From NCBI GenBank assembly GCA_022821545.1, contig JAJEDJ010000053.1, forward strand, positions 1 to 64,000: DNA of 64,000 nt, read 5' to 3'. This DNA is from Caldilineaceae bacterium (GTDB lineage Bacteria > Chloroflexota > Anaerolineae > Caldilineales > Caldilineaceae). Every line of letters begins with the position of its first letter. Positions within the stretch are counted from its first letter, which is position 1. Under the pieces are notes generated by a model that saw only the letters and a list, made by a program, of their open reading frames with translations, did no database searches and was not told where the DNA came from. A program made the position numbers and the translations under genes. This document shows, one piece after another, positions 1-64,000 of this stretch.

Positions 1-402
1 TCGATCAAACAGGGGAGTGACGTGATCGGCAACCGGACGCGCGTGACGGTGCGCAAGAACAAGGTGGCAGCGCCGTTCAAGGTGGCGGAATTCGACATCA
101 TGTACAACGAAGGGGTCAGCACGCAGGGCGACCTGCTGGACTTGGGAGTCGAATTCGACATCATCGAAAAGCGTGGCGCCTTCTATCGCTATAACGACGA
201 TTTGCTCGGACAGGGGCGCGAAGCCGCCAAGAAACATCTGCGCGCAAATCCCGAAATAGCCTCACAGATCGACGGCAAGATTCGGGAGCAAGCTGGGCTG
301 CCCATCAATCTCGCGCCGCGAGAAGAATCCGAAGATGCGGCCTCGCAGGACAGCGAAGCCGGGGACAATCCCCAGGAAAAACTTTTCGCCGAGGCGGCCT
401 AG
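1..402 (+). CDS. recA: Recombinase RecA, C-terminal part (5' end outside window)
   Basis: The reading frame is open from base 1 and encodes the last 133 residues of RecA. RecA is the ATP-dependent strand-exchange filament protein of homologous recombination and SOS induction. The visible part begins inside the ATPase core with the family stretch [12 protein letters not shown], followed by KNKVAAPFK and [10 protein letters not shown]. The C-terminal lid follows ([14 protein letters not shown]), and the protein ends in an acidic tail typical of RecA. A GTG at base 22 is internal and is not the start, because recognisable RecA sequence continues upstream of it. The gene is intact to its TAG stop; the Walker motifs lie outside the window. 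Confidence 0.96.
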
Positions 403-519
403 CCTGTCCGGGGCAGAGGAAGAGGCGCAAGCACTGAAAGCCGAACTGGCCCGTCTACGCCAACGACGATCCTGAATGCGAATCGCGTAAGTTTGGGCCG
501 CCCCACCTAAACAACCGCA

Positions 520-548
520 TTGACAAAGCAGAAGGAATGCGATAGCGT
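520..548 (+). promoter_or_regulatory. Candidate sigma70-type promoter of tgt
   Basis: TTGACA at 520-525 and TAGCGT at 543-548 are separated by 17 bp. The -35 box is perfect; the -10 box keeps only the key T, A and final T. It would start transcription about 45 bp before the GTG chosen for tgt. Confidence 0.45.
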
Positions 549-561
549 TTTTCTGCTTTTT
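525..561 (+). terminator. Candidate recA terminator
   Basis: A perfect 9-bp inverted repeat (AAAGCAGAA at 525-533, TTCTGCTTT at 551-559) has a 17-nt loop and runs into T residues. It lies 120 bp after recA and directly before tgt, so it could end recA transcripts. The long loop lowers confidence. The left arm overlaps a promoter-like element, so the site may do both jobs. Confidence 0.45.
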
Positions 562-599
562 GGTTGCCTGTATTTACGCAAACTCGATTCGAGAAAGAA

Positions 600-1778
600 G
601 TGAGCACACTATTTTCGTTTCAGATTCACCGTACAGACGGTCAGGCGCGCCGCTCCACCTTTGACACGCCCCACGGTCCCATAGAGATGCCGGCCTTTGC
701 CCCCGTTGGCACCGCCGCCAACGTCAAGACGCTGGAGCCGCGTGACTTGAGGGAGCTGGGCGCTTCCATTCTGCTGGCCAATACCTACCATCTCTATCTG
801 CGCCCCGGCCACGATCGGATCGAACGTCTGGGGGGCCTGCACAGCTTTATGGGTTGGAACGGTCCGATTCTGACAGACTCCGGCGGCTATCAGGTGTTCA
901 GTCTGGCCCACCGGCGCCAACTGGACGCCGACGGCGTGACCTTTCGCAGTCATATCGATGGATCTGCCCATCGTTTTACCCCTGAACGCGTGATCGAGAT
1001 CGAGGAGCGTCTCGGCGCAGATATCGCAATGGTACTGGATGAATGTGCCGACCCTCTCGACCCCGACTATCTGTCCCAAGCGCTTTCCCGTACCCACGCT
1101 TGGGCAGAGCGCTGCAAGATCGCCCATTCGCGTCCGGACCAGGCTCTCTTCGGCATCGTGCAGGGCGGCATCTATCCGCAACTGCGGGCAGAAAGCGCCC
1201 GGATTCTGGCCGGGCTGGACTTTCCCGGCTATGCCATCGGTGGGCTGGCTGTCGGCGAGACGAAAGAGCAGATGTACAACACGCTCGACGCAACCTGTCC
1301 CCACCTGCCCGCGGACAAACCCCGCTATCTGATGGGTGTTGGCGCGCCCGAAGACATCATTGAGGCGGTCGCGCGCGGCGTCGACCTGTTCGACTGCGTG
1401 TTGCCTACCCGCATCGCCCGCAACGGCGCCCTGCTGACGCCAACCGGCCGGCTCAATATCCGCAATGCCCGTTTTGCCGAGGACGGCCGCCCCGTCCAGG
1501 AGGCGTGCTCCTGCTACACGTGCAGTACCTTCAGCCGCGCCTACCTGCGGCATCTCGTAATCAGCGGTGAAATCAGTGGCCTGCGCCTGGCGACCATCCA
1601 TAACCTGCACTTCATGCTACAGATGATGGAGCAGATTCGAACGGAGATCGCGCAAGGCACCTTCGCATCCTTCCGCACCAGGTTTATGCATGCCTATCAG
1701 ATAACCGATCAACGGGTCCGGCATGAACAGCGCCGGCGGAGAGTAGAGGCGCCGGCGCCCACAATCGAAGACTTGTGA
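600..1778 (+). CDS. tgt: tRNA-guanine(34) transglycosylase (queuine)
   Basis: Exchanges guanine 34 of tRNAs for Asp, Asn, His and Tyr with the queuosine precursor preQ1. The TIM-barrel family signature is complete. LTDSGGYQVFSL carries the first active-site Asp, and FDCVLPTRIARNG carries the nucleophilic Asp. A CxCxxC cluster and a later His (CSCYTC ... TIHNLHF) form the zinc site. I chose GTG at 600 because family proteins begin just before the F-x-I-H-x-T-D-G-x-A-R motif. An in-frame TTG at 564 would add 12 unsupported residues. Length (392 aa) is normal. uppP follows after 4 bp, so the two are probably co-transcribed. Confidence 0.95.
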   Translation: MSTLFSFQIHRTDGQARRSTFDTPHGPIEMPAFAPVGTAANVKTLEPRDLRELGASILLANTYHLYLRPGHDRIERLGGLHSFMGWNGPILTDSGGYQVFSLAHRRQLDADGVTFRSHIDGSAHRFTPERVIEIEERLGADIAMVLDECADPLDPDYLSQALSRTHAWAERCKIAHSRPDQALFGIVQGGIYPQLRAESARILAGLDFPGYAIGGLAVGETKEQMYNTLDATCPHLPADKPRYLMGVGAPEDIIEAVARGVDLFDCVLPTRIARNGALLTPTGRLNIRNARFAEDGRPVQEACSCYTCSTFSRAYLRHLVISGEISGLRLATIHNLHFMLQMMEQIRTEIAQGTFASFRTRFMHAYQITDQRVRHEQRRRRVEAPAPTIEDL

Positions 1779-1782
1779 TTCA

Positions 1783-2640
1783 ATGTTTGACCTTTTCAAA
1801 GCGTTTGTCCTCGGCCTGGTGCAGGGCGCCAGCGAATTCTTGCCAGTCAGCAGCAGCGGCCATCTGGTAATCGTGCCCTGGCTGTTCGGCTGGCCGACCT
1901 CAACGCTGCTCTTCGATACCGTCGTGCATCTGGGAACACTTCTCTCGATTCTGGCCGTCTTCGGGCGGGACTTTGTCGCCATCATCCAGGCTACTCTCCG
2001 CAGCCTCCCAGTCCTATTCAAAACGAGAGGTCTGACATCCTCGTTGACGGACAATAACGCCCGCCTGGGTTGGTTTATCGTCCTGGGCTCGGTTCCGGCT
2101 GCCATCACCGGCCTGCTATTCAAAGATGCCCTGGAACGGCTCTATCATACACCACAGGCAGCTGCCTTCTTTCTGGCGGTGACCGCTCTTCTGTTGGCCG
2201 GCAGCGAATGGATGAACCGCAATGCTGGCGCACGCGCGCCCCTGGCGGCCATGTCGTTGCGCCAGTCCTTCTTCATCGGCCTCGCCCAGGCGGCGGCGCT
2301 CGCACCGGGCATCAGCCGCAGTGGTACGACGATTGCCGCCGCCCTGGCCCAGGGCCTGCGCCGCGAAGCAGCAGTTCGCTTCAGCTTTCTCTTGGGGGCG
2401 CCGGCTTTCCTTGGCGCCGGCCTGCTGCAGGTCGTCGACACCTTGGCTGTGGAGCCGTCGGCCGTTTTGGCCGAACTGCCGGCCCTGCTGGTCGGATTCA
2501 TCACCAGCGCTGTCTGCGGGTATGCCGCCATCCGGTTCCTGCTGGCCTATGTGCGCCGCAACAGCCTCTATCTGTTTTCCGGCTACTGCCTCCTCGTCAG
2601 CCTTGCAGTCCTGACACTTTTTGCTTTGCGTCTCCGATGA
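1783..2640 (+). CDS. uppP: Undecaprenyl-diphosphatase
   Basis: Integral membrane enzyme (BacA/UppP family, 285 aa) that dephosphorylates undecaprenyl diphosphate to recycle the lipid carrier of peptidoglycan and polysaccharide synthesis. The two family motifs are present: a Glu-containing GLVQGASEFLPVSSSGH near the N terminus and PGISRSGTT near residue 180. Hydrophobic segments spread over the protein are consistent with seven or eight membrane helices. Overexpression of this family gives bacitracin tolerance. Start is ATG, 4 bp after tgt; the stop overlaps the next start codon (ATGA). Confidence 0.95.
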   Translation: MFDLFKAFVLGLVQGASEFLPVSSSGHLVIVPWLFGWPTSTLLFDTVVHLGTLLSILAVFGRDFVAIIQATLRSLPVLFKTRGLTSSLTDNNARLGWFIVLGSVPAAITGLLFKDALERLYHTPQAAAFFLAVTALLLAGSEWMNRNAGARAPLAAMSLRQSFFIGLAQAAALAPGISRSGTTIAAALAQGLRREAAVRFSFLLGAPAFLGAGLLQVVDTLAVEPSAVLAELPALLVGFITSAVCGYAAIRFLLAYVRRNSLYLFSGYCLLVSLAVLTLFALRLR

Positions 2641-3551
2641 ACTGTTTCCGGAGGCACCTTCATCCCAGCCTTCTACGGAGACTGCTCACACGGTTGATGC
2701 TCGCGGGCTGTATGCTTTCCGGCTGCACGTTGCCAAGGGGCGCCGGGGCGATCCCCGCCCCTCCACCCGTCACCTTGACTATTGCCGGTTCAACTGAAAT
2801 GCGTCCCTTGCTGGTCGAAATGACATCCGTCTACAGCGAGCACAATCCAAGAGTGCAGTTCACCCTGTTAGGCGGTGGCAGCCAAATTGGAGAACAGAGG
2901 CTGGTGTCCGGGCAGATCGATATTGCGGCCAGCACCGCAGTCTATCCGGACGCCCAAATACCCGCAGGCCTTGTCCGCATACCAATTGGGCTGGACGGCG
3001 TCGCGGTCGTCGTTCACAGCGAAAACCCGGTGGAGGCACTGACACTGGCGCAAATTCGGGACCTCTTCGGAGGCCGCGCCCTGAACTGGGAGGAAGTTGG
3101 CGGCGCTGCCAGAGACGTGCTTCTGGTGAGCCGCGAGGACGGCAGCGCCACGCGTGAACTGTTCGAAGAACGCGTCATGGACGAAGACCAGGTCGCTCTG
3201 ACAGCGGTCGTCATGTCCACCAGCAAGAGTGTCGTGGAATACGTGGCTGCCCATCGCGACGCAATCGGATATGTCACGTCTGCCTACCTTTTGCAGAATG
3301 AAAGCCCCTCCGCAGCGGATGCAGAAAACGCCTCAACTGCCGGCACTGCGGAGCGAACGGTCAAAGCAGTCTCTATCGAGGGGCGAGTGCCATTTGGCGA
3401 GGACCTCGCCAGTTTCCAGTATCCCCTGGCGCGCGCCCTGTATTTGCTCTTCCCACAGAGCAGTGACCCGTCAATACGGAGAATAGTCGACTTTGTGCGC
3501 GGCGACGAGGGCCAGGCTATTATCGCCCGTTATCATGCGCCGATTCGGTAG
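2637..3551 (+). CDS. PstS-like substrate-binding lipoprotein
   Basis: A 304-residue secreted lipoprotein of the PBP-like (phosphate-binding) family. The N terminus is basic, then hydrophobic, then Cys in LMLAGC or MLSGC, a lipobox. The mature part opens with the family pattern LTIAGSTEMRPLL and continues with GGGSQIGEQRLVSGQIDIAAS, LTLAQIRDLFGG and SREDGSATRELF, all typical of PstS-type phosphate binding. The real start is the ATG overlapping the uppP stop (ATGA); the frame is open further upstream, but only as a shadow of uppP. No pstC, pstA or pstB is nearby, so whether it feeds a transporter or acts as a sensor is open. Confidence 0.85.
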   Translation: MNCFRRHLHPSLLRRLLTRLMLAGCMLSGCTLPRGAGAIPAPPPVTLTIAGSTEMRPLLVEMTSVYSEHNPRVQFTLLGGGSQIGEQRLVSGQIDIAASTAVYPDAQIPAGLVRIPIGLDGVAVVVHSENPVEALTLAQIRDLFGGRALNWEEVGGAARDVLLVSREDGSATRELFEERVMDEDQVALTAVVMSTSKSVVEYVAAHRDAIGYVTSAYLLQNESPSAADAENASTAGTAERTVKAVSIEGRVPFGEDLASFQYPLARALYLLFPQSSDPSIRRIVDFVRGDEGQAIIARYHAPIR

Positions 3552-3735
3552 GGCGTTCCAGACATCCAACTCGACTGTCTGAACGGTACCATCGTCCCGT
3601 GCGCCGTTGCCCAGGTGCCCTACCACTGGGACCGGACAGACGCTGAACGACCTGCTGACGGGTCTCGCCCCCGAAAGGATGCATCCCAATCGCCTTTGAC
3701 CACTGTAGTTCAACTTCACGCCCCCGAAACGGGAG

Positions 3736-3764
3736 TTGCTCTCTGGCCTGCAATCTGTTATACT
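3736..3764 (+). promoter_or_regulatory. Promoter of the nusA operon
   Basis: TTGCTC at 3736-3741 and TATACT at 3759-3764 are spaced by exactly 17 bp. The -10 box matches consensus at five of six positions. It is the best promoter match in the leader and lies upstream of the hairpin at 3814. Confidence 0.7.
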
Positions 3765-3813
3765 CGTAGCCATTCGGCATGAGCGAGTATGATTTGATAG
3801 AGTTGCGTTTCTG

Positions 3814-3840
3814 AAGTGGGTTCCGCCCACTTTTCTTATT
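3814..3840 (+). terminator. Terminator-like attenuator hairpin in the nusA leader
   Basis: AAGTGGG at 3814-3820 pairs perfectly with CCCACTT at 3826-3832 around a 5-nt loop (TTCCG) and is followed by a T-rich tract to 3840. It lies inside the leader, about 50 nt after the promoter, so it looks like an attenuator. In Bacillus subtilis NusA represses its own operon through NusA-dependent termination in the leader; a similar circuit here is my inference. Confidence 0.7.
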
Positions 3841-3994
3841 CTACGGGGTCGTTGTCTGCATAGCCTGTTCGAAACATCTGACTACCCGCCTCTGTGACTT
3901 CGTCTGCTGACGACCTTATCTTCCGGATCTTCCGGCCGGTCCGACAGCAGCCAATATGCTGAGTAGTCAAGTTTTCAGGAGTAGTTGAACAAAA

Positions 3995-5860
3995 ATGTCT
4001 AAAGAACTCATCGCTGGGATCAATCAGGTTGCATCTGATAAAGACCTCGATAATGAGGTAATTTTTGACGCAATCGAGGCCGCGCTTATCTCCGCCTACA
4101 AGCGCAATTACGGCTCTGTTGCCAATGTCACTGCCGCGGTCGACCGGGCGACGGGCGAGATGAGAGTTTTCGCTGAGAAAGAGGTGGTCGAAGATATCCT
4201 CAACCCGAATACCGAGATTCTATTGGACGATGCCAGAACCGTGGAGCCGTCTTCTGAACTGGGCGATGTCGTACTAGTGCAAAATACGCCCGGCAACTTC
4301 GGCCGTATCGCCGCCCAGACTGCCAAACAGGTGATCTTACAGCGCATTCGCGAGGCTGAAAGAGATACAGTCTACGAGAATTTCGTTCACAAAGTCGGTG
4401 AGACGATCACCGCCCAGGTCCGCAGCGTTGATCTCGTGTCCGGAGCCGTCACCATTCTTATCGACGACAGGCACGAGAACCTCTTGCCTCGGGAGGAGCA
4501 GATCCCGTCGGAAAACCTGCGCCGGGGAGACTATATCTGCCTGTATGTTGTTGACGTGCATCGCAGCAGTCGCGGCCCGATGATCAAGCTGAGTCGTACC
4601 CATCGCGATCTCCTCCGCCGCCTGATGGAACAGGAGATCCCGGAGGTGCGTGATGGTACGGTCGAAATCAAGGCCATATCCCGCGAACCGGGTGCACGCA
4701 GCAAAGTGGCCGTGATGGCAACGCTGCCCGGCGTGGATCCGGTGGGCAGCTGTGTGGGAATGCGCGGTTTGCGTATCCAGAATATCGTGACCGAGTTGGC
4801 GGGCGAGAAAATCGATGTCGTCGAGTGGAGCGGCAATCTGCGTGCCTACATCTCCAATGCCCTCGGGCCGGCCAAAGTGCAGAGCGTAATCCTCGAAGAA
4901 GACAGCAACATCAAGACCGCTATCGTCATCGTGCCGGATCGACAGCTCAGCCTCGCCATCGGCAAAGCAGGCCAGAATGCCCGTTTGGCAGCCAAACTGA
5001 CGGGATGGCGGATCGACATCAAGAGCGAGACCGAAGCCCATGCCGAAGGACTGGACCTGCTGGCAGCAGAGCAGGCACAGATGGCCGCCGGTGAACAAGA
5101 CCTGCTCAGCATGGCGGAGCAGATCCTGCGCGACAAAGATGAATCTGCATCAAGCGAAGATACCTTCCGCCAGGCCGCAGAGCTGCTGCAAAGACGGGAT
5201 GCCGCGAGCAGGTCGGTCGCCCCAAGCACCGCCGCCGAGTGGCCCGATTCGCTCCCCGCGCAAGATGAAGGACGCGGCCTTGGCGTCGATGCAGAGGAGG
5301 CCTTGAGCGCTTTTGAACGCGCCGCCGCAGCCGTCCAGGAAGAAGATCCCTCCACTCCTTCCTTCGAAGACTTCGCCGTGGAAGAGCCGGAGCCGGTCAG
5401 CTTCGGCGAAACGCTGGACGACGAGAAAGACGCGAAGGAAGAAAGCGTTGAAAGTCCCGATGCGGAAGAAGTGCGCGAACTTCCTGCCCATCATCCTTCG
5501 GAACTGCCGGCGGAAGAGGAAGTTCCCGAGCCGGAACGCACTCTCAGACCTGAAGACCTGCCCCAGGTTATTACCGCTGATATGCTGCGCCAGCGTATGG
5601 CCGCACGCCAGCAGGGGACCTCGTCGGGCCCTGTCATCAGTTCGCTGGACGATCTGGAAGTTCCCCCCGAACTGCTCGATTCGCTGGACACGGTCGAAAA
5701 GCCCAGTGATGAGCTTGACGAGCAGGAACCCGGACGCAATAGGGCCCGCCGCGGCGGCCAGGCAACGCCGAAGAGGCAGCCAAGGCGCCAGAGAACGCGT
5801 CGGGCACGGGGGCTCGAAGTCGACTTGGAAGAGTTCGACGGCGATGAGTTTGACCTGTAA
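3995..5860 (+). CDS. nusA: Transcription termination/antitermination protein NusA
   Basis: RNA-polymerase-binding factor acting in pausing, intrinsic termination and antitermination. The NusA N-terminal domain spans about residues 1-130. An S1 domain spans about 135-205, KH1 about 235-300 (VGMRGLRIQ at 254-262) and KH2 about 305-345 ([12 protein letters not shown] from 321). The core therefore ends near residue 350. The remaining 270 residues are a low-complexity, strongly acidic tail that ends with a basic patch and an acidic terminus. It shows no match to the AR repeats of Escherichia coli NusA that I can recognise. First gene of the nusA-rnpM-infB-rbfA block; no rimP precedes it. Confidence 0.95.
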
Positions 5861-5919
5861 GGCGGCCGCCGGTTCGTGAATCGTGCCTGATATTTTTCAT
5901 ATGCCGCGCAATACCAAAG

Positions 5920-6243
5920 ATGGCAAAACGGGGAAAGGGATCGAAGCAGCGACGGGGCGCCCGGAAGGCGCCGCAGCGAATGTGTATCGCCTGCCGGGCG
6001 TCTGATGGAAAGCGCGACCTGATTCGTCTGGTTAGGGTTGCAGACGGGATCCTCTTGGATCAATCCGGCAAAATGGCCGGGCGGGGCGCTTACGTCCACC
6101 CGCAGGTCAACTGTTGGGAAAAAGCGCTGGCCGGTTCGCTCATGCAGAAAGCGCTGCGAACAAAAATCAGCGCCGAAAACCTGGTGACACTTTCTGAATC
6201 CGTGTCAGCTCTGCTGCAACTGTCCGACGAGACCGCAAAGTAA
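5920..6243 (+). CDS. rnpM: YlxR/RnpM family RNA-binding protein
   Basis: Small basic protein (107 aa) of the DUF448/YlxR family, conserved between nusA and infB in many bacteria. In Bacillus subtilis the homologue binds RNase P RNA and modulates its activity. Recognisable features are the basic N terminus, RMCIACRASDGKRDLIRLVR, and GRGAYVHP followed by a cysteine, the usual signature. Family proteins often start near the Cys motif, so the first 20 Lys/Arg-rich residues may be an extension. It follows nusA by 59 bp. The ylxQ (L7Ae-like) gene that usually follows is absent. Confidence 0.88.
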   Translation: MAKRGKGSKQRRGARKAPQRMCIACRASDGKRDLIRLVRVADGILLDQSGKMAGRGAYVHPQVNCWEKALAGSLMQKALRTKISAENLVTLSESVSALLQLSDETAK

Positions 6244-6821
6244 GGAGGAAGAGACCAACTCCACCGTAGATTTTGGCTTACTGGAAACTTCTCCTCAAAT
6301 TCAGACCTTTCGCGCGGGCTGTCAGGACTGTGACCTGTGCGACCGAGGAGAGTGATGTGATTTCTTAGCATGCGTTTCACCTGTTCGTGTCCAACGCAGA
6401 AAGAAGCGTTTCAAACGACGGGCACATTCGCTTATTGACAGGAATTTTCCAATGAACGTAAGCCGATTGTCCGCTCCCTGACATGTGTCGGCATAGTGGG
6501 CTAACATTGGCTGTATTGCAATTTGGGATGGAGAGGGGGAAGGCTGCAGGGAAGAGAGGGGTGGTCGTGTAACGGCTTGTCTATCCACCTTAACTGCCTC
6601 TTGGCTCCCCGCAATTGACCTCCACCGCATCAATCCGTGCCTGCATTCCGTCCCAGCCAAAAACCTGTGTAAAGTTTGAGAAGGAACACGCAACTCGGAG
6701 CGTGAACGCTTCTCAGTTTCCTCCTCGCTGTCTTCAGAGGAACGTTTTCGTTGTCAGTTTTCGAGCGCACCGCGGCGCGTAGAACTGGGAACTGAAGACG
6801 ATATTTGAAAGGAAGGCCAAA
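6244..6821 (+). other. 578-bp non-coding leader before infB
   Basis: No protein gene with recognisable similarity is present on either strand. The stretch contains a candidate promoter at 6478-6507 and ends with a good ribosome-binding site (GGAAGG about 8 bp before the infB ATG). The usual occupant of this position, ylxQ, is missing. A structured RNA leader is possible, but I cannot fold it reliably by eye. Confidence 0.6.
6478..6507 (+). promoter_or_regulatory. Candidate promoter of infB
   Basis: CTGACA at 6478-6483 and TAACAT at 6502-6507 are spaced by 18 bp. This would give infB its own start site with a leader of about 310 nt. A perfect TTGACA at 6435 has no matching -10 box. Confidence 0.35.
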
Positions 6822-8702
6822 ATGGCAGCCGCAACGCAAGATGCAACCCAAATCCAGGATGGCAGCCCGGCTGACGACGCCTCCAACGGTGAAGCCGCTG
6901 GGCTGCCTTCTTCCATCATTGTGGAGGAGTACGTTACCGTCCGCGCACTGGCCGAACGAATGGATCGCAGTCCAATCGATCTCATAAAAGTGCTGATGCA
7001 GTTCGGCATAATGGCGCCAATCGATCAGACTCTAGACCACGATACAGCCGCGATTGTGGGCGAAGAACTCGGCATCGAGGTGCTGTGGCCGGTGGTGGAG
7101 GACGAAGAGCCGGAGCAGGCGCCCGACGAGGATCGAAGACCAAAAGAGCGGGTGATGATCCAGGAGATCGTGGCCGAAGAGGCGGAACAGAGTCTTGTGC
7201 CGAGGCCGCCTGTTGTAGCTGTCCTCGGGCACGTTGATCACGGCAAAACGACTCTTCTCGACCGCATCCGCCGCACCAACGTGGTCGATTCCGAAGCCGG
7301 CGGCATCACCCAGCATACCGGCGCCTACCAGGTGGAAGTCGACGGCAAGAAAATTACGTTTCTGGATACGCCCGGCCACGAGGCATTCACCGCCATGCGG
7401 GCCCGCGGCGCGCAGGTTACCGACATCGTCATTCTTGTCGTTGCCGCCGACGATGGCATTATGCCCCAAACTCGGGAAGCGATCAGCCATGCCAGAGCAG
7501 CCGGTGTGACGATTGTCGTCGCGATCAACAAGATCGATACCCCCACTGCCAACGTAAACCGCGTCATGGAGGAGCTGTCAACCGAAGACCTGGCGCCGGA
7601 GGAGTGGGGCGGGGAAACCATCACGGTCCCGATCAGCGCGCTCAACGGTGAAGGTGTCGACGACCTCCTGGACAATATCCTCGTCGTCGCCGAACTGGAC
7701 CAGCACAGTGCCAATCCCAAAGGACAATGTGTCGGCACCGTGATCGAAGCCCAATTGGATAAGCAACGCGGGATCACCTCAACCCTGCTCGTGCAGAACG
7801 GGACTCTGAAACGCGGGGATTCGCTGGTTGTCGGCGAAAACTGGGGACGTGTCAAAGCAATGTCTGACTACGAGGGCAATCAGCTGAAGACGGCCGGGCC
7901 GAGCACGCCGACAATAATACTGGGCCTCAATGGCGTACCAGCTGCCGGTGAGGTCTTTACCGTAACCAAGAACGACAGAGCGGCCCGCACGCTTGCCGCC
8001 GAACGGCAGAATCAGGCCTCTCGCGCTACCCGGGCCGCTTCGCCCCTGCCGATGACGCTTGAAGATATGTTCGCCCGCGTCGAAGGCGGCGAAGCTGAAA
8101 CCCTCAATATCATTGTGCGGGCCGATGCGCAAGGGTCGCTGTCCCCAATCATTCACAGCCTCGAACAGCTTGAGAACGACGAAGTCAAAGTCAAGATCAT
8201 GCAATCGGCTGTTGGCGACATTACCGAATCGGACGTCATGCTCGCCGAAACCAGCCAGGCGATCGTCATCGGGTTCGGCGTGAACATTGACAAGGCCGCT
8301 CTGGTGCGCGCAGAACAGTCCGGCGTCGAGATTCGGCACTATCAGATCATCTACAATCTGATCGAAGATGTGGAACAGGCTCTGAACGGTATGTTGGACC
8401 CTATCTTCGAAGAGGTAGTCACCGGTCATGCCGAGGTACGGCAGATGTTCCGCGTGCGCCGCGGCGGCCTGATTGCCGGCTGTATGGTGCTGGACGGAGT
8501 TGTCAAACGCAACAGCCAAGCCCGGCTGCTCCGCAACGACGTTACCGTCATCACCACTTCCGTCGAGAACCTCAAGCGGTTTACCGAAGATGTCACCGAA
8601 GTACGGTCCGGGTATGAGTGCGGCATCAATCTGGCCGGAGTCAATTCAGACCTCCAGGAAGGCGACATTATCGAGGTCTTCGAGAGGCAACAGGTACGAT
8701 AA
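6822..8702 (+). CDS. infB: Translation initiation factor IF-2
   Basis: GTPase that places initiator fMet-tRNA on the 30S subunit and promotes 50S joining. An IF2_N-type domain is visible at about residues 35-95 ([25 protein letters not shown]). The G domain follows: G1 GHVDHGKTT at 136-144, G3 DTPGHEAF, G4 NKID. Domain II, domain III and the C-terminal fMet-tRNA-binding domain complete the protein ([20 protein letters not shown]). At 626 aa it is a short IF-2, without the long N-terminal extension seen in enterobacteria. The start has an upstream GGAAGG. rbfA follows after 72 bp. Confidence 0.97.
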
Positions 8703-8774
8703 TAGTTTTTGGTTTTCACTTTATGGTTTATAGTGGGCTCGTGTGCCTGAATACCAGAACGAACCACAGACGGC

Positions 8775-9227
8775 ATGGTAACGATGACGACCACAATTCG
8801 TCAGGAGCGAGCGGCAGAGCTGCTCTATCAGGAACTTTCTATTTTGATAGGCGCCGAACTGGATGACCCGGCGTTGGAACTGTTGGAGGTCACAAACGTC
8901 GTGGTCAGCCGCGATCTGCGCGTGGCCAAAGTCTACATTCATCAGGATAGCGATATTCAGCGCAGTCTGGTTCTCGCCAGACTCAAGAAAGCCGCCCCAT
9001 TCCTGAGACGCCAATTGGCCCAGAGTGTAACCTTCCGCGCCGTACCGGAACTGCTCTTCTACTATGACGATACCCCCGACCAGGCCGCTCGGGTCGATGC
9101 ACTTTTGCAGAGCATTGCCGAGGAACGAGAGATACGTCAGCAGGATGAGGGGAGTTCTGATTCACCTCCCTCCTCACTCTCTTCCCCGGATTTCTCCCCC
9201 GTGAATGCTCAGAAAGAGGATGCATGA
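8775..9227 (+). CDS. rbfA: 30S ribosome-binding factor RbfA
   Basis: Small KH-type protein (150 aa) that binds immature 30S subunits and helps 16S rRNA 5'-end maturation. The family pattern is clear: R..RAAELLYQELSILI, then VSRDLRVAKVYI and LRRQLAQSVTFRAVPELLFYYDDTPDQAARVDALL. The Ser/Pro-rich end after residue 120 is a low-complexity tail. Two ATG codons lie 9 bp apart at the start; either could be used. Its TGA overlaps the next start (ATGA), which implies translational coupling with the DHH phosphoesterase. Confidence 0.93.
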   Translation: MVTMTTTIRQERAAELLYQELSILIGAELDDPALELLEVTNVVVSRDLRVAKVYIHQDSDIQRSLVLARLKKAAPFLRRQLAQSVTFRAVPELLFYYDDTPDQAARVDALLQSIAEEREIRQQDEGSSDSPPSSLSSPDFSPVNAQKEDA

Positions 9228-10273
9228 CCCTGAACGCGTCCCTGCACAAGCAGGGTGCTGCATGCGGCCAAGAGGGCGTCCCGCCGCCCCCTCTCCTGCT
9301 CAGTCTCCTGGAATCCAGCCACCACATCCTCTGCGTCAGCCATGTAGGCCCGGATGGAGACGCGGTCGGCAGTCTGCTCGCCCTGGGCAGCATTTTGCGC
9401 GCGCAGGGTAAACGGCCGACCCTAGCCCTCCAGGACGAAGTGACGTCGGAATTCCAGTTCATGCCAGGGGTGGAGAAGATCATCGGGCCGGCCGAGGTCG
9501 CCCACAGTTTCGATCTCATCGTCTGCCTGGACACATCCAGCATTGACCGGATCGGTACTGTCTACAACCCTGAAATCCACAATCAGATTCCCCTTGTCGT
9601 CATAGACCATCACGTTACGAACACGCTTTTCGGCACCGAAAACTGGGTGGATACAGGCTGCGCAGCCACCTGCCAGATGCTGGTTCACTTGGCCGATGTC
9701 CTCAGAGTGCCGCTTTCTGAGGAGATTGCCTTCTCACTTCTTACCGGTCTCGTGACCGATACGCTCTGTTTTCGGACCGCCAATACGGACACAAACGTAT
9801 TGGCGGCGACCTTGCGGCTGTTGAATGCCGGTGCAAGCCTGGAGTATGTCGTTCGCAACACGCTGGACAGTAGGCCGTTCGGCCTAGTAAGGCTATGGGG
9901 GGCCGGTCTGGCCAATGTGCAGATGGAAGATGGTATCATCTGGGCGACTCTCAACGCCGAGAGCCGTCAGCGCAGTGGTGTGCAACCCCACCAGAGCGAC
10001 GGCTTAGCCAACTTCCTCGTTACGGTGCGGGAGGCCGACATCAGCGCTACTTTCGCCCAACGTTTTGCAAAGAACGGACAGGAAATGATCGAATGCAGCT
10101 TTCGGGCCAAGCCGGGGTTCAACGTGAGCCAGGTCGCCTTTTCATTCGGCGGCGGTGGACATCCACCTGCCGCCGGCTGCACCGTTTCCGGTACTCTGCA
10201 GGAGGTCTCGGCCCGCGTTGTGGCAGCGCTGCACGAGCTGCGCCGCCAGAGCATTGATGGCGATCGTGGTTAG
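9224..10273 (+). CDS. DHH-family phosphoesterase (NrnA-like oligoribonuclease/pAp phosphatase)
   Basis: Manganese-dependent phosphoesterase of the DHH/DHHA1 family, 349 aa. NrnA members degrade short RNA oligonucleotides or dephosphorylate pAp. Motifs seen are SHVGPDGDAVGS (metal-binding aspartates), VCLDTSS, VIDHHVTN (the DHH box), and the C-terminal substrate loop SFGGGGHPPAAGC of the DHHA1 domain. The order rbfA-DHH-truB-ribF is a conserved arrangement in Gram-positive-like genomes, which supports the NrnA assignment over RecJ or pyrophosphatase. Start overlaps the rbfA stop. Confidence 0.88.
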   Translation: MTLNASLHKQGAACGQEGVPPPPLLLSLLESSHHILCVSHVGPDGDAVGSLLALGSILRAQGKRPTLALQDEVTSEFQFMPGVEKIIGPAEVAHSFDLIVCLDTSSIDRIGTVYNPEIHNQIPLVVIDHHVTNTLFGTENWVDTGCAATCQMLVHLADVLRVPLSEEIAFSLLTGLVTDTLCFRTANTDTNVLAATLRLLNAGASLEYVVRNTLDSRPFGLVRLWGAGLANVQMEDGIIWATLNAESRQRSGVQPHQSDGLANFLVTVREADISATFAQRFAKNGQEMIECSFRAKPGFNVSQVAFSFGGGGHPPAAGCTVSGTLQEVSARVVAALHELRRQSIDGDRG

Positions 10274-10308
10274 AAGACAGGGAGCAGCGTCTTCCACGAA
10301 CCAGTAAC

Positions 10309-11328
10309 ATGAGCGATCTACATGGAATTCTCCTTGTCGATAAACCGGGCCGTCCGATCTCCCAAGCGCAGGCCGCCGAGCCCGTCTCCACGGCGCTGCC
10401 TACCAGCCACGACATTGTGCAGTTCGTTCGGCGGTGGAGTCGTCAAAAACGCATCGGCCACACCGGCACTCTGGACCCGATGGCAAGCGGGTTGCTCGTG
10501 TTGTGCCTCGGCGTTGCCACACGGCTGGTGGAATACTATCAGGGGCATGACAAAACATACGAGGCCCGCGTAACTCTAGGACGCGCCACCGATACCTACG
10601 ACGCTCTTGGCCGAACCGTCGCCCAGCCTCCCGTTCCGCCTCTGACCGACGCCGACGTGGAGGCTGCACTGGTTGCCTTCCGCGGCCGGGTTGCCCAGAA
10701 ACCACCGATCTATTCGGCCTTGAAGCAGGGGGGTGAGAGCCTGCATCGCAAGGCCCGGCGCGGTGAGGCCGTAAAAGTGGCGCCAAGGGAAGTTACCTTT
10801 CATGAAATAGAGCTTCTCTCCTTTACGCCCCCCGCAAACATATCTCTCCGGATACGCTGTTCCGCCGGGGCATACGTTCGTAGCTTGGCCTACGAGATGG
10901 GGCAGGCACTGGGTACCGCGGGCCACTTGAGCTACCTTCGTCGACTGGAAGCCGGCCCGTTTTCCGCCGCCGACTCCTCAGGTCTGCCGGTCATCGAACG
11001 CGCAGCCGGGGACGGCGGGCTGGCCGAGCTGCTGCTGACGCCCGATGCCGGCCTGGGGTTGCCGCGACTGACCCTAAGTGAGGAGGAGCTAACGCGTCTG
11101 GGTTACGGGCAGAAGGTCTATCTGAGCTCTACCGTCCTTGTCCGGGACGCCCCCCTTCCCAGCCCCTGCAGTTCGGATGGACGGCGCCCCGATGAACTCG
11201 CGGCCGCCTATGATCGACGCGGCGGCTTCCTGGGAATCGCACGCTCGCAAGCCGCCGGCGGGAACGGAGACGGTACAGTGTGGAAGGCCGAAAAGTGGCT
11301 CGCCCAACAGCTGGGGAGTCTTTCGTAA
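10309..11328 (+). CDS. truB: tRNA pseudouridine(55) synthase TruB, with an insertion in motif I
   Basis: Makes pseudouridine 55 in the T-loop of tRNAs. The catalytic Asp is in GHTGTLDPMASGLL; other family blocks are YEARVTLGRATDTYDALG, QKPPIYSALKQGGESLHRKARRG and CSAGAYVRSLAYEMG. The canonical N-terminal block, normally a continuous GILLVDKP-x-G-x-TSHD, is interrupted here. About 16 residues (rich in Ala, Gln, Pro) lie between DKPG and TSHD. The frame is open through the insert, so it is a real insertion rather than a frameshift. Length is 339 aa. Gene order supports the call. Confidence 0.93.
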   Translation: MSDLHGILLVDKPGRPISQAQAAEPVSTALPTSHDIVQFVRRWSRQKRIGHTGTLDPMASGLLVLCLGVATRLVEYYQGHDKTYEARVTLGRATDTYDALGRTVAQPPVPPLTDADVEAALVAFRGRVAQKPPIYSALKQGGESLHRKARRGEAVKVAPREVTFHEIELLSFTPPANISLRIRCSAGAYVRSLAYEMGQALGTAGHLSYLRRLEAGPFSAADSSGLPVIERAAGDGGLAELLLTPDAGLGLPRLTLSEEELTRLGYGQKVYLSSTVLVRDAPLPSPCSSDGRRPDELAAAYDRRGGFLGIARSQAAGGNGDGTVWKAEKWLAQQLGSLS

Positions 11329-11492
11329 CCCTCCGCTTCTGGAGACGAAGCAAGTACAGGTTGAAGCACGGCTTATTCCCACATTTTGTCGCGCGTAGGA
11401 GCAGGCGGGACGCCTTCGTTCCTGCCGAGAAATCCGCCGGAGAGTACTGGTGGCAAACGGAATTTACGTTAAGAACCAGAAACTGATCTGAG

Positions 11493-12482
11493 ATGAGAAT
11501 TTGGCGCAGCGATCTGCGATCTCTCCGGTTTCCCGGCCCAACTTTCCTGACGATTGGAAATTTCGACGGTGTGCATCTGGGCCACCAGGCCCTCTTGCGT
11601 ACCTTGCAGACAGAAGCGGCGGCCCATTTGCCCGCCGCCAAGACAGCGCTGCTCACGTTTGACCCCCACCCAATGGCCGTGCTGCGGCCCGATCTTACCT
11701 TGTGCCTTCTGACCACGCCACAGGAGCGTCTGCGCCTGATCGAACCGTTCGGCCTTGATCTGGGGATTATTCAGGCGTTCGACATGGAACTCGCCAGTCT
11801 GACTCCCGAGCAGTTTATGGCGGTTCTCGTAGAACGTTTGGGGCTTGCACGGCTGGTAGTAGGCCCGGATTTTGCGCTGGGTCGAGGACGCAGCGGCAAC
11901 GTCGACCTTTTGCGAACGCTGGGTTCGCGGCTTGGTTATGATCTGTCGGTGATCGAACCGCTCGCATGTGGGGATCGAGAAGTCCACAGCCGCCAGATCC
12001 GTCAGTCGCTGTTGGCCGGCGCCGTCCCGGATGCAGCTCAGATGCTGGGCCGGCCCTATCAGATCACTGGAGCCGTCGAAGAGGGAGAACGTCGCGGGCG
12101 GGAAATCGGCGTGCCCACCGCCAACATCCGGCCGATTCCACACAAGCTCATCCCCGCCAATGGGGTCTATTCGACCTGGGCATATCTGCCGGACAACTGC
12201 TCGCCCCATCCTCGCGCCAGCGTTACCAATATCGGCGTGCGGCCCACCGTAGACGGACGCCGGCGCCGTATCGAGACCCATCTGCTCGATTATCCCGCGG
12301 CTGGTGAGTCCGGCACATTGTACGGGCAGCAACTCACTATCTCCTTTGTGTCTCGTTTGCGCGACGAGCAACGATTTGACAGTTTGGAAGAACTCGTCGC
12401 CCAAATTCAGTTGGACATCTCCGTCGCGCGTCGCACGCTGGCAGAGATATCGGCGGATACCGACTCTATTACCAGGACATAG
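11493..12482 (+). CDS. ribF: Bifunctional riboflavin kinase/FAD synthetase
   Basis: Phosphorylates riboflavin to FMN and adenylates FMN to FAD. The N-terminal nucleotidyl-transfer half shows TIGNFDGVHLGHQ and TFDPHPMAVLRP, and VVGPDFALGRGRSG. The C-terminal kinase half shows GREIGVPTANI, NGVYSTWA, TNIGVRPTVDG and the acidic pair in RIETHLLDY. Length (329 aa) is typical. It sits 164 bp after truB, a classic neighbour, and probably ends the nusA-infB group of genes. Confidence 0.95.
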   Translation: MRIWRSDLRSLRFPGPTFLTIGNFDGVHLGHQALLRTLQTEAAAHLPAAKTALLTFDPHPMAVLRPDLTLCLLTTPQERLRLIEPFGLDLGIIQAFDMELASLTPEQFMAVLVERLGLARLVVGPDFALGRGRSGNVDLLRTLGSRLGYDLSVIEPLACGDREVHSRQIRQSLLAGAVPDAAQMLGRPYQITGAVEEGERRGREIGVPTANIRPIPHKLIPANGVYSTWAYLPDNCSPHPRASVTNIGVRPTVDGRRRRIETHLLDYPAAGESGTLYGQQLTISFVSRLRDEQRFDSLEELVAQIQLDISVARRTLAEISADTDSITRT

Positions 12483-12553
12483 GAGCTAATCCGGGCGCAG
12501 CATTTCCACGAACAGGGGCGCCCCCAGCTGCTTCGCCCACAGGTTCTCTATCA

Positions 12554-14734
12554 ATGAGTCTTCGCCGCCACCGCCTTCCAGTCCCGTTTTCCGCCATCTC
12601 TCTGCTCGTCTGCGCAGTTTTGTTTCTTGGCGCGTGCGTATTTCAACCGATCGGCACCACCGCCTCTCAAGGCGCCGGCTCTGCTGAAATCGTCAATCCA
12701 GAGCTCAAATGGCCGCGGCCGCCAACGGCACACCCCGATCCAATGGGAGGGGTCGCTGACATTGCACTGATCAATGGCATGGAAGAAGCCTTTTCATGTC
12801 TTGCCGAGGGCCAGCCCGTCTATGCGGTGTTGCAACGCAACGCCAATGTGCGCAATCGACCACACCAGGAAGGCTGCCAATTGGGCCGCGTCCCCGCAGG
12901 CACCCTGGTACGCGTCGAGGCAATCTTCGGCCAACAGGAGGAGCTTCCTTTTGTCTCCCTCAATCGTGTCAACGGTCGAATTCCAGTCTCTACGCCGGGG
13001 TTCGATGAGGACATTCAGCCGCTTTTTGAAAATAACTGCGGCGCTTGTCATAGCAGTGTAGTAAGACAGGCCGAACTGCAAGTAACCGAATACGAACCCT
13101 TGATGACCGGCGGCCAGAACGGGCCCGTGGTGGAGCCTGGCGCCCCGGATGCATCTTCGCTATGGGCACAGATCCGGTCCGGCGCAATGCCGATGGTGGG
13201 GGAGCTCGGAGATGACGAAAAAGCCCTGATCTACAACTGGATCGCGGCCGGCGCGACCAGGCAGGGCACAGAGCCGGCGCCCGTGGCCGAAATGTGGCTG
13301 CGTCTGTCCGGAGAAGATTTTACCCGGGCACCGAACGAGTGCGCCCAGGATGGCGGTACGGTTCCCTATATCAGCGCACAGCTCGCCCTGCCCGCTAGTT
13401 GTGCGCTCATTCCCGATGCCGAGCAGATCGCTGAATACTTGCCAGTGGTGGAGCCGGCGAGAGCAGCGCCTCCTCCGGCCTCGAGCGAATCCGACAACAA
13501 TGCTGATACCAGTGATGGCACAAATTCGGGCGGCAATGCGGAAGACGGTTCACAGAGCGGTGCCGCCGCCACCCCACCGCGAGGCATGGCTGCCGGTCGT
13601 GTCGGCATTCACGTCGCCCCCTTCAATCTGAATCCCCCTTCCGAGTCCGATCCGTGGCTGGTTCCCCAGGGTGAATTCTGTGCAGAGCAGTTCCTGGCTG
13701 AGAAGCTCCAGGACAAATTCAGCATTACTGCTCTAACCTTTGCCCCGGACGGCAGACTGTTCATCGCCTTGGATCATCCGGCCTCCAGCAATTCCGATCC
13801 CAATATCTTTTACGATCCCTACCACGCCAGCCGCTCAATCGCCATCTGGCACAGCGTTTCCAGGGACAGTTACTATGAGATCCTGCGCGAGTCCAGCCGT
13901 GTTACAGGAATGGCCTGGCATGCGGGCGCGCTTTATCTGAATCGGGCTGGCGAAGTGGGCCGCATCGTCGACGGCAGCGGATATGAACCTCTGGCCGGCG
14001 GCTTCGCCGTCGCCGGCCATCTTTTCCACGCCAACAACGGTCTTGTGATCACCGACGGCTGGCTCTATATCTCTGCCGGAGGGGTACGGGACGGCTACTC
14101 GGACGGCATAATCGTTCTTCACGACGGCGAACTTCCCGCCGAAACAGTGGCCACCAATGTGGCAGCCGGCGGCAATCCTTTCGCTGCCCGCATCGTACGC
14201 GCCCGGCTGGACCGGCTGCTGGCCGAACGCTCAATCGGCGTCTTCCAGACAGCGGCGCGCGGTGTGCGCAACCCCTACGGTATTGCCGTCGACCCGTTCG
14301 GGCGCATCTGGTTTACGGACAACGGGGCCACCAACGTACCTGGTGATTTCAACGCCGGGGATGAAGTCGACCTGCTCGACCCGCGTACCCTCTCCGCCGC
14401 CGCCAATGCGGGCGACGTGAACGCTACCCCATACTACGGCTTCCCGTTGGTGTTGGGCGGGGTCAACAAAGACTGGTGGACCGCTCCTGTGCTGATCCTG
14501 CCCAACTCGGCCGCGCCCACGGGCATCACTTGGGCCTACGACACCATCTTTTTCGCCAACTACGGGCGCGATCCAGGCCTGTTCCGGATGGCGAACGCGG
14601 GCGGCCAGATCATCGCCGAACGAATCATGCACAACTGGCCCGTGCAGGCGGTCGCAACCGCACCGGACGGGGCCGTCTGGATCGGAAGCGGCGACGGCAA
14701 GCTGTTCCGCCTAGTTCCCGGCTGCGTTGGCTGA
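12554..14734 (+). CDS. Lipoprotein with SH3-like, c-haem and beta-propeller regions
   Basis: A 726-residue predicted lipoprotein: hydrophobic signal and lipobox FLGAC with Cys at 28. An SH3-like stretch (YAVLQRNANVRNRP) lies near residues 93-135. A single CxxCH haem-attachment motif (CGACH) lies near residue 162, with a downstream GAMPM that could give the axial Met, as in planctomycete-type cytochrome c modules. A Ser/Asp/Gly-rich linker follows (about 300-345). The last 370 residues look like a six-bladed propeller of the sorbosone/glucose dehydrogenase type (ALTFAPDGRLFIA, NPYGIAVDPFGRIWFTDNG, AVATAPDGAVWIGSGDGKLFRL). Function is probably a surface redox or sugar-sensing role; no substrate can be named. 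Confidence 0.7.
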   Translation: MSLRRHRLPVPFSAISLLVCAVLFLGACVFQPIGTTASQGAGSAEIVNPELKWPRPPTAHPDPMGGVADIALINGMEEAFSCLAEGQPVYAVLQRNANVRNRPHQEGCQLGRVPAGTLVRVEAIFGQQEELPFVSLNRVNGRIPVSTPGFDEDIQPLFENNCGACHSSVVRQAELQVTEYEPLMTGGQNGPVVEPGAPDASSLWAQIRSGAMPMVGELGDDEKALIYNWIAAGATRQGTEPAPVAEMWLRLSGEDFTRAPNECAQDGGTVPYISAQLALPASCALIPDAEQIAEYLPVVEPARAAPPPASSESDNNADTSDGTNSGGNAEDGSQSGAAATPPRGMAAGRVGIHVAPFNLNPPSESDPWLVPQGEFCAEQFLAEKLQDKFSITALTFAPDGRLFIALDHPASSNSDPNIFYDPYHASRSIAIWHSVSRDSYYEILRESSRVTGMAWHAGALYLNRAGEVGRIVDGSGYEPLAGGFAVAGHLFHANNGLVITDGWLYISAGGVRDGYSDGIIVLHDGELPAETVATNVAAGGNPFAARIVRARLDRLLAERSIGVFQTAARGVRNPYGIAVDPFGRIWFTDNGATNVPGDFNAGDEVDLLDPRTLSAAANAGDVNATPYYGFPLVLGGVNKDWWTAPVLILPNSAAPTGITWAYDTIFFANYGRDPGLFRMANAGGQIIAERIMHNWPVQAVATAPDGAVWIGSGDGKLFRLVPGCVG

Positions 14735-14744
14735 GGAGTGCTGC

Positions 14745-15995
14745 TTGCGCTTTCTATGTGTATCCGCCCAACTGGCGGGCCACTTGGATTGGGGCGGCTA
14801 TCTACCCACGGCTGTAGAACTGATGCGGACAGGGCACGATGTTCTGTGGGCCACGGGTCGTGAACTGCAAAGCCAGCTCGATGTTCAGGGCGTTCCCGTA
14901 CATATCCTGCAAGAGACCGGCTGGCGCTGGCCGCCGCCGCCCCCCATTCAGAAGGGAACAGCCTCAGATGAGGAGTTCCAGCGCCTGCGCATGGTCCGTT
15001 CATTGGACCAATGGCTGGACGCGGCGCGCGTGCAGGCGGCTACGCTTGAGCTTGTCGATGCGGCCGAACGTTTTCGCCCGCATCTGATCGTCAGCGAGAT
15101 GTTCACAGCCGCGGCCGGCATCGCCGCCGAACTTCTGGGCGTGCCCTTCGCCGTGGCCGGTTGGCCGGCCTTTCAGACGCGATCGCCAAACCCAAATGCA
15201 GACGCGCCCGGCGCAGTCGGAAAACTGGCTCAGGCGCGAGTGGGTGCGCTGCTTGCCGATTTTGGCGTGACGGGCGTCAATTGGGCGCTGGACGGTCCAG
15301 CCGCCCTGCGTTCGCCCTCCCTGCATCTGACCTATTGGAGTCCCCGCTGGTATGCCGGAGCGCGGCTTCTGCCGCAGACACGAATGGTCGGCGGGGTCGC
15401 TCCTCCTTCCCTGCCGCGCGAATCCCCCTGGCTCGACCAACTTCCCACCGATCGTCCATGGATATTCATTACCCTCGGGACGGCCTTTACCAGGGACATC
15501 AACTTCTTCTTAATCGCGGCCCGCGCCGCGGCAGAGGTGGGAGGCGTGCCGATCCTGGCGGTTGGCAAAGGCTTTGACGCCGTCGGCACAGAGGGGGGCT
15601 GGTCCCAACGCGAGGTCGAGGCACTGCGGAAGAGACTGCCGCAGCCTTCAGTTCTGGTGGAAAGGGTCCGGTTTGCAGAGGTACTGCCCTACGTCGCCGC
15701 GGCGGTCCATCACGGCGGCGCCGGCACGACCCATGCCCTGGTTACGCATGGGATCCCACAGATCGTGGCGCCCAAGGCGGCGGACCAGGCCCGTCAGGCC
15801 AGCGGGGTCGCGCGCAGCGGCGTCGGCTACCATATCCCCCCCAATCAGTTAACCGTTCCGCTGACAGTGGAAGCCCTGCAAAAGATACTGGCCGGTGACG
15901 CCCCCGCCCGTCTGAACGCCGCCAGCCTGCAAGAGGAGTTTGCGTCCCTGGGAGGGATTCCCAAAGCTGCCCAAATCCTGGTTGCAGCCGCCTGA
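14745..15995 (+). CDS. GT1-family (GT-B fold) glycosyltransferase
   Basis: Resembles UGT/MGT-type enzymes that transfer a sugar from a nucleotide donor to a lipid or small-molecule acceptor. The C-terminal donor-binding signature is clear: VHHGGAGTTHALVTHGIPQI followed by PKAADQ. FITLGT marks the start of the second Rossmann-like half. The N-terminal half starts SAQLAGHLDWGGYLP, typical of this family. I chose TTG at 14745 because GAGGAG lies six bases upstream; an in-frame TTG at 14727 overlaps the previous gene. It follows the propeller lipoprotein by 10 bp, so the two are probably one operon. Acceptor unknown. Confidence 0.82.
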   Translation: MRFLCVSAQLAGHLDWGGYLPTAVELMRTGHDVLWATGRELQSQLDVQGVPVHILQETGWRWPPPPPIQKGTASDEEFQRLRMVRSLDQWLDAARVQAATLELVDAAERFRPHLIVSEMFTAAAGIAAELLGVPFAVAGWPAFQTRSPNPNADAPGAVGKLAQARVGALLADFGVTGVNWALDGPAALRSPSLHLTYWSPRWYAGARLLPQTRMVGGVAPPSLPRESPWLDQLPTDRPWIFITLGTAFTRDINFFLIAARAAAEVGGVPILAVGKGFDAVGTEGGWSQREVEALRKRLPQPSVLVERVRFAEVLPYVAAAVHHGGAGTTHALVTHGIPQIVAPKAADQARQASGVARSGVGYHIPPNQLTVPLTVEALQKILAGDAPARLNAASLQEEFASLGGIPKAAQILVAAA

Positions 15996-16017
15996 TTCGC
16001 CTTGCCGTCAACCGGTC

Positions 16018-18729
16018 TCATTCGTAGTGGATTTCGCTCGCCCCGTTTCGCTTCTCTACCCGGATCAGCTTCTCCGTAGCCTGTTCGAACGAATCGTCGT
16101 GGCTGATGATAAAGAGTTGCTCAAAGCCGCGCACGCCCACTATCTGCCGCGCCAGTGAGCCGCGGCGGGTATCGTCCAGATTTGTGGTCGGCTCGTCGAA
16201 GAAGGCGACGCCGATACTGCTCATCTCCTGGAGCAGGGACAACCGTACCGCCAGCGCTGCGCTCATCTGCTCGCCCCCGGACAGTTGGGAAAACGTCCGC
16301 TCGCGGCCGTCCGCCTCCAGAATGATGCCATAGTCCTCTTTCCAATGGAGCGTGCGCGTGTAGTCTTCCATAATCTGGCCGAACAGTTGATTGGCATTGT
16401 AACTGATCTGCTGGACCAGGGCATTGGTTATGAATGGGCCGGCCTCCTGTATTACGGAGCGCAGAAACTGCAGAAGCTCCTCTTGTTCCGCCAGCCGGTC
16501 GCGCCGGGATTGGGCGCTGGTGAGCCGCTTCTCCAGCGTCTGAAGTTGCGCGACTTCTTCCTCCGCCCGAAAAAGGCGTTCACGCCACTGGCCCAAATCA
16601 GCCTCCAGCCGCGCACTGCGCCCGCGGAACTCGTCTACCTGTGCCTCCGTCTCCTGGTAGCGCTCTTCGTCGAATTCGCGACGAATGGCCGCCAGCTGTT
16701 CCTGCCCATCCTCGTAGAGTTTTTGCGCGTCCTCCAACGCCTTTTTCGCCTCGGTAACCTCCTGCAGGCGCTGAGGGAGCGCTTCGGCTGCGGCCTGATT
16801 GCGCCGGTAGAGATCGTGGGCGGTCTGGAACTTCTCCAACTGAGAGGAGATCCGGGCGGTCTCAGCATCCAGGTCGGCAAATCCTGCGATACGCTCGTCA
16901 AGCTCCGCGAGCGCGTTTCGTCTCTGCTCAGCCTGCGCCCGCTGCAGCTGCAAAGCCTCTTCTACCCGTCCCCGCCCCCGTGCCTGTTCGAGAGCCGCAT
17001 CCCGCCGTCGACGCGGGTCGCCCAGCGCCTTCAATGCCTCCTGCAGCTGTCCCAAACGTTGCGGCGCCTGTCTTAGCAACTCAACCGTTTCGCTGGCTTC
17101 GGTCAGCTGGGTCTTCAACGCGGCCAACTCTCTTTCGGCTGTTTCGACCGCAGCCTGACGCGGGAGAGAGCGCAGCGTCTGCACCCGCTCATTGAGGGTA
17201 GCGCGGGCCTGAACACGCGCCTCTTCTGCCTCGCGGATCGCCTTCGCGGCGGCCTTTGACGCTATGTTCAATTCCGTCCAGCGCACACGGAGGCGTTCGA
17301 TCAGCCTCTGACGATCGTCCGCAGACAGGGGCTGCTCACAGATGGGACAGATTGGGGATGTTTCCGACGCCCGCAACTGCTGGCCCTGCTCCTGTATCGT
17401 CTCCTGTTCCGCGTGCATTCGGGCCTCAATGGCCTGTTCGGCGGATTTCGTCTGCTGCAAAGTATCCAGATGAGCTTGCAGGGGCTCCAGGGATGCTTCA
17501 ATCTCCTGGGCCCGGGCCAACTCTTTGCGTAGGGCGCCCAGCCGCGCCTGCGCCGCTTCGACAGCCGTATGTTCCCGCTGCACCCGGGCGCCGGCATCTT
17601 TCAACTGATCGGCCTGCCGTTGGGCATCCCGCAGTTCGGCTTCCAACTTTCCCTGCCCGGCTGCCGCGTCGGCCAGGTTCGCCGCCGTTTTCTCTGCTTC
17701 CGCAATCTCAACCAGGGCGCGCCCCTGGGCATCCGCCTGCGTTTCCGCCCGCGCCAGTAGCGTCTGGACGCCGGCCCGCTCCCCCTCCAACAGCCGCCGC
17801 TGCGTCAACCGTTCATTCACAGCGCCTTGAGCCTTCTGCGCGGCGCGATAAGCTTCATGGTCTGTCCGGTTGGCTTCCAAGGTTGTCACCGCCCGCTCGC
17901 TCTCCGTCAAAATTTGCCGGGCCGTAGCCAACGTCCGCTCCTGTTCGGCCGCCTCCCGTTCCTGCAACTGCACCATGCGCCGCAACTCCTGCAGCCGTTC
18001 CCGTTTCACCTGCATCGCCTTCCGGGCGGATTCGGCTGCAGTTAGCTCCGCCTGCGCGGCGCGCAGTTCGGTCTCCCCGCTTCTGATCCGGGCGGTCATT
18101 TCGCCTGCTTCGGCCCGCACGGCTGGCAGCCGCTTCAACTTACCCTCCAGCCCGCCGACTTCAACGGCAAGAGTTTCCTGGCGCTGGTTGAGCAAGCTGA
18201 GGGGCTCGCGCAGTCTCTCAAACGCCCGGCGGTATTCAGCCACCTTCAGAAGTGGATCGAAAACGGCCTTGCGAATCCTGGGCGTCTCCAGAAAGGCGAC
18301 GGTGAAGCTGCCCTGGGGCACGCCCACGGCGTTTCTGAACAGCTCCTCCGGCGCAGAGTCTTCGCCGATGCCGAGATGAAGGCGCAGGAACTGCATGACA
18401 TCGGCTTTGCCCTCGCAAATTTTTATAGAGAGTTCAGGGTCGAAGACGGTGTAATCGCTGCTGCCGCCACAGCGCCGTATCACCTGATAGATACGCTCGT
18501 CATGGTCGCTGAGAAAAGTGACCGTTACACGGGCCGATCTCTGACCTGCACGCACGAAGTCGGCTTGGCTATAGGGCAGGTGATCGAAGAGAGCAAAGCC
18601 GATGGCTTCAAGGATCGTCGTCTTGCCCGATCCGTTGTCGCCAACGATTGCATTTGTGCCGGGGCTGAATTCGACCGTTGCCCGTGCGTAACTCTTGACG
18701 TTTTCCAGGGTCAGCGAACGGATCAACAT
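16018..18729 (-). CDS. sbcC: DNA repair exonuclease SbcC (Rad50-like ATPase)
   Basis: SMC-like ATPase subunit of the SbcCD complex, which opens hairpins and processes DNA ends. Walker A is GDNGSGKTT at 30-38. Long coiled coils rich in Glu, Gln, Ala and Arg surround a zinc-hook CPIC near residue 460. The C-terminal lobe carries the ABC signature LSGGEQMSAALAVRL and Walker B VAFFDEPTTNLD. At 903 aa it is a usual Rad50/SbcC size. The start overlaps the sbcD stop by a few bases (ATG inside the end of sbcD), so translation is coupled. It is the last gene of the hrcA-led run. Confidence 0.95.
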   Translation of the reverse strand: MLIRSLTLENVKSYARATVEFSPGTNAIVGDNGSGKTTILEAIGFALFDHLPYSQADFVRAGQRSARVTVTFLSDHDERIYQVIRRCGGSSDYTVFDPELSIKICEGKADVMQFLRLHLGIGEDSAPEELFRNAVGVPQGSFTVAFLETPRIRKAVFDPLLKVAEYRRAFERLREPLSLLNQRQETLAVEVGGLEGKLKRLPAVRAEAGEMTARIRSGETELRAAQAELTAAESARKAMQVKRERLQELRRMVQLQEREAAEQERTLATARQILTESERAVTTLEANRTDHEAYRAAQKAQGAVNERLTQRRLLEGERAGVQTLLARAETQADAQGRALVEIAEAEKTAANLADAAAGQGKLEAELRDAQRQADQLKDAGARVQREHTAVEAAQARLGALRKELARAQEIEASLEPLQAHLDTLQQTKSAEQAIEARMHAEQETIQEQGQQLRASETSPICPICEQPLSADDRQRLIERLRVRWTELNIASKAAAKAIREAEEARVQARATLNERVQTLRSLPRQAAVETAERELAALKTQLTEASETVELLRQAPQRLGQLQEALKALGDPRRRRDAALEQARGRGRVEEALQLQRAQAEQRRNALAELDERIAGFADLDAETARISSQLEKFQTAHDLYRRNQAAAEALPQRLQEVTEAKKALEDAQKLYEDGQEQLAAIRREFDEERYQETEAQVDEFRGRSARLEADLGQWRERLFRAEEEVAQLQTLEKRLTSAQSRRDRLAEQEELLQFLRSVIQEAGPFITNALVQQISYNANQLFGQIMEDYTRTLHWKEDYGIILEADGRERTFSQLSGGEQMSAALAVRLSLLQEMSSIGVAFFDEPTTNLDDTRRGSLARQIVGVRGFEQLFIISHDDSFEQATEKLIRVEKRNGASEIHYE

Positions 18730-19997
18730 GGCGTCTTTTCTTCCTGCAAAATCCTCTCCTCGCCCCTTGCCAGCTCCTCCAGAATCGCACCGGCAGAAGC
18801 GCCGTTGACGGCCAGCTGTTTGATGGAGAGCGTGAGTTCAGTCCAAGCGCTGCTGCGGTCGCGGAAACGGTTGTCACGTTCGAGCAGAGAGGCAATGATC
18901 TGCCGCTCCAGCTCCCGCCGGCCGAGATGTTGATCGGTTCCCACTGCAAACTCCGAGGCTCGCGTATCATCGCGTACAAAGCAGAGCAACGGCTGGTACT
19001 GCTCTTCAACGATCTGCTCAAGGAGTTTCAAGTCCAGCGCGCCGCGGTCGAAAGGGAGCACGCCGTTCAGCCGCAGCTCGACCACCGGCTCTTTGCCCCT
19101 GAACTGACGGCGCTGGCGCTCGATGTGGCCCCGGCACGATTCGACCAGGTCAGCCGGCGTCTCACAGGCGTCGACCTTGAAGAAGAGGCGTTCAAAAGGA
19201 CGCCGCGGATTCGCGTGCAAGGCTGGGCGGTGCTTCGGCTCCCCGTCAGTATCCACCTCCACAAGATAGTATCCCCGCTCCGGCCAGGCCGCCTCGGTTA
19301 GAGAATTTGTTTCCGGGCTGCCGGGATTGTAGATCCAGTCGTCGAACTCGAAGGGTTTGTGGAAGTGGCCCAGCGCCAGATAGTCCACGTGGGGCCGCAG
19401 CGGGGCCAGCTCGCGGTGGCTCAGAGTGCCGCCCTGGTGGTCGAGAACTTTCTCAACACCGGCGTGCGCCATGAATATCGTGTATTCGACCCCCTGCCTG
19501 TCGGCTGCCGCCAGCGCTTCGGCTACCCGTTCCACGACCGGCGCCGCGGCACTTCCGTAATAGCGCATGCCATAGACCCGCAGGCCCGGGACCGGTTCCG
19601 CATAAGCCCCTCTGTGTCCGTCGTAGGGCAGGAGTTCGGCCTTTTCCCCTTCAATCCGTGGGTTGAGCAGCGTCAGCAGTTCGCGTTCGGCCAGGAAGCG
19701 CATCCAGCCGATGCTGTCGCGATAGTAGGCCAGTTCATGGTTTCCCTCCACCGCCAGGCAAGGGATGCCCGCCTCTTTCAGCCGTTCCAGCCCGGTGATG
19801 GCATGACTGAGGGTAATCGGGTCGATGGCGCGTCTTTCAAAGAGATCACCGGCCAGCAGGACGAAATCGACTTTGCGGGCGATGGCTGCCCGGATGATGT
19901 CGAGATAGGCGCGGGTGAAGTCGTTCTGCCGCTCCCGGCTGTTGTACTGCCGATAGCCGAGATGGCAGTCGGCCATGTGGAGAAAGGTCGCGCGCAT
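18723..19997 (-). CDS. sbcD: DNA repair exonuclease SbcD (Mre11-like nuclease)
   Basis: Metallophosphoesterase subunit of SbcCD. All metal-binding motifs are present in order: HMADCHLGYRQ (Asp and His), LLAGDLFE, VEGNHELAYY, MAHAG and LGHFHKPFE. The remaining C-terminal part is the capping and SbcC-binding region. Length 424 aa is normal. It lies 84 bp after the YvlD-like gene and overlaps sbcC by 7 bp. Confidence 0.95.
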   Translation of the reverse strand: MRATFLHMADCHLGYRQYNSRERQNDFTRAYLDIIRAAIARKVDFVLLAGDLFERRAIDPITLSHAITGLERLKEAGIPCLAVEGNHELAYYRDSIGWMRFLAERELLTLLNPRIEGEKAELLPYDGHRGAYAEPVPGLRVYGMRYYGSAAAPVVERVAEALAAADRQGVEYTIFMAHAGVEKVLDHQGGTLSHRELAPLRPHVDYLALGHFHKPFEFDDWIYNPGSPETNSLTEAAWPERGYYLVEVDTDGEPKHRPALHANPRRPFERLFFKVDACETPADLVESCRGHIERQRRQFRGKEPVVELRLNGVLPFDRGALDLKLLEQIVEEQYQPLLCFVRDDTRASEFAVGTDQHLGRRELERQIIASLLERDNRFRDRSSAWTELTLSIKQLAVNGASAGAILEELARGEERILQEEKTPC

Positions 19998-20081
19998 GAT
20001 GTGCCCCAGCGGAAACTTGAACTGTAGTTTGGTGAGGAGTTCGGCTGCAGGTCACCGCGCGGCGGCACAGGTGAACCGCGG

Positions 20082-20465
20082 TCAATCCTTGTCGTCTTTC
20101 TCAGCGGAGATAAACAGACTGAGGAGAAAGCTGACGAAGCTGATGACGATGGCGCCCCAAAATGCGGACCCAAAGCCGTCTACTTGAAAGTCGACGTTGA
20201 GCAGACCGGCCAGCCAGCCGGTCAGAAGAAGCATCAAGGCGTTGACGACAAAGGTGAACAGGCCGAGCGTGACCAGAAAGGCCGGGCAGGTCACCACTTT
20301 GACAAGCGGTTTGATAATCGCGTTGATAACGCCAAAGATCAGGGTGACCGCCAGCAGGCTGCCGAAATCAACCTCGCCGCCCGCGCCGAACTGAATGCCG
20401 TCAATCAGTGTTGACGCCACATAGAGAGCGATGGCGTTCCCGACCAGCCGTAGCAGAAGAGTCAT
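20082..20465 (-). CDS. YvlD / phage holin 4-like membrane protein
   Basis: A 127-residue integral membrane protein with four hydrophobic helices. It matches the Phage_holin_4 superfamily 2 (YvlD) pattern: NAIALYVASTLIDGIQF, LIFGVINAIIKPLVKV and TLGLFTFVVNALMLLLTGWLAG. Members occur widely in bacterial chromosomes and are not evidence for a prophage; in Bacillus yvlD belongs to an envelope-stress operon. It is 6 bp after the GNAT gene, which suggests translational coupling. A short charged tail ends the protein. Confidence 0.85.
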   Translation of the reverse strand: MTLLLRLVGNAIALYVASTLIDGIQFGAGGEVDFGSLLAVTLIFGVINAIIKPLVKVVTCPAFLVTLGLFTFVVNALMLLLTGWLAGLLNVDFQVDGFGSAFWGAIVISFVSFLLSLFISAEKDDKD

Positions 20466-20471
20466 AGGGGT

Positions 20472-21485
20472 CTACATACGCAGGCGCATCGTACACAAAG
20501 TGCTGCGCACGGCAAAGCCGTGTTCAAGCAGCGTCTGCGCCGCGATTTTGTCCTGTGTGCTCACAGTGGCCCGCAGCGGCCAGCGGGGGCACTCCTGCAA
20601 AAGGGCCAGCGCGCTCAAGACCAACGGCTGGGCATACTGTTCCTGGGCGTCGGGGCGCAGCCAGAGACGTATATGATGCTCGCCCTGCCACCACCGGGCG
20701 GTCACCTGAATTGCGCCTTCAAAGCGGCTGCCGTAGTCGCGGATGGCGTAGCGGTAAATCCGCTGGCGCCCGGCGAGCCTGTTCACCAGTTCACCAATGC
20801 GCTTTTCGAGCGTGACCTGGAAGTCCTCTCGCCGAACGGCCCGCCACCACTGGAATTCGGCGTTGGGCCGGCTGGTGGCCAAATCATACAGCAGATTACT
20901 GTCGGATGGAGAGAACTCCTGCAGGTTGGACAGAACCGGAATTGCGATCCGCCGCGGCGCGCGCGGGGCGTAAAGTTCGGACGTTCCTCCCATGTTTTCA
21001 AAGCGGAGCCGTTCATAGAGGCCGCGAGCGATTTCGTTTTCCCCGCGTACCTGCAGCACAGCCCAGGACCCGCCCATCTCGCGGATGTAGTCCAGAGCAT
21101 GTTCCATGAGCGCGCGGCTGATCCCGCGCCCGCGCCAGGCCGGGGAGACGGCCACATTTGCGATTCGCCAGCGCCCGCTGCCACTGGCGGCCCGCTGTAC
21201 GGTTACATTTCCCACCACCCGCTTGTTCTCTACCCAGACGAAACCGCTGAAGACATTCCGAAACTCGCCGGTACTGCGGTAGAGAATGCGCACCAGCCCG
21301 CTCATATAGCCGAGAATTCGCAACTCGCGCAGCGCAGCCTCGCCCTGTTCGTCGAGTTCTTCGGCGAAGGCCTCGGTTATCAACCGGGAAACGGCGCGCA
21401 GATCGCGCCCTACGTCAAAGGGGCGGATGCCCTGCCGGGGATCTTGAGGATGGCTGGCGGCGGCGGAGCGAGTCAGGGCAACCAT
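20472..21485 (-). CDS. GNAT-family N-acetyltransferase
   Basis: A 337-residue protein whose N-terminal half is a GNAT domain: VAVSPAWRGRGISRALMEHA matches the acetyl-CoA-binding motif A (R/Q-x-x-G-x-A). VLQVRGENEIARGLYERLRFE matches motif B. The C-terminal half (about residues 195-337) may be a second degenerate GNAT fold (ALALLQECPRWPLRATV). Substrate unknown. It follows grpE by 29 bp on the same strand and so lies in the heat-shock run, an uncommon neighbour. Confidence 0.82.
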   Translation of the reverse strand: MVALTRSAAASHPQDPRQGIRPFDVGRDLRAVSRLITEAFAEELDEQGEAALRELRILGYMSGLVRILYRSTGEFRNVFSGFVWVENKRVVGNVTVQRAASGSGRWRIANVAVSPAWRGRGISRALMEHALDYIREMGGSWAVLQVRGENEIARGLYERLRFENMGGTSELYAPRAPRRIAIPVLSNLQEFSPSDSNLLYDLATSRPNAEFQWWRAVRREDFQVTLEKRIGELVNRLAGRQRIYRYAIRDYGSRFEGAIQVTARWWQGEHHIRLWLRPDAQEQYAQPLVLSALALLQECPRWPLRATVSTQDKIAAQTLLEHGFAVRSTLCTMRLRM

Positions 21486-21514
21486 TTAGAGGAGGTAGGA
21501 AAGCGTCCAGCTAT

Positions 21515-22132
21515 TCACTGCGCTACCCGGACAAGCGCCGGGCGCAGGATCCGGTCCTGGATGCGGTAGCCGGTGCGTAATGTCTGGATGATGTGGCCGC
21601 TGGGAACATCTTCGTTCGGCTCATTCGAGATGGCCTCATGCTGATTCGGGTCGAATTCACCGCATCTGGCCAGCGGTTCGACATTTGCATTGGCGAGAAT
21701 GTCCAGGAGTTTCTGCTGGATCTGCTCGAATCCCTGCAGCCAGGCCTGGTCCTCTCCCCGCGCTCCTGCGGGCACGTTCTGAAAGGCCAGATCGAGGTCA
21801 TCGAGAACGGGCAGAAGCTGACGCATCATGCTGTCGGTGGCGAGTTTGATGCGGTCCTCGTTCTGGCGTTCGCGTCGTTTGCCGGCGTTCTCATATTCGG
21901 CGACGGTACGCTGCATCTTGTCGAGGTGGCTGGCAGCCTGGTCCTGGGCATCCGCCAGCTCCGATTGAAGGCGGGCGATCGTCTCTTCGGGCGTCTCGTC
22001 CCGCTCTTCAGCCTCTTCGCCGTCCGATACGGCGTTTGCGTCGGGTTCACTCGGCTCCAGAACAGCTTCTTCAGGCAGCTGACCGTTTTCCGGCTCTCCC
22101 GTTGTGTTTTCCCGTTTTTCCTGTTTGCTCAT
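21515..22132 (-). CDS. grpE: Nucleotide exchange factor GrpE
   Basis: Co-chaperone that releases ADP from DnaK. An acidic disordered N terminus (residues 1-55) is followed by a long helix (ETIARLQSELADAQDQ ... VAEYENAGKRRERQ), then the signature MRQLLPVLDDLDLAF. The beta-wing domain follows (FDPNQHEAISNEPNEDVPSGHIIQTLRTGYRIQDRILRPALVRV). It lies 28 bp downstream of hrcA, the normal order, but dnaK and dnaJ do not follow. Confidence 0.96.
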   Translation of the reverse strand: MSKQEKRENTTGEPENGQLPEEAVLEPSEPDANAVSDGEEAEERDETPEETIARLQSELADAQDQAASHLDKMQRTVAEYENAGKRRERQNEDRIKLATDSMMRQLLPVLDDLDLAFQNVPAGARGEDQAWLQGFEQIQQKLLDILANANVEPLARCGEFDPNQHEAISNEPNEDVPSGHIIQTLRTGYRIQDRILRPALVRVAQ

Positions 22133-22160
22133 GAATGATCCTGTTACACAAATGTGTTAT

Positions 22161-23198
22161 CTAACGGCTTTGGCCGTAGAGCTGGTGCATCAGTTCGTTC
22201 AGAAGCGTGGCGACATAGCGAACTGCCCCAACTGTGCGACCGTATGGCATCCGCATCGGGCCGACGACGCCGAGCAGGCCGCCGACACGGTCCGGCACGC
22301 CGTAGCGGCTCAGTACAAGGCTGATGTCCTGCATATCGCCAAAACGGCCCTCACCGGCGATCATCACCTGTACGTCGCTCAACTCCATCACATCATCGTA
22401 AACCTCTTGCAGCAGTGTGCGCTGTTCGAAAACCTCCACGATCCGGCTCACCTGCGGCCCATCCGTGAACTCAGGCTCGGCCAGCACCTGGGCCAGGCCG
22501 TGGCGATAGACGCGGTCGGTGATCTGCTCTTCCGACTGGAGCAAGGTGTTGAGTACAAGCTCGCCCACTTCGCGGGTGAAGCCGGTGAATTCCTCCAGCT
22601 TTTCCGGCAGGTCGGCAGCTGTAGCGCCGGACATTTCAACATTGAGCTGGTTGCTCGCCCGGCTCAGCTCCTCTTGAAAGATGGGCTGTTCCAGGGTGAT
22701 CAGCTGCTGTTTCAGCGTGCCCGTGGCCAGCACCAGCACCAGCAAGACAACGGTATCCTGAATGCCAATCAACTCGAGATGTTTGACTCTGCTTGAGATG
22801 GAACGCGGGGAAGTGGCCAGCGCCGCGCCCGTGGAGGCTTTGGCCAGGACCGCGGTGCTGAGACGCAGCCACTGATCAATCTCCCGCCGGGCTTGATGGA
22901 ACTGGTGGCGGATCATATGGCGCTCATGGGACGGCAGATCGGTGTGGGCCATGAGATTGGCCACAAAGTACCGATAACCGCCATCAGTGGGAATGCGGCC
23001 GGCGCTGGTGTGTGGGTGGGTCAGCAGGCCAGCCTTTTCCAGGGCAGCCAAATCATTGCGGATGGTCGCTGCGCTGACACCCAGATCGTACTTCTGCGCG
23101 ATCGACTGGCTGCCCACCGGTTGGGCATTTTCCACATATTCCTGGATGACGATTCGCAGCACCTGTTTACGGCGCTGGCTCAACTGCAATTCGGTCAT
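22161..23198 (-). CDS. hrcA: Heat-inducible transcription repressor HrcA
   Basis: Repressor of class I heat-shock genes; it binds the CIRCE operator. The N-terminal winged helix is clear (LSQRRKQVLRIVIQEYVENAQPVGSQSIA then LGVSAATIRNDLAALEKAGLL.HPHTSAGRIPTDGGYRYFV). The rest is the GAF-like and dimerisation region. I chose the ATG at 23198 (MTELQLSQRR), where family proteins begin; an open frame extends 34 residues upstream with no family similarity. Its own CIRCE at 23322-23348 predicts autoregulation. Confidence 0.95.
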   Translation of the reverse strand: MTELQLSQRRKQVLRIVIQEYVENAQPVGSQSIAQKYDLGVSAATIRNDLAALEKAGLLTHPHTSAGRIPTDGGYRYFVANLMAHTDLPSHERHMIRHQFHQARREIDQWLRLSTAVLAKASTGAALATSPRSISSRVKHLELIGIQDTVVLLVLVLATGTLKQQLITLEQPIFQEELSRASNQLNVEMSGATAADLPEKLEEFTGFTREVGELVLNTLLQSEEQITDRVYRHGLAQVLAEPEFTDGPQVSRIVEVFEQRTLLQEVYDDVMELSDVQVMIAGEGRFGDMQDISLVLSRYGVPDRVGGLLGVVGPMRMPYGRTVGAVRYVATLLNELMHQLYGQSR

Positions 23199-23321
23199 GA
23201 ATTCGTGGCAGATAGGATTGCCGCCTGTCTGCCTTCCATCCAGCGCGCTGAGAATGCGGCCGACGGAGGGCAAGTCGAACTGTAAAACAGTTGGCAGCAA
23301 TCAGACGTTTCAGAGTTGCCT

Positions 23322-23348
23322 TTAGCGCTATAGTGATGGGAGTGCCAA
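23322..23348 (-). promoter_or_regulatory. CIRCE operator (HrcA binding site)
   Basis: The inverted repeat TTAGCGCTA-N9-GAGTGCCAA matches the CIRCE consensus TTAGCACTC-N9-GAGTGCTAA at 15 of 18 arm positions, with the exact 9-bp spacer. It lies just downstream of the promoter -10 box, on the expected start site, and 124 bp before the hrcA ATG. Confidence 0.92.
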
Positions 23349-23358
23349 TCGAGAAAGA

Positions 23359-23388
23359 AGTGTAGCAAACCGGGCAGGGGGTTGTCAA
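23359..23388 (-). promoter_or_regulatory. Promoter of the hrcA-grpE operon
   Basis: Read on the minus strand, TTGACA (23383-23388) and TACACT (23359-23364) are separated by 18 bp. Initiation would fall at about 23352-23355, at the edge of CIRCE, the normal architecture for HrcA repression. Confidence 0.85.
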
Positions 23389-23403
23389 GGAATTCGGGTC
23401 GGT

Positions 23404-24960
23404 TCAGTATGCGTTTTTGTTTGTGCCGAGCAGCCACTGGCCGAGTGTGCGAATGATGATTTTAATGTCCAGGGCCAGCGACCAGTTTTCGATGTACCAG
23501 AGGTCGTACTTAGTGCGCTCCGCGATCGAGGTATCGCCGCGCATTCCGTTTACCGCGGCCCAGCCGGTCATCCCGGCCTTTTCGCGGTGGCGGTCCATAT
23601 AACGTGGAATCATCTGCCGGAACTGCTCCACGTAGACCGGTCGTTCAGGGCGCGGGCCGACCAGGCTCATTTCTCCAAAGAGAACATTGATCAACTGGGG
23701 AAGTTCGTCGATATTGGCGCGACGAATGAAAGCGCCCAGTTTAGTCCGCCGAGGATCGTTCTCGACCGTCCAGCCCGGCCCGGATTTTTCCGCGTCCTCG
23801 CGCATGGAGCGAAACTTCAGAATTTTGAACGACTTGGCATCCAATCCCATCCGTTCATGTGTATAGAAGACCGGCCCGGGACTGTCCAGTTTGATCAAGA
23901 GCGCCACCAGCATCAGGAAGGGGCTGAGAAGTACCAGGCCGATGGCGCTTCCCACCAGGTCCATCCCGCGTTTGAGTGTCAGTTTCCAGCCCTGCAGGGC
24001 CACGTCTCGGACGGTGACCAGGGGGAGACCGCCAAGATAGCCGATGGTTACTTCACTCGCCATGATTCCGAATGCATCCGGCAGTACGCGAATGCCGACC
24101 TTCTCCCGCTCACAAAGGCTGATGATGCCGACCAGTTCCTGATGTGTGCTTTCGGGCAGCGCGATGATCACTTCGTCGACTGCAAATTCGTCAATGATTC
24201 TGGGAATGTCGGCGACGCTGCCCAGAACCGGCACATCCAGAATGGAACGCGTACTGCTGTTATCAACGATTCCGATGACCTGAAAGCCCAGTTTGGGATT
24301 GGCCTGTACTCTCTGCAGGATCATGCGGCCTGAATCCCCGCCGCCGATGAGCAGGACGCGGTCGCCGCCGATTCCCCTGGCCTGGGCATTCCACTGCACC
24401 TGCGCATGCAGGGTCCGGCCGATCGTCAACATCATGATGTTGAGCAGCCAGGCATATCCCAGGAACGTGCGGTGGTAAACAAAGTCCCGCAGGAAGAGGC
24501 TGAGCAGCGCCACGGTCAGTAGCGTGCATAGTGTTGTGAGTTTTGCGATGCGAAAGATTTCGTCCAATTGACCGAGCGGCCGGCGGCGCTGGTACATGCG
24601 CTGCAAAGAGAAGAGCGACAGCAGAATCAACGACTGTGACAGCGGCAATGCCAGGAATTCCACGAAGGGACCGACAATGATATCGGGCTGCAACTCCATC
24701 AGCCTGGGCGTCAGGTTCATTTCAGTCAGCCGGTGTGCCAGAAAGAACGCCAGCCAGGTGCATCCCAGATCCACAACGACCAGCGAAAGCGCGAACAGAA
24801 GCTGAGCGCGCTTAGGCACGCCGGGCCGCTGGGCGCGCAGGGCCGAGTATCTCCCGTTTGGACTGGAGAGTATGCTCTCCTCGGCCGCAGTTGCGGATGG
24901 CCGCGATTCCGTGGGAGGCTGCTTAAGTTCTGATGTCGGCTGTACCGGTGACTTCCACAT
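23404..24960 (-). CDS. Undecaprenyl-phosphate sugar phosphotransferase (polyprenyl glycosylphosphotransferase)
   Basis: Membrane enzyme that starts exopolysaccharide or capsule repeat synthesis by moving a sugar phosphate from UDP-sugar to undecaprenyl phosphate. About four or five hydrophobic segments lie at residues 50-190. A Rossmann-like CoA-binding region ([14 protein letters not shown]) follows to about 320. The bacterial sugar transferase domain then runs to the end ([58 protein letters not shown]). The length (518 aa) fits the WcaJ/WbaP-like class. It ends about 15 bp before the hrcA promoter on the same strand. Confidence 0.92.
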
Positions 24961-25027
24961 CGCGCCTGTTGTGCGCCTATTGTGTATGACCGGAGATGGA
25001 CGGCTATTATGTTTCCACAGTCAGTTG

Positions 25028-25066
25028 CATCGAACAATTACATCGAACAATTGCAACGAACAGTTA
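25028..25066. repeat. Three tandem 13-bp repeats upstream of the sugar transferase
   Basis: CATCGAACAATTA, CATCGAACAATTG and CAACGAACAGTTA follow one another without gaps, with partial copies on both sides (25022-25027 and from 25067). They lie 68 bp upstream of the sugar transferase start, in the promoter region, so they may be operator iterons or simple slippage products. Confidence 0.8.
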
Positions 25067-25118
25067 CATCAGATTCCGGCGGAGCGGTTGGCGTTTGCGC
25101 CGGGCACCCGCAACCGCG

Positions 25119-26138
25119 CTAAACCCGTTCCTGCCGCAGTTTCCATAGCCGGACGGCGATGTCTACACCGCCAATCAGAGCAATACTGAGCCAGATCAGT
25201 TTGTCCAGCGCCCATGAACTGTTGGCCCGGTAGTGTTTGCGATAGAAGATCCACATCGCCTCATAGAAGGCCCGGCGGGCCTTGCGACTCTTGCGGCTGG
25301 AGGCCTCTTTGACGTGCGTGATCTCGACTTTGCCGTTGTACCAGACATCCCAGCCGGCATTCTTGATTCGCTTTGCCCAATCGAGGTCTTCACCGTACAT
25401 GAAGTAGGCCTCGTCCAACAGCCCGACCTGCAGGACCGCCTGCGTGCGCACCTGCATATAGGCGCCGACAACCGAGTCCACCGGATGCACAGCCTCTTCC
25501 GGCAGGTAGCCCAGATTGTAGGCGTTGAAACGCTCGCTGCGGGGAAACAGCCGGCTCAGGCGGGTCATGCGGCAGAAGCTCACCCAGGGCGTGGGAAAGC
25601 TGCGGCGACAGGCCAGATCCAGCGTCCCGTCCGGCCGCCGCACCCGCGGGCCCGCTATCCCGAGGTCGGGCCGTTCGTCCATGAATTGGATCATGTCTGC
25701 CAGTGCGTTCGCCGGCAAGACAGTGTCATTGTTAAGAAGAAGAATGTAGCGGGGAAAGGGCCTGTTGTGCAGTGATTGGGGTTCAGTGAGGCCGAGTTGG
25801 CGCAGAGCCAGGTTGTTCCCCGCGCTGAAACCGAGATTGGTCTCCGAAACGATCAGGCCGGTCTGTGGGAAGCGGTCGGCCACCATGGCGGGGGCACCGT
25901 CACTGCTGCCGTTATCTACAACACAGACCGTGTAGGAAAAATCTCCTGCAGAGGCAAACACGGATGTCAGGCAACCGGACAGAAGGGCGCTGCCATTGTA
26001 GTTGACGATGACTATCGCAAGGTCCAGTTTTTCAGGGGACGGATCAGACCCGGAGGGCATCCCACTCGCTGGCAGCGTCGATGGCGAGCCGGCGGTTTCT
26101 ATCCATTCTGACCAGACGACAAGGCGAGGAGACTGCAT
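25119..26138 (-). CDS. Family 2 glycosyltransferase (rhamnosyltransferase-like)
   Basis: GT-A fold enzyme that probably adds a sugar to a lipid-linked polysaccharide. Catalytic blocks are LAIVIVNYNGSALLSGCL, VVDNGSSDGAP, ETNLGFSAGNN, LLLNNDTVLP (the DxD-like metal site), VGAYMQVRTQAVLQVGLLDEAYFMYGEDLDWAKRIK (acceptor and base region) and a hydrophobic C-terminal segment (DKLIWLSIALIGGVDIA) that may touch the membrane. These match WbbL-type enzymes. The first 35 residues are low complexity, and a later start is possible. It lies upstream of the sugar transferase on the same strand, consistent with one polysaccharide pathway. Confidence 0.88.
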   Translation of the reverse strand: MQSPRLVVWSEWIETAGSPSTLPASGMPSGSDPSPEKLDLAIVIVNYNGSALLSGCLTSVFASAGDFSYTVCVVDNGSSDGAPAMVADRFPQTGLIVSETNLGFSAGNNLALRQLGLTEPQSLHNRPFPRYILLLNNDTVLPANALADMIQFMDERPDLGIAGPRVRRPDGTLDLACRRSFPTPWVSFCRMTRLSRLFPRSERFNAYNLGYLPEEAVHPVDSVVGAYMQVRTQAVLQVGLLDEAYFMYGEDLDWAKRIKNAGWDVWYNGKVEITHVKEASSRKSRKARRAFYEAMWIFYRKHYRANSSWALDKLIWLSIALIGGVDIAVRLWKLRQERV

Positions 26139-26429
26139 TGTCCGAGTTGCCGTTCACCCGCTGCCCAGTTGTCCATACGGCAGGAGAAGGCCGCGGGCCC
26201 CATATATGAGCGAAAAAAGTGTGATCTGCGCGACCGCATGGGGAGGACTAGCTGCCGCGAAACGCGGGCCAGTCAATCACGGAAATCAGGCACGGCGCAG
26301 GAATCACAGTGCAAGAGTCATAGCCGAAACTGTCTGCTCCACGTACGTCTGATTCTAGCACGGCAGGCTTTTTTCGCCAAAGCGACCAGAAATTTCCTGG
26401 GAATGCGATGCATGTATTTCCCGGCCTGC

Positions 26430-27392
26430 TTACAGCCGGCGCAATGCAACTTCCAGCACGCGGTCAGGGGTCAGTTCCGGCAGCAGGAGCGCAGCGGCTG
26501 CTGCGGCCAAAGCGCGAGGGGATAAGGCCTTTGCGTCAGCGCCATTGTTGCGCTCCCCGATTCCCGGCAGGGCGTCTTGGGGGATGAGGCCGATCAGTTC
26601 GCTGCGGTCCAGCGCGATCGCGTGGCGGGCAGCCTGCCGGCGAATGGCATTGACCGCAGCGTGAGGGGTTGTGACGCGATAGTCAACGAGATTCATGCTG
26701 ACCTGGGCCTGACCATCGACAAGCAGTCCCAGGGCTCGGACGGCAGGCAGGCCCCCGTCGCGCTCGCGAATGCGGCGGGCGATCGTTCTGGCGACGGCTA
26801 CCTCGGAACTGCGCAGGAAAACGTTGAAGGCAATGAGAAGAGGCCTGGCCCCGACCACAACCGCGCCGGCAGGGCCCACCCTGGCCGGGCCGAAGTCCGG
26901 CAGGCGCTGCGGAAGGTGGATTTCCCGGACCAGGGCCTCATATTCACCGCGCCGGACGTCGGCCAGATTGCGGCGTTCAACTCTGGCGGCCGCTTCGCCA
27001 TAGAGGTAGACGGGCAGATCCAACTCATCACCGATGCGGCGACCCAGTTGCCGGGCCAGGAGAGCGCAGTCGGCAAGGAGGGTGTTTCGAATCGGCACGA
27101 GCGGGACTACATCGGCCGCGCCCAGCCTGGGATGGACGCCCCGATGCCGCCGAAGGTCGATGCGGGTGGCAGCCACTTCGACGGCATTGAACAGTCCCTG
27201 CAGAACCTGTTGGGGCGGGCCCGCGACCGTGAGAACGGTGCGATTGTGGTGAGCATCGCTGGTGCGATCGAGCAGCCGGGCGCCGGACGTCCGGACTGCC
27301 GCCGCCAGCTCGTCGATTACATTGCGGCGGCGGCCCTCCGAAAAGTTGGGAACCGCTTCTATGATAGGGAGGTCGTCGGAACTGTGATTCAA
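26430..27392 (-). CDS. ftcD: Glutamate formimidoyltransferase
   Basis: Transfers the formimino group of N-formimino-L-glutamate to tetrahydrofolate, a step of histidine breakdown. N-terminal and C-terminal subdomains of the formiminotransferase fold are recognisable: EAVPNFSEGRR, the DAHHNR active-site segment with its His, HRGVHPRLGAADVVPLVP, and FNVFLRSSEVAVARTIA and QVSMNLVDYRVT. At 320 aa it lacks the cyclodeaminase domain of the bifunctional enzyme. No hut genes are present. It follows modB with a 1-bp gap, so it is probably in that operon. Confidence 0.92.
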   Translation of the reverse strand: MNHSSDDLPIIEAVPNFSEGRRRNVIDELAAAVRTSGARLLDRTSDAHHNRTVLTVAGPPQQVLQGLFNAVEVAATRIDLRRHRGVHPRLGAADVVPLVPIRNTLLADCALLARQLGRRIGDELDLPVYLYGEAAARVERRNLADVRRGEYEALVREIHLPQRLPDFGPARVGPAGAVVVGARPLLIAFNVFLRSSEVAVARTIARRIRERDGGLPAVRALGLLVDGQAQVSMNLVDYRVTTPHAAVNAIRRQAARHAIALDRSELIGLIPQDALPGIGERNNGADAKALSPRALAAAAAALLLPELTPDRVLEVALRRL

Positions 27393-27393
27393 A

Positions 27394-28254
27394 TCAGTCC
27401 GTTCGCCCGAGAAGCCACTTCACGAGCAACAGAATGGCGAACGCGGTCGCCATAAGGACAACGGACAGGGCCAGGGCAACGTCCAGATCCAATTCGAAGC
27501 CGATATAGATGGCAAGCGGCATCGTCTGCGTGCGTCCGGGATAGTTGCCGGCAAAGAGAATGGTGGCGCCGAAATCACCGAGAGCCCTCGCCCACGTCAT
27601 CACCAGCCCGCCCAGCAAGGAGGCGCGGGCGAGGGGGACCGTTACGAAGCGGAAGATCTGCCGGCCGTCGGCTCCGTCCAGGGCGGCGGCCTCTTCCAGC
27701 TCGACCGCACTGCGACTGAGGCCGCCGATAGCCGCGCGGATGTAGTAGGGAGAAGCGACGAAAAGTTGCGCGAGAATGACCGCCAGCGAAGTAAAGGCGA
27801 TTTCGATTCCCGCCACTGACAGCCCCTGCCCCAGCATTCCTCTCCGGCCAAAGGCCATCAGCAGGGCCAGCCCGGCAACAGCGGGAGGCAGGACGGTGGG
27901 CAGATCGATGAGCGTGTCCAGCGCCCGGCGTCCTCGAAATTGCCGCCTGGTCATCAGCAGGGCCAGAGGCGTGCCCAGCAGGACCGTCAGAAGCGTCGCC
28001 GTCGCCGACGTCCATAAGCTCAAGACAATAGCCCGGCGAGCGACAGGCTGGGCCAAGTGTGTGCCGACGTCGGCCAGGTCCGTGCGCCAGATCAGCGCCA
28101 GGAGAGGAAGAGCCAGGAACAGGATCATGGGCACGGCCGACCAGAAAGGCGCGAGGCCCGGTCGCGTGAGGCGTCTGGAGGCGCGCCGGCCGCCCCCCGC
28201 CCGGTCGACGGGGATGCGCATTGCTTCGGCGGCTTCAGTGGTTCGCATGATCAA
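27394..28254 (-). CDS. modB: Molybdate ABC transporter permease ModB
   Basis: Membrane subunit of a molybdate/tungstate importer. About five hydrophobic segments are visible, and the permease signature EEAAALDGADGRQIFRFVTVPLARASLLGG is the EAA loop that contacts the ATPase. LPTVLPPAVAGLALL is also typical of ModB. The first 25 residues are charged and could be shorter in reality. The start overlaps the modA stop (ATGA). The ATPase gene modC is not in the window. Confidence 0.93.
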   Translation of the reverse strand: MIMRTTEAAEAMRIPVDRAGGGRRASRRLTRPGLAPFWSAVPMILFLALPLLALIWRTDLADVGTHLAQPVARRAIVLSLWTSATATLLTVLLGTPLALLMTRRQFRGRRALDTLIDLPTVLPPAVAGLALLMAFGRRGMLGQGLSVAGIEIAFTSLAVILAQLFVASPYYIRAAIGGLSRSAVELEEAAALDGADGRQIFRFVTVPLARASLLGGLVMTWARALGDFGATILFAGNYPGRTQTMPLAIYIGFELDLDVALALSVVLMATAFAILLLVKWLLGRTD

Positions 28255-29198
28255 AACGCCCCTGAGTCCGCAAAATCTGAGGTCTCTCCCGGGCGTTCAG
28301 CCCGGCAGTGGGTGGAAAAGCCGTGTGACTCCAGCACGGCGGCGCCTTTTTCAGAGAACAAGAAAGTGACGAATGCTGCGGCCTGCTCCGGCTGCTTGCT
28401 GTCCCGGGTCAGGGCGATCGGATAGATTGCTGAAATGTTGAGATGGGCCGGAATCTCCATGCGCGGCAACTCTGTGACACCTACGAGGTCACTGGCATAG
28501 ACGACGCCGGCATCGGCCTCGCCCAATTGCAGTTTGCTGAGAATGCCCCGAACATTTTGTTCTTCAGACACGATGTTGGCCTCGAAACCGGCACGAAATT
28601 CGGGGCCAAGACGTTCGTCCTGCGCGGCATTGGCCAGAAACCGCCGCGTGTACTGTCCAATGGGCACCGCCTCTGCGCCAACGACGATCTTATGCCCGGG
28701 CTGGGCCAGTTTCAGCAAAGATTCGACCTCAGGCGCGGCGTCGGATGCGTCCGCAGCGCGCCGGCCGAAGCCGATCATCAACTGATTGCAGGCGAATGTC
28801 TTCACGCTGCCCTTCCCGATCCGTCCGGCATCGATAGCCGCCTGCATCTGCATCTCGTCGGCCGAGGCGAATATGTCGGCGCGCGCGCCCTCGCGCAGTT
28901 GACCGGCCAGCTGCTGGGAACCGGCAAAGTTGAAAACAACGTTTCCTGTACGGCCTCCGCTGCTGAAAGAGTGGGCAGCCTCCTGGAAGACATCGGTAAG
29001 TGAGGCGGCCGCGAAGACGGTCACTTCGGCTGTTTCCGATACTGGCGCGCTGCCGGCAGCTGGCCCGCCGCAGCCGGCCAGAAGGAGACCGCCCAGCAGA
29101 AGCATAGCCGCCGGAATCAGCCCGAGTGCAGTTGTTGTCGAACGCCGACCCAATGATGACACGGATTTGACGATAGCAGTGAGCATTAGCCGTGTCAA
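28251..29198 (-). CDS. modA: Molybdate-binding lipoprotein ModA
   Basis: Type 2 substrate-binding protein. The lipobox is LLLAGC, after a hydrophobic signal. The family blocks are VTVFAAASLTDVFQEAA (ligand-binding Ser and Ala region), GARADIFASADEMQM, SEEQNVRGILSKLQLGEADAGVVYASD and YPIALTRDSKQPEQAAAFVTFLFSEKGAAVLESHGF. About 19 further residues follow the usual end. TTG at 29198 or ATG at 29186 can be the start; the ATG gives a normal signal peptide and is equally likely. First gene of modA-modB-ftcD. Confidence 0.92.
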   Translation of the reverse strand: MTRLMLTAIVKSVSSLGRRSTTTALGLIPAAMLLLGGLLLAGCGGPAAGSAPVSETAEVTVFAAASLTDVFQEAAHSFSSGGRTGNVVFNFAGSQQLAGQLREGARADIFASADEMQMQAAIDAGRIGKGSVKTFACNQLMIGFGRRAADASDAAPEVESLLKLAQPGHKIVVGAEAVPIGQYTRRFLANAAQDERLGPEFRAGFEANIVSEEQNVRGILSKLQLGEADAGVVYASDLVGVTELPRMEIPAHLNISAIYPIALTRDSKQPEQAAAFVTFLFSEKGAAVLESHGFSTHCRAERPGETSDFADSGAF

Positions 29199-29380
29199 AT
29201 TCAGGCCGTTTCCACTCTAGCGAGACATGACTGGCGCCGGCGTTCCATTCTGTTCCGGTCGGTATGGTATGATCGACAGACAGCGATAGCAACGCGGCGC
29301 GTATGCGTCCAGGGATGATGCGGAATCGCCAAGAAATGCGCCTTTCGGGTCAGAGTCTGCCGGCCGAATATGCCAGTGGA

Positions 29381-29441
29381 TGACAGGGGGATCAGGTGAC
29401 GGGGGATCAGGTGACGGGGGATGAGGTGACAGGGGGAGAGG
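29381..29441 (+). repeat. Four tandem 15-bp repeats at the femAB start
   Basis: Units of the form TGACGGGGGATCAGG repeat four times (16, 15, 15, 15 bp). Every junction creates an in-frame GTG (29396, 29411, 29426, 29441) preceded by a G-rich, Shine-Dalgarno-like run. Because 15 is a multiple of 3, gain or loss of a unit keeps the frame. Confidence 0.85.
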
Positions 29442-31663
29442 TGGCAGATCAAGCCGCTGATTGGAACGAATTCGTCAGCAACCATCCGGCCGGCCATCTG
29501 TTGCAGACGAGTGAATGGGCGGCCCTGAAATGCCGCTCCGGCTGGTGGGCCAGACGCGTTCTCCTGCCGGAAGCCACAGCCGGCGGCTGCGCGCAAGCCG
29601 GAGCGATGATACTCTTTCGCAGGATCATGGGCCAAGTCCTGGCATACGTCCCCAGAGGCCCGCTTGTAGACTGGTCCGACTCGACGCTGACGGGCGCCGT
29701 GGCGGCGCGCCTGTGCGATGTTGCCCGGCAGGAGGGGGCGTTCGCGCTGAAGATCGAGCCGGACCTGCTGGACACGGCAGCCAACCGGCAGCGGCTGAGC
29801 GCGGCCGGCTTCCATCCCAGCTCCCAAACAGTTCAGCCTCGCAGCACCGTTGTCGTCGATCTGAAGCCGGACGACGATACGATCCTCGCGCGAATGAAGA
29901 GCAAGTGGCGCTACAACATCCGGCTGGCGGCGCGCAAAGGCGTGAGCGTACGGGCGCTTGAGGCGCATGAGCTGCCTGTGTTCCAGCAGCTGATGGAAGA
30001 GACGGGCAAGCGGGACGGGTTTTCCGTCCACAACGCCGCCTATTACCGCGATGCCTACGAGCTGCTGGTCTCCCGCTGGGGCGTCTTTCTGCTGGCCTCG
30101 CACGGGGACGACCCTCTCGCCAGCATCGCTGTGTTTGCCGCCGGCTCGTCCGCCTGCTATCTGTGGGGGGCCAGCAACAACCGCAGCCGCAACCTGATGC
30201 CCAATCACGCGCTGCAATGGGAAGCGATGCGGTGGGCCAGAGCACGCGGCTGCACACGTTATGATCTCTGGGGCATCCCCGATGAGATCGGGGAGATCGC
30301 CACCGGTCTCTGGCAGGAAGGGCGGAAGGCTGTTTCCGCGGAGAAGGCGCCAGTGGATCTGAATGCGCTTCCAGCAGGCGATCTTTGGGGCGTATTCCGT
30401 TTCAAACAGGGTTTTGGCGGCGCGGTCGAGCGCACAGTCGGCGCCTGGGACCTGCCCCTGCGTGGACCCGTCTACAGTCTCTATCAGGGCGCGTTGCTTG
30501 CGAGGGACCGGGCTGTAAAAGGCAGGCACGGGGTCAAGGAGCAAGAGGAGCGGAGGCAGATCTCCCCCCGCTCCGCCATTGAGGTAGTTATGGAGCCGGT
30601 GGTGACGGCCCCAGCGTGGGAAGAGCTGTTGACGCGGCTGCCGGCCGACCGCAGCCACGTGCTGCAAAGCTGGTCGTGGGGTGTGGTCAAGGCCGGCAAC
30701 GGCTGGCGCGTTGAGCGCTGGCGCGTGCAGAGGGGCGGTCGGCCGCTGGGGGCTTTTCAGTGGCTCTGGCGGCAGCCTACGGCAGCGCTGCCCTTGCGGG
30801 TGGCTTACGTGCCGAAGGGCCCCCTGCTGGACTGGTCGGATGACGAAGCAACTGCGCTCGTACTGACGCAGATCGAAGAACTGTGCCGGCGGCGGAGCTG
30901 CCTTCAGGTGAAAATCGATCCTGACGTCGGCGAAAGAGATGCGGAAGGGGAGCGCCTGATGCAGCTGCTTCGTCAGCGCAACTGGCGCTTCAGCCCGGAG
31001 CAGATTCAGTTCAAAAATACCGGTTTCACGGACATCACCCGGGACGAAGAAGATCTGTTGAAGTCGTTCAAGAGCAAATGGCGCTATAACATCCGGCTGG
31101 CCGAACGGCGGGGCGTCACCGTTCGCAGCGGCGATGTTGCAGAGTTGCCGGGCTTCTATCGACTCTACAAAGAGACGAGCGTCCGCGACGGTTTTCTGAT
31201 CCGTCCATTCGCCTACTACAACTCCTTATGGCGTACGTTTCTGAAGATGCAGCGGGAGGAGGGTACACGGACCGGCGGGGCGCTGTTGCTGGCCGAGCAT
31301 CCAGACGAGTCGGAGCCCATTGCCGGGTTGTTTCTGCTCCGTTACGGTCGTCAGGCTCTCTATTTCAACGGAGCCAGCAGCGCCCGGCGGCGGCGCGACA
31401 TGCCCAACTACCTCTTACAGTGGCGGGCGCTGCAGTGGGCCAGGGCCCAGGGCTGCACGGTCTACGACTGGTGGGGCGCGCCGACGAACACCGATGAGCC
31501 GGGCGATCCTCTGCAAGGGGTTTGGCGCTTTAAGGAAGGGTTTGGCGCAGGAATGGCCGTGCATATAGGGGCGTGGGACTGGTCGCCCAGCCCGCTGCTG
31601 TGGCACGGCTACCACCGGGGGAAGTCGCAGCTGCTGGAACTGATGCGCAGCCGGCAGGACTAA
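29396..31663 (+). CDS. Duplicated FemAB-type aminoacyltransferase (peptidoglycan bridge ligase family)
   Basis: FemA/B/X proteins add amino acids from aminoacyl-tRNA to the peptidoglycan stem or lipid II; the substrate here is unknown. The protein contains the whole domain twice. Each half has the twin block KSKWRYNIRLA.R.GV.VR (near residues 166 and 557), RDGF followed by a Tyr-rich helix, LWGASNNRSRN or FNGASSARRRR with MPN and LLQW, and YDLWGIP or YDWWGAP near its end. The halves are about 390 residues apart. The start is uncertain because the first 15 residues are encoded by tandem repeats with several GTG codons. An alternative is a single-chain dimer with divided roles. Confidence 0.85.
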   Translation: MTGDQVTGDEVTGGEVADQAADWNEFVSNHPAGHLLQTSEWAALKCRSGWWARRVLLPEATAGGCAQAGAMILFRRIMGQVLAYVPRGPLVDWSDSTLTGAVAARLCDVARQEGAFALKIEPDLLDTAANRQRLSAAGFHPSSQTVQPRSTVVVDLKPDDDTILARMKSKWRYNIRLAARKGVSVRALEAHELPVFQQLMEETGKRDGFSVHNAAYYRDAYELLVSRWGVFLLASHGDDPLASIAVFAAGSSACYLWGASNNRSRNLMPNHALQWEAMRWARARGCTRYDLWGIPDEIGEIATGLWQEGRKAVSAEKAPVDLNALPAGDLWGVFRFKQGFGGAVERTVGAWDLPLRGPVYSLYQGALLARDRAVKGRHGVKEQEERRQISPRSAIEVVMEPVVTAPAWEELLTRLPADRSHVLQSWSWGVVKAGNGWRVERWRVQRGGRPLGAFQWLWRQPTAALPLRVAYVPKGPLLDWSDDEATALVLTQIEELCRRRSCLQVKIDPDVGERDAEGERLMQLLRQRNWRFSPEQIQFKNTGFTDITRDEEDLLKSFKSKWRYNIRLAERRGVTVRSGDVAELPGFYRLYKETSVRDGFLIRPFAYYNSLWRTFLKMQREEGTRTGGALLLAEHPDESEPIAGLFLLRYGRQALYFNGASSARRRRDMPNYLLQWRALQWARAQGCTVYDWWGAPTNTDEPGDPLQGVWRFKEGFGAGMAVHIGAWDWSPSPLLWHGYHRGKSQLLELMRSRQD

Positions 31664-31709
31664 CGCTGCCCAACAGCAGAATGTCATAAACCAGCCGCAG
31701 GAGACCGAC

Positions 31710-33134
31710 CTACCCGGACAGAGTGGCGCCGTCGGGAATGAGGACCGGCGCGTCCGTACCGTTTGACAGGGTGACGTCGCCTTCCACCGTGACAGAAGCG
31801 CCAAAGGTGTACGGGCCTGTAACGGAAATGCTGCGGCAGCGGATCAGGGAAGGCGGCCCGTGCGGAAATCGTTCCTCGATCTGATCGATGAACTGGTAGA
31901 ACCGGTCGTCCAGTTCGACAAGCGGCGCGCCCCCAGGGAAGGGACCGCGACCCCGCCGCGGGTCCAGCCCGACGCACTGTTGCCGGCTCAGCTCGAAGGC
32001 ATCGGAGCGGAGCGCCAGCAGGTCATTGCAGCGTTTTACCGGCAAGAAGCGGTCGCGCGACACCTGGATCGCCTGTGCGCCGTCGAATGCCGAGATCGCC
32101 AACCCAACGGCGGTTTCCAATTGGAAGACCGGTGGGGAGTCCGGACAGGAAGGGTCCACCGGTTTGCTGTTGACGATCATCGGCAGATCCAGGAAACCGT
32201 CTCGTTTCTGCAGCAGCTCTCGCAAAGAGGGCAGGTGAATCCACAGGTTGTTGGTATTGAACAGGCGGTAGCGGTCGATGTCCTGAAACTGCTCGATTTC
32301 CTCTGGGGGGCACTGGGCAATTTCCCGCAGCAGGAGCCGTCCATCGGAGCTTTGAGCAAGGTGCCCCCCCTTGCGGTCGGCGGCCGTGCGATCGGTCACT
32401 TCCATGAGGAAGGGCAGGTTGCGGGCTGCGAAATAACCGAGAATATCGGTGTCGACAGTTGCGCCCAGATTGTCGGCGTTGCTGACGAACATGTATTCGT
32501 AGCCGAGGGAAAGCATCTTCCTGAGCAGGCTGCTCATGTGCAGAGTGAGGTAAATGTCACCGTGTCCGGGCGGGCACCACTCCTTGGACGGGTCTTGATG
32601 CCACTCCACGGGCTGCAGGGTCTCCTGCCATATTTTGGGAACTTTGTTTTGCAGGAAAGTAAGCGGCAGGGCTCCGGCGCCGCATTCCGCCAATTGGGGG
32701 TAGGCGCCAAGCGCCTGCCGGGTTGCTTCCTGCGTGCTGTAGCTGTTCATGAAGATGAGAGGCAGTCGCGCCCTCATCTTGCGGCGCAGATGCAGGACAT
32801 GCCGGACGATAATGTCCAGAAAGCGCAGTCCGTCCTTCACCATCAGCAGGGATCGCGGTCCATGCAGGCCCATCGTCGCGCCCAGACCACCGTTCAGTTT
32901 CACGACGACGAGCCGGTTGAGGGCGTCCAGGCCCTCGTCATGGAAACCGGTGGCGGCGGCACTGTCGGCTATATCGGACGGTGGGCGTGCGCCGGTGCCG
33001 GGGATGTAACCTGTGGCGCCGGCGGCGAGTTGGGCGTAGTAGTGTTCAAAGCTGCGAATCAGCAGGTCGTCCAGACCCGCCCGTTTCATTTTCTGACGAA
33101 TCGGTGCAAATGACACCGCGGGTATTCGACCCAT
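31710..33134 (-). CDS. UTP--glucose-1-phosphate uridylyltransferase (UDPGP family)
   Basis: Makes UDP-glucose from UTP and glucose 1-phosphate. It belongs to the eukaryote-type UDPGP family rather than the bacterial GalU family. Signature blocks are VVKLNGGLGATMGLHGPRSLL (nucleotide-binding), CPPGHGDIYLTL, YMFVSNADNLGATVD (uridine binding), FNTNNLWIHL, and a C-terminal left-handed beta-helix-like stretch (GPYTFGASVTVEGDVTL). Length 474 aa is normal. It may supply UDP-glucose for the sugar transferases at 15 and 24 kb. The two neighbouring minus-strand genes are not closely coupled to it. Confidence 0.92.
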   Translation of the reverse strand: MGRIPAVSFAPIRQKMKRAGLDDLLIRSFEHYYAQLAAGATGYIPGTGARPPSDIADSAAATGFHDEGLDALNRLVVVKLNGGLGATMGLHGPRSLLMVKDGLRFLDIIVRHVLHLRRKMRARLPLIFMNSYSTQEATRQALGAYPQLAECGAGALPLTFLQNKVPKIWQETLQPVEWHQDPSKEWCPPGHGDIYLTLHMSSLLRKMLSLGYEYMFVSNADNLGATVDTDILGYFAARNLPFLMEVTDRTAADRKGGHLAQSSDGRLLLREIAQCPPEEIEQFQDIDRYRLFNTNNLWIHLPSLRELLQKRDGFLDLPMIVNSKPVDPSCPDSPPVFQLETAVGLAISAFDGAQAIQVSRDRFLPVKRCNDLLALRSDAFELSRQQCVGLDPRRGRGPFPGGAPLVELDDRFYQFIDQIEERFPHGPPSLIRCRSISVTGPYTFGASVTVEGDVTLSNGTDAPVLIPDGATLSG

Positions 33135-33194
33135 TCAATAACCTCGGATTTGGGTGATGGCTGGGGCTGTCTGCCCGTTGCGACGCTTCTCGCG

Positions 33195-34868
33195 TTACCA
33201 GCCGACCGCGCAGCCGTCCTTGCGCGGGTCGCTTCCTGCGGTCAGGACGCCGCTTTCCGGATCGCGGACGATTATCTGACCGCCGCCGAAACCGCTTCGC
33301 CCCACCCCGTCCACCGGAACCACCTGATGGCCGCGGCGGGACATTTCCGCCAGGATGTCATCGTCCCAGCCTTCTTCAATGGCCAGCCGGCCTCCGGCTT
33401 CGTCTGCGCCCAGCCCGTCATGCGGGCCACTCAAAGACCAGCGCGGCATGTCCAGGGCCTGCTGCGGGCTCATGCCCAGGGCCACCATATTGACCAGCAT
33501 CTGCAGATGTCCCTGTGGCTGCATATAGCCCCCCATCACGCCGAAGCTGGCATGCAAGGCGCCTCCCCGGGTTGTCATCGCCGGGATAATCGTGTGATAT
33601 GGCCGCTTATTCGGAGCGAGACAGTTGGGATGGTCGGGGTCAAGAACGAAGAGCGCGGCCCGGTTTTGCAGGCTGACCCCGCTTCCGGGCACGACCAGCC
33701 CGCTGCCCGTTCCCTGGTAGAGGCTGTTGATAAAACTGCAGGCGTTCCCTTCGCGGTCGGCGGTGGTCAGATAGACGGTATCCGAACCGGCCATGGGATA
33801 ACCGCTGGAAACGGACGCCGCTGCGCGCTGCGGGTCAATTCCCCCGCGTCTCCGGTCCGCATAGGCGCGGCTGGCAATTGTGTCCAGGGGGATTGGCACC
33901 ACATCGACATCACAGACCCACTGCTGGGCCTCGGCGTAGCCGATGCGCATACACTCCACCAGTGTGTGCAGACGGTCCACGCTCGACATACGGGCCAGGT
34001 CGAAGCCGTCCGCCAGATTTGCCGCGACAATGGCGGCCAGACCCTGCCCGTTGGGCGGGCATTCGTACAGGCGAACATCGCCGAAATCGGCCGTGACAGG
34101 ATCATGCCAGGTGCTGGTATGGGCCGCCATATCCTCCGGCGTGATCCAACCGCCGTAGCGCTGTACGTGTTTGCTGAGTTTAGCGGCGAACTCTCCGGCG
34201 TAGATCGCTTTTTTGCCGTCGGCCGCGATCGCCCGCAGCGTCCGGCCCAGTGTGGGGATACGCATGACTTGCCCGGGCCGCGGCGCGCAGCCGTCGATGA
34301 GAAGCTCATGACCGCTCGGCTGCTCCGGTCCGTTGTCCAGGTCACTGCTGATCCAGTCGGGTGAACGCCGCAGTTTGGCTGCCTGGGAGGCCCAGCCGCG
34401 CCCGATCCATTCGGTGACGGGGTAGCCCTCTTCAGCCAGGTCGATGGCAGGCTTGAGTACATCCGCCAGCGTCATGGCGCCGTGCCTTTCCAGCAGATCG
34501 CTCCAGCCGGCGACGGTCCCCGGTATGCTGACGCTGTGGCCGGTAAACTGGGGCATGTGGGAATAACCGAGAGTTTGCAGTTCGTCGATCGAGGCAGCGC
34601 CGGCAGAGCGGCCCGACCCGTTGAGGGCGGTCACACATTCCGTTTTGGCATCCCAGTAAAGGGCGAAACAGTCGCCCCCGATACCGGTGGAGACCGGCTC
34701 GACGACGTTCAGGGCTGCGGCTGCGGCGATCGCGGCGTCGGCTGCGTTGCCGCCTGCCTGCAGGATCGACAATCCGGCCTGGGCGGCAAGGGGTTGACTG
34801 GTGGCGACGAGCCCGTTGCGCGCCAGAACATTGCTGCGGCGGGAGCGAAAAACGAAATCAAAATTCAT
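33195..34868 (-). CDS. ggt: Gamma-glutamyltransferase family protein
   Basis: Ntn-hydrolase that cleaves or transfers gamma-glutamyl groups, as in glutathione or polyglutamate breakdown. The N-terminal part has the family block LQAGGNAADAAIAAAAALNVVEPVSTGIGGDCFALYW. The autocleavage region is GSDTVYLTTADREGNACSF; the Thr after Asp is the expected nucleophile of the mature small subunit. GSGLVVPGSGVSLQNR follows, then FGVMGGYMQPQGHLQML. No signal peptide is evident, so it may be cytoplasmic, unlike Escherichia coli Ggt. Length 557 aa is normal. A candidate promoter lies at 34920-34948. Confidence 0.9.
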   Translation of the reverse strand: MNFDFVFRSRRSNVLARNGLVATSQPLAAQAGLSILQAGGNAADAAIAAAAALNVVEPVSTGIGGDCFALYWDAKTECVTALNGSGRSAGAASIDELQTLGYSHMPQFTGHSVSIPGTVAGWSDLLERHGAMTLADVLKPAIDLAEEGYPVTEWIGRGWASQAAKLRRSPDWISSDLDNGPEQPSGHELLIDGCAPRPGQVMRIPTLGRTLRAIAADGKKAIYAGEFAAKLSKHVQRYGGWITPEDMAAHTSTWHDPVTADFGDVRLYECPPNGQGLAAIVAANLADGFDLARMSSVDRLHTLVECMRIGYAEAQQWVCDVDVVPIPLDTIASRAYADRRRGGIDPQRAAASVSSGYPMAGSDTVYLTTADREGNACSFINSLYQGTGSGLVVPGSGVSLQNRAALFVLDPDHPNCLAPNKRPYHTIIPAMTTRGGALHASFGVMGGYMQPQGHLQMLVNMVALGMSPQQALDMPRWSLSGPHDGLGADEAGGRLAIEEGWDDDILAEMSRRGHQVVPVDGVGRSGFGGGQIIVRDPESGVLTAGSDPRKDGCAVGW

Positions 34869-34919
34869 GGACAGATTTCTCCGAAACCTTCGGAAAAGGG
34901 CTAATGCAATGGACTATTT

Positions 34920-34948
34920 ATGATAGTCGATTGACGGGGAATAGGCAA
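34920..34948 (-). promoter_or_regulatory. Candidate promoter of the gamma-glutamyltransferase gene
   Basis: On the minus strand TTGCCT (34943-34948) and TATCAT (34920-34925) are spaced by 17 bp, about 50 bp before the ATG. The -10 box matches five of six positions. Confidence 0.5.
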
Positions 34949-35019
34949 AGCGGTCAAGGATCGCATTTGCGCCGTAGCCAAGCCGCCCAGGCGCCTCCGG
35001 GCTAAGAAATCAGATTCTT

Positions 35020-35048
35020 TTGGCGGAACTACGCGGCTACGGTAGACT
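35020..35048 (+). promoter_or_regulatory. Candidate promoter of the 35-39 kb surface-protein genes
   Basis: TTGGCG (35020-35025) and TAGACT (35043-35048) are spaced by 17 bp, about 110 bp before the first gene. It lies in the 287-bp divergent gap between ggt and the surface-protein genes; I see no other gene or RNA in that gap. Confidence 0.4.
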
Positions 35049-35155
35049 ATTCGGACAGGGTTTATTCCATCTCCTCCTGGTTGCCATCTTGCTTCCGGAC
35101 CCGCTGTCCGCGGCAACCATCCAGTCTGTTTGGCGTCCCGGTTCAGTAACTGCCA

Positions 35156-35935
35156 ATGGGTTTTCTGGTTGAGGCCATTGCCAACATTGCACCCTATATC
35201 TATGCAACGTGTGGTCTGCTGGCTCTATTTCAACTGTATCGCACGTGGCAGGTGCGCGCCGAGCGGCGACAGGCCGTCTTTTCCCTGGAGCGGGACAAAG
35301 CAATAGACGATCTGTATCGCATTTTTCTCTCAGCGTTGCTGATGCTTGTGGTGATGGGATTCACCTATTTCGCCAGCACAACGCTGCGCGAGGCAATGAT
35401 CGCGGTGGAGTCATCCTCAGTACTTTCATCGCCGGACGACTCTGCGACCTCCCCAAATACGTCATTGTCTGCGCTGATTCCGACGCCGACATTCACGCCG
35501 GAACCACCGACGCCCACGCCACAGCCGACCCGCATCGTCCCGACACCTGTGCCGGACAACCAAGAGGACGACACGCAGGAAGAGCAGACGGATCCTGCGC
35601 CGAATCCCGTTCCCGTCTCTCCGGCACTGTGTCCAGACGGACGTGCAGTCATATTGTCGCCGGGAAACGGGGCGATCGTGAGTGGAGATGTCCCGATAGT
35701 GGGTACGGCCCAGCACGACCGGTTCTCGTTTTACAAGCTGGAGTACGCACCCAGCGGGGCCAATCAGAGTTTCAGCTACTTTGACGGCGCTGAAAGCCCC
35801 GTGATCGGCGGGCTTCTCGGCAATCTGAACAGCAGTGCGATGGCGAACGGCGCCTATGTTATTCAGGTCGTGGTGGTGGATACTACCGGCAATTACCCGC
35901 AACCCTGCAGCGTGACAGTGACAGTACAGAACTGA
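35156..35935 (+). CDS. Unknown membrane-anchored protein with Thr/Pro linker and Ig-like end
   Basis: 259 residues of unknown function. Two hydrophobic stretches are visible: residues about 5-25 (AIANIAPYIYATCGLLALF) and about 58-82 (IFLSALLMLVVMGFTYF). A low-complexity linker of Thr, Pro and Glu follows (about 95-155), then an extracellular-type beta domain with two cysteines (LCPDGRAVILSPGNGAIVSGDVPIVGTA ... NGAYVIQVVVVDTTGNYPQPCSVTVTV), which resembles Ig-like or PPC-type surface modules. No ribosome-binding site is obvious. The three genes from here to 39.5 kb share orientation and style. Confidence 0.6.
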   Translation: MGFLVEAIANIAPYIYATCGLLALFQLYRTWQVRAERRQAVFSLERDKAIDDLYRIFLSALLMLVVMGFTYFASTTLREAMIAVESSSVLSSPDDSATSPNTSLSALIPTPTFTPEPPTPTPQPTRIVPTPVPDNQEDDTQEEQTDPAPNPVPVSPALCPDGRAVILSPGNGAIVSGDVPIVGTAQHDRFSFYKLEYAPSGANQSFSYFDGAESPVIGGLLGNLNSSAMANGAYVIQVVVVDTTGNYPQPCSVTVTVQN

Positions 35936-35944
35936 TGACGGCGA

Positions 35945-36061
35945 ACCGTGAGAAATGCGCTACCGCTTCGCTGATTGAGCGCGGTCGTGAGAAATGCGCT
36001 ACCGCTTTGATGATTGAGCGCGGTCGTGAGAAGTGCGCTGCCGCTTCTCTGGTTGAGCGCG
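35945..36061. repeat. Three tandem 39-bp repeats between two surface-protein genes
   Basis: Three consecutive 39-bp units (35945-35983, 35984-36022, 36023-36061) differ at only a few positions, and a partial fourth copy begins at 36062 just before the next ATG. The shared core is GTGAGAAATGCGCTACCGCT. The unit is exactly 13 codons, with no stop in some frames. The copies fill almost the whole gap between the two genes. Confidence 0.9.
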
Positions 36062-36065
36062 GCCG

Positions 36066-38690
36066 ATGAACGACAGAATCCTGCGTTTGGGGAAGACTCT
36101 GGCCAGCGGGCGAAGCCTGATACGGGGGAATCCACTGGCGGCCGGCGTTGTTTTCGCCATTGTCGTTTTGCTGCTTGCGCTGCTGGCGCTCTTACTGCGC
36201 GACGTCGATCAAGCCGCCTTGCCCACGCCCGACGGCAGGTCGACCGGTGTCTCGGCGCTGCAATCGGAGCCGGCGGCCAGTACGCCCACGGCCACCCCCT
36301 CCCCCAGCGCCAACGCGCAGGCGGTCAATGTCGATGCCGCAACTGTTCCTCCTACGGCGACAGGCAGCCCGCCACCGACGCTGACAGCGACCAGTGCGCC
36401 GACACTTTCACCGACGGCAACACCGACAGTCACACTAACGCCGACAGTCACGCTAACGCCGACGGCGACGGAAGTCTATGTGCCGATCAGTGTCTTTCCT
36501 TCGGAAATTGAGATAGGCGCGCCTGACAATGTGACAGGGCGCGTCGTTCTGTTCCCTGCCCGTCTGCGGGCCGGTCCCTCCACGCAGGATGACGTACTGG
36601 CGCGACTGGGCCAGGATGTCGAGGTCACTATAGGGGGCATCATCGCCAGCGGCACCTGGGTCCTGTTGAAAGTAACCGATCCGAGAACGGAGCTGGACGG
36701 TGAGGAAGGCTGGATGGCGGTCGAGCTACTGGAGCTCGACGGTGACCTTTCGACGTTGCTGAACTATACGGATGAGGGCATTCGCATCCGGCCGTTCGGC
36801 TCGCGTCCGCCCGGCATCGGGATCAAGGTGACGCCACAACCGACTGCGGCAGCCCGGCTGGCGACGGCCGCGTTTGCCGCCACCCCGACAGCGGCGCCCA
36901 CAGCGGCGCCCACAGTGACGGCAACGGCCGCGCCGACCGAAACTGAGACCCCGACGGCCGCACCGACTGCGACATCCACGCCAACACTGACGTCCACGGC
37001 GACGGCGACTCTTACGCCGACACCAGCGCCGACTGCTACGGACACGCCTACACCGACTGCGACATTCACTCCGACTGCGACGTTCATTCCCACTGCGACG
37101 TTCACTCCGATTGCAGCGTTCACTCCCACAGCAGTACCAACGTCGACGCCGACCGCCACACGCGATTCTTCGACGCAAGCGGAGGACTACATACCCACGG
37201 AACTATCCGCCGTCGTCCTGCAGCCGGCGGAGGCCCCCCCTCCGCAGACGGATGAATTTGCAGCGACGGTACTGGACGAGACCGACCCGGCCGGTCCCAC
37301 GGAACCGGTATCCGTTCGCACAGACAGCGGTGAAGTCCTGCTGTTGGACTTCGATCCGATTGAGGCACGAATTATGTTGTGGAGCGGAATCTTTGGGGCG
37401 TCCCGGGGAGAATGGCTGGACGCCGGCGCGGAATTCCTCTGGCCGGGTTCAAGGGTCTATGTGGACGGGCGCAAAGAAGAGGGTGGCAGCGTGGCTGTTT
37501 CCGGTATACGCGTGGTCGCTCCACCCGAGTTCCAGCGAGTAAGACGCATGGATGTGCCGACATTCGGCGCGGCCACCAGGAGCGGCAAGGCTGTTGCACT
37601 GATGGGAAGGCGCGGCGACCCCGGAATCTTCCTCCTGCACCAGGATGGAGTGGTGACCGTTGTGCGGGAAAACGGGCAGAGTGTGCTGCCTGTTTACGAG
37701 GGGGCCGAGGGATTCGTGATCCCGGATGCCAACGCGCCTTCGGACCAAAACGGTTTCCTCTACGTGCGCGGGGATGGAATTGGACTGTCCTTCAGGGCCT
37801 ATCCCTTTTTCGGCGTGAGGGGAATCGTATCAGACGAGCGCGGCGATATCTGGTGGATCGAGGCGCCGCAGGTGGGGCTGGCTCAATGGCGGCTGTGGCA
37901 CTACAACAGTCAGGATGGCGAAATTGTTCTGCGGGTGCAGGCTCCTACCTCTCTGTTGGGTGGGGGGGCCAACACGCCAATTCAGCCGACGCTGATCGCG
38001 GCCCTGGCCGGCGCCGGAGACCTGCGATCGTTCGTAATTGATACTGCCAATCCGGATGCAGGGCGTCAGTATACCGGTCTGTACCGCGTCGATTTGAATG
38101 CAGAAGAAGAGATCGAAGTCAATCGACTGGCGCCCGAGGGCATCTATCGCGGGCCATTCCAGCTCAGCCCCGGCAACCGCCGCCTGGCCCATCTGGCCTA
38201 TGATCCCCAGCATCCGAGCCTGACGGTCGGCTTTGTCCGCCCCGCCAACCAACTGTGGGTGCGGGAAATGGCTCCCAACGGTGCGGGAGCCCGCGGCCGT
38301 TTGAGCGCTCAAACGCAGACAAGATTCGAATTTTTCGCGCCGCAGCTGGCCTGGCGGGACGACGACCGGATTCTCCTTGCCCGCAGCCGTTTTTCACCCC
38401 AGGGCGTCTTTTCGCTGGAGATATTCGGTATCACTCAAGTGGACCTGCGGGAGACGGGTTCGGCAGGCCGTTCTTCCTATCTTTACCCGCTGGGCGACGT
38501 GGTCGGGGACTACGCCGCCTGCGTCGACGGCTCGGTCCTGATCACCGTGAGGTCGGGCAACCGGGTTCCGCGGCTGGAGGAATGGACAGGTGAAGGGCGG
38601 CCCGAGGTGCGAGGCCAGCTGCCGGGATACTATGACCGCATCTTCCTCTGCTGGCAGCGCTACTCCGGTCCCGTTCGGATTCGTCGATGA
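36066..38690 (+). CDS. Unknown membrane-anchored surface protein with SH3-like and propeller-like parts
   Basis: 874 residues of unknown function. One membrane helix (about 24-46) is followed by a Thr/Pro linker (60-130), an SH3-like domain (about 140-240; VVLFPARLRAGPSTQDDVLARLG, GTWVLLKV, GEEGWMAVELL), a second long Pro/Thr/Ala linker (about 255-380) and a 490-residue C-terminal region that looks like a beta-propeller (FQLSPGNRRLAHLAYDPQHP, APQLAWRDDDRILLARSRF). The topology puts nearly all of it outside the cell. The N-terminal half is repetitive DNA; the propeller part has ordinary codon use. It overlaps the next start (ATGATG). Confidence 0.6.
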   Translation: MNDRILRLGKTLASGRSLIRGNPLAAGVVFAIVVLLLALLALLLRDVDQAALPTPDGRSTGVSALQSEPAASTPTATPSPSANAQAVNVDAATVPPTATGSPPPTLTATSAPTLSPTATPTVTLTPTVTLTPTATEVYVPISVFPSEIEIGAPDNVTGRVVLFPARLRAGPSTQDDVLARLGQDVEVTIGGIIASGTWVLLKVTDPRTELDGEEGWMAVELLELDGDLSTLLNYTDEGIRIRPFGSRPPGIGIKVTPQPTAAARLATAAFAATPTAAPTAAPTVTATAAPTETETPTAAPTATSTPTLTSTATATLTPTPAPTATDTPTPTATFTPTATFIPTATFTPIAAFTPTAVPTSTPTATRDSSTQAEDYIPTELSAVVLQPAEAPPPQTDEFAATVLDETDPAGPTEPVSVRTDSGEVLLLDFDPIEARIMLWSGIFGASRGEWLDAGAEFLWPGSRVYVDGRKEEGGSVAVSGIRVVAPPEFQRVRRMDVPTFGAATRSGKAVALMGRRGDPGIFLLHQDGVVTVVRENGQSVLPVYEGAEGFVIPDANAPSDQNGFLYVRGDGIGLSFRAYPFFGVRGIVSDERGDIWWIEAPQVGLAQWRLWHYNSQDGEIVLRVQAPTSLLGGGANTPIQPTLIAALAGAGDLRSFVIDTANPDAGRQYTGLYRVDLNAEEEIEVNRLAPEGIYRGPFQLSPGNRRLAHLAYDPQHPSLTVGFVRPANQLWVREMAPNGAGARGRLSAQTQTRFEFFAPQLAWRDDDRILLARSRFSPQGVFSLEIFGITQVDLRETGSAGRSSYLYPLGDVVGDYAACVDGSVLITVRSGNRVPRLEEWTGEGRPEVRGQLPGYYDRIFLCWQRYSGPVRIRR
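37053..37124 (+). repeat. Four tandem 18-bp repeats coding P-T-A-T-F-T
   Basis: Four 18-bp units related to CCGACTGCGACGTTCACT follow each other without gaps inside the Thr/Pro linker. The preceding 150 bases also consist of shorter ACN-CCN repeats. Recent expansion is likely because the units are still nearly identical at the DNA level. Confidence 0.85.
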
Positions 38691-39493
38691 TGCGCGGTCA
38701 GTGGCCGGCAGCAGCGGCAATTCGGCCTGAAGGCTGGATACATTTCGCCGGCGCCACTCATCTGGTCCTGGGGATTGCCGGCGTCGTTTTGGGCGCCTTG
38801 CTGGTGATCTGGTGGAGCCAGCAAACGGGCCGTTGGTACGCGGTCTTTGCCGGCACGCTTCTGTTGAGCATGCTGTTGAACGTGGGGGCCTTTTACGTAT
38901 TCGTCGTCCCACCTCACAGCGCGGGATGCTTTGACCTCTGCCCCGGCCTTCTCGGTTTCCCCCTCCCCTTCGGCACACTTTCTTCCGCAGGAACGGTTCA
39001 GATCTATATCGGCGATTTTCTCCTGAACCTGCTGCTGCTGTGGCTGCTGTTGTTCGGGAGTGTGGTCGTCTGGCGAATTCTGAGCGAGGCGATCCAGCTC
39101 CGAGAGAGGGGCGTTCGTTTTCGGCTGCTGTCTTTTGTGACGTTCGTCCTGCTGTCCTGGGGTCTACTGCCCCGCTACTTCAGCCCCCCAGCGGCCGATG
39201 TAACAGGCGATGAATTGCGTCTTTCGGTCAATGCCCGTCGCGCCGCGGAATCAACCTACGGAGTAACCGGACTGTGGGTCCACCGCCTGGCGCTGGAGGA
39301 CATTCGTTACGTTCCGGTGGAGGCACCTGACATCTTCGGCGACGTCGATAAGCCGCAGGCACAGGTCTGCCTGCGGGGGTATACATACTTTTATCTTCCC
39401 TGGCGACGCTACCGGGTGAGACTCGACCAGACAGGCGTCACTCCTCTGAATTTTGAGGAGCTGTCTTTGACCGGAAGCTGCTGGCTGCCCTGA
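38687..39493 (+). CDS. Unknown multi-pass membrane protein
   Basis: 268 residues, no family recognised. Four hydrophobic segments lie at about residues 22-42, 50-75, 108-132 and 143-163 (HLVLGIAGVVLGALLVIWW, LLLSMLLNVGAFYVFVV, FLLNLLLLWLLLFGSVVVW and LLSFVTFVLLSWGLL). A soluble C-terminal part of about 100 residues with two cysteines follows. The start overlaps the stop of the preceding gene, so it is translated with that surface protein and may anchor or export it. No catalytic motif is visible. Confidence 0.55.
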   Translation: MMRGQWPAAAAIRPEGWIHFAGATHLVLGIAGVVLGALLVIWWSQQTGRWYAVFAGTLLLSMLLNVGAFYVFVVPPHSAGCFDLCPGLLGFPLPFGTLSSAGTVQIYIGDFLLNLLLLWLLLFGSVVVWRILSEAIQLRERGVRFRLLSFVTFVLLSWGLLPRYFSPPAADVTGDELRLSVNARRAAESTYGVTGLWVHRLALEDIRYVPVEAPDIFGDVDKPQAQVCLRGYTYFYLPWRRYRVRLDQTGVTPLNFEELSLTGSCWLP

Positions 39494-39542
39494 AGGCCGG
39501 CGGCCAGCGAATGCGCTGACCACCGGCGACTGGGCGCTGAAC

Positions 39543-40841
39543 TTAGCTCGGGGTGTAAAGCTCGGTAGCCGGGAAGAAGGCCGCCCAGGCAAACCAGAAG
39601 TGATCGAAGTGGAGGATCGGGGTCAACTTTTCTCCGGCCAGGGGACCTTCGACGGCCTCTCCCAGAATGTCCCAGACGCTGCCTGTTTCGGCGTCACTGA
39701 AAGTGCCGTCCTCGTTGGGAGAAAAGGTCAGGAGCTGATCCCCGAATTGGCGTTCGTAGACTGCTACGGCGCCGATGTCGCGGCCCCGGCTGATCAGGGA
39801 ACTATCCAGCGCGCTGGCCAGCCCCGCTTTGTGGAAAATCGCAAGCTCAACCCCACCGAAGAAGTCATGAACCACTCCGGCCTCCTCCAGCGCCTGGAAG
39901 GGATAGGCGATGGCCTCCGTCTCGGTCGTCAGACCAAGAACACGCTCGGCCGGCGCCAGGCGGGAATCCGGTGTACCCTGGAAGAGGAAGGGCCGGGATG
40001 TGCTGTCGTAGCCCACATACGGGTTGTATCCGTAGTTGCGGGGCATGTTCGGCCGGGCCAGCACTTCTCCATCGGGATGGGCGTCTTTGAAATCCTTCCA
40101 GGAGAGGACCTGGCTGGTGAGGAAATTCAACTGCTGGCCGGCATACTTGCCGACGATGCCTTCGCCCGTGAACTGTTGCCACCAGGTTTCGGTCTGACGG
40201 TCGTACATGATCAGATCGCTGTTGCGCAGGCGCCCGGTCGTGCCGAAATCGAGGACCTGGCCGTCAAAGTTGCGGTCAAAGACGATGCTGGCATTGCACA
40301 GCGGGCAGAAAGTGATCGAGACCGGCTGGCCGTCGACTTCATCGTTCACGATTTCATGCCAGATCAGGATGCTGAGAGGGTAGGCGCGTGACAGGTCGCC
40401 GTGGCTGAACAGGATCACCGGGTCCACGTCCTCCAGCCACTCATCCCCGGCAGCCAGGGACTCAAACGAGGGGCTGTCGACCGCCGGAATACCGTCCTTG
40501 GGCGGGCCGCCGGAAAGGATCGAGTCCCACTCCACAGTCCTTCGTGAAAAGTCGGTCGAGAATCCGCGCGTGCGGAACGGAGGGGGAACACCGTCGGTGA
40601 TCAGTTCTCCGCTCAGTTGCGGCACGCCGGCGCTGACGCTGGCGGTCGCCTGCGCGCCGGTGTCGCTGCTGCCGCCGCCGTCGTCGTCGGTACCGGCCGT
40701 CATTGCCTCGCTACTGTCGGATTCCGCCGCTGCCGCGGGCGGCGCCGGCGCTTCTTCCGATGCGATCGGAACGCAGGCCAGCAGAATGATCGCAGCGATC
40801 ATGAGCAGGCCGCCCAACTGAATCCATCTATTCCTCAACAT
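39543..40841 (-). CDS. DUF3179-domain lipoprotein
   Basis: A predicted lipoprotein (432 aa) of the DUF3179 family, function unknown. The start ATG at 40841 (MLRNRWIQLG) gives a normal signal and lipobox (IILLAC); an in-frame codon 81 bp upstream would add a non-signal extension. An Ala/Ser/Asp linker (about 28-75) leads to the family core: PVILFSHGDLSRAYPLSILIWHEIVND, PVSITFCPLCNASIVFDR (CPLC motif), DFGTTGRLRNSDLIMYDRQTETWWQQFTGEGIVG. The conserved CPLC with nearby His and Asp suggests metal or redox chemistry; this is inference. Confidence 0.85.
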   Translation of the reverse strand: MLRNRWIQLGGLLMIAAIILLACVPIASEEAPAPPAAAAESDSSEAMTAGTDDDGGGSSDTGAQATASVSAGVPQLSGELITDGVPPPFRTRGFSTDFSRRTVEWDSILSGGPPKDGIPAVDSPSFESLAAGDEWLEDVDPVILFSHGDLSRAYPLSILIWHEIVNDEVDGQPVSITFCPLCNASIVFDRNFDGQVLDFGTTGRLRNSDLIMYDRQTETWWQQFTGEGIVGKYAGQQLNFLTSQVLSWKDFKDAHPDGEVLARPNMPRNYGYNPYVGYDSTSRPFLFQGTPDSRLAPAERVLGLTTETEAIAYPFQALEEAGVVHDFFGGVELAIFHKAGLASALDSSLISRGRDIGAVAVYERQFGDQLLTFSPNEDGTFSDAETGSVWDILGEAVEGPLAGEKLTPILHFDHFWFAWAAFFPATELYTPS

Positions 40842-41088
40842 AGGATACCCCCTTCGGGTGAAAGCACTGGTCGTCTGTTGTTGGCTAATCGTGAACACCA
40901 GATCCGCCGCGCACCAAGGCATTACATTTGCATCTTCACCTGGTCTGTAGACGAATCGCCAACTTTACATACGACAATTATGCCGCAGAAGGCGTCATGG
41001 GGCTGTAGTGTGGCTTACGCGGAACTGCAGTTTTCAGTTTTTGGTTTTTAGTTGGAACTGCGGCGGTTAAGCGGGCAGGGTTGGATGG

Positions 41089-41350
41089 ATGTTCTGCGGG
41101 GGAGGTAGGAGAGGATACGAGAGGATACGAGAGATCCGGGGGAAATTGGGGGGCGTGGCGGGTCGGGTGGACGTTCTGCGGGGGATGTAGGAGAGGATAC
41201 AAGAAAGGGCGAGAGAATACGAGAGGATGCGAGAGATCCGGGGGAGATTGGGGGGTGGCGGGTTGGGTGGACGTTTTGCGGGGGATGTAGGAGAGGATAC
41301 AAGAGAGGGCGAGAGAATACGAGAGAACACGAGAGATCCGGGGGAAGGGG
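41089..41350. repeat. Purine-rich minisatellite, periods 82 and 100 bp
   Basis: Three units begin at 41089, 41171 and 41271 with ATGTTCTGCG or ACGTTYTGCG. The second and third are exactly 100 bp apart; the first is 82 bp and lacks an internal 18-bp block. Units are almost pure G and A on the plus strand, with runs such as ATCCGGGGGA and TTGGGGGG and inner GAGAGGATAC sub-repeats. This fills most of the 679-bp gap 40842-41520. The remaining 5' part (40842-41088) shows no gene. Confidence 0.9.
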
Positions 41351-41437
41351 GGTGACCGCGGCTTGATGTCTTCCAGAGGTGTATGAAGTTCGTTCCGATT
41401 TTGGGATGCACCCAAATTGAGAAACTGAAACCGGGTA

Positions 41438-41466
41438 TTGACATATAGGAACAGGTGTGCTATATT
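41438..41466 (+). promoter_or_regulatory. Near-consensus sigma70-type promoter of the 54-residue membrane peptide
   Basis: TTGACA at 41438-41443 is perfect and TATATT at 41461-41466 matches five of six positions, with exactly 17 bp between. It is among the best promoter matches in the window. Transcription would start near 41473, about 48 nt before the small gene. Confidence 0.85.
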
Positions 41467-41520
41467 GTGTATGTAGCGTGAAATCCAGCTAAACGGGCAG
41501 GTTATCAGAGAGGAAAAGTC

Positions 41521-41685
41521 ATGGCGAAGGACATCAAGAGGATGACGCGGATCGAATTGGAATCTGAACTAGCTGCGGAGCGGGCTGCGACGCGGCGGAG
41601 CAACACGATCATCCTGATGATGGCGCTGCTGGCTGCGCTGGGCTTCATGCTGATGGCGGGTACAGTCGCGCCGATCACCGGCTGA
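41521..41685 (+). CDS. 54-residue single-pass membrane peptide
   Basis: A small gene with all the signals of a real one: a near-consensus promoter at 41438-41466, AGAGG about 9 bases before the ATG, and an uninterrupted frame to TGA. The product begins with a charged amphipathic stretch (MAKDIKRMTRIELESELAAE, then RAATRRSN) and ends with one hydrophobic helix (residues about 29-50, TIILMMALLAALGFMLMAG). This is the typical layout of small regulatory or toxin-like membrane peptides. No family recognised. It is too short for most gene callers. Confidence 0.72.
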   Translation: MAKDIKRMTRIELESELAAERAATRRSNTIILMMALLAALGFMLMAGTVAPITG

Positions 41686-41801
41686 GGCAGGTGCCGCCTA
41701 GTTGGCGCGCGATGGCCGACATGCCTGCTACACATCCAGGGCGTGTTTTCATGTCTGCCAAGGCCTTCCGCGGCAGAGCGGGTGACACCCGATATGCTGG
41801 T

Positions 41802-42203
41802 TCAATCCTCTTCGCCGGCCTCAATCGGCTGGTGGAAGTAGTAGCAGAGCCCATCCGGGGCGATTACGAAGAAGACCTGTAACTTCTGCCCATCGTTCTC
41901 GTCCACACGCCAGTTTCCGATCTCGACCCCCTTGTCCTCCACCTCCTGACGCGCCCTGTGGATGTCGGTTACCAGAATGGCTGCGCCGTCGTTAGAGGCA
42001 TCACCGCCGTTAACGGCGAACCCGATGCGAACGCCGTCGCGCTCAAGGATGACCGCCGGCACAGGGTCATCACGCCGTTCGACCTCTTTGAGTCCAAACA
42101 CGTCCTGGTACCACTTGGAAGCTTGATCGATGTCTTCCACCGGCAGCGCCAAGACGTCGTCCGCATAGGGAAAAGCAGCTTCAAACAGCTTGTTCGAGTT
42201 CAT
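41802..42203 (-). CDS. VOC (glyoxalase/dioxygenase-like) family protein
   Basis: A 133-residue single vicinal-oxygen-chelate module. The pattern is LALPVEDIDQASKWYQDVFGLKEVER at the start and a conserved end (FFVIAPDGLCYYFHQP), with the beta-alpha-beta-beta-beta spacing. Metal-ligand positions typical of glyoxalase I are not all visible: the first ligand position is occupied by Ala-Leu-Pro instead of His. It may therefore be a binding or resistance-type member rather than an enzyme. Substrate unknown. Confidence 0.82.
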   Translation of the reverse strand: MNSNKLFEAAFPYADDVLALPVEDIDQASKWYQDVFGLKEVERRDDPVPAVILERDGVRIGFAVNGGDASNDGAAILVTDIHRARQEVEDKGVEIGNWRVDENDGQKLQVFFVIAPDGLCYYFHQPIEAGEED

Positions 42204-42290
42204 AGTCCTTTCTCCTAAGTGGGCGAGAGTCGAGTTGGAGAGTGGAAAGGCATGTACGGGGCGAGGCCGATCACTGAAAGCAGTCCAGAT

Positions 42291-42326
42291 ACAACAAAAC
42301 CCCGAAGGGCAGGTTCTGTCGGGGTT
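42291..42326 (-). terminator. Terminator of tRNA-Asn
   Basis: On the minus strand AACCCCG pairs with CGGGGTT around a loop of about 14 nt and is followed by TTTTGTTGT. It lies 47 bp downstream of the tRNA 3' end, a normal place for it. Confidence 0.75.
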
Positions 42327-42372
42327 GCGCGCGCAGTTCAGGGTTGCCAGGGCCGGTGGACGGGAATTCAGG

Positions 42373-42446
<74 letters not shown>

Positions 42447-42517
42447 CAGTTTCGGTCTTCGATGGCCGCCCCCGACAGCGCGGATGGGTGTAGCGAGCAT
42501 CGAGACAACAAGTAGGC

Positions 42518-42547
42518 AGTTTACCAATCCGAGGGGGCAGGTGTCAA
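42518..42547 (-). promoter_or_regulatory. Promoter of tRNA-Asn
   Basis: On the minus strand TTGACA (42542-42547) and TAAACT (42518-42523) are spaced by 18 bp. Start would be near 42511, about 65 nt before the mature tRNA, so the tRNA has its own promoter downstream of rpoD. Confidence 0.75.
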
Positions 42548-42584
42548 AATTTCGACCTGGCCGAAACTGTTCCAAAGCAGATCA

Positions 42585-43871
42585 TCAGCCCAGATAGTCG
42601 CGCAACTTTCGACTCTGCAGAGGATGGCGCAGTTTGCGCAGTGCCCTTGCCTCGATTTGACGCACACGTTCGCGGGTGATATTGAACTCTTTACCCACAT
42701 CCTCCAGAGTCTGGCTGGTGCCGTCCTCCAGACCGAAGCGCATACTGAGCACTCTGCGTTCCCGTTCGGGCAGGTCATTCAGAATTTCGCTCATCTGCTC
42801 CTGAAGCAAGCTGCGGCTGGCGGAATCCACAGGAGCGGGAATACTCTCGTCTTCGATAAAGTCGCCCAGGAAGCTGTTTTCTTCGGCGCCGACCGGCATA
42901 TCCAGGCTGATAGGCTCCCGGCTGAGACGCTGAATGCGCTGCACCTTGGACACAGCCTGGTCGAGAATGGCCTTGAGATCACCCGTGATCGGCTGTTCGT
43001 CTTCCCATGCCTGGCGTACCTCTTCGGCCACGTCCGGTTCCAGATAGCCCATTTCCAGCGCAATCTTTTCCGGGGTGGGCTCCCCGCCTTTCAACTCCTG
43101 TTGCAGTTCTCTTTCGGTGCGCATCTGGCGATTGATGGTTTCGACCATATGCACGGGAATGCGAATCGTGCGCGCCTGATAAGCGATGGCGCGGCTGATG
43201 GCTTGCCGGATCCACCAGGTCGCGTAGGTGCTGAATTTGAAGCCCAGCGTGTGGTCGAACTTTTCGACCGCGCGCAGGAGACCGACATTGCCCTCCTGGA
43301 TGAGATCCTGAAAGTTCAGACCGCGGCCAATGTAGCGTTTGGCGACGCTGACGACCAGCCGCAGATTGCTCTGGGCAAGCAGGCCCTGCGCCTTCTTGCC
43401 ATCCGCAATCATTGCTTTCAGTTCTGCGGTATCTTCCGGGGAGAGTTCCGCAGCCGGCTGATCGCCGGCGTCAGGCGCCTGTTGGAGGCGCTCTTCGGCC
43501 TCCAAGCCGGTCCTGATTCGTTTGGCCAGAGCGGTCTGCTGTTCGGCGGTCAAGAGGTCATGGCGGCCGATTTCGCGCAGGTACATACGCATTGGGTCTA
43601 GGGACTGACCGACCTCCTGCACATCCTCGATGATTTTCTCCACCGGGATGTGCGTTTCCTTCTCAATCTCTTCTTCGAGCTTCAGATCGCGTTCGATTGA
43701 AGGGAGTGTTGTACTGTTACTCTGCTTTTGGCTTGTCTCCGGAAGCTGTTCCGTCTCTTTATGTGAAATTCCGGCCTGGGCGCTACGATCATCAGGCTGG
43801 CTGCCGGCACTTGGATCGTTGGTCGAGGCGCTGGCAGGCTTCGTCTTTGATGCACTGCGTTTGGGAGCCAT
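42585..43871 (-). CDS. rpoD: Principal RNA polymerase sigma factor RpoD/SigA
   Basis: Housekeeping sigma factor, 428 aa, short like Gram-positive SigA. Region 1.2 ([28 protein letters not shown]) is near 90-120. Region 2 follows: [37 protein letters not shown], then [18 protein letters not shown] (region 2.4, recognition of -10). Region 3 and region 4.2 are recognisable ([30 protein letters not shown]; recognition of -35). An Asp/Glu/Lys/Ser-rich N terminus replaces the long region 1.1. It follows dnaG by 23 bp, the classic dnaG-rpoD pair. Confidence 0.97.
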
Positions 43872-43894
43872 GTTTCCACCTGTTTTGGGGGACC

Positions 43895-45967
43895 TCAGGC
43901 GATAGCGATGCCTGATTCAACTCGTGTAGTTCCGTATGAGACCAGGATACTGCGCGCCATTACGTGTTCGAGGTGATGGCGGTCGCGACGATTGGCGTTT
44001 ATGATCGTCGAGAATTCCAGAATCGCTTCACGGTTCTCGTTTTCCTGCGCATCGTGCAACAGGAACTGCAGTGCCGAAAGACTCTCTCGCAGCCGTGCGT
44101 ACCGCAGACGGATCAGTAATTTGAGCAACTCGGTCCGAACATCTCCTGGTTCCTGCTCCGGCATCGATAGGATCTGTGTCGTCAACTGAGAAAGGACAGG
44201 GTGATAGCCGGGGTTGAGCGTTTCCTGAAATGCCTTGATATCCCAGAGTTCATCGCTGGCGATGAAGCTGCGCAACGCACCGAAGATCTCCCGGTATTCG
44301 ATCTGTTGAAAGTCTCTTCCCCTCAGGGGGGCGATCTCCAACTCTTGCGAAATTTCTGCCAGCCAAAAGAGCAGGTCGGGCTCGTCGATCAACAGGGCCA
44401 GCAGAAAGATCTCCAGTTTCGTTTCCGGCACAATGGCTGCCAGGTCCGGCGGAGGCGGTGACGGGGTCTCCCCGTTGACTGGGCCGCTTTCGGCCCAGCC
44501 TGGGACGGCGGGCTCTTCCGGGGGCAGATCCTCCGAGCCTGTCTGTGAATCCGCTCCAGCCGGGGCCTGTCCGCTCTGCGGCCGGGTAAACCGCCGCCGG
44601 TGGCGGCCCTCCTGCGGCGGATTCCGCAGTTCGCGAGCGCTGGCCTTCACCCGCTGCTCTATCGTCCGTTCATCGATTCGGACAAGCCGGCTCAATCGCT
44701 GGATGTAATGCTGCTGTTCCTCCTCTTCGCCCAGCTCGGCGATGAGCGGCGTCAATTCGGCTACGGCTTCGCCCTTGCCTCTGGCGCTGTCCAGGTCGTA
44801 CTGGTCGGCGACAATCCCGAAATAGTAGTCGACGAGGGGGGGCGCGGTGCTGATCAGTTCCTGCCAGGCTTCGGTGTTCCGGCGGATAATGTCATCGGGA
44901 TCGCGGTTCTCCGGCAGAGTGGTGATGCGCAGGTTGGCGCTGAGCCGGTGTTCTACATGCATCCGCCCCGTCGCTGTCAGAACCGGTTTGGCCTTCCTCT
45001 TCAGGGCCTGCCGCGCCTGGTTCAGGCCCCGCAGGGTCGCCTGCTGGCCGGCGGTGTCGGCATCCAGCGCCAAAATGAAGTTATCCGTGTAGCGATGGAG
45101 CTGGCGGAGCTGCTCCTCGGTCAAGGCAGTGCCCAGACAGGCTACGACATTTTCAAAGCCGAACTGATGGGCGGCAATTACGTCCATGTAGCCTTCGACG
45201 ACTACGACGCTGTCAGCCTGCCGAATGGCCCTGTAGGCCCGGTCCAGCCCGTATACCACGTGCGACTTATGAAAAAGAGGCGTTTCGGCGGTATTCAGAT
45301 ATTTGGGAAGCGAACTGTCCAACACACGTCCGCCGAAGCCGATTATGCGGCCCTGGCGATCATGGATCGGTACAATCAGGCGATTGCGAAAGGAGTCGTA
45401 GAAGGAGTCGCGTTCCAGGTTATGCTTGACCAGGTCGGCCCGGTGCAGAGTATCGAGCGAGTACCCGGCCTGCACCAGATGGTCGCGCAGGGCATCCCAG
45501 CTGTCCGGCGCGAAGCCGAGCTGGAAGCGGGTTGCAACCTCGGCATTGATGCCTCGTTTTTGCAGATAGTCGCGCGCCGGCTGCGCCTCCTGTGTGCGGT
45601 GGAGCTGGTTCCTGAAAAAGAGGGCCGCTCTGTCGTTAAGTTCGTATAAGAGATCACGGCCCCGAGCGTCACTCCTGTCGGACTCTTCGGCCAACTGCAC
45701 GCCGGCCTCCTGGGCCAGAACCTGTAAAGCCTCCCGAAAGTCCAGATTCTCCTTTTGCATCAGGAAAGAGAATATATCGCCGCCGGTGCCGCAGGCGCCG
45801 AAACAGCGCCACGTGCCGGTATCCGGGAACACGACGAAGCTGGGGGTACGTTCCTGATGGAAGGGACAGTTGGCTTTGAATGAGCGGCCGGCGCGTTGCA
45901 GGGGCAGATAACGGGAAATGAACTCTACGGCATCGATCCGAGCTTTTATTTCTTCCGTTACGTTCAT
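43895..45967 (-). CDS. dnaG: DNA primase
   Basis: Makes RNA primers for replication. The CHC2-type zinc site is complete (C34, H37, C55, C59; [11 protein letters not shown] and [10 protein letters not shown]). The TOPRIM catalytic region shows [17 protein letters not shown] and [16 protein letters not shown]. The C-terminal 200 residues, after a Pro/Ser linker near 480, are the helicase-binding domain ([13 protein letters not shown]...). Length 690 aa is slightly longer than usual. Followed closely by rpoD. Confidence 0.97.
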
Positions 45968-46122
45968 TTGCAGGGGCTGGTTCCTGGCCGGCGGTCAGAT
46001 TATCCTGTGTCCGATTATAGCTGTGCCCGAATCGGGTGTCAAAGAAGTGGCTTCCGGTCCATGCCAGCTTTGCCCGTTCGAGTTCCACCCGGCCCGGCCC
46101 CGGGACGTCGGTAGAGCGACTT

Positions 46123-46539
46123 TCAAGAGGACGGGTCATCTTCCCCGGATTGCGCGCCTGGCATGACAAGCGTGTAGGCCCGTTCCGCTTCCCGGAAAAG
46201 ATCGGTCAGTTTCATGGCAAGGAAGATATTGCCGCTTGACTGAATCTGTCCTCCGAAAAAGGCATCCTTCAATTTGCGACGACCGCACCAGACTTCGTGC
46301 AAAAGATCGGCAGTCATCGTCAGTTCCAGGTCCGCGTTGCCTGGTCGCGTCCCAAAGAAGACTTCCATGGGGGGCTGGCGGCCGTCCAACAGGACCTCCG
46401 CGTCAAGATCGGTGAGGCGCAGGCGGATGACAAGGTTGCTGCTGGTAAAGGACTGGATCGCGTCCGGACGTTCCTTTACCTTTTCAAAGACGCGCTGCAG
46501 GACTGTATAGAATTGCTCGGCATCGGTGTAGACAGGCAT
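46123..46539 (-). CDS. SCP2 sterol-binding domain protein
   Basis: 138 residues of the SCP2 lipid-binding fold: TSSNLVIRLRLTDLDAEVLLDGRQPP, VFFGTRPGNADLELTMTADLLHEVWCGRRKLKDAFFGGQIQSSGNIFLAMKLTDLFREAERAY follows the SCP2 pattern (hydrophobic strand, then GK-x-x-x-x-x-x-G). The ligand is unknown; bacterial members often bind lipids or act in Fe or lipid transfer. A strong promoter lies upstream (46580-46609), and dnaG follows after 155 bp, so the three genes may form one transcript. Confidence 0.85.
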   Translation of the reverse strand: MPVYTDAEQFYTVLQRVFEKVKERPDAIQSFTSSNLVIRLRLTDLDAEVLLDGRQPPMEVFFGTRPGNADLELTMTADLLHEVWCGRRKLKDAFFGGQIQSSGNIFLAMKLTDLFREAERAYTLVMPGAQSGEDDPSS

Positions 46540-46579
46540 GGCATGTAAGGTGTTATAGTTTAATGTAAAGGCAAAGAGT

Positions 46580-46609
46580 AGTATAGGGTTGCGGTCGAGC
46601 GCGTGTCAA
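46580..46609 (-). promoter_or_regulatory. Promoter of the SCP2-dnaG-rpoD group
   Basis: On the minus strand TTGACA (46604-46609) and TATACT (46580-46585) are spaced by 18 bp. Five of six -10 positions match. It lies about 40 bp before the SCP2 ATG. The 279-bp divergent gap also holds a TATAAT at 46718-46723 on the plus strand, possibly for the bactofilin gene. Confidence 0.75.
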
Positions 46610-46818
46610 GGGCAGACGCGACGCGATCGCCCGAGAGTCAGTGGGCAATCGGCTGCGAGGGTGTATCCCAAGCGGCGGTTGCGAAAATGCGGAAGGTGTG
46701 CTTTTTTCCATTCGTTGTATAATAGGGAGATACTGGGATTTCGGTGCGTGTCTTCCTCGAATACATCGACATCGAATCCAATCTGTAGGGGAGTTCGGCG
46801 AGAAAGGAGAGGCAAAAG

Positions 46819-47841
46819 ATGCCGCTTTTCAAACGTGGCAGGAAGCAGGACGAAGAAGATTTACAGCGGCTCTATCGGAATCTCCAGGAGCTGGACGATG
46901 ACGGGCCTGCAAGCGAAGGCGCTGAAGAAGAGGCGCCTGCCGACAACGCCGGCAGGGAAGCCAATGCCGAGAGTGCAATGGAATCGCCGCTTGAGCCTGT
47001 ACTGGCAGACCCGCCGCCGCCAGAGCCGATATTGGGCGAGCCGGAAGGCGAACCGGATGAATTATCTCCGCCGGAACCTGCCCCGGGCGAGACGCCGTCG
47101 CCTGTTCTGCCGGAACCGTCTCCCCCGGAACTGACGGCGCCGGAACCTCCACCTGTTGAGGTTCCAACCCCTGTTTCCAGGGAATCCCTGCTGACGCAGG
47201 AAGACGTTACGGCCAAGTCGAACGAATCGTATGAGAGGAGAAGCAGACAGATGAGTGGGAACCGCCGAGAAAACGCGCCGTTCGCCAACCGAGGTCAGCA
47301 GCCTCAGCAGTCCCGCCCGCAGCGGCCGGAGCCGCCGGCGGAAGAAGGAACAGCCGACACGATTGTGGGGCCTCAGTCCTACTTTACCGGCACGTTCCGT
47401 TCCGAAAAGGATCTGCGTATAGAAGGGACGCTTGAAGGTGAGATCGACTGCCGCGGCACTGTTATCGTTGCCAAGGACGCAACGCTGTCGGCCACGGTGC
47501 GCGCCCGCAACATTGAGATCGCCGGGTCGGTCACCGGTGACGTTTTCATAGAGGAACGCCTGCACTTGCGCTCCTCCGGTGAAATGCGGGGACAGTCCCA
47601 TGCCGCCTCGTTTATCGTTGAAGAAGGGGGTTATTTCGAGGGGGAGATGAAGATGGGCGCGCCCGATCAGGAGGAGTGGCCGACCATTGGAAGCGGGTCC
47701 TCTTCCGAAGGGCTGGGGCTTCCGGTCGAATCAACCCAGTGGTCGACGAAGCGACCTGAGGCGCGCTCGAACAGGACGGGGACGAACCCGATCGACGGCG
47801 GACTCGAAGATGCCGGGAGCGGTCGTCATCGGGGCATTTGA
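46819..47841 (+). CDS. Bactofilin (polymer-forming cytoskeletal protein)
   Basis: Bactofilins self-assemble into filaments that place cell-wall enzymes or stalk proteins. A 340-residue protein: residues 1-175 are a Glu/Pro-rich, low-complexity region. The beta-helical bactofilin core spans about 183-285 (GPQSYFTGTFRSEKDLRIEGTLEGEIDCRGTVIVAKDATLSATVRARNIEIAGSVTGDVFIEERLHLRSSGEMRG has the repeating hydrophobic-G-x-I/V pattern). The Ser/Gly/Asn-rich tail follows. The long acidic N terminus is unusual; most bactofilins have short tails. Its end overlaps the convergent YprB-like gene by 16 bp. Start is ATG with AGAGGC upstream. Confidence 0.88.
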   Translation: MPLFKRGRKQDEEDLQRLYRNLQELDDDGPASEGAEEEAPADNAGREANAESAMESPLEPVLADPPPPEPILGEPEGEPDELSPPEPAPGETPSPVLPEPSPPELTAPEPPPVEVPTPVSRESLLTQEDVTAKSNESYERRSRQMSGNRRENAPFANRGQQPQQSRPQRPEPPAEEGTADTIVGPQSYFTGTFRSEKDLRIEGTLEGEIDCRGTVIVAKDATLSATVRARNIEIAGSVTGDVFIEERLHLRSSGEMRGQSHAASFIVEEGGYFEGEMKMGAPDQEEWPTIGSGSSSEGLGLPVESTQWSTKRPEARSNRTGTNPIDGGLEDAGSGRHRGI

Positions 47842-49289
47842 CGCGGCTCCAACGGACGGCCCAGCTTTCGCTGTATGCGGGCCAGCCTGTGGCGCAGCTC
47901 GGTCTGGACCTCAAGGGAGCGGATTTGGGAGGGAGACTGTTCCTCTTCGTGCAAGGCCCACTGTGTCCACATCGCGGCTTGCGTGAGGTCACCGCTCTGC
48001 CACTCGTAAAATTTCGCCAATTCCACATAGGGACGGCTGTCCGGCGCGCCGCCCGCTCCGCGCACGGTCGTCAACCACTGCCGCCATACTGACACCGCCT
48101 CTTCCCAGCGGCGCTGCCGTTTGAGCAGGCGTCCCAGACCGTCAAACGACTCGGCCAGGTGCGCGCGTCCGCTGAGCTGGTCCAACGCGGCGCGGAATAG
48201 CATTTCGGCGCTGTCCAGGCGCTCCAGGTCGGCATGCACGCGCGCCAGGCTGAGCAGGTCGAGCGGCAGCAGGTGACCGGCGCCCGCGGCAGCAGGGTCG
48301 GCATATGCAGTGCAGACCACCTCGGCCAGCGCGGCCATTGAGATGATATCTTCGCGATTGTGGTAGAAGACGCGCTGCATCATGCGGCCGTCACCGTCGT
48401 GCAGGTAGTCGGCGTACAGATGCGGGATGAGGCTGCCGGGCACATCGTCCTCTGAGCGTGAATAGCCGAGGACTCTGCGTTCGAGATTGGTGAGCGCGCA
48501 ACTGCCCAGGCGTTTGCGCCATAATCTGCGAGACGGGTGCAGAAGGTCGAGATGCGGCGCGTCACTGTCCAGCGTTTTGGGCGAGTCAACGCCGGCGGGC
48601 AGGAAGCGCCCGGCGTAGCGGTATCGCCCGCGCAAGAAGGGGGCGTCGAAGGAACGCCCGTTGAAGGTCACCAGGCTCTCGCAGCCCTGCAGCAGGTCCG
48701 CAAGCGCGGTCAGCAGGGCCGGTTCTTCACCGGGATCGCGCATGAATAACTGGCGCACGACGAAGTTGAGGGGTTCCCCGCCGGGGCGTTCTCCGTTGAA
48801 ACGTTCCTCTGAACTGCCCGGATTGCGGTCCTGCTGCTCGAATGTTCCCACACCGACCATAAAGGCGTAGATGCCGGCACCGCCGCCCAGACCGGTGCTC
48901 TCAATGTCCAGGAATGCAGAGTTGCGGAAATCCGGGCAACGCTCCAGCCCGTAGGCGGGGTAAAGCGGCGCCAGGATCGATGGGTCGCGTTCCAGAAGGT
49001 TGCCGAGCGCGGAGGGTTCGCGCAGGGCGTGCGGTTGACCCGTCCCCGGCGCCAATGGAATGCAATGCCGGGTAACCAGATAGCAGCGGCCGGCGCTGTT
49101 CTCGACGATCTCGCCATCCTCGAGCGTCTCGATCGGGGCAGGCTCGGTCTCACTAGCGGATGCCGTCGCCTCGGGCTGCTCCCGAATGCTCGTTGCGGCC
49201 GGTTCAGTAACTGCTCGTCCGCCGCGCAGACGCTGCAGACGGCGTAAACGGTCTGAAGTGGAGGACATGGGTATGGATTTGAAGGGCAA
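47826..49289 (-). CDS. YprB-like protein: RNase H-like (DnaQ fold) domain plus TPR-like tail
   Basis: The ribonuclease-H-like domain shows LDIESTG (catalytic Asp and Glu, near residue 125), a middle VTFNGRSFDAPFL block, LDLLHPSRRLWRKRL and YHNREDIISMAAL with the last acidic residue. These are the YprB/DEDDh-type exonuclease motifs. The C-terminal 140 residues contain TPR-like helices (LHADLERLDSAEMLFRAALDQL, AESFDGLGRLLKRQRRWEEAVSVWRQWL). Substrate unknown; the Bacillus homologue is uncharacterised. It is convergent with the bactofilin. Confidence 0.85.
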   Translation of the reverse strand: MPFKSIPMSSTSDRLRRLQRLRGGRAVTEPAATSIREQPEATASASETEPAPIETLEDGEIVENSAGRCYLVTRHCIPLAPGTGQPHALREPSALGNLLERDPSILAPLYPAYGLERCPDFRNSAFLDIESTGLGGGAGIYAFMVGVGTFEQQDRNPGSSEERFNGERPGGEPLNFVVRQLFMRDPGEEPALLTALADLLQGCESLVTFNGRSFDAPFLRGRYRYAGRFLPAGVDSPKTLDSDAPHLDLLHPSRRLWRKRLGSCALTNLERRVLGYSRSEDDVPGSLIPHLYADYLHDGDGRMMQRVFYHNREDIISMAALAEVVCTAYADPAAAGAGHLLPLDLLSLARVHADLERLDSAEMLFRAALDQLSGRAHLAESFDGLGRLLKRQRRWEEAVSVWRQWLTTVRGAGGAPDSRPYVELAKFYEWQSGDLTQAAMWTQWALHEEEQSPSQIRSLEVQTELRHRLARIQRKLGRPLEPRQMPR

Positions 49290-49350
49290 CCGGTTCAGAT
49301 TGGACTCCTATTGTAGCCCAGCCGGATTAAGGCAGGAAATTCCCCTTTTT

Positions 49351-49380
49351 TTGCGCTGCATTTGCGCTCTCGACTATAAT
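49351..49380 (+). promoter_or_regulatory. Promoter of recJ
   Basis: TTGCGC (49351-49356) and a perfect TATAAT (49375-49380) are spaced by 18 bp, about 47 bp before the recJ start. On the minus strand a TACAAT at 49310-49315 could serve the divergent YprB-like gene. Confidence 0.7.
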
Positions 49381-49426
49381 TGGGTTCCGTGTCCCGTTTC
49401 CATCCCTTAGCGGTGGAGAATCCACT

Positions 49427-51166
49427 TTGTCGGCGACTGATAAACACTGGGAATTCCATCCGCCAGCGCCGGAGAGCTTTCTGGAGAGCAGCCATGAACA
49501 TCCAGCGCTGCTGCAGGTGCTTTACAATCGCGGTCTGCGCGACAGTGCGGGAGTGGCGTCGTTTCTCCAGGGTGAGGACGCTGTCCAGGAGAATCCTTTT
49601 CTCCTGACCGATATGTCGGCTGCCGTAGCGCGGATTGTACGCGCGATCGAGACGGACGAGGTTATCTGCGTCTATGGAGATTTCGATGCAGACGGCGTCA
49701 CGGCAACCGTCTTGATGACCACGGCCTTGAAACGCGCCGGGGCCCGCGTCGGCGCCTACATTCCCAACCGGGTGGATGAGGGGTACGGTCTGAATGTTGA
49801 GGCGCTGAGGTCGATCGCGGGCAAGGGAGCCGATCTGCTCGTGACCGTGGACTGCGGCATCCGCAGCGCCGCCGAAGTGGCGGAAGCCGCCGAGCTGGGA
49901 ATGGACGTCGTTCTCACCGACCATCACGCGGTCGGAACGGAGCTGCCGGCGGCGCTGGCCGTGATCAACCCGCGACGGGATGCACGCGGAGGAAGATTTC
50001 AACCGCTGGCCGGGGTTGGCGTTGCCTACCGGTTGGCGCAGGGCGTTCTGCGGGTCGTCGCCCGGCAGCACTGGAGCCGGCTATCAACCGAGGAAGCCGC
50101 GCAGGAGGAACAGCTGCTTCTCGACCTGGTGGCCATCGGTACCGTGGCGGACCTGGTGCCCCTGCAGGGCGAAAACCGTTCGCTGGTGCGGCGGGGGCTG
50201 ACCGAGCTGCGCCAGGGTAAACGCGTCGGGCTGTACGCCCTGATGGAGACTGCGTCGGTCCCTCTGGCTGCAATCGACAGCAGCGCCATCAGTTTTCGCA
50301 TCGCCCCCCGAATCAACGCCGCCGGTCGTCTGGCCAGCGCCAAGACGGCATATGATCTCCTGCGCTGCGACGACTACGGCACGGCCTGTGAAATGGCCGC
50401 CAGCCTGGAGCGACTTAATCAGCAGCGCCAGGCGCTCACGACTGAGGCACATGCGGTGGCCGAACGAGAGATCTCCGGCCTCGATCCATCCACTGCGCCG
50501 ATACTGATCGTCGCCAGCGCCAGATTTCAACCCGGGATTGTGGGACTGGCCGCGGGGAAGTTGAGCGATCAGTTCTACCGCCCGGCCATCGTAATCGAAC
50601 AGGGAGAGGAGGTCTGTCGCGGCAGCGCTCGCAGCATCGCCGAATTCAACATGATTGCAGCACTTGACGGGGTCGGTTCTCTGCTGGTCCGCCACGGTGG
50701 GCACAGCCGCGCGGCCGGCTTCACTGTGCGCACCGAGCGTCTGCCGGCGCTGCGCGAAGCCCTGACAGAAGTGGCCGCCCGGGAACTGGGCCCGCTGGAG
50801 GATCTGCGGCCCAGCCTCTTGATCGACACCGAGCTGGAATTCGACCAGATCGACTGGGCATTGCAGGGTCAGCTTGCGCGGATGGAGCCGGTCGGCCAGC
50901 AAAATGAGCCCGGTCTCTTTCTGTGCCGGGGTTGCCGCGTGCGCAATGCACGCAGCGTGGGCGGGGGAAAGCATCTGAAGGTCGCGATCGACGGCCACGA
51001 TTATTCTCAGGTGTTGGACGGGATCGGCTTTGGCCTGGGCGAGCGGGCGGCAGACCTGCAAACCGGCAGCCTGATCGACATTGTTTTCCATCTTGAAATC
51101 AACCAATGGCAGGGTCAACGCTCTCTACAACTCAATGTACAAGACCTGCGGAGCAGCGCGAACTGA
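49427..51166 (+). CDS. recJ: Single-stranded-DNA-specific exonuclease RecJ
   Basis: 5'-3' exonuclease of recombination and mismatch repair, 579 aa. DHH motifs: YGDFDADGVTAT, TVDCGI, LTDHHAVG; the DHHA1 domain shows RHGGHSRAAGFTV. An OB-fold follows in the C-terminal region. Start is TTG with GGAG 9 bases upstream; a promoter lies at 49351-49380. The stop overlaps nothing, and the HAD gene follows after about 45 bp (or overlaps it, depending on the start). Confidence 0.95.
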   Translation: MSATDKHWEFHPPAPESFLESSHEHPALLQVLYNRGLRDSAGVASFLQGEDAVQENPFLLTDMSAAVARIVRAIETDEVICVYGDFDADGVTATVLMTTALKRAGARVGAYIPNRVDEGYGLNVEALRSIAGKGADLLVTVDCGIRSAAEVAEAAELGMDVVLTDHHAVGTELPAALAVINPRRDARGGRFQPLAGVGVAYRLAQGVLRVVARQHWSRLSTEEAAQEEQLLLDLVAIGTVADLVPLQGENRSLVRRGLTELRQGKRVGLYALMETASVPLAAIDSSAISFRIAPRINAAGRLASAKTAYDLLRCDDYGTACEMAASLERLNQQRQALTTEAHAVAEREISGLDPSTAPILIVASARFQPGIVGLAAGKLSDQFYRPAIVIEQGEEVCRGSARSIAEFNMIAALDGVGSLLVRHGGHSRAAGFTVRTERLPALREALTEVAARELGPLEDLRPSLLIDTELEFDQIDWALQGQLARMEPVGQQNEPGLFLCRGCRVRNARSVGGGKHLKVAIDGHDYSQVLDGIGFGLGERAADLQTGSLIDIVFHLEINQWQGQRSLQLNVQDLRSSAN

Positions 51167-51210
51167 TCAAGGAAGGAGCGGCGCTGTCTGCTGCCGAACA
51201 GCTGAAAGGA

Positions 51211-52038
51211 ATGAAAAGTCCACCCATGGCACAAAGAGCAGATCTGAGAGAGGCGCGCGCCGTTCTGTTGGACATGGACGGCGTTGTTTATGTAGGCGAG
51301 GAGCCCCTGCCCGGCGTTCAGGAGCTGCTGGACTATCTGAAGGCGACGGATCGAAACTGGCTTTTCGTTACCAACAATTCTTCGCGCACGCCGGAGCAGT
51401 TTGTCGAGAAGATCGCCCGCATGGGCATCGGCGCCGACGGAGGGCATATTCTCAGCAGCGCCCTGGCGACCGCCAGCTGGCTGGCGGAGCAGTATCCCGA
51501 TGGCGTTCGCGTCTTCATGATCGGCCAGGACGGCCTGCGCCGGGCACTGCAACAGGAGGGCATCACAGTTGTCGAGGACGCGTCAGCGGCCGAGGTGGTC
51601 GTCTCCGGCATTGATTTCAGCGTGCGCTACGAGCGCCTTGCGGACGCCACCCTGGCGATACGCGCCGGCGCCCGCTTCGTCGGTACCAACGGCGACACCT
51701 CCTTTCCCAGCGAACGAGGCCAGATTCCCGGCACCGGCGCCCTGCTGGCCTTGCTGGAGGCCGCCACGGGCGTTACGCCGACCGTGATCGGCAAACCCAA
51801 TGCCGGCATGTTCCAGCAGGCGATGCACAAGTTGGGCACCAGCGCGGCCGCGACGCTGATGGTCGGCGACCGCTACGAGACCGACATTGCCGGCGCAATC
51901 GAGCTGGGCATGCCCACGGCCGCGGTGCTGACCGGAATCACGACGGAGGAGGCGTTCCGCACGGCCGCCTGCCCGCCAGACCTGATTCTGCCCGGGCTGC
52001 CCGAACTGCTCGACGCTTTCCGCCAGGCCGACAGCTGA
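51211..52038 (+). CDS. HAD-IIA family hydrolase (NagD/pNPPase-like)
   Basis: Cytosolic phosphatase of the haloacid dehalogenase superfamily, subclass IIA. Motif I is LLDMDGVVYVG (nucleophile Asp), then FVTNNSSRTP (motif II), GKPNAGMFQQA (motif III Lys) and MVGDRYETDIAGA (motif IV). Substrate unknown; relatives use nucleoside monophosphates, p-nitrophenyl phosphate or phosphoglycolate. The start is ATG at 51211 or 51226; an open frame upstream from 51106 overlaps recJ and has no family similarity, so I excluded it. An AAGGA directly precedes the ATG at 51211. Confidence 0.9.
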   Translation: MKSPPMAQRADLREARAVLLDMDGVVYVGEEPLPGVQELLDYLKATDRNWLFVTNNSSRTPEQFVEKIARMGIGADGGHILSSALATASWLAEQYPDGVRVFMIGQDGLRRALQQEGITVVEDASAAEVVVSGIDFSVRYERLADATLAIRAGARFVGTNGDTSFPSERGQIPGTGALLALLEAATGVTPTVIGKPNAGMFQQAMHKLGTSAAATLMVGDRYETDIAGAIELGMPTAAVLTGITTEEAFRTAACPPDLILPGLPELLDAFRQADS

Positions 52039-52116
52039 ACGTAGCGTGCGCAGGGAGGCAGCCGCCGGTTCGCCCCGCGGCGGCCTCAACGCGAGAGGGC
52101 GCGATCGGGGCACTTT

Positions 52117-52146
52117 TTGACCGCAACTGAATAGCTGCGCTACAAT
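52117..52146 (+). promoter_or_regulatory. Promoter of rlmN, adjacent to the start codon
   Basis: TTGACC (52117-52122) and TACAAT (52141-52146) are spaced by 18 bp. Transcription would begin near 52152-52154, on or next to the GTG at 52154, so the mRNA may be leaderless. Confidence 0.75.
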
Positions 52147-52200
52147 TGCCAAAGTGAAGACCATTGCCAAAATGAAGACCAATGCAAGGATGAAGACCAT
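52145..52200 (+). repeat. 18-bp tandem repeat at the rlmN start
   Basis: Units GTGAAGACCATTGCCAAA (52154-52171) and ATGAAGACCAATGCAAGG (52172-52189) repeat, then ATGAAGACCATT, with a partial copy before. Each unit begins with an in-frame start codon and encodes Met-Lys-Thr. The repeat begins within the -10 box. Confidence 0.88.
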
Positions 52201-53332
52201 TTCGCTTACGCAGCCTGAAAACTCCCCAATCAGCCGTTCTCTATTGGATTGCTCTGCGCAAGAGCTTACTGATTTCGTCAATGCGCATGCGTCTGGCCAA
52301 AAGCGCGCCAGCGGAAGGGCCGCGGGCGTCCCCGCCTATCGCATCCGCCAGATTCAGGAGTGGATCTACAAGAAATACGCACGCTCTTTTGAGGAGATGA
52401 CGAATCTACCGCAGGCGCTGCGCGACAGCCTGGCCGGGACGGCAACGCTGACGCCGCTGCAGCCGGTCACGCAGCGTGTTTCCAAGGCGGGGGACACGCA
52501 GAAAGTTCTGTTTCAGATGCCGGATGGGGAGAAGGTCGAGGCTGTGCTGATGCTGTATGACAGGCGGCGCACGCTCTGCATCAGCAGTCAGGCCGGCTGC
52601 GCGATGGGCTGCAGCTTTTGCGCGACGGCCCAGGGGGGCCTGCGCCGAAATCTGACGGCAGGCGAGATTGTGGCCCAGGCGCTATTCTTCGCCCGTTATC
52701 TGAGTGATGCAAGGGAAGGGCCAAAGATGCGGGTGAAGCGGCCCACTACGGTCACAAACATCGTGCTGATGGGGATGGGCGAGCCGATGCACAACTATGG
52801 CAACGTGTGGACAGCCATCCGGCGCCTGACCGCGGCCGACGGATTCGGGCTCGGCGCACGCCATATCACGCTCAGCACGATCGGCCTGATTCCGATGATA
52901 GACCGCATGGCGGGCGAGGGGCTGCAGGTGAATCTGGCCGTCAGCCTGCATGCACCCAACAACCCGCTGCGGAGCAAGCTCGTGCCTCTCAGCCGGCGTT
53001 ATCCGGTCGATGATCTTCTGGCCTCGGTACGCCGTTACATTGCCAAGACCAATCGGCGCGTGACGTTTGAGTACGCGCTGATGCGGGGCAGGAATGACAG
53101 CCCCTCATTGGCCGAGGACCTGGCTGACAAGCTGAAAGGGATGCTCTGCCACGTCAACCTCATCCCGCTCAATCCGATTCCCGACAGCCCATTTCAGCCG
53201 ACCAGCGATAAAGACACGCAACGGTTCGCTGAAATACTACGTGCGGGCGGCATCTCGACCACGGTGCGCATCCGTCGCGGCATCGAAATCGACGCCGGTT
53301 GCGGTCAGTTACGCAACGCGGTGGAGGCGTAG
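52154..53332 (+). CDS. rlmN: 23S rRNA (adenine(2503)-C2)-methyltransferase RlmN
   Basis: Radical-SAM enzyme that methylates A2503 of 23S rRNA and A37 of some tRNAs. The 4Fe-4S cluster motif is [21 protein letters not shown] and [12 protein letters not shown] are family blocks. The methyl-carrying Cys lies in AGCGQLRNA near the end, so both active-site cysteines are present. Three candidate start codons (52154 GTG, 52172 ATG, 52190 ATG) lie in tandem repeats; none has a good ribosome-binding site. The promoter at 52117-52146 would make the GTG leaderless. Length from the GTG is 392 aa. Confidence 0.95.
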
Positions 53333-53346
53333 GCCGGCACGACAAG

Positions 53347-53378
53347 AAAGCGTCGAGCACAATGGCTCAACGCTTTTT
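53347..53378 (+). terminator. Terminator of rlmN, possibly bidirectional with rpmB
   Basis: AAGCGTCGAGC (53348-53358) pairs with GCTCAACGCTT (53365-53375) with one mismatch, followed by TTT. The reverse strand reads CGCTTTCTTGT after the same stem, so rpmB transcripts could also end here. The 17-bp 3' arm is duplicated immediately (53364-53380 and 53381-53397). Confidence 0.65.
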
Positions 53379-53397
53379 GCGGCTCAACGCTTTTTGC
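53364..53397 (+). repeat. Exact 17-bp tandem duplication of the terminator 3' arm
   Basis: GGCTCAACGCTTTTTGC occurs twice in a row. The first copy closes the terminator hairpin; the second could pair with the same 5' arm, giving two alternative stems. Confidence 0.85.
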
Positions 53398-53427
53398 GGT
53401 CTGATTCAGATGTTACGACAGGGAAGT

Positions 53428-53607
53428 TCAGGCTTTTGCAAGAGTGCGGATGCAGGAGGTGCAGAGGCGGCGAGAAACCAGCCTGTCGTTTTCCAGGATT
53501 TTGACCTTCTGAATGTTGACCTTCCACTTATGGCGTGTGGCCTTTCTGGACCAGGGACGGTTGTTTCCAAACTGAGGACTCTTGCCGCACTGTTGACATT
53601 TCGCCAT
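53428..53607 (-). CDS. rpmB: 50S ribosomal protein L28 (zinc-binding type)
   Basis: A 59-residue gene on the minus strand inside the 409-bp gap between rlmN and degV. It begins [16 protein letters not shown], then [18 protein letters not shown], and ends with a second CxxC pair ([12 protein letters not shown]), which matches ribosomal protein L28 throughout. The two pairs (C4, C7, C49, C52) are the four-cysteine zinc type. GGAGGG lies about 8 bases before the ATG. A TTGACA on the minus strand at 53719-53724 may belong to its promoter. It is convergent with rlmN. Confidence 0.93.
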
Positions 53608-53741
53608 GATCTATTCCCTCCGGTTCCTCACTGGCCCGTAGTCGGTGAAAGCCCACCAACGCCAAACCAATGTTCACGTATCACTGAATTGTCAGAGGTT
53701 ATCATACGGGTGTACCGTTGTCAAAAGTTGGAGTATCTTCC

Positions 53742-54602
53742 GTGAGCAAGGTTCGCATCGTTACCGACAGTGACGCCAGCATTCCCGCTGACATCCTGGA
53801 CAAATACTCGATTGAGGTAGTTCCCCAGGTTCTGCGTGTAGGGCGGGAACGCTATGAAGATACAGATGAATTCAACGCCGACCGGCTTTTTCAACTGATC
53901 CGGGAGAACCAGTCGGGTGGACGCATACTGCTGCCGGAGGTGGAGGCCCCTGATCTGAGCCGCCTTATGGAGGTCTACCAACGGCTGGGGCAGGATGCCG
54001 AGGAGATCGTCGCCATCCACATGAGCAGCACGCTCAGCCCAATGTGGAGTCAGTCGCGCAAGGCCGCCGATATGATGATGGGTCGGTATCGTATCCGCGT
54101 CATGGACAGCCAGACCACGGCAATGGGCCTGGGCATGCTGGCCGAGCTGGCGGCCGAGGCCGCCGAAAACGGGGCGGACCTGTATGAAGTCGCCCGAATC
54201 GTCAACGGGGCGATCCCTCATATCTATGTGACCTTCTTTGCCGAAACTCTGTACTATCTCGAACGCAGCGCGCGCCTGGGCGCGGCCCAGAGTGTGCTGG
54301 GGACGATGCTGGGGATCAAGGCGATGGTCACGATGGAAGACGGACAGTTGATCCCGCTGGAAAAGGTGCAGACGAGGGAAGACGTCGCTGAAAAACTGTA
54401 CGACTATACCGCGGAATTCGCCCAGAACGAACGGATCGGGCTCGTGCAGCATCGGTACGAACAGACCCAGGAACAGCTGCAGGAGCGCTTAAGGGAAGGG
54501 CTTCCGGATATTTCCGCGAATGTGTGGCGTTATCCACCCAGCCTGGCAGCCCATCTCGGACCAAACGTGATGGGCGTCATCGTGTACGAAGGGCTTGGTT
54601 GA
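53742..54602 (+). CDS. DegV family fatty-acid-binding protein
   Basis: DegV/FakB-type proteins bind a fatty acid for phosphorylation by a fatty-acid kinase. The N terminus VRIVTDSDASIPADI is the family start; IHMSSTLSPMWSQS and VMDSQTTAMGLGML follow (the Ser/Thr-rich headgroup pocket). FFAETLYYLERSARLG is the characteristic C-terminal block. GTG at 53742 has GGAG 9 bases upstream and is preferred over the in-frame TTG at 53718. Length 286 aa is normal. No fakA is nearby. It is followed after 2 bp by recG, as in many relatives. Confidence 0.9.
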   Translation: MSKVRIVTDSDASIPADILDKYSIEVVPQVLRVGRERYEDTDEFNADRLFQLIRENQSGGRILLPEVEAPDLSRLMEVYQRLGQDAEEIVAIHMSSTLSPMWSQSRKAADMMMGRYRIRVMDSQTTAMGLGMLAELAAEAAENGADLYEVARIVNGAIPHIYVTFFAETLYYLERSARLGAAQSVLGTMLGIKAMVTMEDGQLIPLEKVQTREDVAEKLYDYTAEFAQNERIGLVQHRYEQTQEQLQERLREGLPDISANVWRYPPSLAAHLGPNVMGVIVYEGLG

Positions 54603-54604
54603 CA

Positions 54605-57070
<2,466 letters not shown>

Positions 57071-57106
57071 CCGGGGGTAGTGTAACCGCTAAGGGCCCGG
57101 CAGAAG

Positions 57107-58390
57107 TCAGCCGCGCTCGTTGATGGGTGGATATGGGCGTTCGGCCTCACCCAGATAGATCTGCCGGGGACGCGCGATGCGCTGCTCCGCGTCGCTCATG
57201 AGTTCCATCCACTGCGCCAGCCAGCCCGGGGCCCTCCCCAGCGCAAACAGCACCGGGAAGATTTCGACCGGAAACCCCATTGCCTGGTAGATGATGCCGG
57301 TGTAAAAGTCCACATTGGGGTAGAGGCGGCGCGAGACGAAGTAGTCGTCTTCAAGGGCAGTCCCCTCCAGTTCGACCGCGATATCGATCAACGGGTTGCT
57401 GCCGGTAACCTCTAAGACTTCGTAAGCGATTCTCTTTACGATCTGAGCGCGCGGATCGTAGTTTTTGTACACGCGATGGCCGAACCCCATTAGACGCACT
57501 TCACGGTTCTTCACCCTGTCCAGAAAGGCCGGGATGTTTTTTGTGTCGCCGATTTCGGCAAGCATCCGCAGGACCGCCTCGTTCGCGCCGCCATGGAGTG
57601 GGCCGTACAAGGCCCCGATCGCGCCTGCGAGCGCGCAGTAGGGATCGGCCTCGCTGGAAGCGATGTTGCGCAGCGCGGAGGTCGAGCAGTTCTGCTCATG
57701 GTCTGCGTGCAGTATGAAGAGAACATCCATCGCTCTTGCCAGAACGGGACCGATTTCAGCGTCACCAGTGAGCCCCATCATGTGCAGGAAGTTTTCGCTG
57801 TAGCCCAGAGCCGGGTTGGGGTCAATGTGCGGGCGGCCAAGCCGCTGCCGGTAAGCGGAGGCGATCGCCGTGGGCAGCTGGCCGAGTAGCCGCACCGTCT
57901 GCCGCAAGCGGTTCCCGCTGTCATGGACCTGTTTGGAATCCGGATAAAGGGTTGACATCGCAGCAACCGCGCTGATGAGAATGCCCATCGGATGCGCGCC
58001 GGCGGGAAAGGTCTTGAGCAGTTCTCTCAGACTCCGGTCGATTTGCGACTGCGCCATGACGCTCGCATTCCATTCGGTCAGCATGGCCGCCGCCGGCAAC
58101 TCGCCGAAGAGCAAAAGGTGCGCCACTTCCAGAAAGGAACTTTTTTCCGCCAGCTGCTCAATCGGATAACCCCGGTAACGAAGGATGCCCCTGTCGCCGT
58201 CGACAAAGGTAACGCGACTCTTGCAGGACGCTGTATTGGTATAGCCGGGATCGTAGACCATCATGCCAAAGTCATCGGCCTGCACTTTGAGCTGGCGCAG
58301 GCCGATGGCCGGAATGGTGTCATGTTCGATCGGCAGTTCAATCGTCTGGCCGGTGCGATTATCGGTAATCGTTAGGGTCTGCTTACTCAT
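57107..58390 (-). CDS. gltA: Citrate synthase
   Basis: Condenses oxaloacetate with acetyl-CoA; entry to the TCA cycle. Active-site residues are in order: FILHADHEQNCST (His), GPLHGGANEAVLRML (catalytic His), VRLMGFGHRVYKNYDPRA (substrate-binding Arg/His) and YPNVDFYTGIIYQAMGFP (Asp). At 427 aa, with an N-terminal extension before the first helix, it is the type I/proteobacterial-like hexameric length. Convergent with recG; 37 bp between them. Confidence 0.96.
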   Translation of the reverse strand: MSKQTLTITDNRTGQTIELPIEHDTIPAIGLRQLKVQADDFGMMVYDPGYTNTASCKSRVTFVDGDRGILRYRGYPIEQLAEKSSFLEVAHLLLFGELPAAAMLTEWNASVMAQSQIDRSLRELLKTFPAGAHPMGILISAVAAMSTLYPDSKQVHDSGNRLRQTVRLLGQLPTAIASAYRQRLGRPHIDPNPALGYSENFLHMMGLTGDAEIGPVLARAMDVLFILHADHEQNCSTSALRNIASSEADPYCALAGAIGALYGPLHGGANEAVLRMLAEIGDTKNIPAFLDRVKNREVRLMGFGHRVYKNYDPRAQIVKRIAYEVLEVTGSNPLIDIAVELEGTALEDDYFVSRRLYPNVDFYTGIIYQAMGFPVEIFPVLFALGRAPGWLAQWMELMSDAEQRIARPRQIYLGEAERPYPPINERG

Positions 58391-58528
58391 TGCCCCGATA
58401 TCCCTTTCCGTGCGGTTGCGAAACTGTTTCCCAGCGTTCCATTACTGTATACCAATTCGGTGGAATCGGTAATACTCTGTTGCCGGCCCCGACTGGCTCC
58501 AAACTTGCGTCCATGGGCGCAGCTGCAG

Positions 58529-59500
58529 CTACGATAAATCGACCCCGTTCGGCAAGGGCCGGCCTTCGACACCGGCCAGCAGATTTTCGGTTGTCATCAC
58601 TGCCATTCTGGTGCGTGTGGCGACTGTTGCGCTGCCGATGTGAGGCAGAATGACACAGTTATTCAGGGAGACCAGCGGGTGGTCTGCCGGCAGAGGCTCC
58701 GGGTCGGTGACGTCCAACCCGGCGGCGGCGATCTCGCCCTGCACCAGTGCGTCGTAGAGGGCGTCCTGATCTATGACTCCGCCCCGGCTGGTGTTAATAA
58801 GGACGGCAGTCGGTTTCATCTTGCGGAAGGCGTCGACGCTGAACAGCGAGCGAGTCCGGTCGTTAAGGGGACAATGCACCGCCACGAAATCACTCTCCGC
58901 CAAGAGTGTGTCCATCGGCGCGAACGCCGCGCCCACGGCCCGCGCGGCCTCCGGTTTTTCTCTGGGCCCGGTGTACAGTATCCGGCAGCCGAAGCCGCCG
59001 AGCATGCGGGCGAAGGCAGAGCCAATCCGCCCCAATCCGACAAGGCCGACGGTGCTGCCGTGGATGTCGCGGCCCGTCATCCACATCGGTCTCCAACTGG
59101 GCCAAGTCCCGCTCTCCACTGCGTGCGTACCTTCGGGCAACCTGCGGGCCGTTGCCAACAGCAGGGCCAGCGCCAGCTCCGCGGTCGTCTCGGTCAGCAC
59201 ACCCGGCGTATTTCCCAAGGGTATGTCGCGTTTGCGCAGCGCAGCCACGTCCACATGATCGTATCCGACGGACATGGTGGCCACGACCCGCAGCCCGGGC
59301 CCGGCCGCGTCGAGCAGTTCATCGTCAACTGTTTCGGTCAGCAGACAGTAGAGTCCGTCCGCCCCCTGCACCCATTCAAGCAGGGTAGCGCGTTCTATCG
59401 GTTCTTCGCTGTCCCAGTAGCGGACGTCACATCTTTCCAGGATCGGCGCGATCGCCGCCTCTGGCAACTGGCGGGTTACGACAACTGTCGGTTTGCTCAT
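58529..59500 (-). CDS. D-isomer-specific 2-hydroxyacid dehydrogenase (glyoxylate reductase-like)
   Basis: NAD(P)-dependent reductase of a 2-keto acid to a D-2-hydroxy acid. Rossmann motif VGLVGLGRIGSAFARML, then TSRGGVIDQDALYDAL (catalytic Arg), DVTDPEPLPADHPL (Glu) and VILPHIGSAT (His). The N terminus begins TVVVTRQLPEAAIAPI. The exact substrate (glyoxylate, hydroxypyruvate or another) cannot be set from sequence. It lies 155 bp downstream of hflX on the same strand; the gap carries a duplicated 26-bp element. Confidence 0.9.
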   Translation of the reverse strand: MSKPTVVVTRQLPEAAIAPILERCDVRYWDSEEPIERATLLEWVQGADGLYCLLTETVDDELLDAAGPGLRVVATMSVGYDHVDVAALRKRDIPLGNTPGVLTETTAELALALLLATARRLPEGTHAVESGTWPSWRPMWMTGRDIHGSTVGLVGLGRIGSAFARMLGGFGCRILYTGPREKPEAARAVGAAFAPMDTLLAESDFVAVHCPLNDRTRSLFSVDAFRKMKPTAVLINTSRGGVIDQDALYDALVQGEIAAAGLDVTDPEPLPADHPLVSLNNCVILPHIGSATVATRTRMAVMTTENLLAGVEGRPLPNGVDLS

Positions 59501-59560
59501 TTCTTATGCGGCTTTCCGTTTATGTGCGAGTCGATGCGCAAAAGGCGCTGCGCATGCTGT

Positions 59561-59612
59561 GTTCAGGCATTGCCATTCGGCAACAGGTTCAGGCATTGCC
59601 ATGCGGCAATAG
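59561..59612. repeat. Two tandem 26-bp units, each with a hairpin
   Basis: The unit GTTCAGGCATTGCCATTCGG, six bases longer (59561-59586), is repeated with two changes at 59587-59612. Each contains TTGCC and GGCAA arms around a 4-5 base loop (TTGCCATTCGGCAA-type). They fill the gap between hflX and the dehydrogenase. No T-run follows, so I do not call a terminator. Confidence 0.7.
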
Positions 59613-59654
59613 CGTTCGGCTGTACACTGAACTTCAGCGTTCTGCCCGGCTCTG

Positions 59655-61145
59655 CTATGGCAGTTCTGCCGGAAGGCTGTCCTGTCCCGCCACACTCCAG
59701 GCCTGCACGCGGCCGGCCAGATGGGCGGGCAGCCTGCCCTCGATCAGTGTGCCCTGCTCGGTAAATTCCTCCCGCTCGACGCGGCCGTGCTCATAGATCA
59801 GGGAGACCAGTTCGCCCTTGCTGTAAGGGAGCAACAGCCGCAACGGCGTCATCGTCTCCTGCAGCTTGCCGTCCACTGCCGCCAGCAGCTGGGGGATGCC
59901 TTCTCCGGTGCGGGCGCTGATGGGTACAGGAGACGGGTACTCCTGCAGGGCGCGTCGCAACTGGGCTTCAAGGGCGGGTTTTCCCTGCCCTCCGGCGTTG
60001 ACGAGGTCGATCTTGTTCAGCGCGGTCACAAGGGGTTTGTCACCGGCGCCCAGCTCCTCCAGCATCTCTTCAACTGCGCTTACCTGTTCGTCGGCGTTGG
60101 CGTGCGAGATGTCCACGACATGCAGCAGCAGGTCCGCTTCCGTGATCTCTTCCAGGGTCGCCCGGAATGCGGCCACGAGCGCGGTGGGCAGCTTCTGGAT
60201 GAAACCGACGGTGTCGGTGAACAGGGCGGTGCGTGCGCTCGGCAGGTCCACGCGGCGGGTGGTCGGATCCAGGGTGGCAAACAGTTGGTCCTGGGCCAGA
60301 ACGCTGGCATCGCTGACCGCGTTCAAGAGGGTGCTCTTGCCGGCGTTTGTGTAGCCAACCACAACGACGACCGGCGTCGACGACTTCTGGCGGCGCTGTC
60401 GGTAGCGTTCGCGATGGTGACGGACGTCGTCCAGCTCGCGCTTGAGATGGGCAATCCGGCGGCCGATCTCCCGCCGGTCCACTTCCAGCTGCGTTTCACC
60501 GGGTCCACGCACACCGACCCCGCCGCTGGCGCCGCCGGCGCGTCCACCAGCCTGCCGCGCCAGGTGGGTCCAGGCCCGCGTGAGCCGGGGAAGGCGGTAC
60601 TCGTATTGCGCCAGCTCCACCTGCACGGCGCCCTCTTTGGTCTTGGCATGGCGGGCGAAGATGTCCAGGATCAGGGCGGTGCGGTCGATCACCTTCACCT
60701 CCTGGCCGAGGACCTGCTCGATTTCGCGCTGCTGGCGCGGGGAAAGCTCTTCATCGAAGATGACGACATTCGCGCCCAATTCCAGGACCAGCGTCTTCAG
60801 TTCGCCCAGTTTGCCGGCGCCGATGAAGGTGGCCGGGTGGGGATGCTGGAGCCGCTGGGTCAGCTCTCCCTGGACCTCCAGGCCCGCGGTCTCCGCCAGC
60901 AGGCCGAGCTCGGTGAGAGAGTCCTCCATAGAGAGGATGCCGGGCTGACGCGCGAGGCTGACGCCGACGAGCACAGCCGTCTCCTCCGGTTTGTCGGTCA
61001 GGATCAGGCCATGGTCATCGCGCACGACTGCATGAACGCCGCCTTCGCCTGCGCCGGTGAAATCATCTACCGCCGTCAGGCCGCCTGAACGGTTTTCGTG
61101 TTGATTTTCTGACATTCGGTTTACTGTGCCTTTCACAGCGTTCAT
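59655..61145 (-). CDS. hflX: Ribosome-associated GTPase HflX
   Basis: GTPase that binds 50S subunits and rescues stalled ribosomes. The N-terminal HflX domain (about 55-190) includes ANVVIFDEELSPRQQREIEQ. The Gly-rich GVGVRGPGETQLEVDRR loop is conserved. The G domain has G1 GYTNAGKSTLL, G3 DTVGFIQKLP and G4 NKIDL. At 496 aa it is longer than Escherichia coli HflX, with extra residues at both ends. ATG at 61145 is preferred; a second in-frame ATG lies 30 bp inside. Confidence 0.95.
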   Translation of the reverse strand: MNAVKGTVNRMSENQHENRSGGLTAVDDFTGAGEGGVHAVVRDDHGLILTDKPEETAVLVGVSLARQPGILSMEDSLTELGLLAETAGLEVQGELTQRLQHPHPATFIGAGKLGELKTLVLELGANVVIFDEELSPRQQREIEQVLGQEVKVIDRTALILDIFARHAKTKEGAVQVELAQYEYRLPRLTRAWTHLARQAGGRAGGASGGVGVRGPGETQLEVDRREIGRRIAHLKRELDDVRHHRERYRQRRQKSSTPVVVVVGYTNAGKSTLLNAVSDASVLAQDQLFATLDPTTRRVDLPSARTALFTDTVGFIQKLPTALVAAFRATLEEITEADLLLHVVDISHANADEQVSAVEEMLEELGAGDKPLVTALNKIDLVNAGGQGKPALEAQLRRALQEYPSPVPISARTGEGIPQLLAAVDGKLQETMTPLRLLLPYSKGELVSLIYEHGRVEREEFTEQGTLIEGRLPAHLAGRVQAWSVAGQDSLPAELP

Positions 61146-61543
61146 CCAAAGGGGGATATCATTGTGCCCGCTGACAGGCTAACGCTGTACTACAGTGGAA
61201 GGGATCCAAGCACAAACCGCCGCCGCGCCGCGAAGACGGTTTCCATCGGATGCGAATCCAAGTTCAATCACAGGCTGTTCGGTGGAGGGCATCTGCTGCG
61301 CCTCCAATTGCGAAAGGACGGTCGGTCAAGCTACCGTCCACAAGGTGGTTTGGCCAGGAGAACGCTGCTGACAAAGGTGGCGACGAGCAGAGCCGCGGCA
61401 AGCCAGCCCCGGCAAGATTTGCCTATTGTACACGATTTCGCCATTTCGCGCCCGTCGGGGAAGCCGGCGTTGGCGCGCCTGTCTGTATTGACATCAAAGG
61501 TCCAGGAAGATAGGCTTCTTGACGGAATACCAGGACTTTCAAA
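61146..61543. other. 398-bp gap between divergent hflX and MFS genes
   Basis: No protein gene is supported: the open frames here have no recognisable motif, ribosome-binding site or conserved family pattern. It should hold both promoters, but I find no convincing -35/-10 pair. No tRNA or hairpin with a T-run is visible. Confidence 0.6.
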
Positions 61544-62893
61544 TTGGGAGAGCAGGAGAGCAGTTTGGATACAGGGCGAGAAGATAGGGATGGAGGGGCC
61601 AGGGGCAATTCACTATGGGAACTGCTCAAGGCGCGCGATTTCCGGCTACTTTGGGGAGCGGGCACATTATCGGCAATCGGTGATCAGTTCGACCTGATCG
61701 CATTTCCCTGGCTTGTGCTGATCCTTACCGGCGACGCGCTGGCCGTGGGCGCCATAATTGCCGTTGGCAGCGTTCCCACTGTGCTCTTTATGCTCATTGG
61801 CGGTTCGGTTGTAGATCGCGCTTCACCGCGTCTGATTCTCCAGGTCAGCAACCTGGCCCGCATTTTCTTGGGATCCGTCCTGGCGGCGCTGGTGCTGACG
61901 GGGATGATGAATCTGTTCCTGCTCTACGTCTTCGCCCTGGCCAAAGGGATCGCGGACGCGTTCTACTATCCGGCACAGGCAGCGATTCTGCCGCGCATTG
62001 TTGGGGGCAAGCAGCTTCGTCAGGCCAATGCCATCATTCAGACGACGACCGAATCGAGTGGATTTGTCGGGCCCATGCTGGCCGGCGCGCTGATCGCTTA
62101 TTTCAGCGGCACGAACCGTCTGATTCCCCCGCTGAGCGGCGTTACGGCAGCAGCGCCGGCGGGCGCGTCCGGCGTGGGGCTGGCGTTTGCCGTGGTGGCC
62201 GCGGTCTTCTTCGTTTCTTTCCTGCTGCTTGCCTTTTTACGGTTGAATGCGGGGGCACCTGAATCTGCGGAGAAGGGCGGTGAAAGCATTTGGGCGTCGA
62301 TTGCAGACGGTTTTCGATTCGTGCGGGCTGACGCGGCAATGTTTGCGCTTTTTCTGCTTATCGCGGGGATCGAGCTTTTTGTGCAAGGGCCGGTAGTTGT
62401 AGGGATCCCGGTATTGGCCGATACGCAACTGCCACAAGGGGCTCTGGCTGTGGGAATTATCTTCTCCTCGTATGCGGCCGGCGCCCTGCTCGGCGCGGTG
62501 TTGGCAGGGGCGCTGCCGGTCCCCAAAAGGCGCCTGGGACACATTCTTGTCGGCACTTATGTCCTGAGCGGCTTTCTGATCATGCCTTTTGGCTTTTTGA
62601 GAGCAACGTGGCTGGCCGCCAGCCTGGTTGTCGTAATCGGCGTCATGGGAGGATACACGAACATCATTTTCACGACCTGGCTGCAGACGCGGACGCCCCA
62701 AAGAATGCTGGGACGCGTGATGAGCCTGCTTATGATTGCGTCAATCGGTCTTTCGCCGTTTTCAAACGCGGTGTCCGGGGCGCTTATCAAGTTGAGTCTG
62801 GGCTGGGTCTTTGTGGGCGCGGGGGCTATGATGGCAGTTCTTGCGGTGGTCGCCGGCCTGCGACGGGAGATAGCCGGGATGGAGATGGCGTAG
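61544..62893 (+). CDS. Major facilitator superfamily transporter
   Basis: A 449-residue membrane protein with about 12 hydrophobic helices. The N-terminal half has the MFS loop GGSVVDRASPRL (between helices 2 and 3; the usual basic pattern is partly replaced). FALAKGIADAFYYPAQAAILPRIVGGKQLRQANAI is typical of the EntS/MFS_3-type efflux family. A hydrophilic central loop (ESAEKGGESIW) splits two six-helix halves. Probably a drug or siderophore exporter; substrate unknown. TTG at 61544 or the in-frame TTG at 61565 (AGGAG upstream) can start it. Confidence 0.85.
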   Translation: MGEQESSLDTGREDRDGGARGNSLWELLKARDFRLLWGAGTLSAIGDQFDLIAFPWLVLILTGDALAVGAIIAVGSVPTVLFMLIGGSVVDRASPRLILQVSNLARIFLGSVLAALVLTGMMNLFLLYVFALAKGIADAFYYPAQAAILPRIVGGKQLRQANAIIQTTTESSGFVGPMLAGALIAYFSGTNRLIPPLSGVTAAAPAGASGVGLAFAVVAAVFFVSFLLLAFLRLNAGAPESAEKGGESIWASIADGFRFVRADAAMFALFLLIAGIELFVQGPVVVGIPVLADTQLPQGALAVGIIFSSYAAGALLGAVLAGALPVPKRRLGHILVGTYVLSGFLIMPFGFLRATWLAASLVVVIGVMGGYTNIIFTTWLQTRTPQRMLGRVMSLLMIASIGLSPFSNAVSGALIKLSLGWVFVGAGAMMAVLAVVAGLRREIAGMEMA

Positions 62894-62966
62894 GGGGGCG
62901 AGGGGGGGGAAGTGAGTTTCGCCAATGTGGTCCGTCGAACCGGAGATAGTTCTCTCCCGCGGTCCC

Positions 62967-64000
62967 TCAAAACAGATGCCCGGCCAGCAACTGCGGTCCC
63001 GGACCCGGCCCGCTTGTCAGGACGCGCCGCACGGCCGGTAGCGAATGCAGACGGTCTTCCACTTCAGCCGCGGTTTCCGCTTCGCAGATCAGATGCACGT
63101 TCGGCCCCGCGTCGATCGTGAAGTAGACCGGCACGCCCGCCTCGCGCCAGGCACATACCGCATGCAGCACTTCAAGCGTTCCCGGCTGCCAGTAGAGCAG
63201 GCTGGGCGAACTCGTCATCATCACCGCGTGCATTGCAAGCGCGTCCGCTTCGAGGACGGGGCCGAGCAGTGAGATGTCGCGGGCGGCGATCGCGCGGCGC
63301 ACGGTTTTCAGCCAGTCACCGACGCTGTGCGTGCGCGCCGCGTTGAATGGGCTTGTGGCCGCCAAGCGGTGCCCGCCGCTGCTGCTGACCCGCTTGGCGG
63401 CGGCGCTGACGATGGCGATGATATCGCGCAGCGCCCAGTGCTCTTCATCGTGAATCTGGCGCGCCACACTCCGGGTATCGAGAAGTACACTGCTTTCATT
63501 CTCTCTTCTTTCCTCTTCGCTCTCTCCTTCTCCCCAGCCCCGCTCCCATTCGACAAAGCCGCCGAAAAGGCTGCGGCTGGCCGAGCCGCTCCCTTGCCGG
63601 GCCAGCGCGGAGAGGCGCGTTGCGTCCAATTGGAGTCCCAGCGCCGCAGCCCCGGCGACTGTGAGCGCGGCGAATCCGCTGGCCGAACTGGCGATGCCTG
63701 AGGCCATCGGAAAGTTGTTGTTGCTGACAACACGGGCCTTGTAAGGGACGCCTGCGAGCGCGCGCAACCGGTCCAGGTGGGCGACAATTCGCTGCGCAGG
63801 GGCGCGCTTAAGCTGTACGCCGTCAATGACAACCGTATCGGTCGGCAGACGGGCGCTGTGATCCCAGGCGACGGTCGTGGTCGTATGCGCGTCCGCCAAG
63901 GTCATGCTGATTGAGTTGTTGAGCGGGATGTTCAGATCTTCACCGGCGTCGGCAACGCCCCAATACTTAATGAATGCAATGTTGCTGCCGGCGCGGGAGG
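62967..64000 (-). CDS. mvaD: Diphosphomevalonate decarboxylase (5' end outside window)
   Basis: Last step of the mevalonate pathway, making isopentenyl diphosphate. The frame continues to the window edge: [29 protein letters not shown] is the expected N-terminal family region, so the ATG near 63905 is internal. Downstream blocks are [20 protein letters not shown] (ATP-binding loop), [18 protein letters not shown] and [12 protein letters not shown]. About 344 residues are visible, nearly the whole protein. Between them is a hydrophilic insertion rich in Glu and Arg (about 155-170), which is not in all family members. This implies isoprenoids by mevalonate rather than MEP. Confidence 0.94.

Follow-up and report, generated by a model that had tools for sequence, protein, structure and literature searches.

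A lineage-specific variant of the HrcA/CIRCE operon in Caldilineaceae, with mre11-rad50 and without dnaK-dnaJ

The published regulons consulted for the repressor HrcA comprise mainly groESL and the hrcA-grpE-dnaK-dnaJ operon, with the addition of rpoH in one species (PMC545781; PMC3842655). HrcA is kept active by GroEL, and stress that occupies GroEL lifts repression (PMC3842655; PMC545781). The locus described here, from a Caldilineaceae (Chloroflexota) MAG of 4.87 Mb, shares with the HrcA/CIRCE class I operon (hrcA-grpE-dnaK-dnaJ) an HrcA equivalog encoded first in the unit, GrpE, a CIRCE just past a sigma70 promoter, and groESL as the other target, but it lacks dnaK-dnaJ; grpE is followed instead by genes for a GNAT acetyltransferase, a YvlD-type protein and Mre11-Rad50. 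As a lineage-specific form of the HrcA/CIRCE operon it is apparently undescribed: the open-access literature on hrcA together with sbcC, DNA repair or Chloroflexi yielded no account of this operon.

The window, that is, the whole stretch of 64,000 nucleotides that was analysed, holds a six-gene minus-strand unit, hrcA-grpE-GNAT-yvlD-mre11-rad50, which is listed below together with the elements that precede it.

23359 to 23388, minus strand: sigma70-type promoter TTGACA-N18-TACACT with an extended -10 (TG), matching at 10 of 12 positions
23322 to 23348, minus strand: CIRCE TTGGCACTCCCATCACTATAGCGCTAA, read as TTGGCACTC-N9-TAGCGCTAA, with 3 mismatches, its first base 10 bp past the -10
23199 to 23321, minus strand: hrcA leader of 123 nt, a branched hairpin of -45.6 kcal/mol (z -2.93; folded including the start codon)
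22161 to 23198, minus strand: hrcA, heat-inducible transcriptional repressor, starting at ATG 23198 (TIGR00331 305 bits, cut-off 197; PF01628)
21515 to 22132, minus strand: grpE, DnaK nucleotide exchange factor (PF01025 139.9 bits)
20472 to 21485, minus strand: GNAT acetyltransferase of 337 aa with an N-terminal GNAT domain (PF00583 54 bits)
20082 to 20465, minus strand: YvlD-type four-TM membrane protein (PF04020, Phage_holin_4_2, 99 bits)
18723 to 19997, minus strand: mre11 (earlier label sbcD), nuclease subunit (PF00149), nearest archaeal-type Mre11
16018 to 18729, minus strand: rad50 (earlier label sbcC), ABC ATPase with a CPIC zinc hook, nearest archaeal-type Rad50

Read from hrcA to rad50, the intergenic spacings are 28, 29, 6 and 84 bp, followed by a 7-bp overlap of mre11 and rad50; the gene order and spacings given in the initial annotation are thus exact on the minus strand, and the observation itself is real and beyond chance. 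A TTG at 23300 was considered as the hrcA start and set aside in favor of ATG 23198, since in relatives the longer frame is broken or shifted by indels. The GNAT protein has a probable second GNAT-like region at 188-321 (PF13302, 30 bits). Upstream lies ept, the gene for an undecaprenyl-phosphate sugar transferase, which is co-directional and stops 15 bp short of the -35 box. Beyond rad50 comes a glycosyltransferase gene on the opposite strand, so that the unit ends with rad50.

The last two genes had been labeled SbcD and SbcC, and these names did not hold: the pair is nearer the archaeal type. Both subunits find their top sequence match in archaeal Mre11-Rad50 (Pyrococcus; PDB 1ii7 and 3qku), with Mre11 matching Pyrococcus Mre11 at 93 bits versus 32 bits for E. 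coli SbcD, and Rad50 matching PRK03918 at 246 bits (below the cut-off of 700) versus 64 bits for sbcc. The SbcCD models failed (TIGR00619 for SbcD, 40.9 versus 77.65 bits; TIGR00618 for SbcC, 63.8 versus 478.5); the archaeal equivalog models scored best and failed as well (NF041029, 101 versus 600 bits; NF003034, 246 versus 700), so that the window proteins share catalytic motifs and hook with the archaeal complex but fall far under its equivalog cut-offs. Bacterial SbcCD belongs to the same superfamily, has adjacent, overlapping genes and is likely a nuclease of the same kind, acting on DNA ends and hairpins (PMC6265447, for SbcCD), but is clearly the weaker match. The Mre11 motifs DxH, GDxF, GNHE and GHxH and the Rad50 Walker A, zinc hook, LSGGE and DEPT motifs are all present in the window proteins, PF00149 and PF13476 score above their cut-offs, and PF04423 reaches 24.2 against a cut-off of 24.3; the domains and motifs assign the predicted proteins to the Mre11-Rad50 superfamily. 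Catalytic and hook motifs are kept, with few exceptions, in the 35 Mre11 and 32 Rad50 sequences scanned, and no further Mre11/SbcD, including a second bacterial SbcD, was found in the source genome. By analogy with the family, the pair may cleave blocked or hairpin DNA ends.

The initial annotation also described a clear sigma70 promoter with CIRCE on its start site, and this description stands: TTGACA-18-TACACT is accompanied by a CIRCE with three mismatches that covers the predicted transcription start of hrcA. At its scan threshold, a generic promoter scan of 11 kb returned a single sigma70-like site on the minus strand, the hrcA promoter. Chance would provide 0.01 CIRCE matches per window at the 3-mismatch stringency; over the whole genome (4.87 Mb), sites with up to three mismatches occur in two places only, namely the hrcA operon and upstream of groES-groEL, where the CIRCE is perfect, and control matches numbered 0. 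Given that the CIRCE content of the genome is limited to groESL and this operon, control of the hrcA promoter by HrcA is likely. In the relatives, too, the second CIRCE belongs to groESL at almost all of the loci inspected. Within the genus, the hrcA promoter is nearly invariant, and promoter and CIRCE are each present in 16 of 17 genomes; mismatches to CIRCE number 0-2 in 15 relatives versus 3 in the source strain, whose site is the most degenerate among the genus members that keep it. This weak site renders the HrcA mechanism less certain here than in the relatives. The one genome G004 has lost both promoter and CIRCE and retained the operon; its locus (L036) also displays a 147-bp hrcA-grpE gap, and several of its gaps hold short repeats resembling CACTAGCCACTGCAG.

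Several observations bear on whether the six genes are transcribed together. With a promoter matrix built from 42 hrcA promoters of genomes outside the genus, the hrcA promoter scored 14.5-15.4 in 16 of the 17 genus genomes and internal sites no more than 7.4, within the range of shuffled sequence; as this matrix is biased to CIRCE-type promoters and would miss other types, the evidence is good though incomplete. Apart from the hrcA promoter, no promoter-like site above background was present on the operon strand inside the operon in the genus genomes, nor was a terminator-like structure found between genes. The operon reading of the initial annotation would have been undone by a strong internal promoter or terminator between grpE and sbcD, and neither was seen in the scan of 11 kb or with the matrix. 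What survives of that reading is a conserved operon-like unit behind the CIRCE promoter, as opposed to the hairpin-nuclease label SbcCD. One such unit is supported within the genus by these sequence features, and a single transcript from the promoter at 23388-23359 to the end of rad50 is most likely there.

Of the DnaK machine, the operon encodes GrpE; dnaK and dnaJ, whose absence had been noted initially, are indeed missing and were found together, unlinked, on another contig of the source genome. No CIRCE was detected near dnaK at the source-genome locus or at the relatives' dnaK loci checked, and an HspR HAIR site was looked for at dnaK with negative result. A conserved element (TTCAAAC..TTGCTAAT..) lies upstream of dnaK, before an AT-rich promoter (locus L117, about 4750-4830; loci L121-L123 and L134-L136), and could possibly be an unrecognised dnaK control site; the upstream region in the source genome also contains an inverted repeat, GCCCAATAC..GTATTGGGC.

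A survey of the gene order in related genomes, as the initial annotation had suggested, was conducted by reading 80 regions around hrcA, the named relatives being Caldilineaceae MAGs (Chloroflexota). The order hrcA-grpE-GNAT-(yvlD)-mre11(-rad50) is kept throughout the genus (17 of 17 genomes) and in 14 of the family's 17 genera, with Mre11 identities of 38-61% for the family genera outside the genus. Two genera, G017 and G025, carry mre11-rad50 elsewhere, the G019 region is cut by a contig end, and yvlD went undetected in several genera (G028, G031, G032 and others). Spacings within the genus are nearly fixed at 28/29/6/~84/-7, with G004 and G005 as the main exceptions; in other genera they extend to 324 bp (yvlD-mre11) and 431 bp (grpE-GNAT), and with gaps of several hundred base pairs a single transcript is not to be assumed in those genera. 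In G005 (L037), the yvlD frame is split in two and the ept frame is shortened, likely by assembly error or as pseudogenes. A second, divergent hrcA-grpE-dnaK copy stands beside the mre11-type operon in one MAG (G024:C283, L057) and was left out of the analysis as probable bin contamination.

Beyond the family, the other sampled families of the class Anaerolineae keep dnaK after hrcA-grpE in nearly all cases, and mre11-rad50 is not in the cluster. Several of these clusters share the ept-hrcA-grpE start, and some have a GNAT homologue nearby, either after dnaK (G059, G065, G075) or directly after grpE (G061). We infer from these arrangements that, in the simplest history, the ancestral cluster would have been ept-hrcA-grpE-dnaK-dnaJ-GNAT; dnaK-dnaJ would have departed from it, and in the ancestor of the family yvlD-mre11-rad50 would have been added after GNAT.

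Combined with the published behavior of HrcA, these features suggest a mechanism. The downstream cargo of the operon would have changed in Caldilineaceae, with GNAT-yvlD-mre11-rad50 in place of the usual dnaK-dnaJ, and in this genus one transcript would span all six genes from the hrcA promoter onward. Without stress, HrcA, active through free GroEL, would sit on CIRCE and hold expression low; misfolded proteins would fill GroEL, HrcA would become inactive, and groESL and the whole operon would be derepressed. GrpE and Mre11-Rad50 would then rise jointly, with the repair complex in useful extra amount under stress. We lean toward this reading, a CIRCE-controlled hrcA operon with changed cargo, one transcript and joint derepression with groESL, for which a single transcript, HrcA binding, a heat response and a useful surplus of repair complex are predicted; protein-damage stress would be expected also to raise DNA repair, although this is unproven. 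A further proposal, namely that the HrcA regulon has been rewired such that GroEL-sensed misfolding directly switches on the cell's only Mre11-Rad50 complex, with dnaK-dnaJ freed from HrcA and chaperone shortage hard-wired to DNA double-strand-break repair, is tentative and, in our estimation, possible rather than probable.

Whether HrcA holds these genes together is a separate matter, and the family at large speaks to it. CIRCE is missing near hrcA in 15 of 42 family entries, most with the gene order kept, and about nine family genera keep the order with no CIRCE found near hrcA; mapped on a tree of HrcA, the occurrence of CIRCE at hrcA requires at least five changes, and several genomes devoid of it at hrcA still carry it at groESL. 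Because the order persists in genera lacking CIRCE, it is wider than CIRCE control, and HrcA control is probably not what generally explains the linkage. The same persistence favors a passive neighborhood, in which mre11-rad50 came to lie after hrcA-grpE-GNAT when the family arose, stayed there through slow rearrangement and would respond little to heat, being served mainly by a non-consensus promoter of its own, for example in the 84-bp yvlD-mre11 gap. The wide gaps of other genera would leave room for promoters, the pairs that sit elsewhere in G017 and G025 presumably have their own, and the ept-hrcA order is conserved too, without ept belonging to the unit, which indicates that this neighborhood is slow to rearrange in general. 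Against these points stand the short, nearly fixed gaps of the genus, in which no promoter-like site rises above background, and we regard a merely passive association as rather unlikely.

Another reading retains the single transcript and leaves HrcA with barely any control over it: CIRCE, with its three mismatches, would be decaying, and the TTGACA promoter would act near-constitutively, perhaps aided by read-through from ept, as in the lineages without CIRCE. Such decay would fit the two mismatches already seen in the sister genomes G002 and G016, the absence of the site from G004 and from several other genera, and the co-directional ept gene ending so close to the -35 box; the window site nevertheless remains exceptional genome-wide, the promoter is intact, and a recognisable site persists across the genus, G004 excepted, all of which makes near-loss of control appear quite improbable. 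Should HrcA in this family indeed set the level of the double-strand-break repair nuclease, and no longer that of DnaK, the locus would illustrate how an operon rearrangement can fuse the heat-shock and DNA-repair responses. This regulatory consequence is plausible and easily testable, and the patchy loss of CIRCE over the family provides a natural comparison.

Lastly, the leader between CIRCE and hrcA has a homologous counterpart in 13 of the 17 genus genomes. Two other identities for it were dismissed: a dispersed repeat is ruled out by its single copy in the genome, and among known Rfam families BM-sr0117 alone appeared, at 24.5 bits versus a gathering score of 112, and was taken as chance. 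Its pairs covary, with 15 double-change cells versus 7.0 in shuffled alignments and none of 500 shuffles reaching the observed value, a comparison uncorrected for kinship among the genomes; the structure may serve as a transcript stabiliser or as a temperature sensor (RNA thermosensor).
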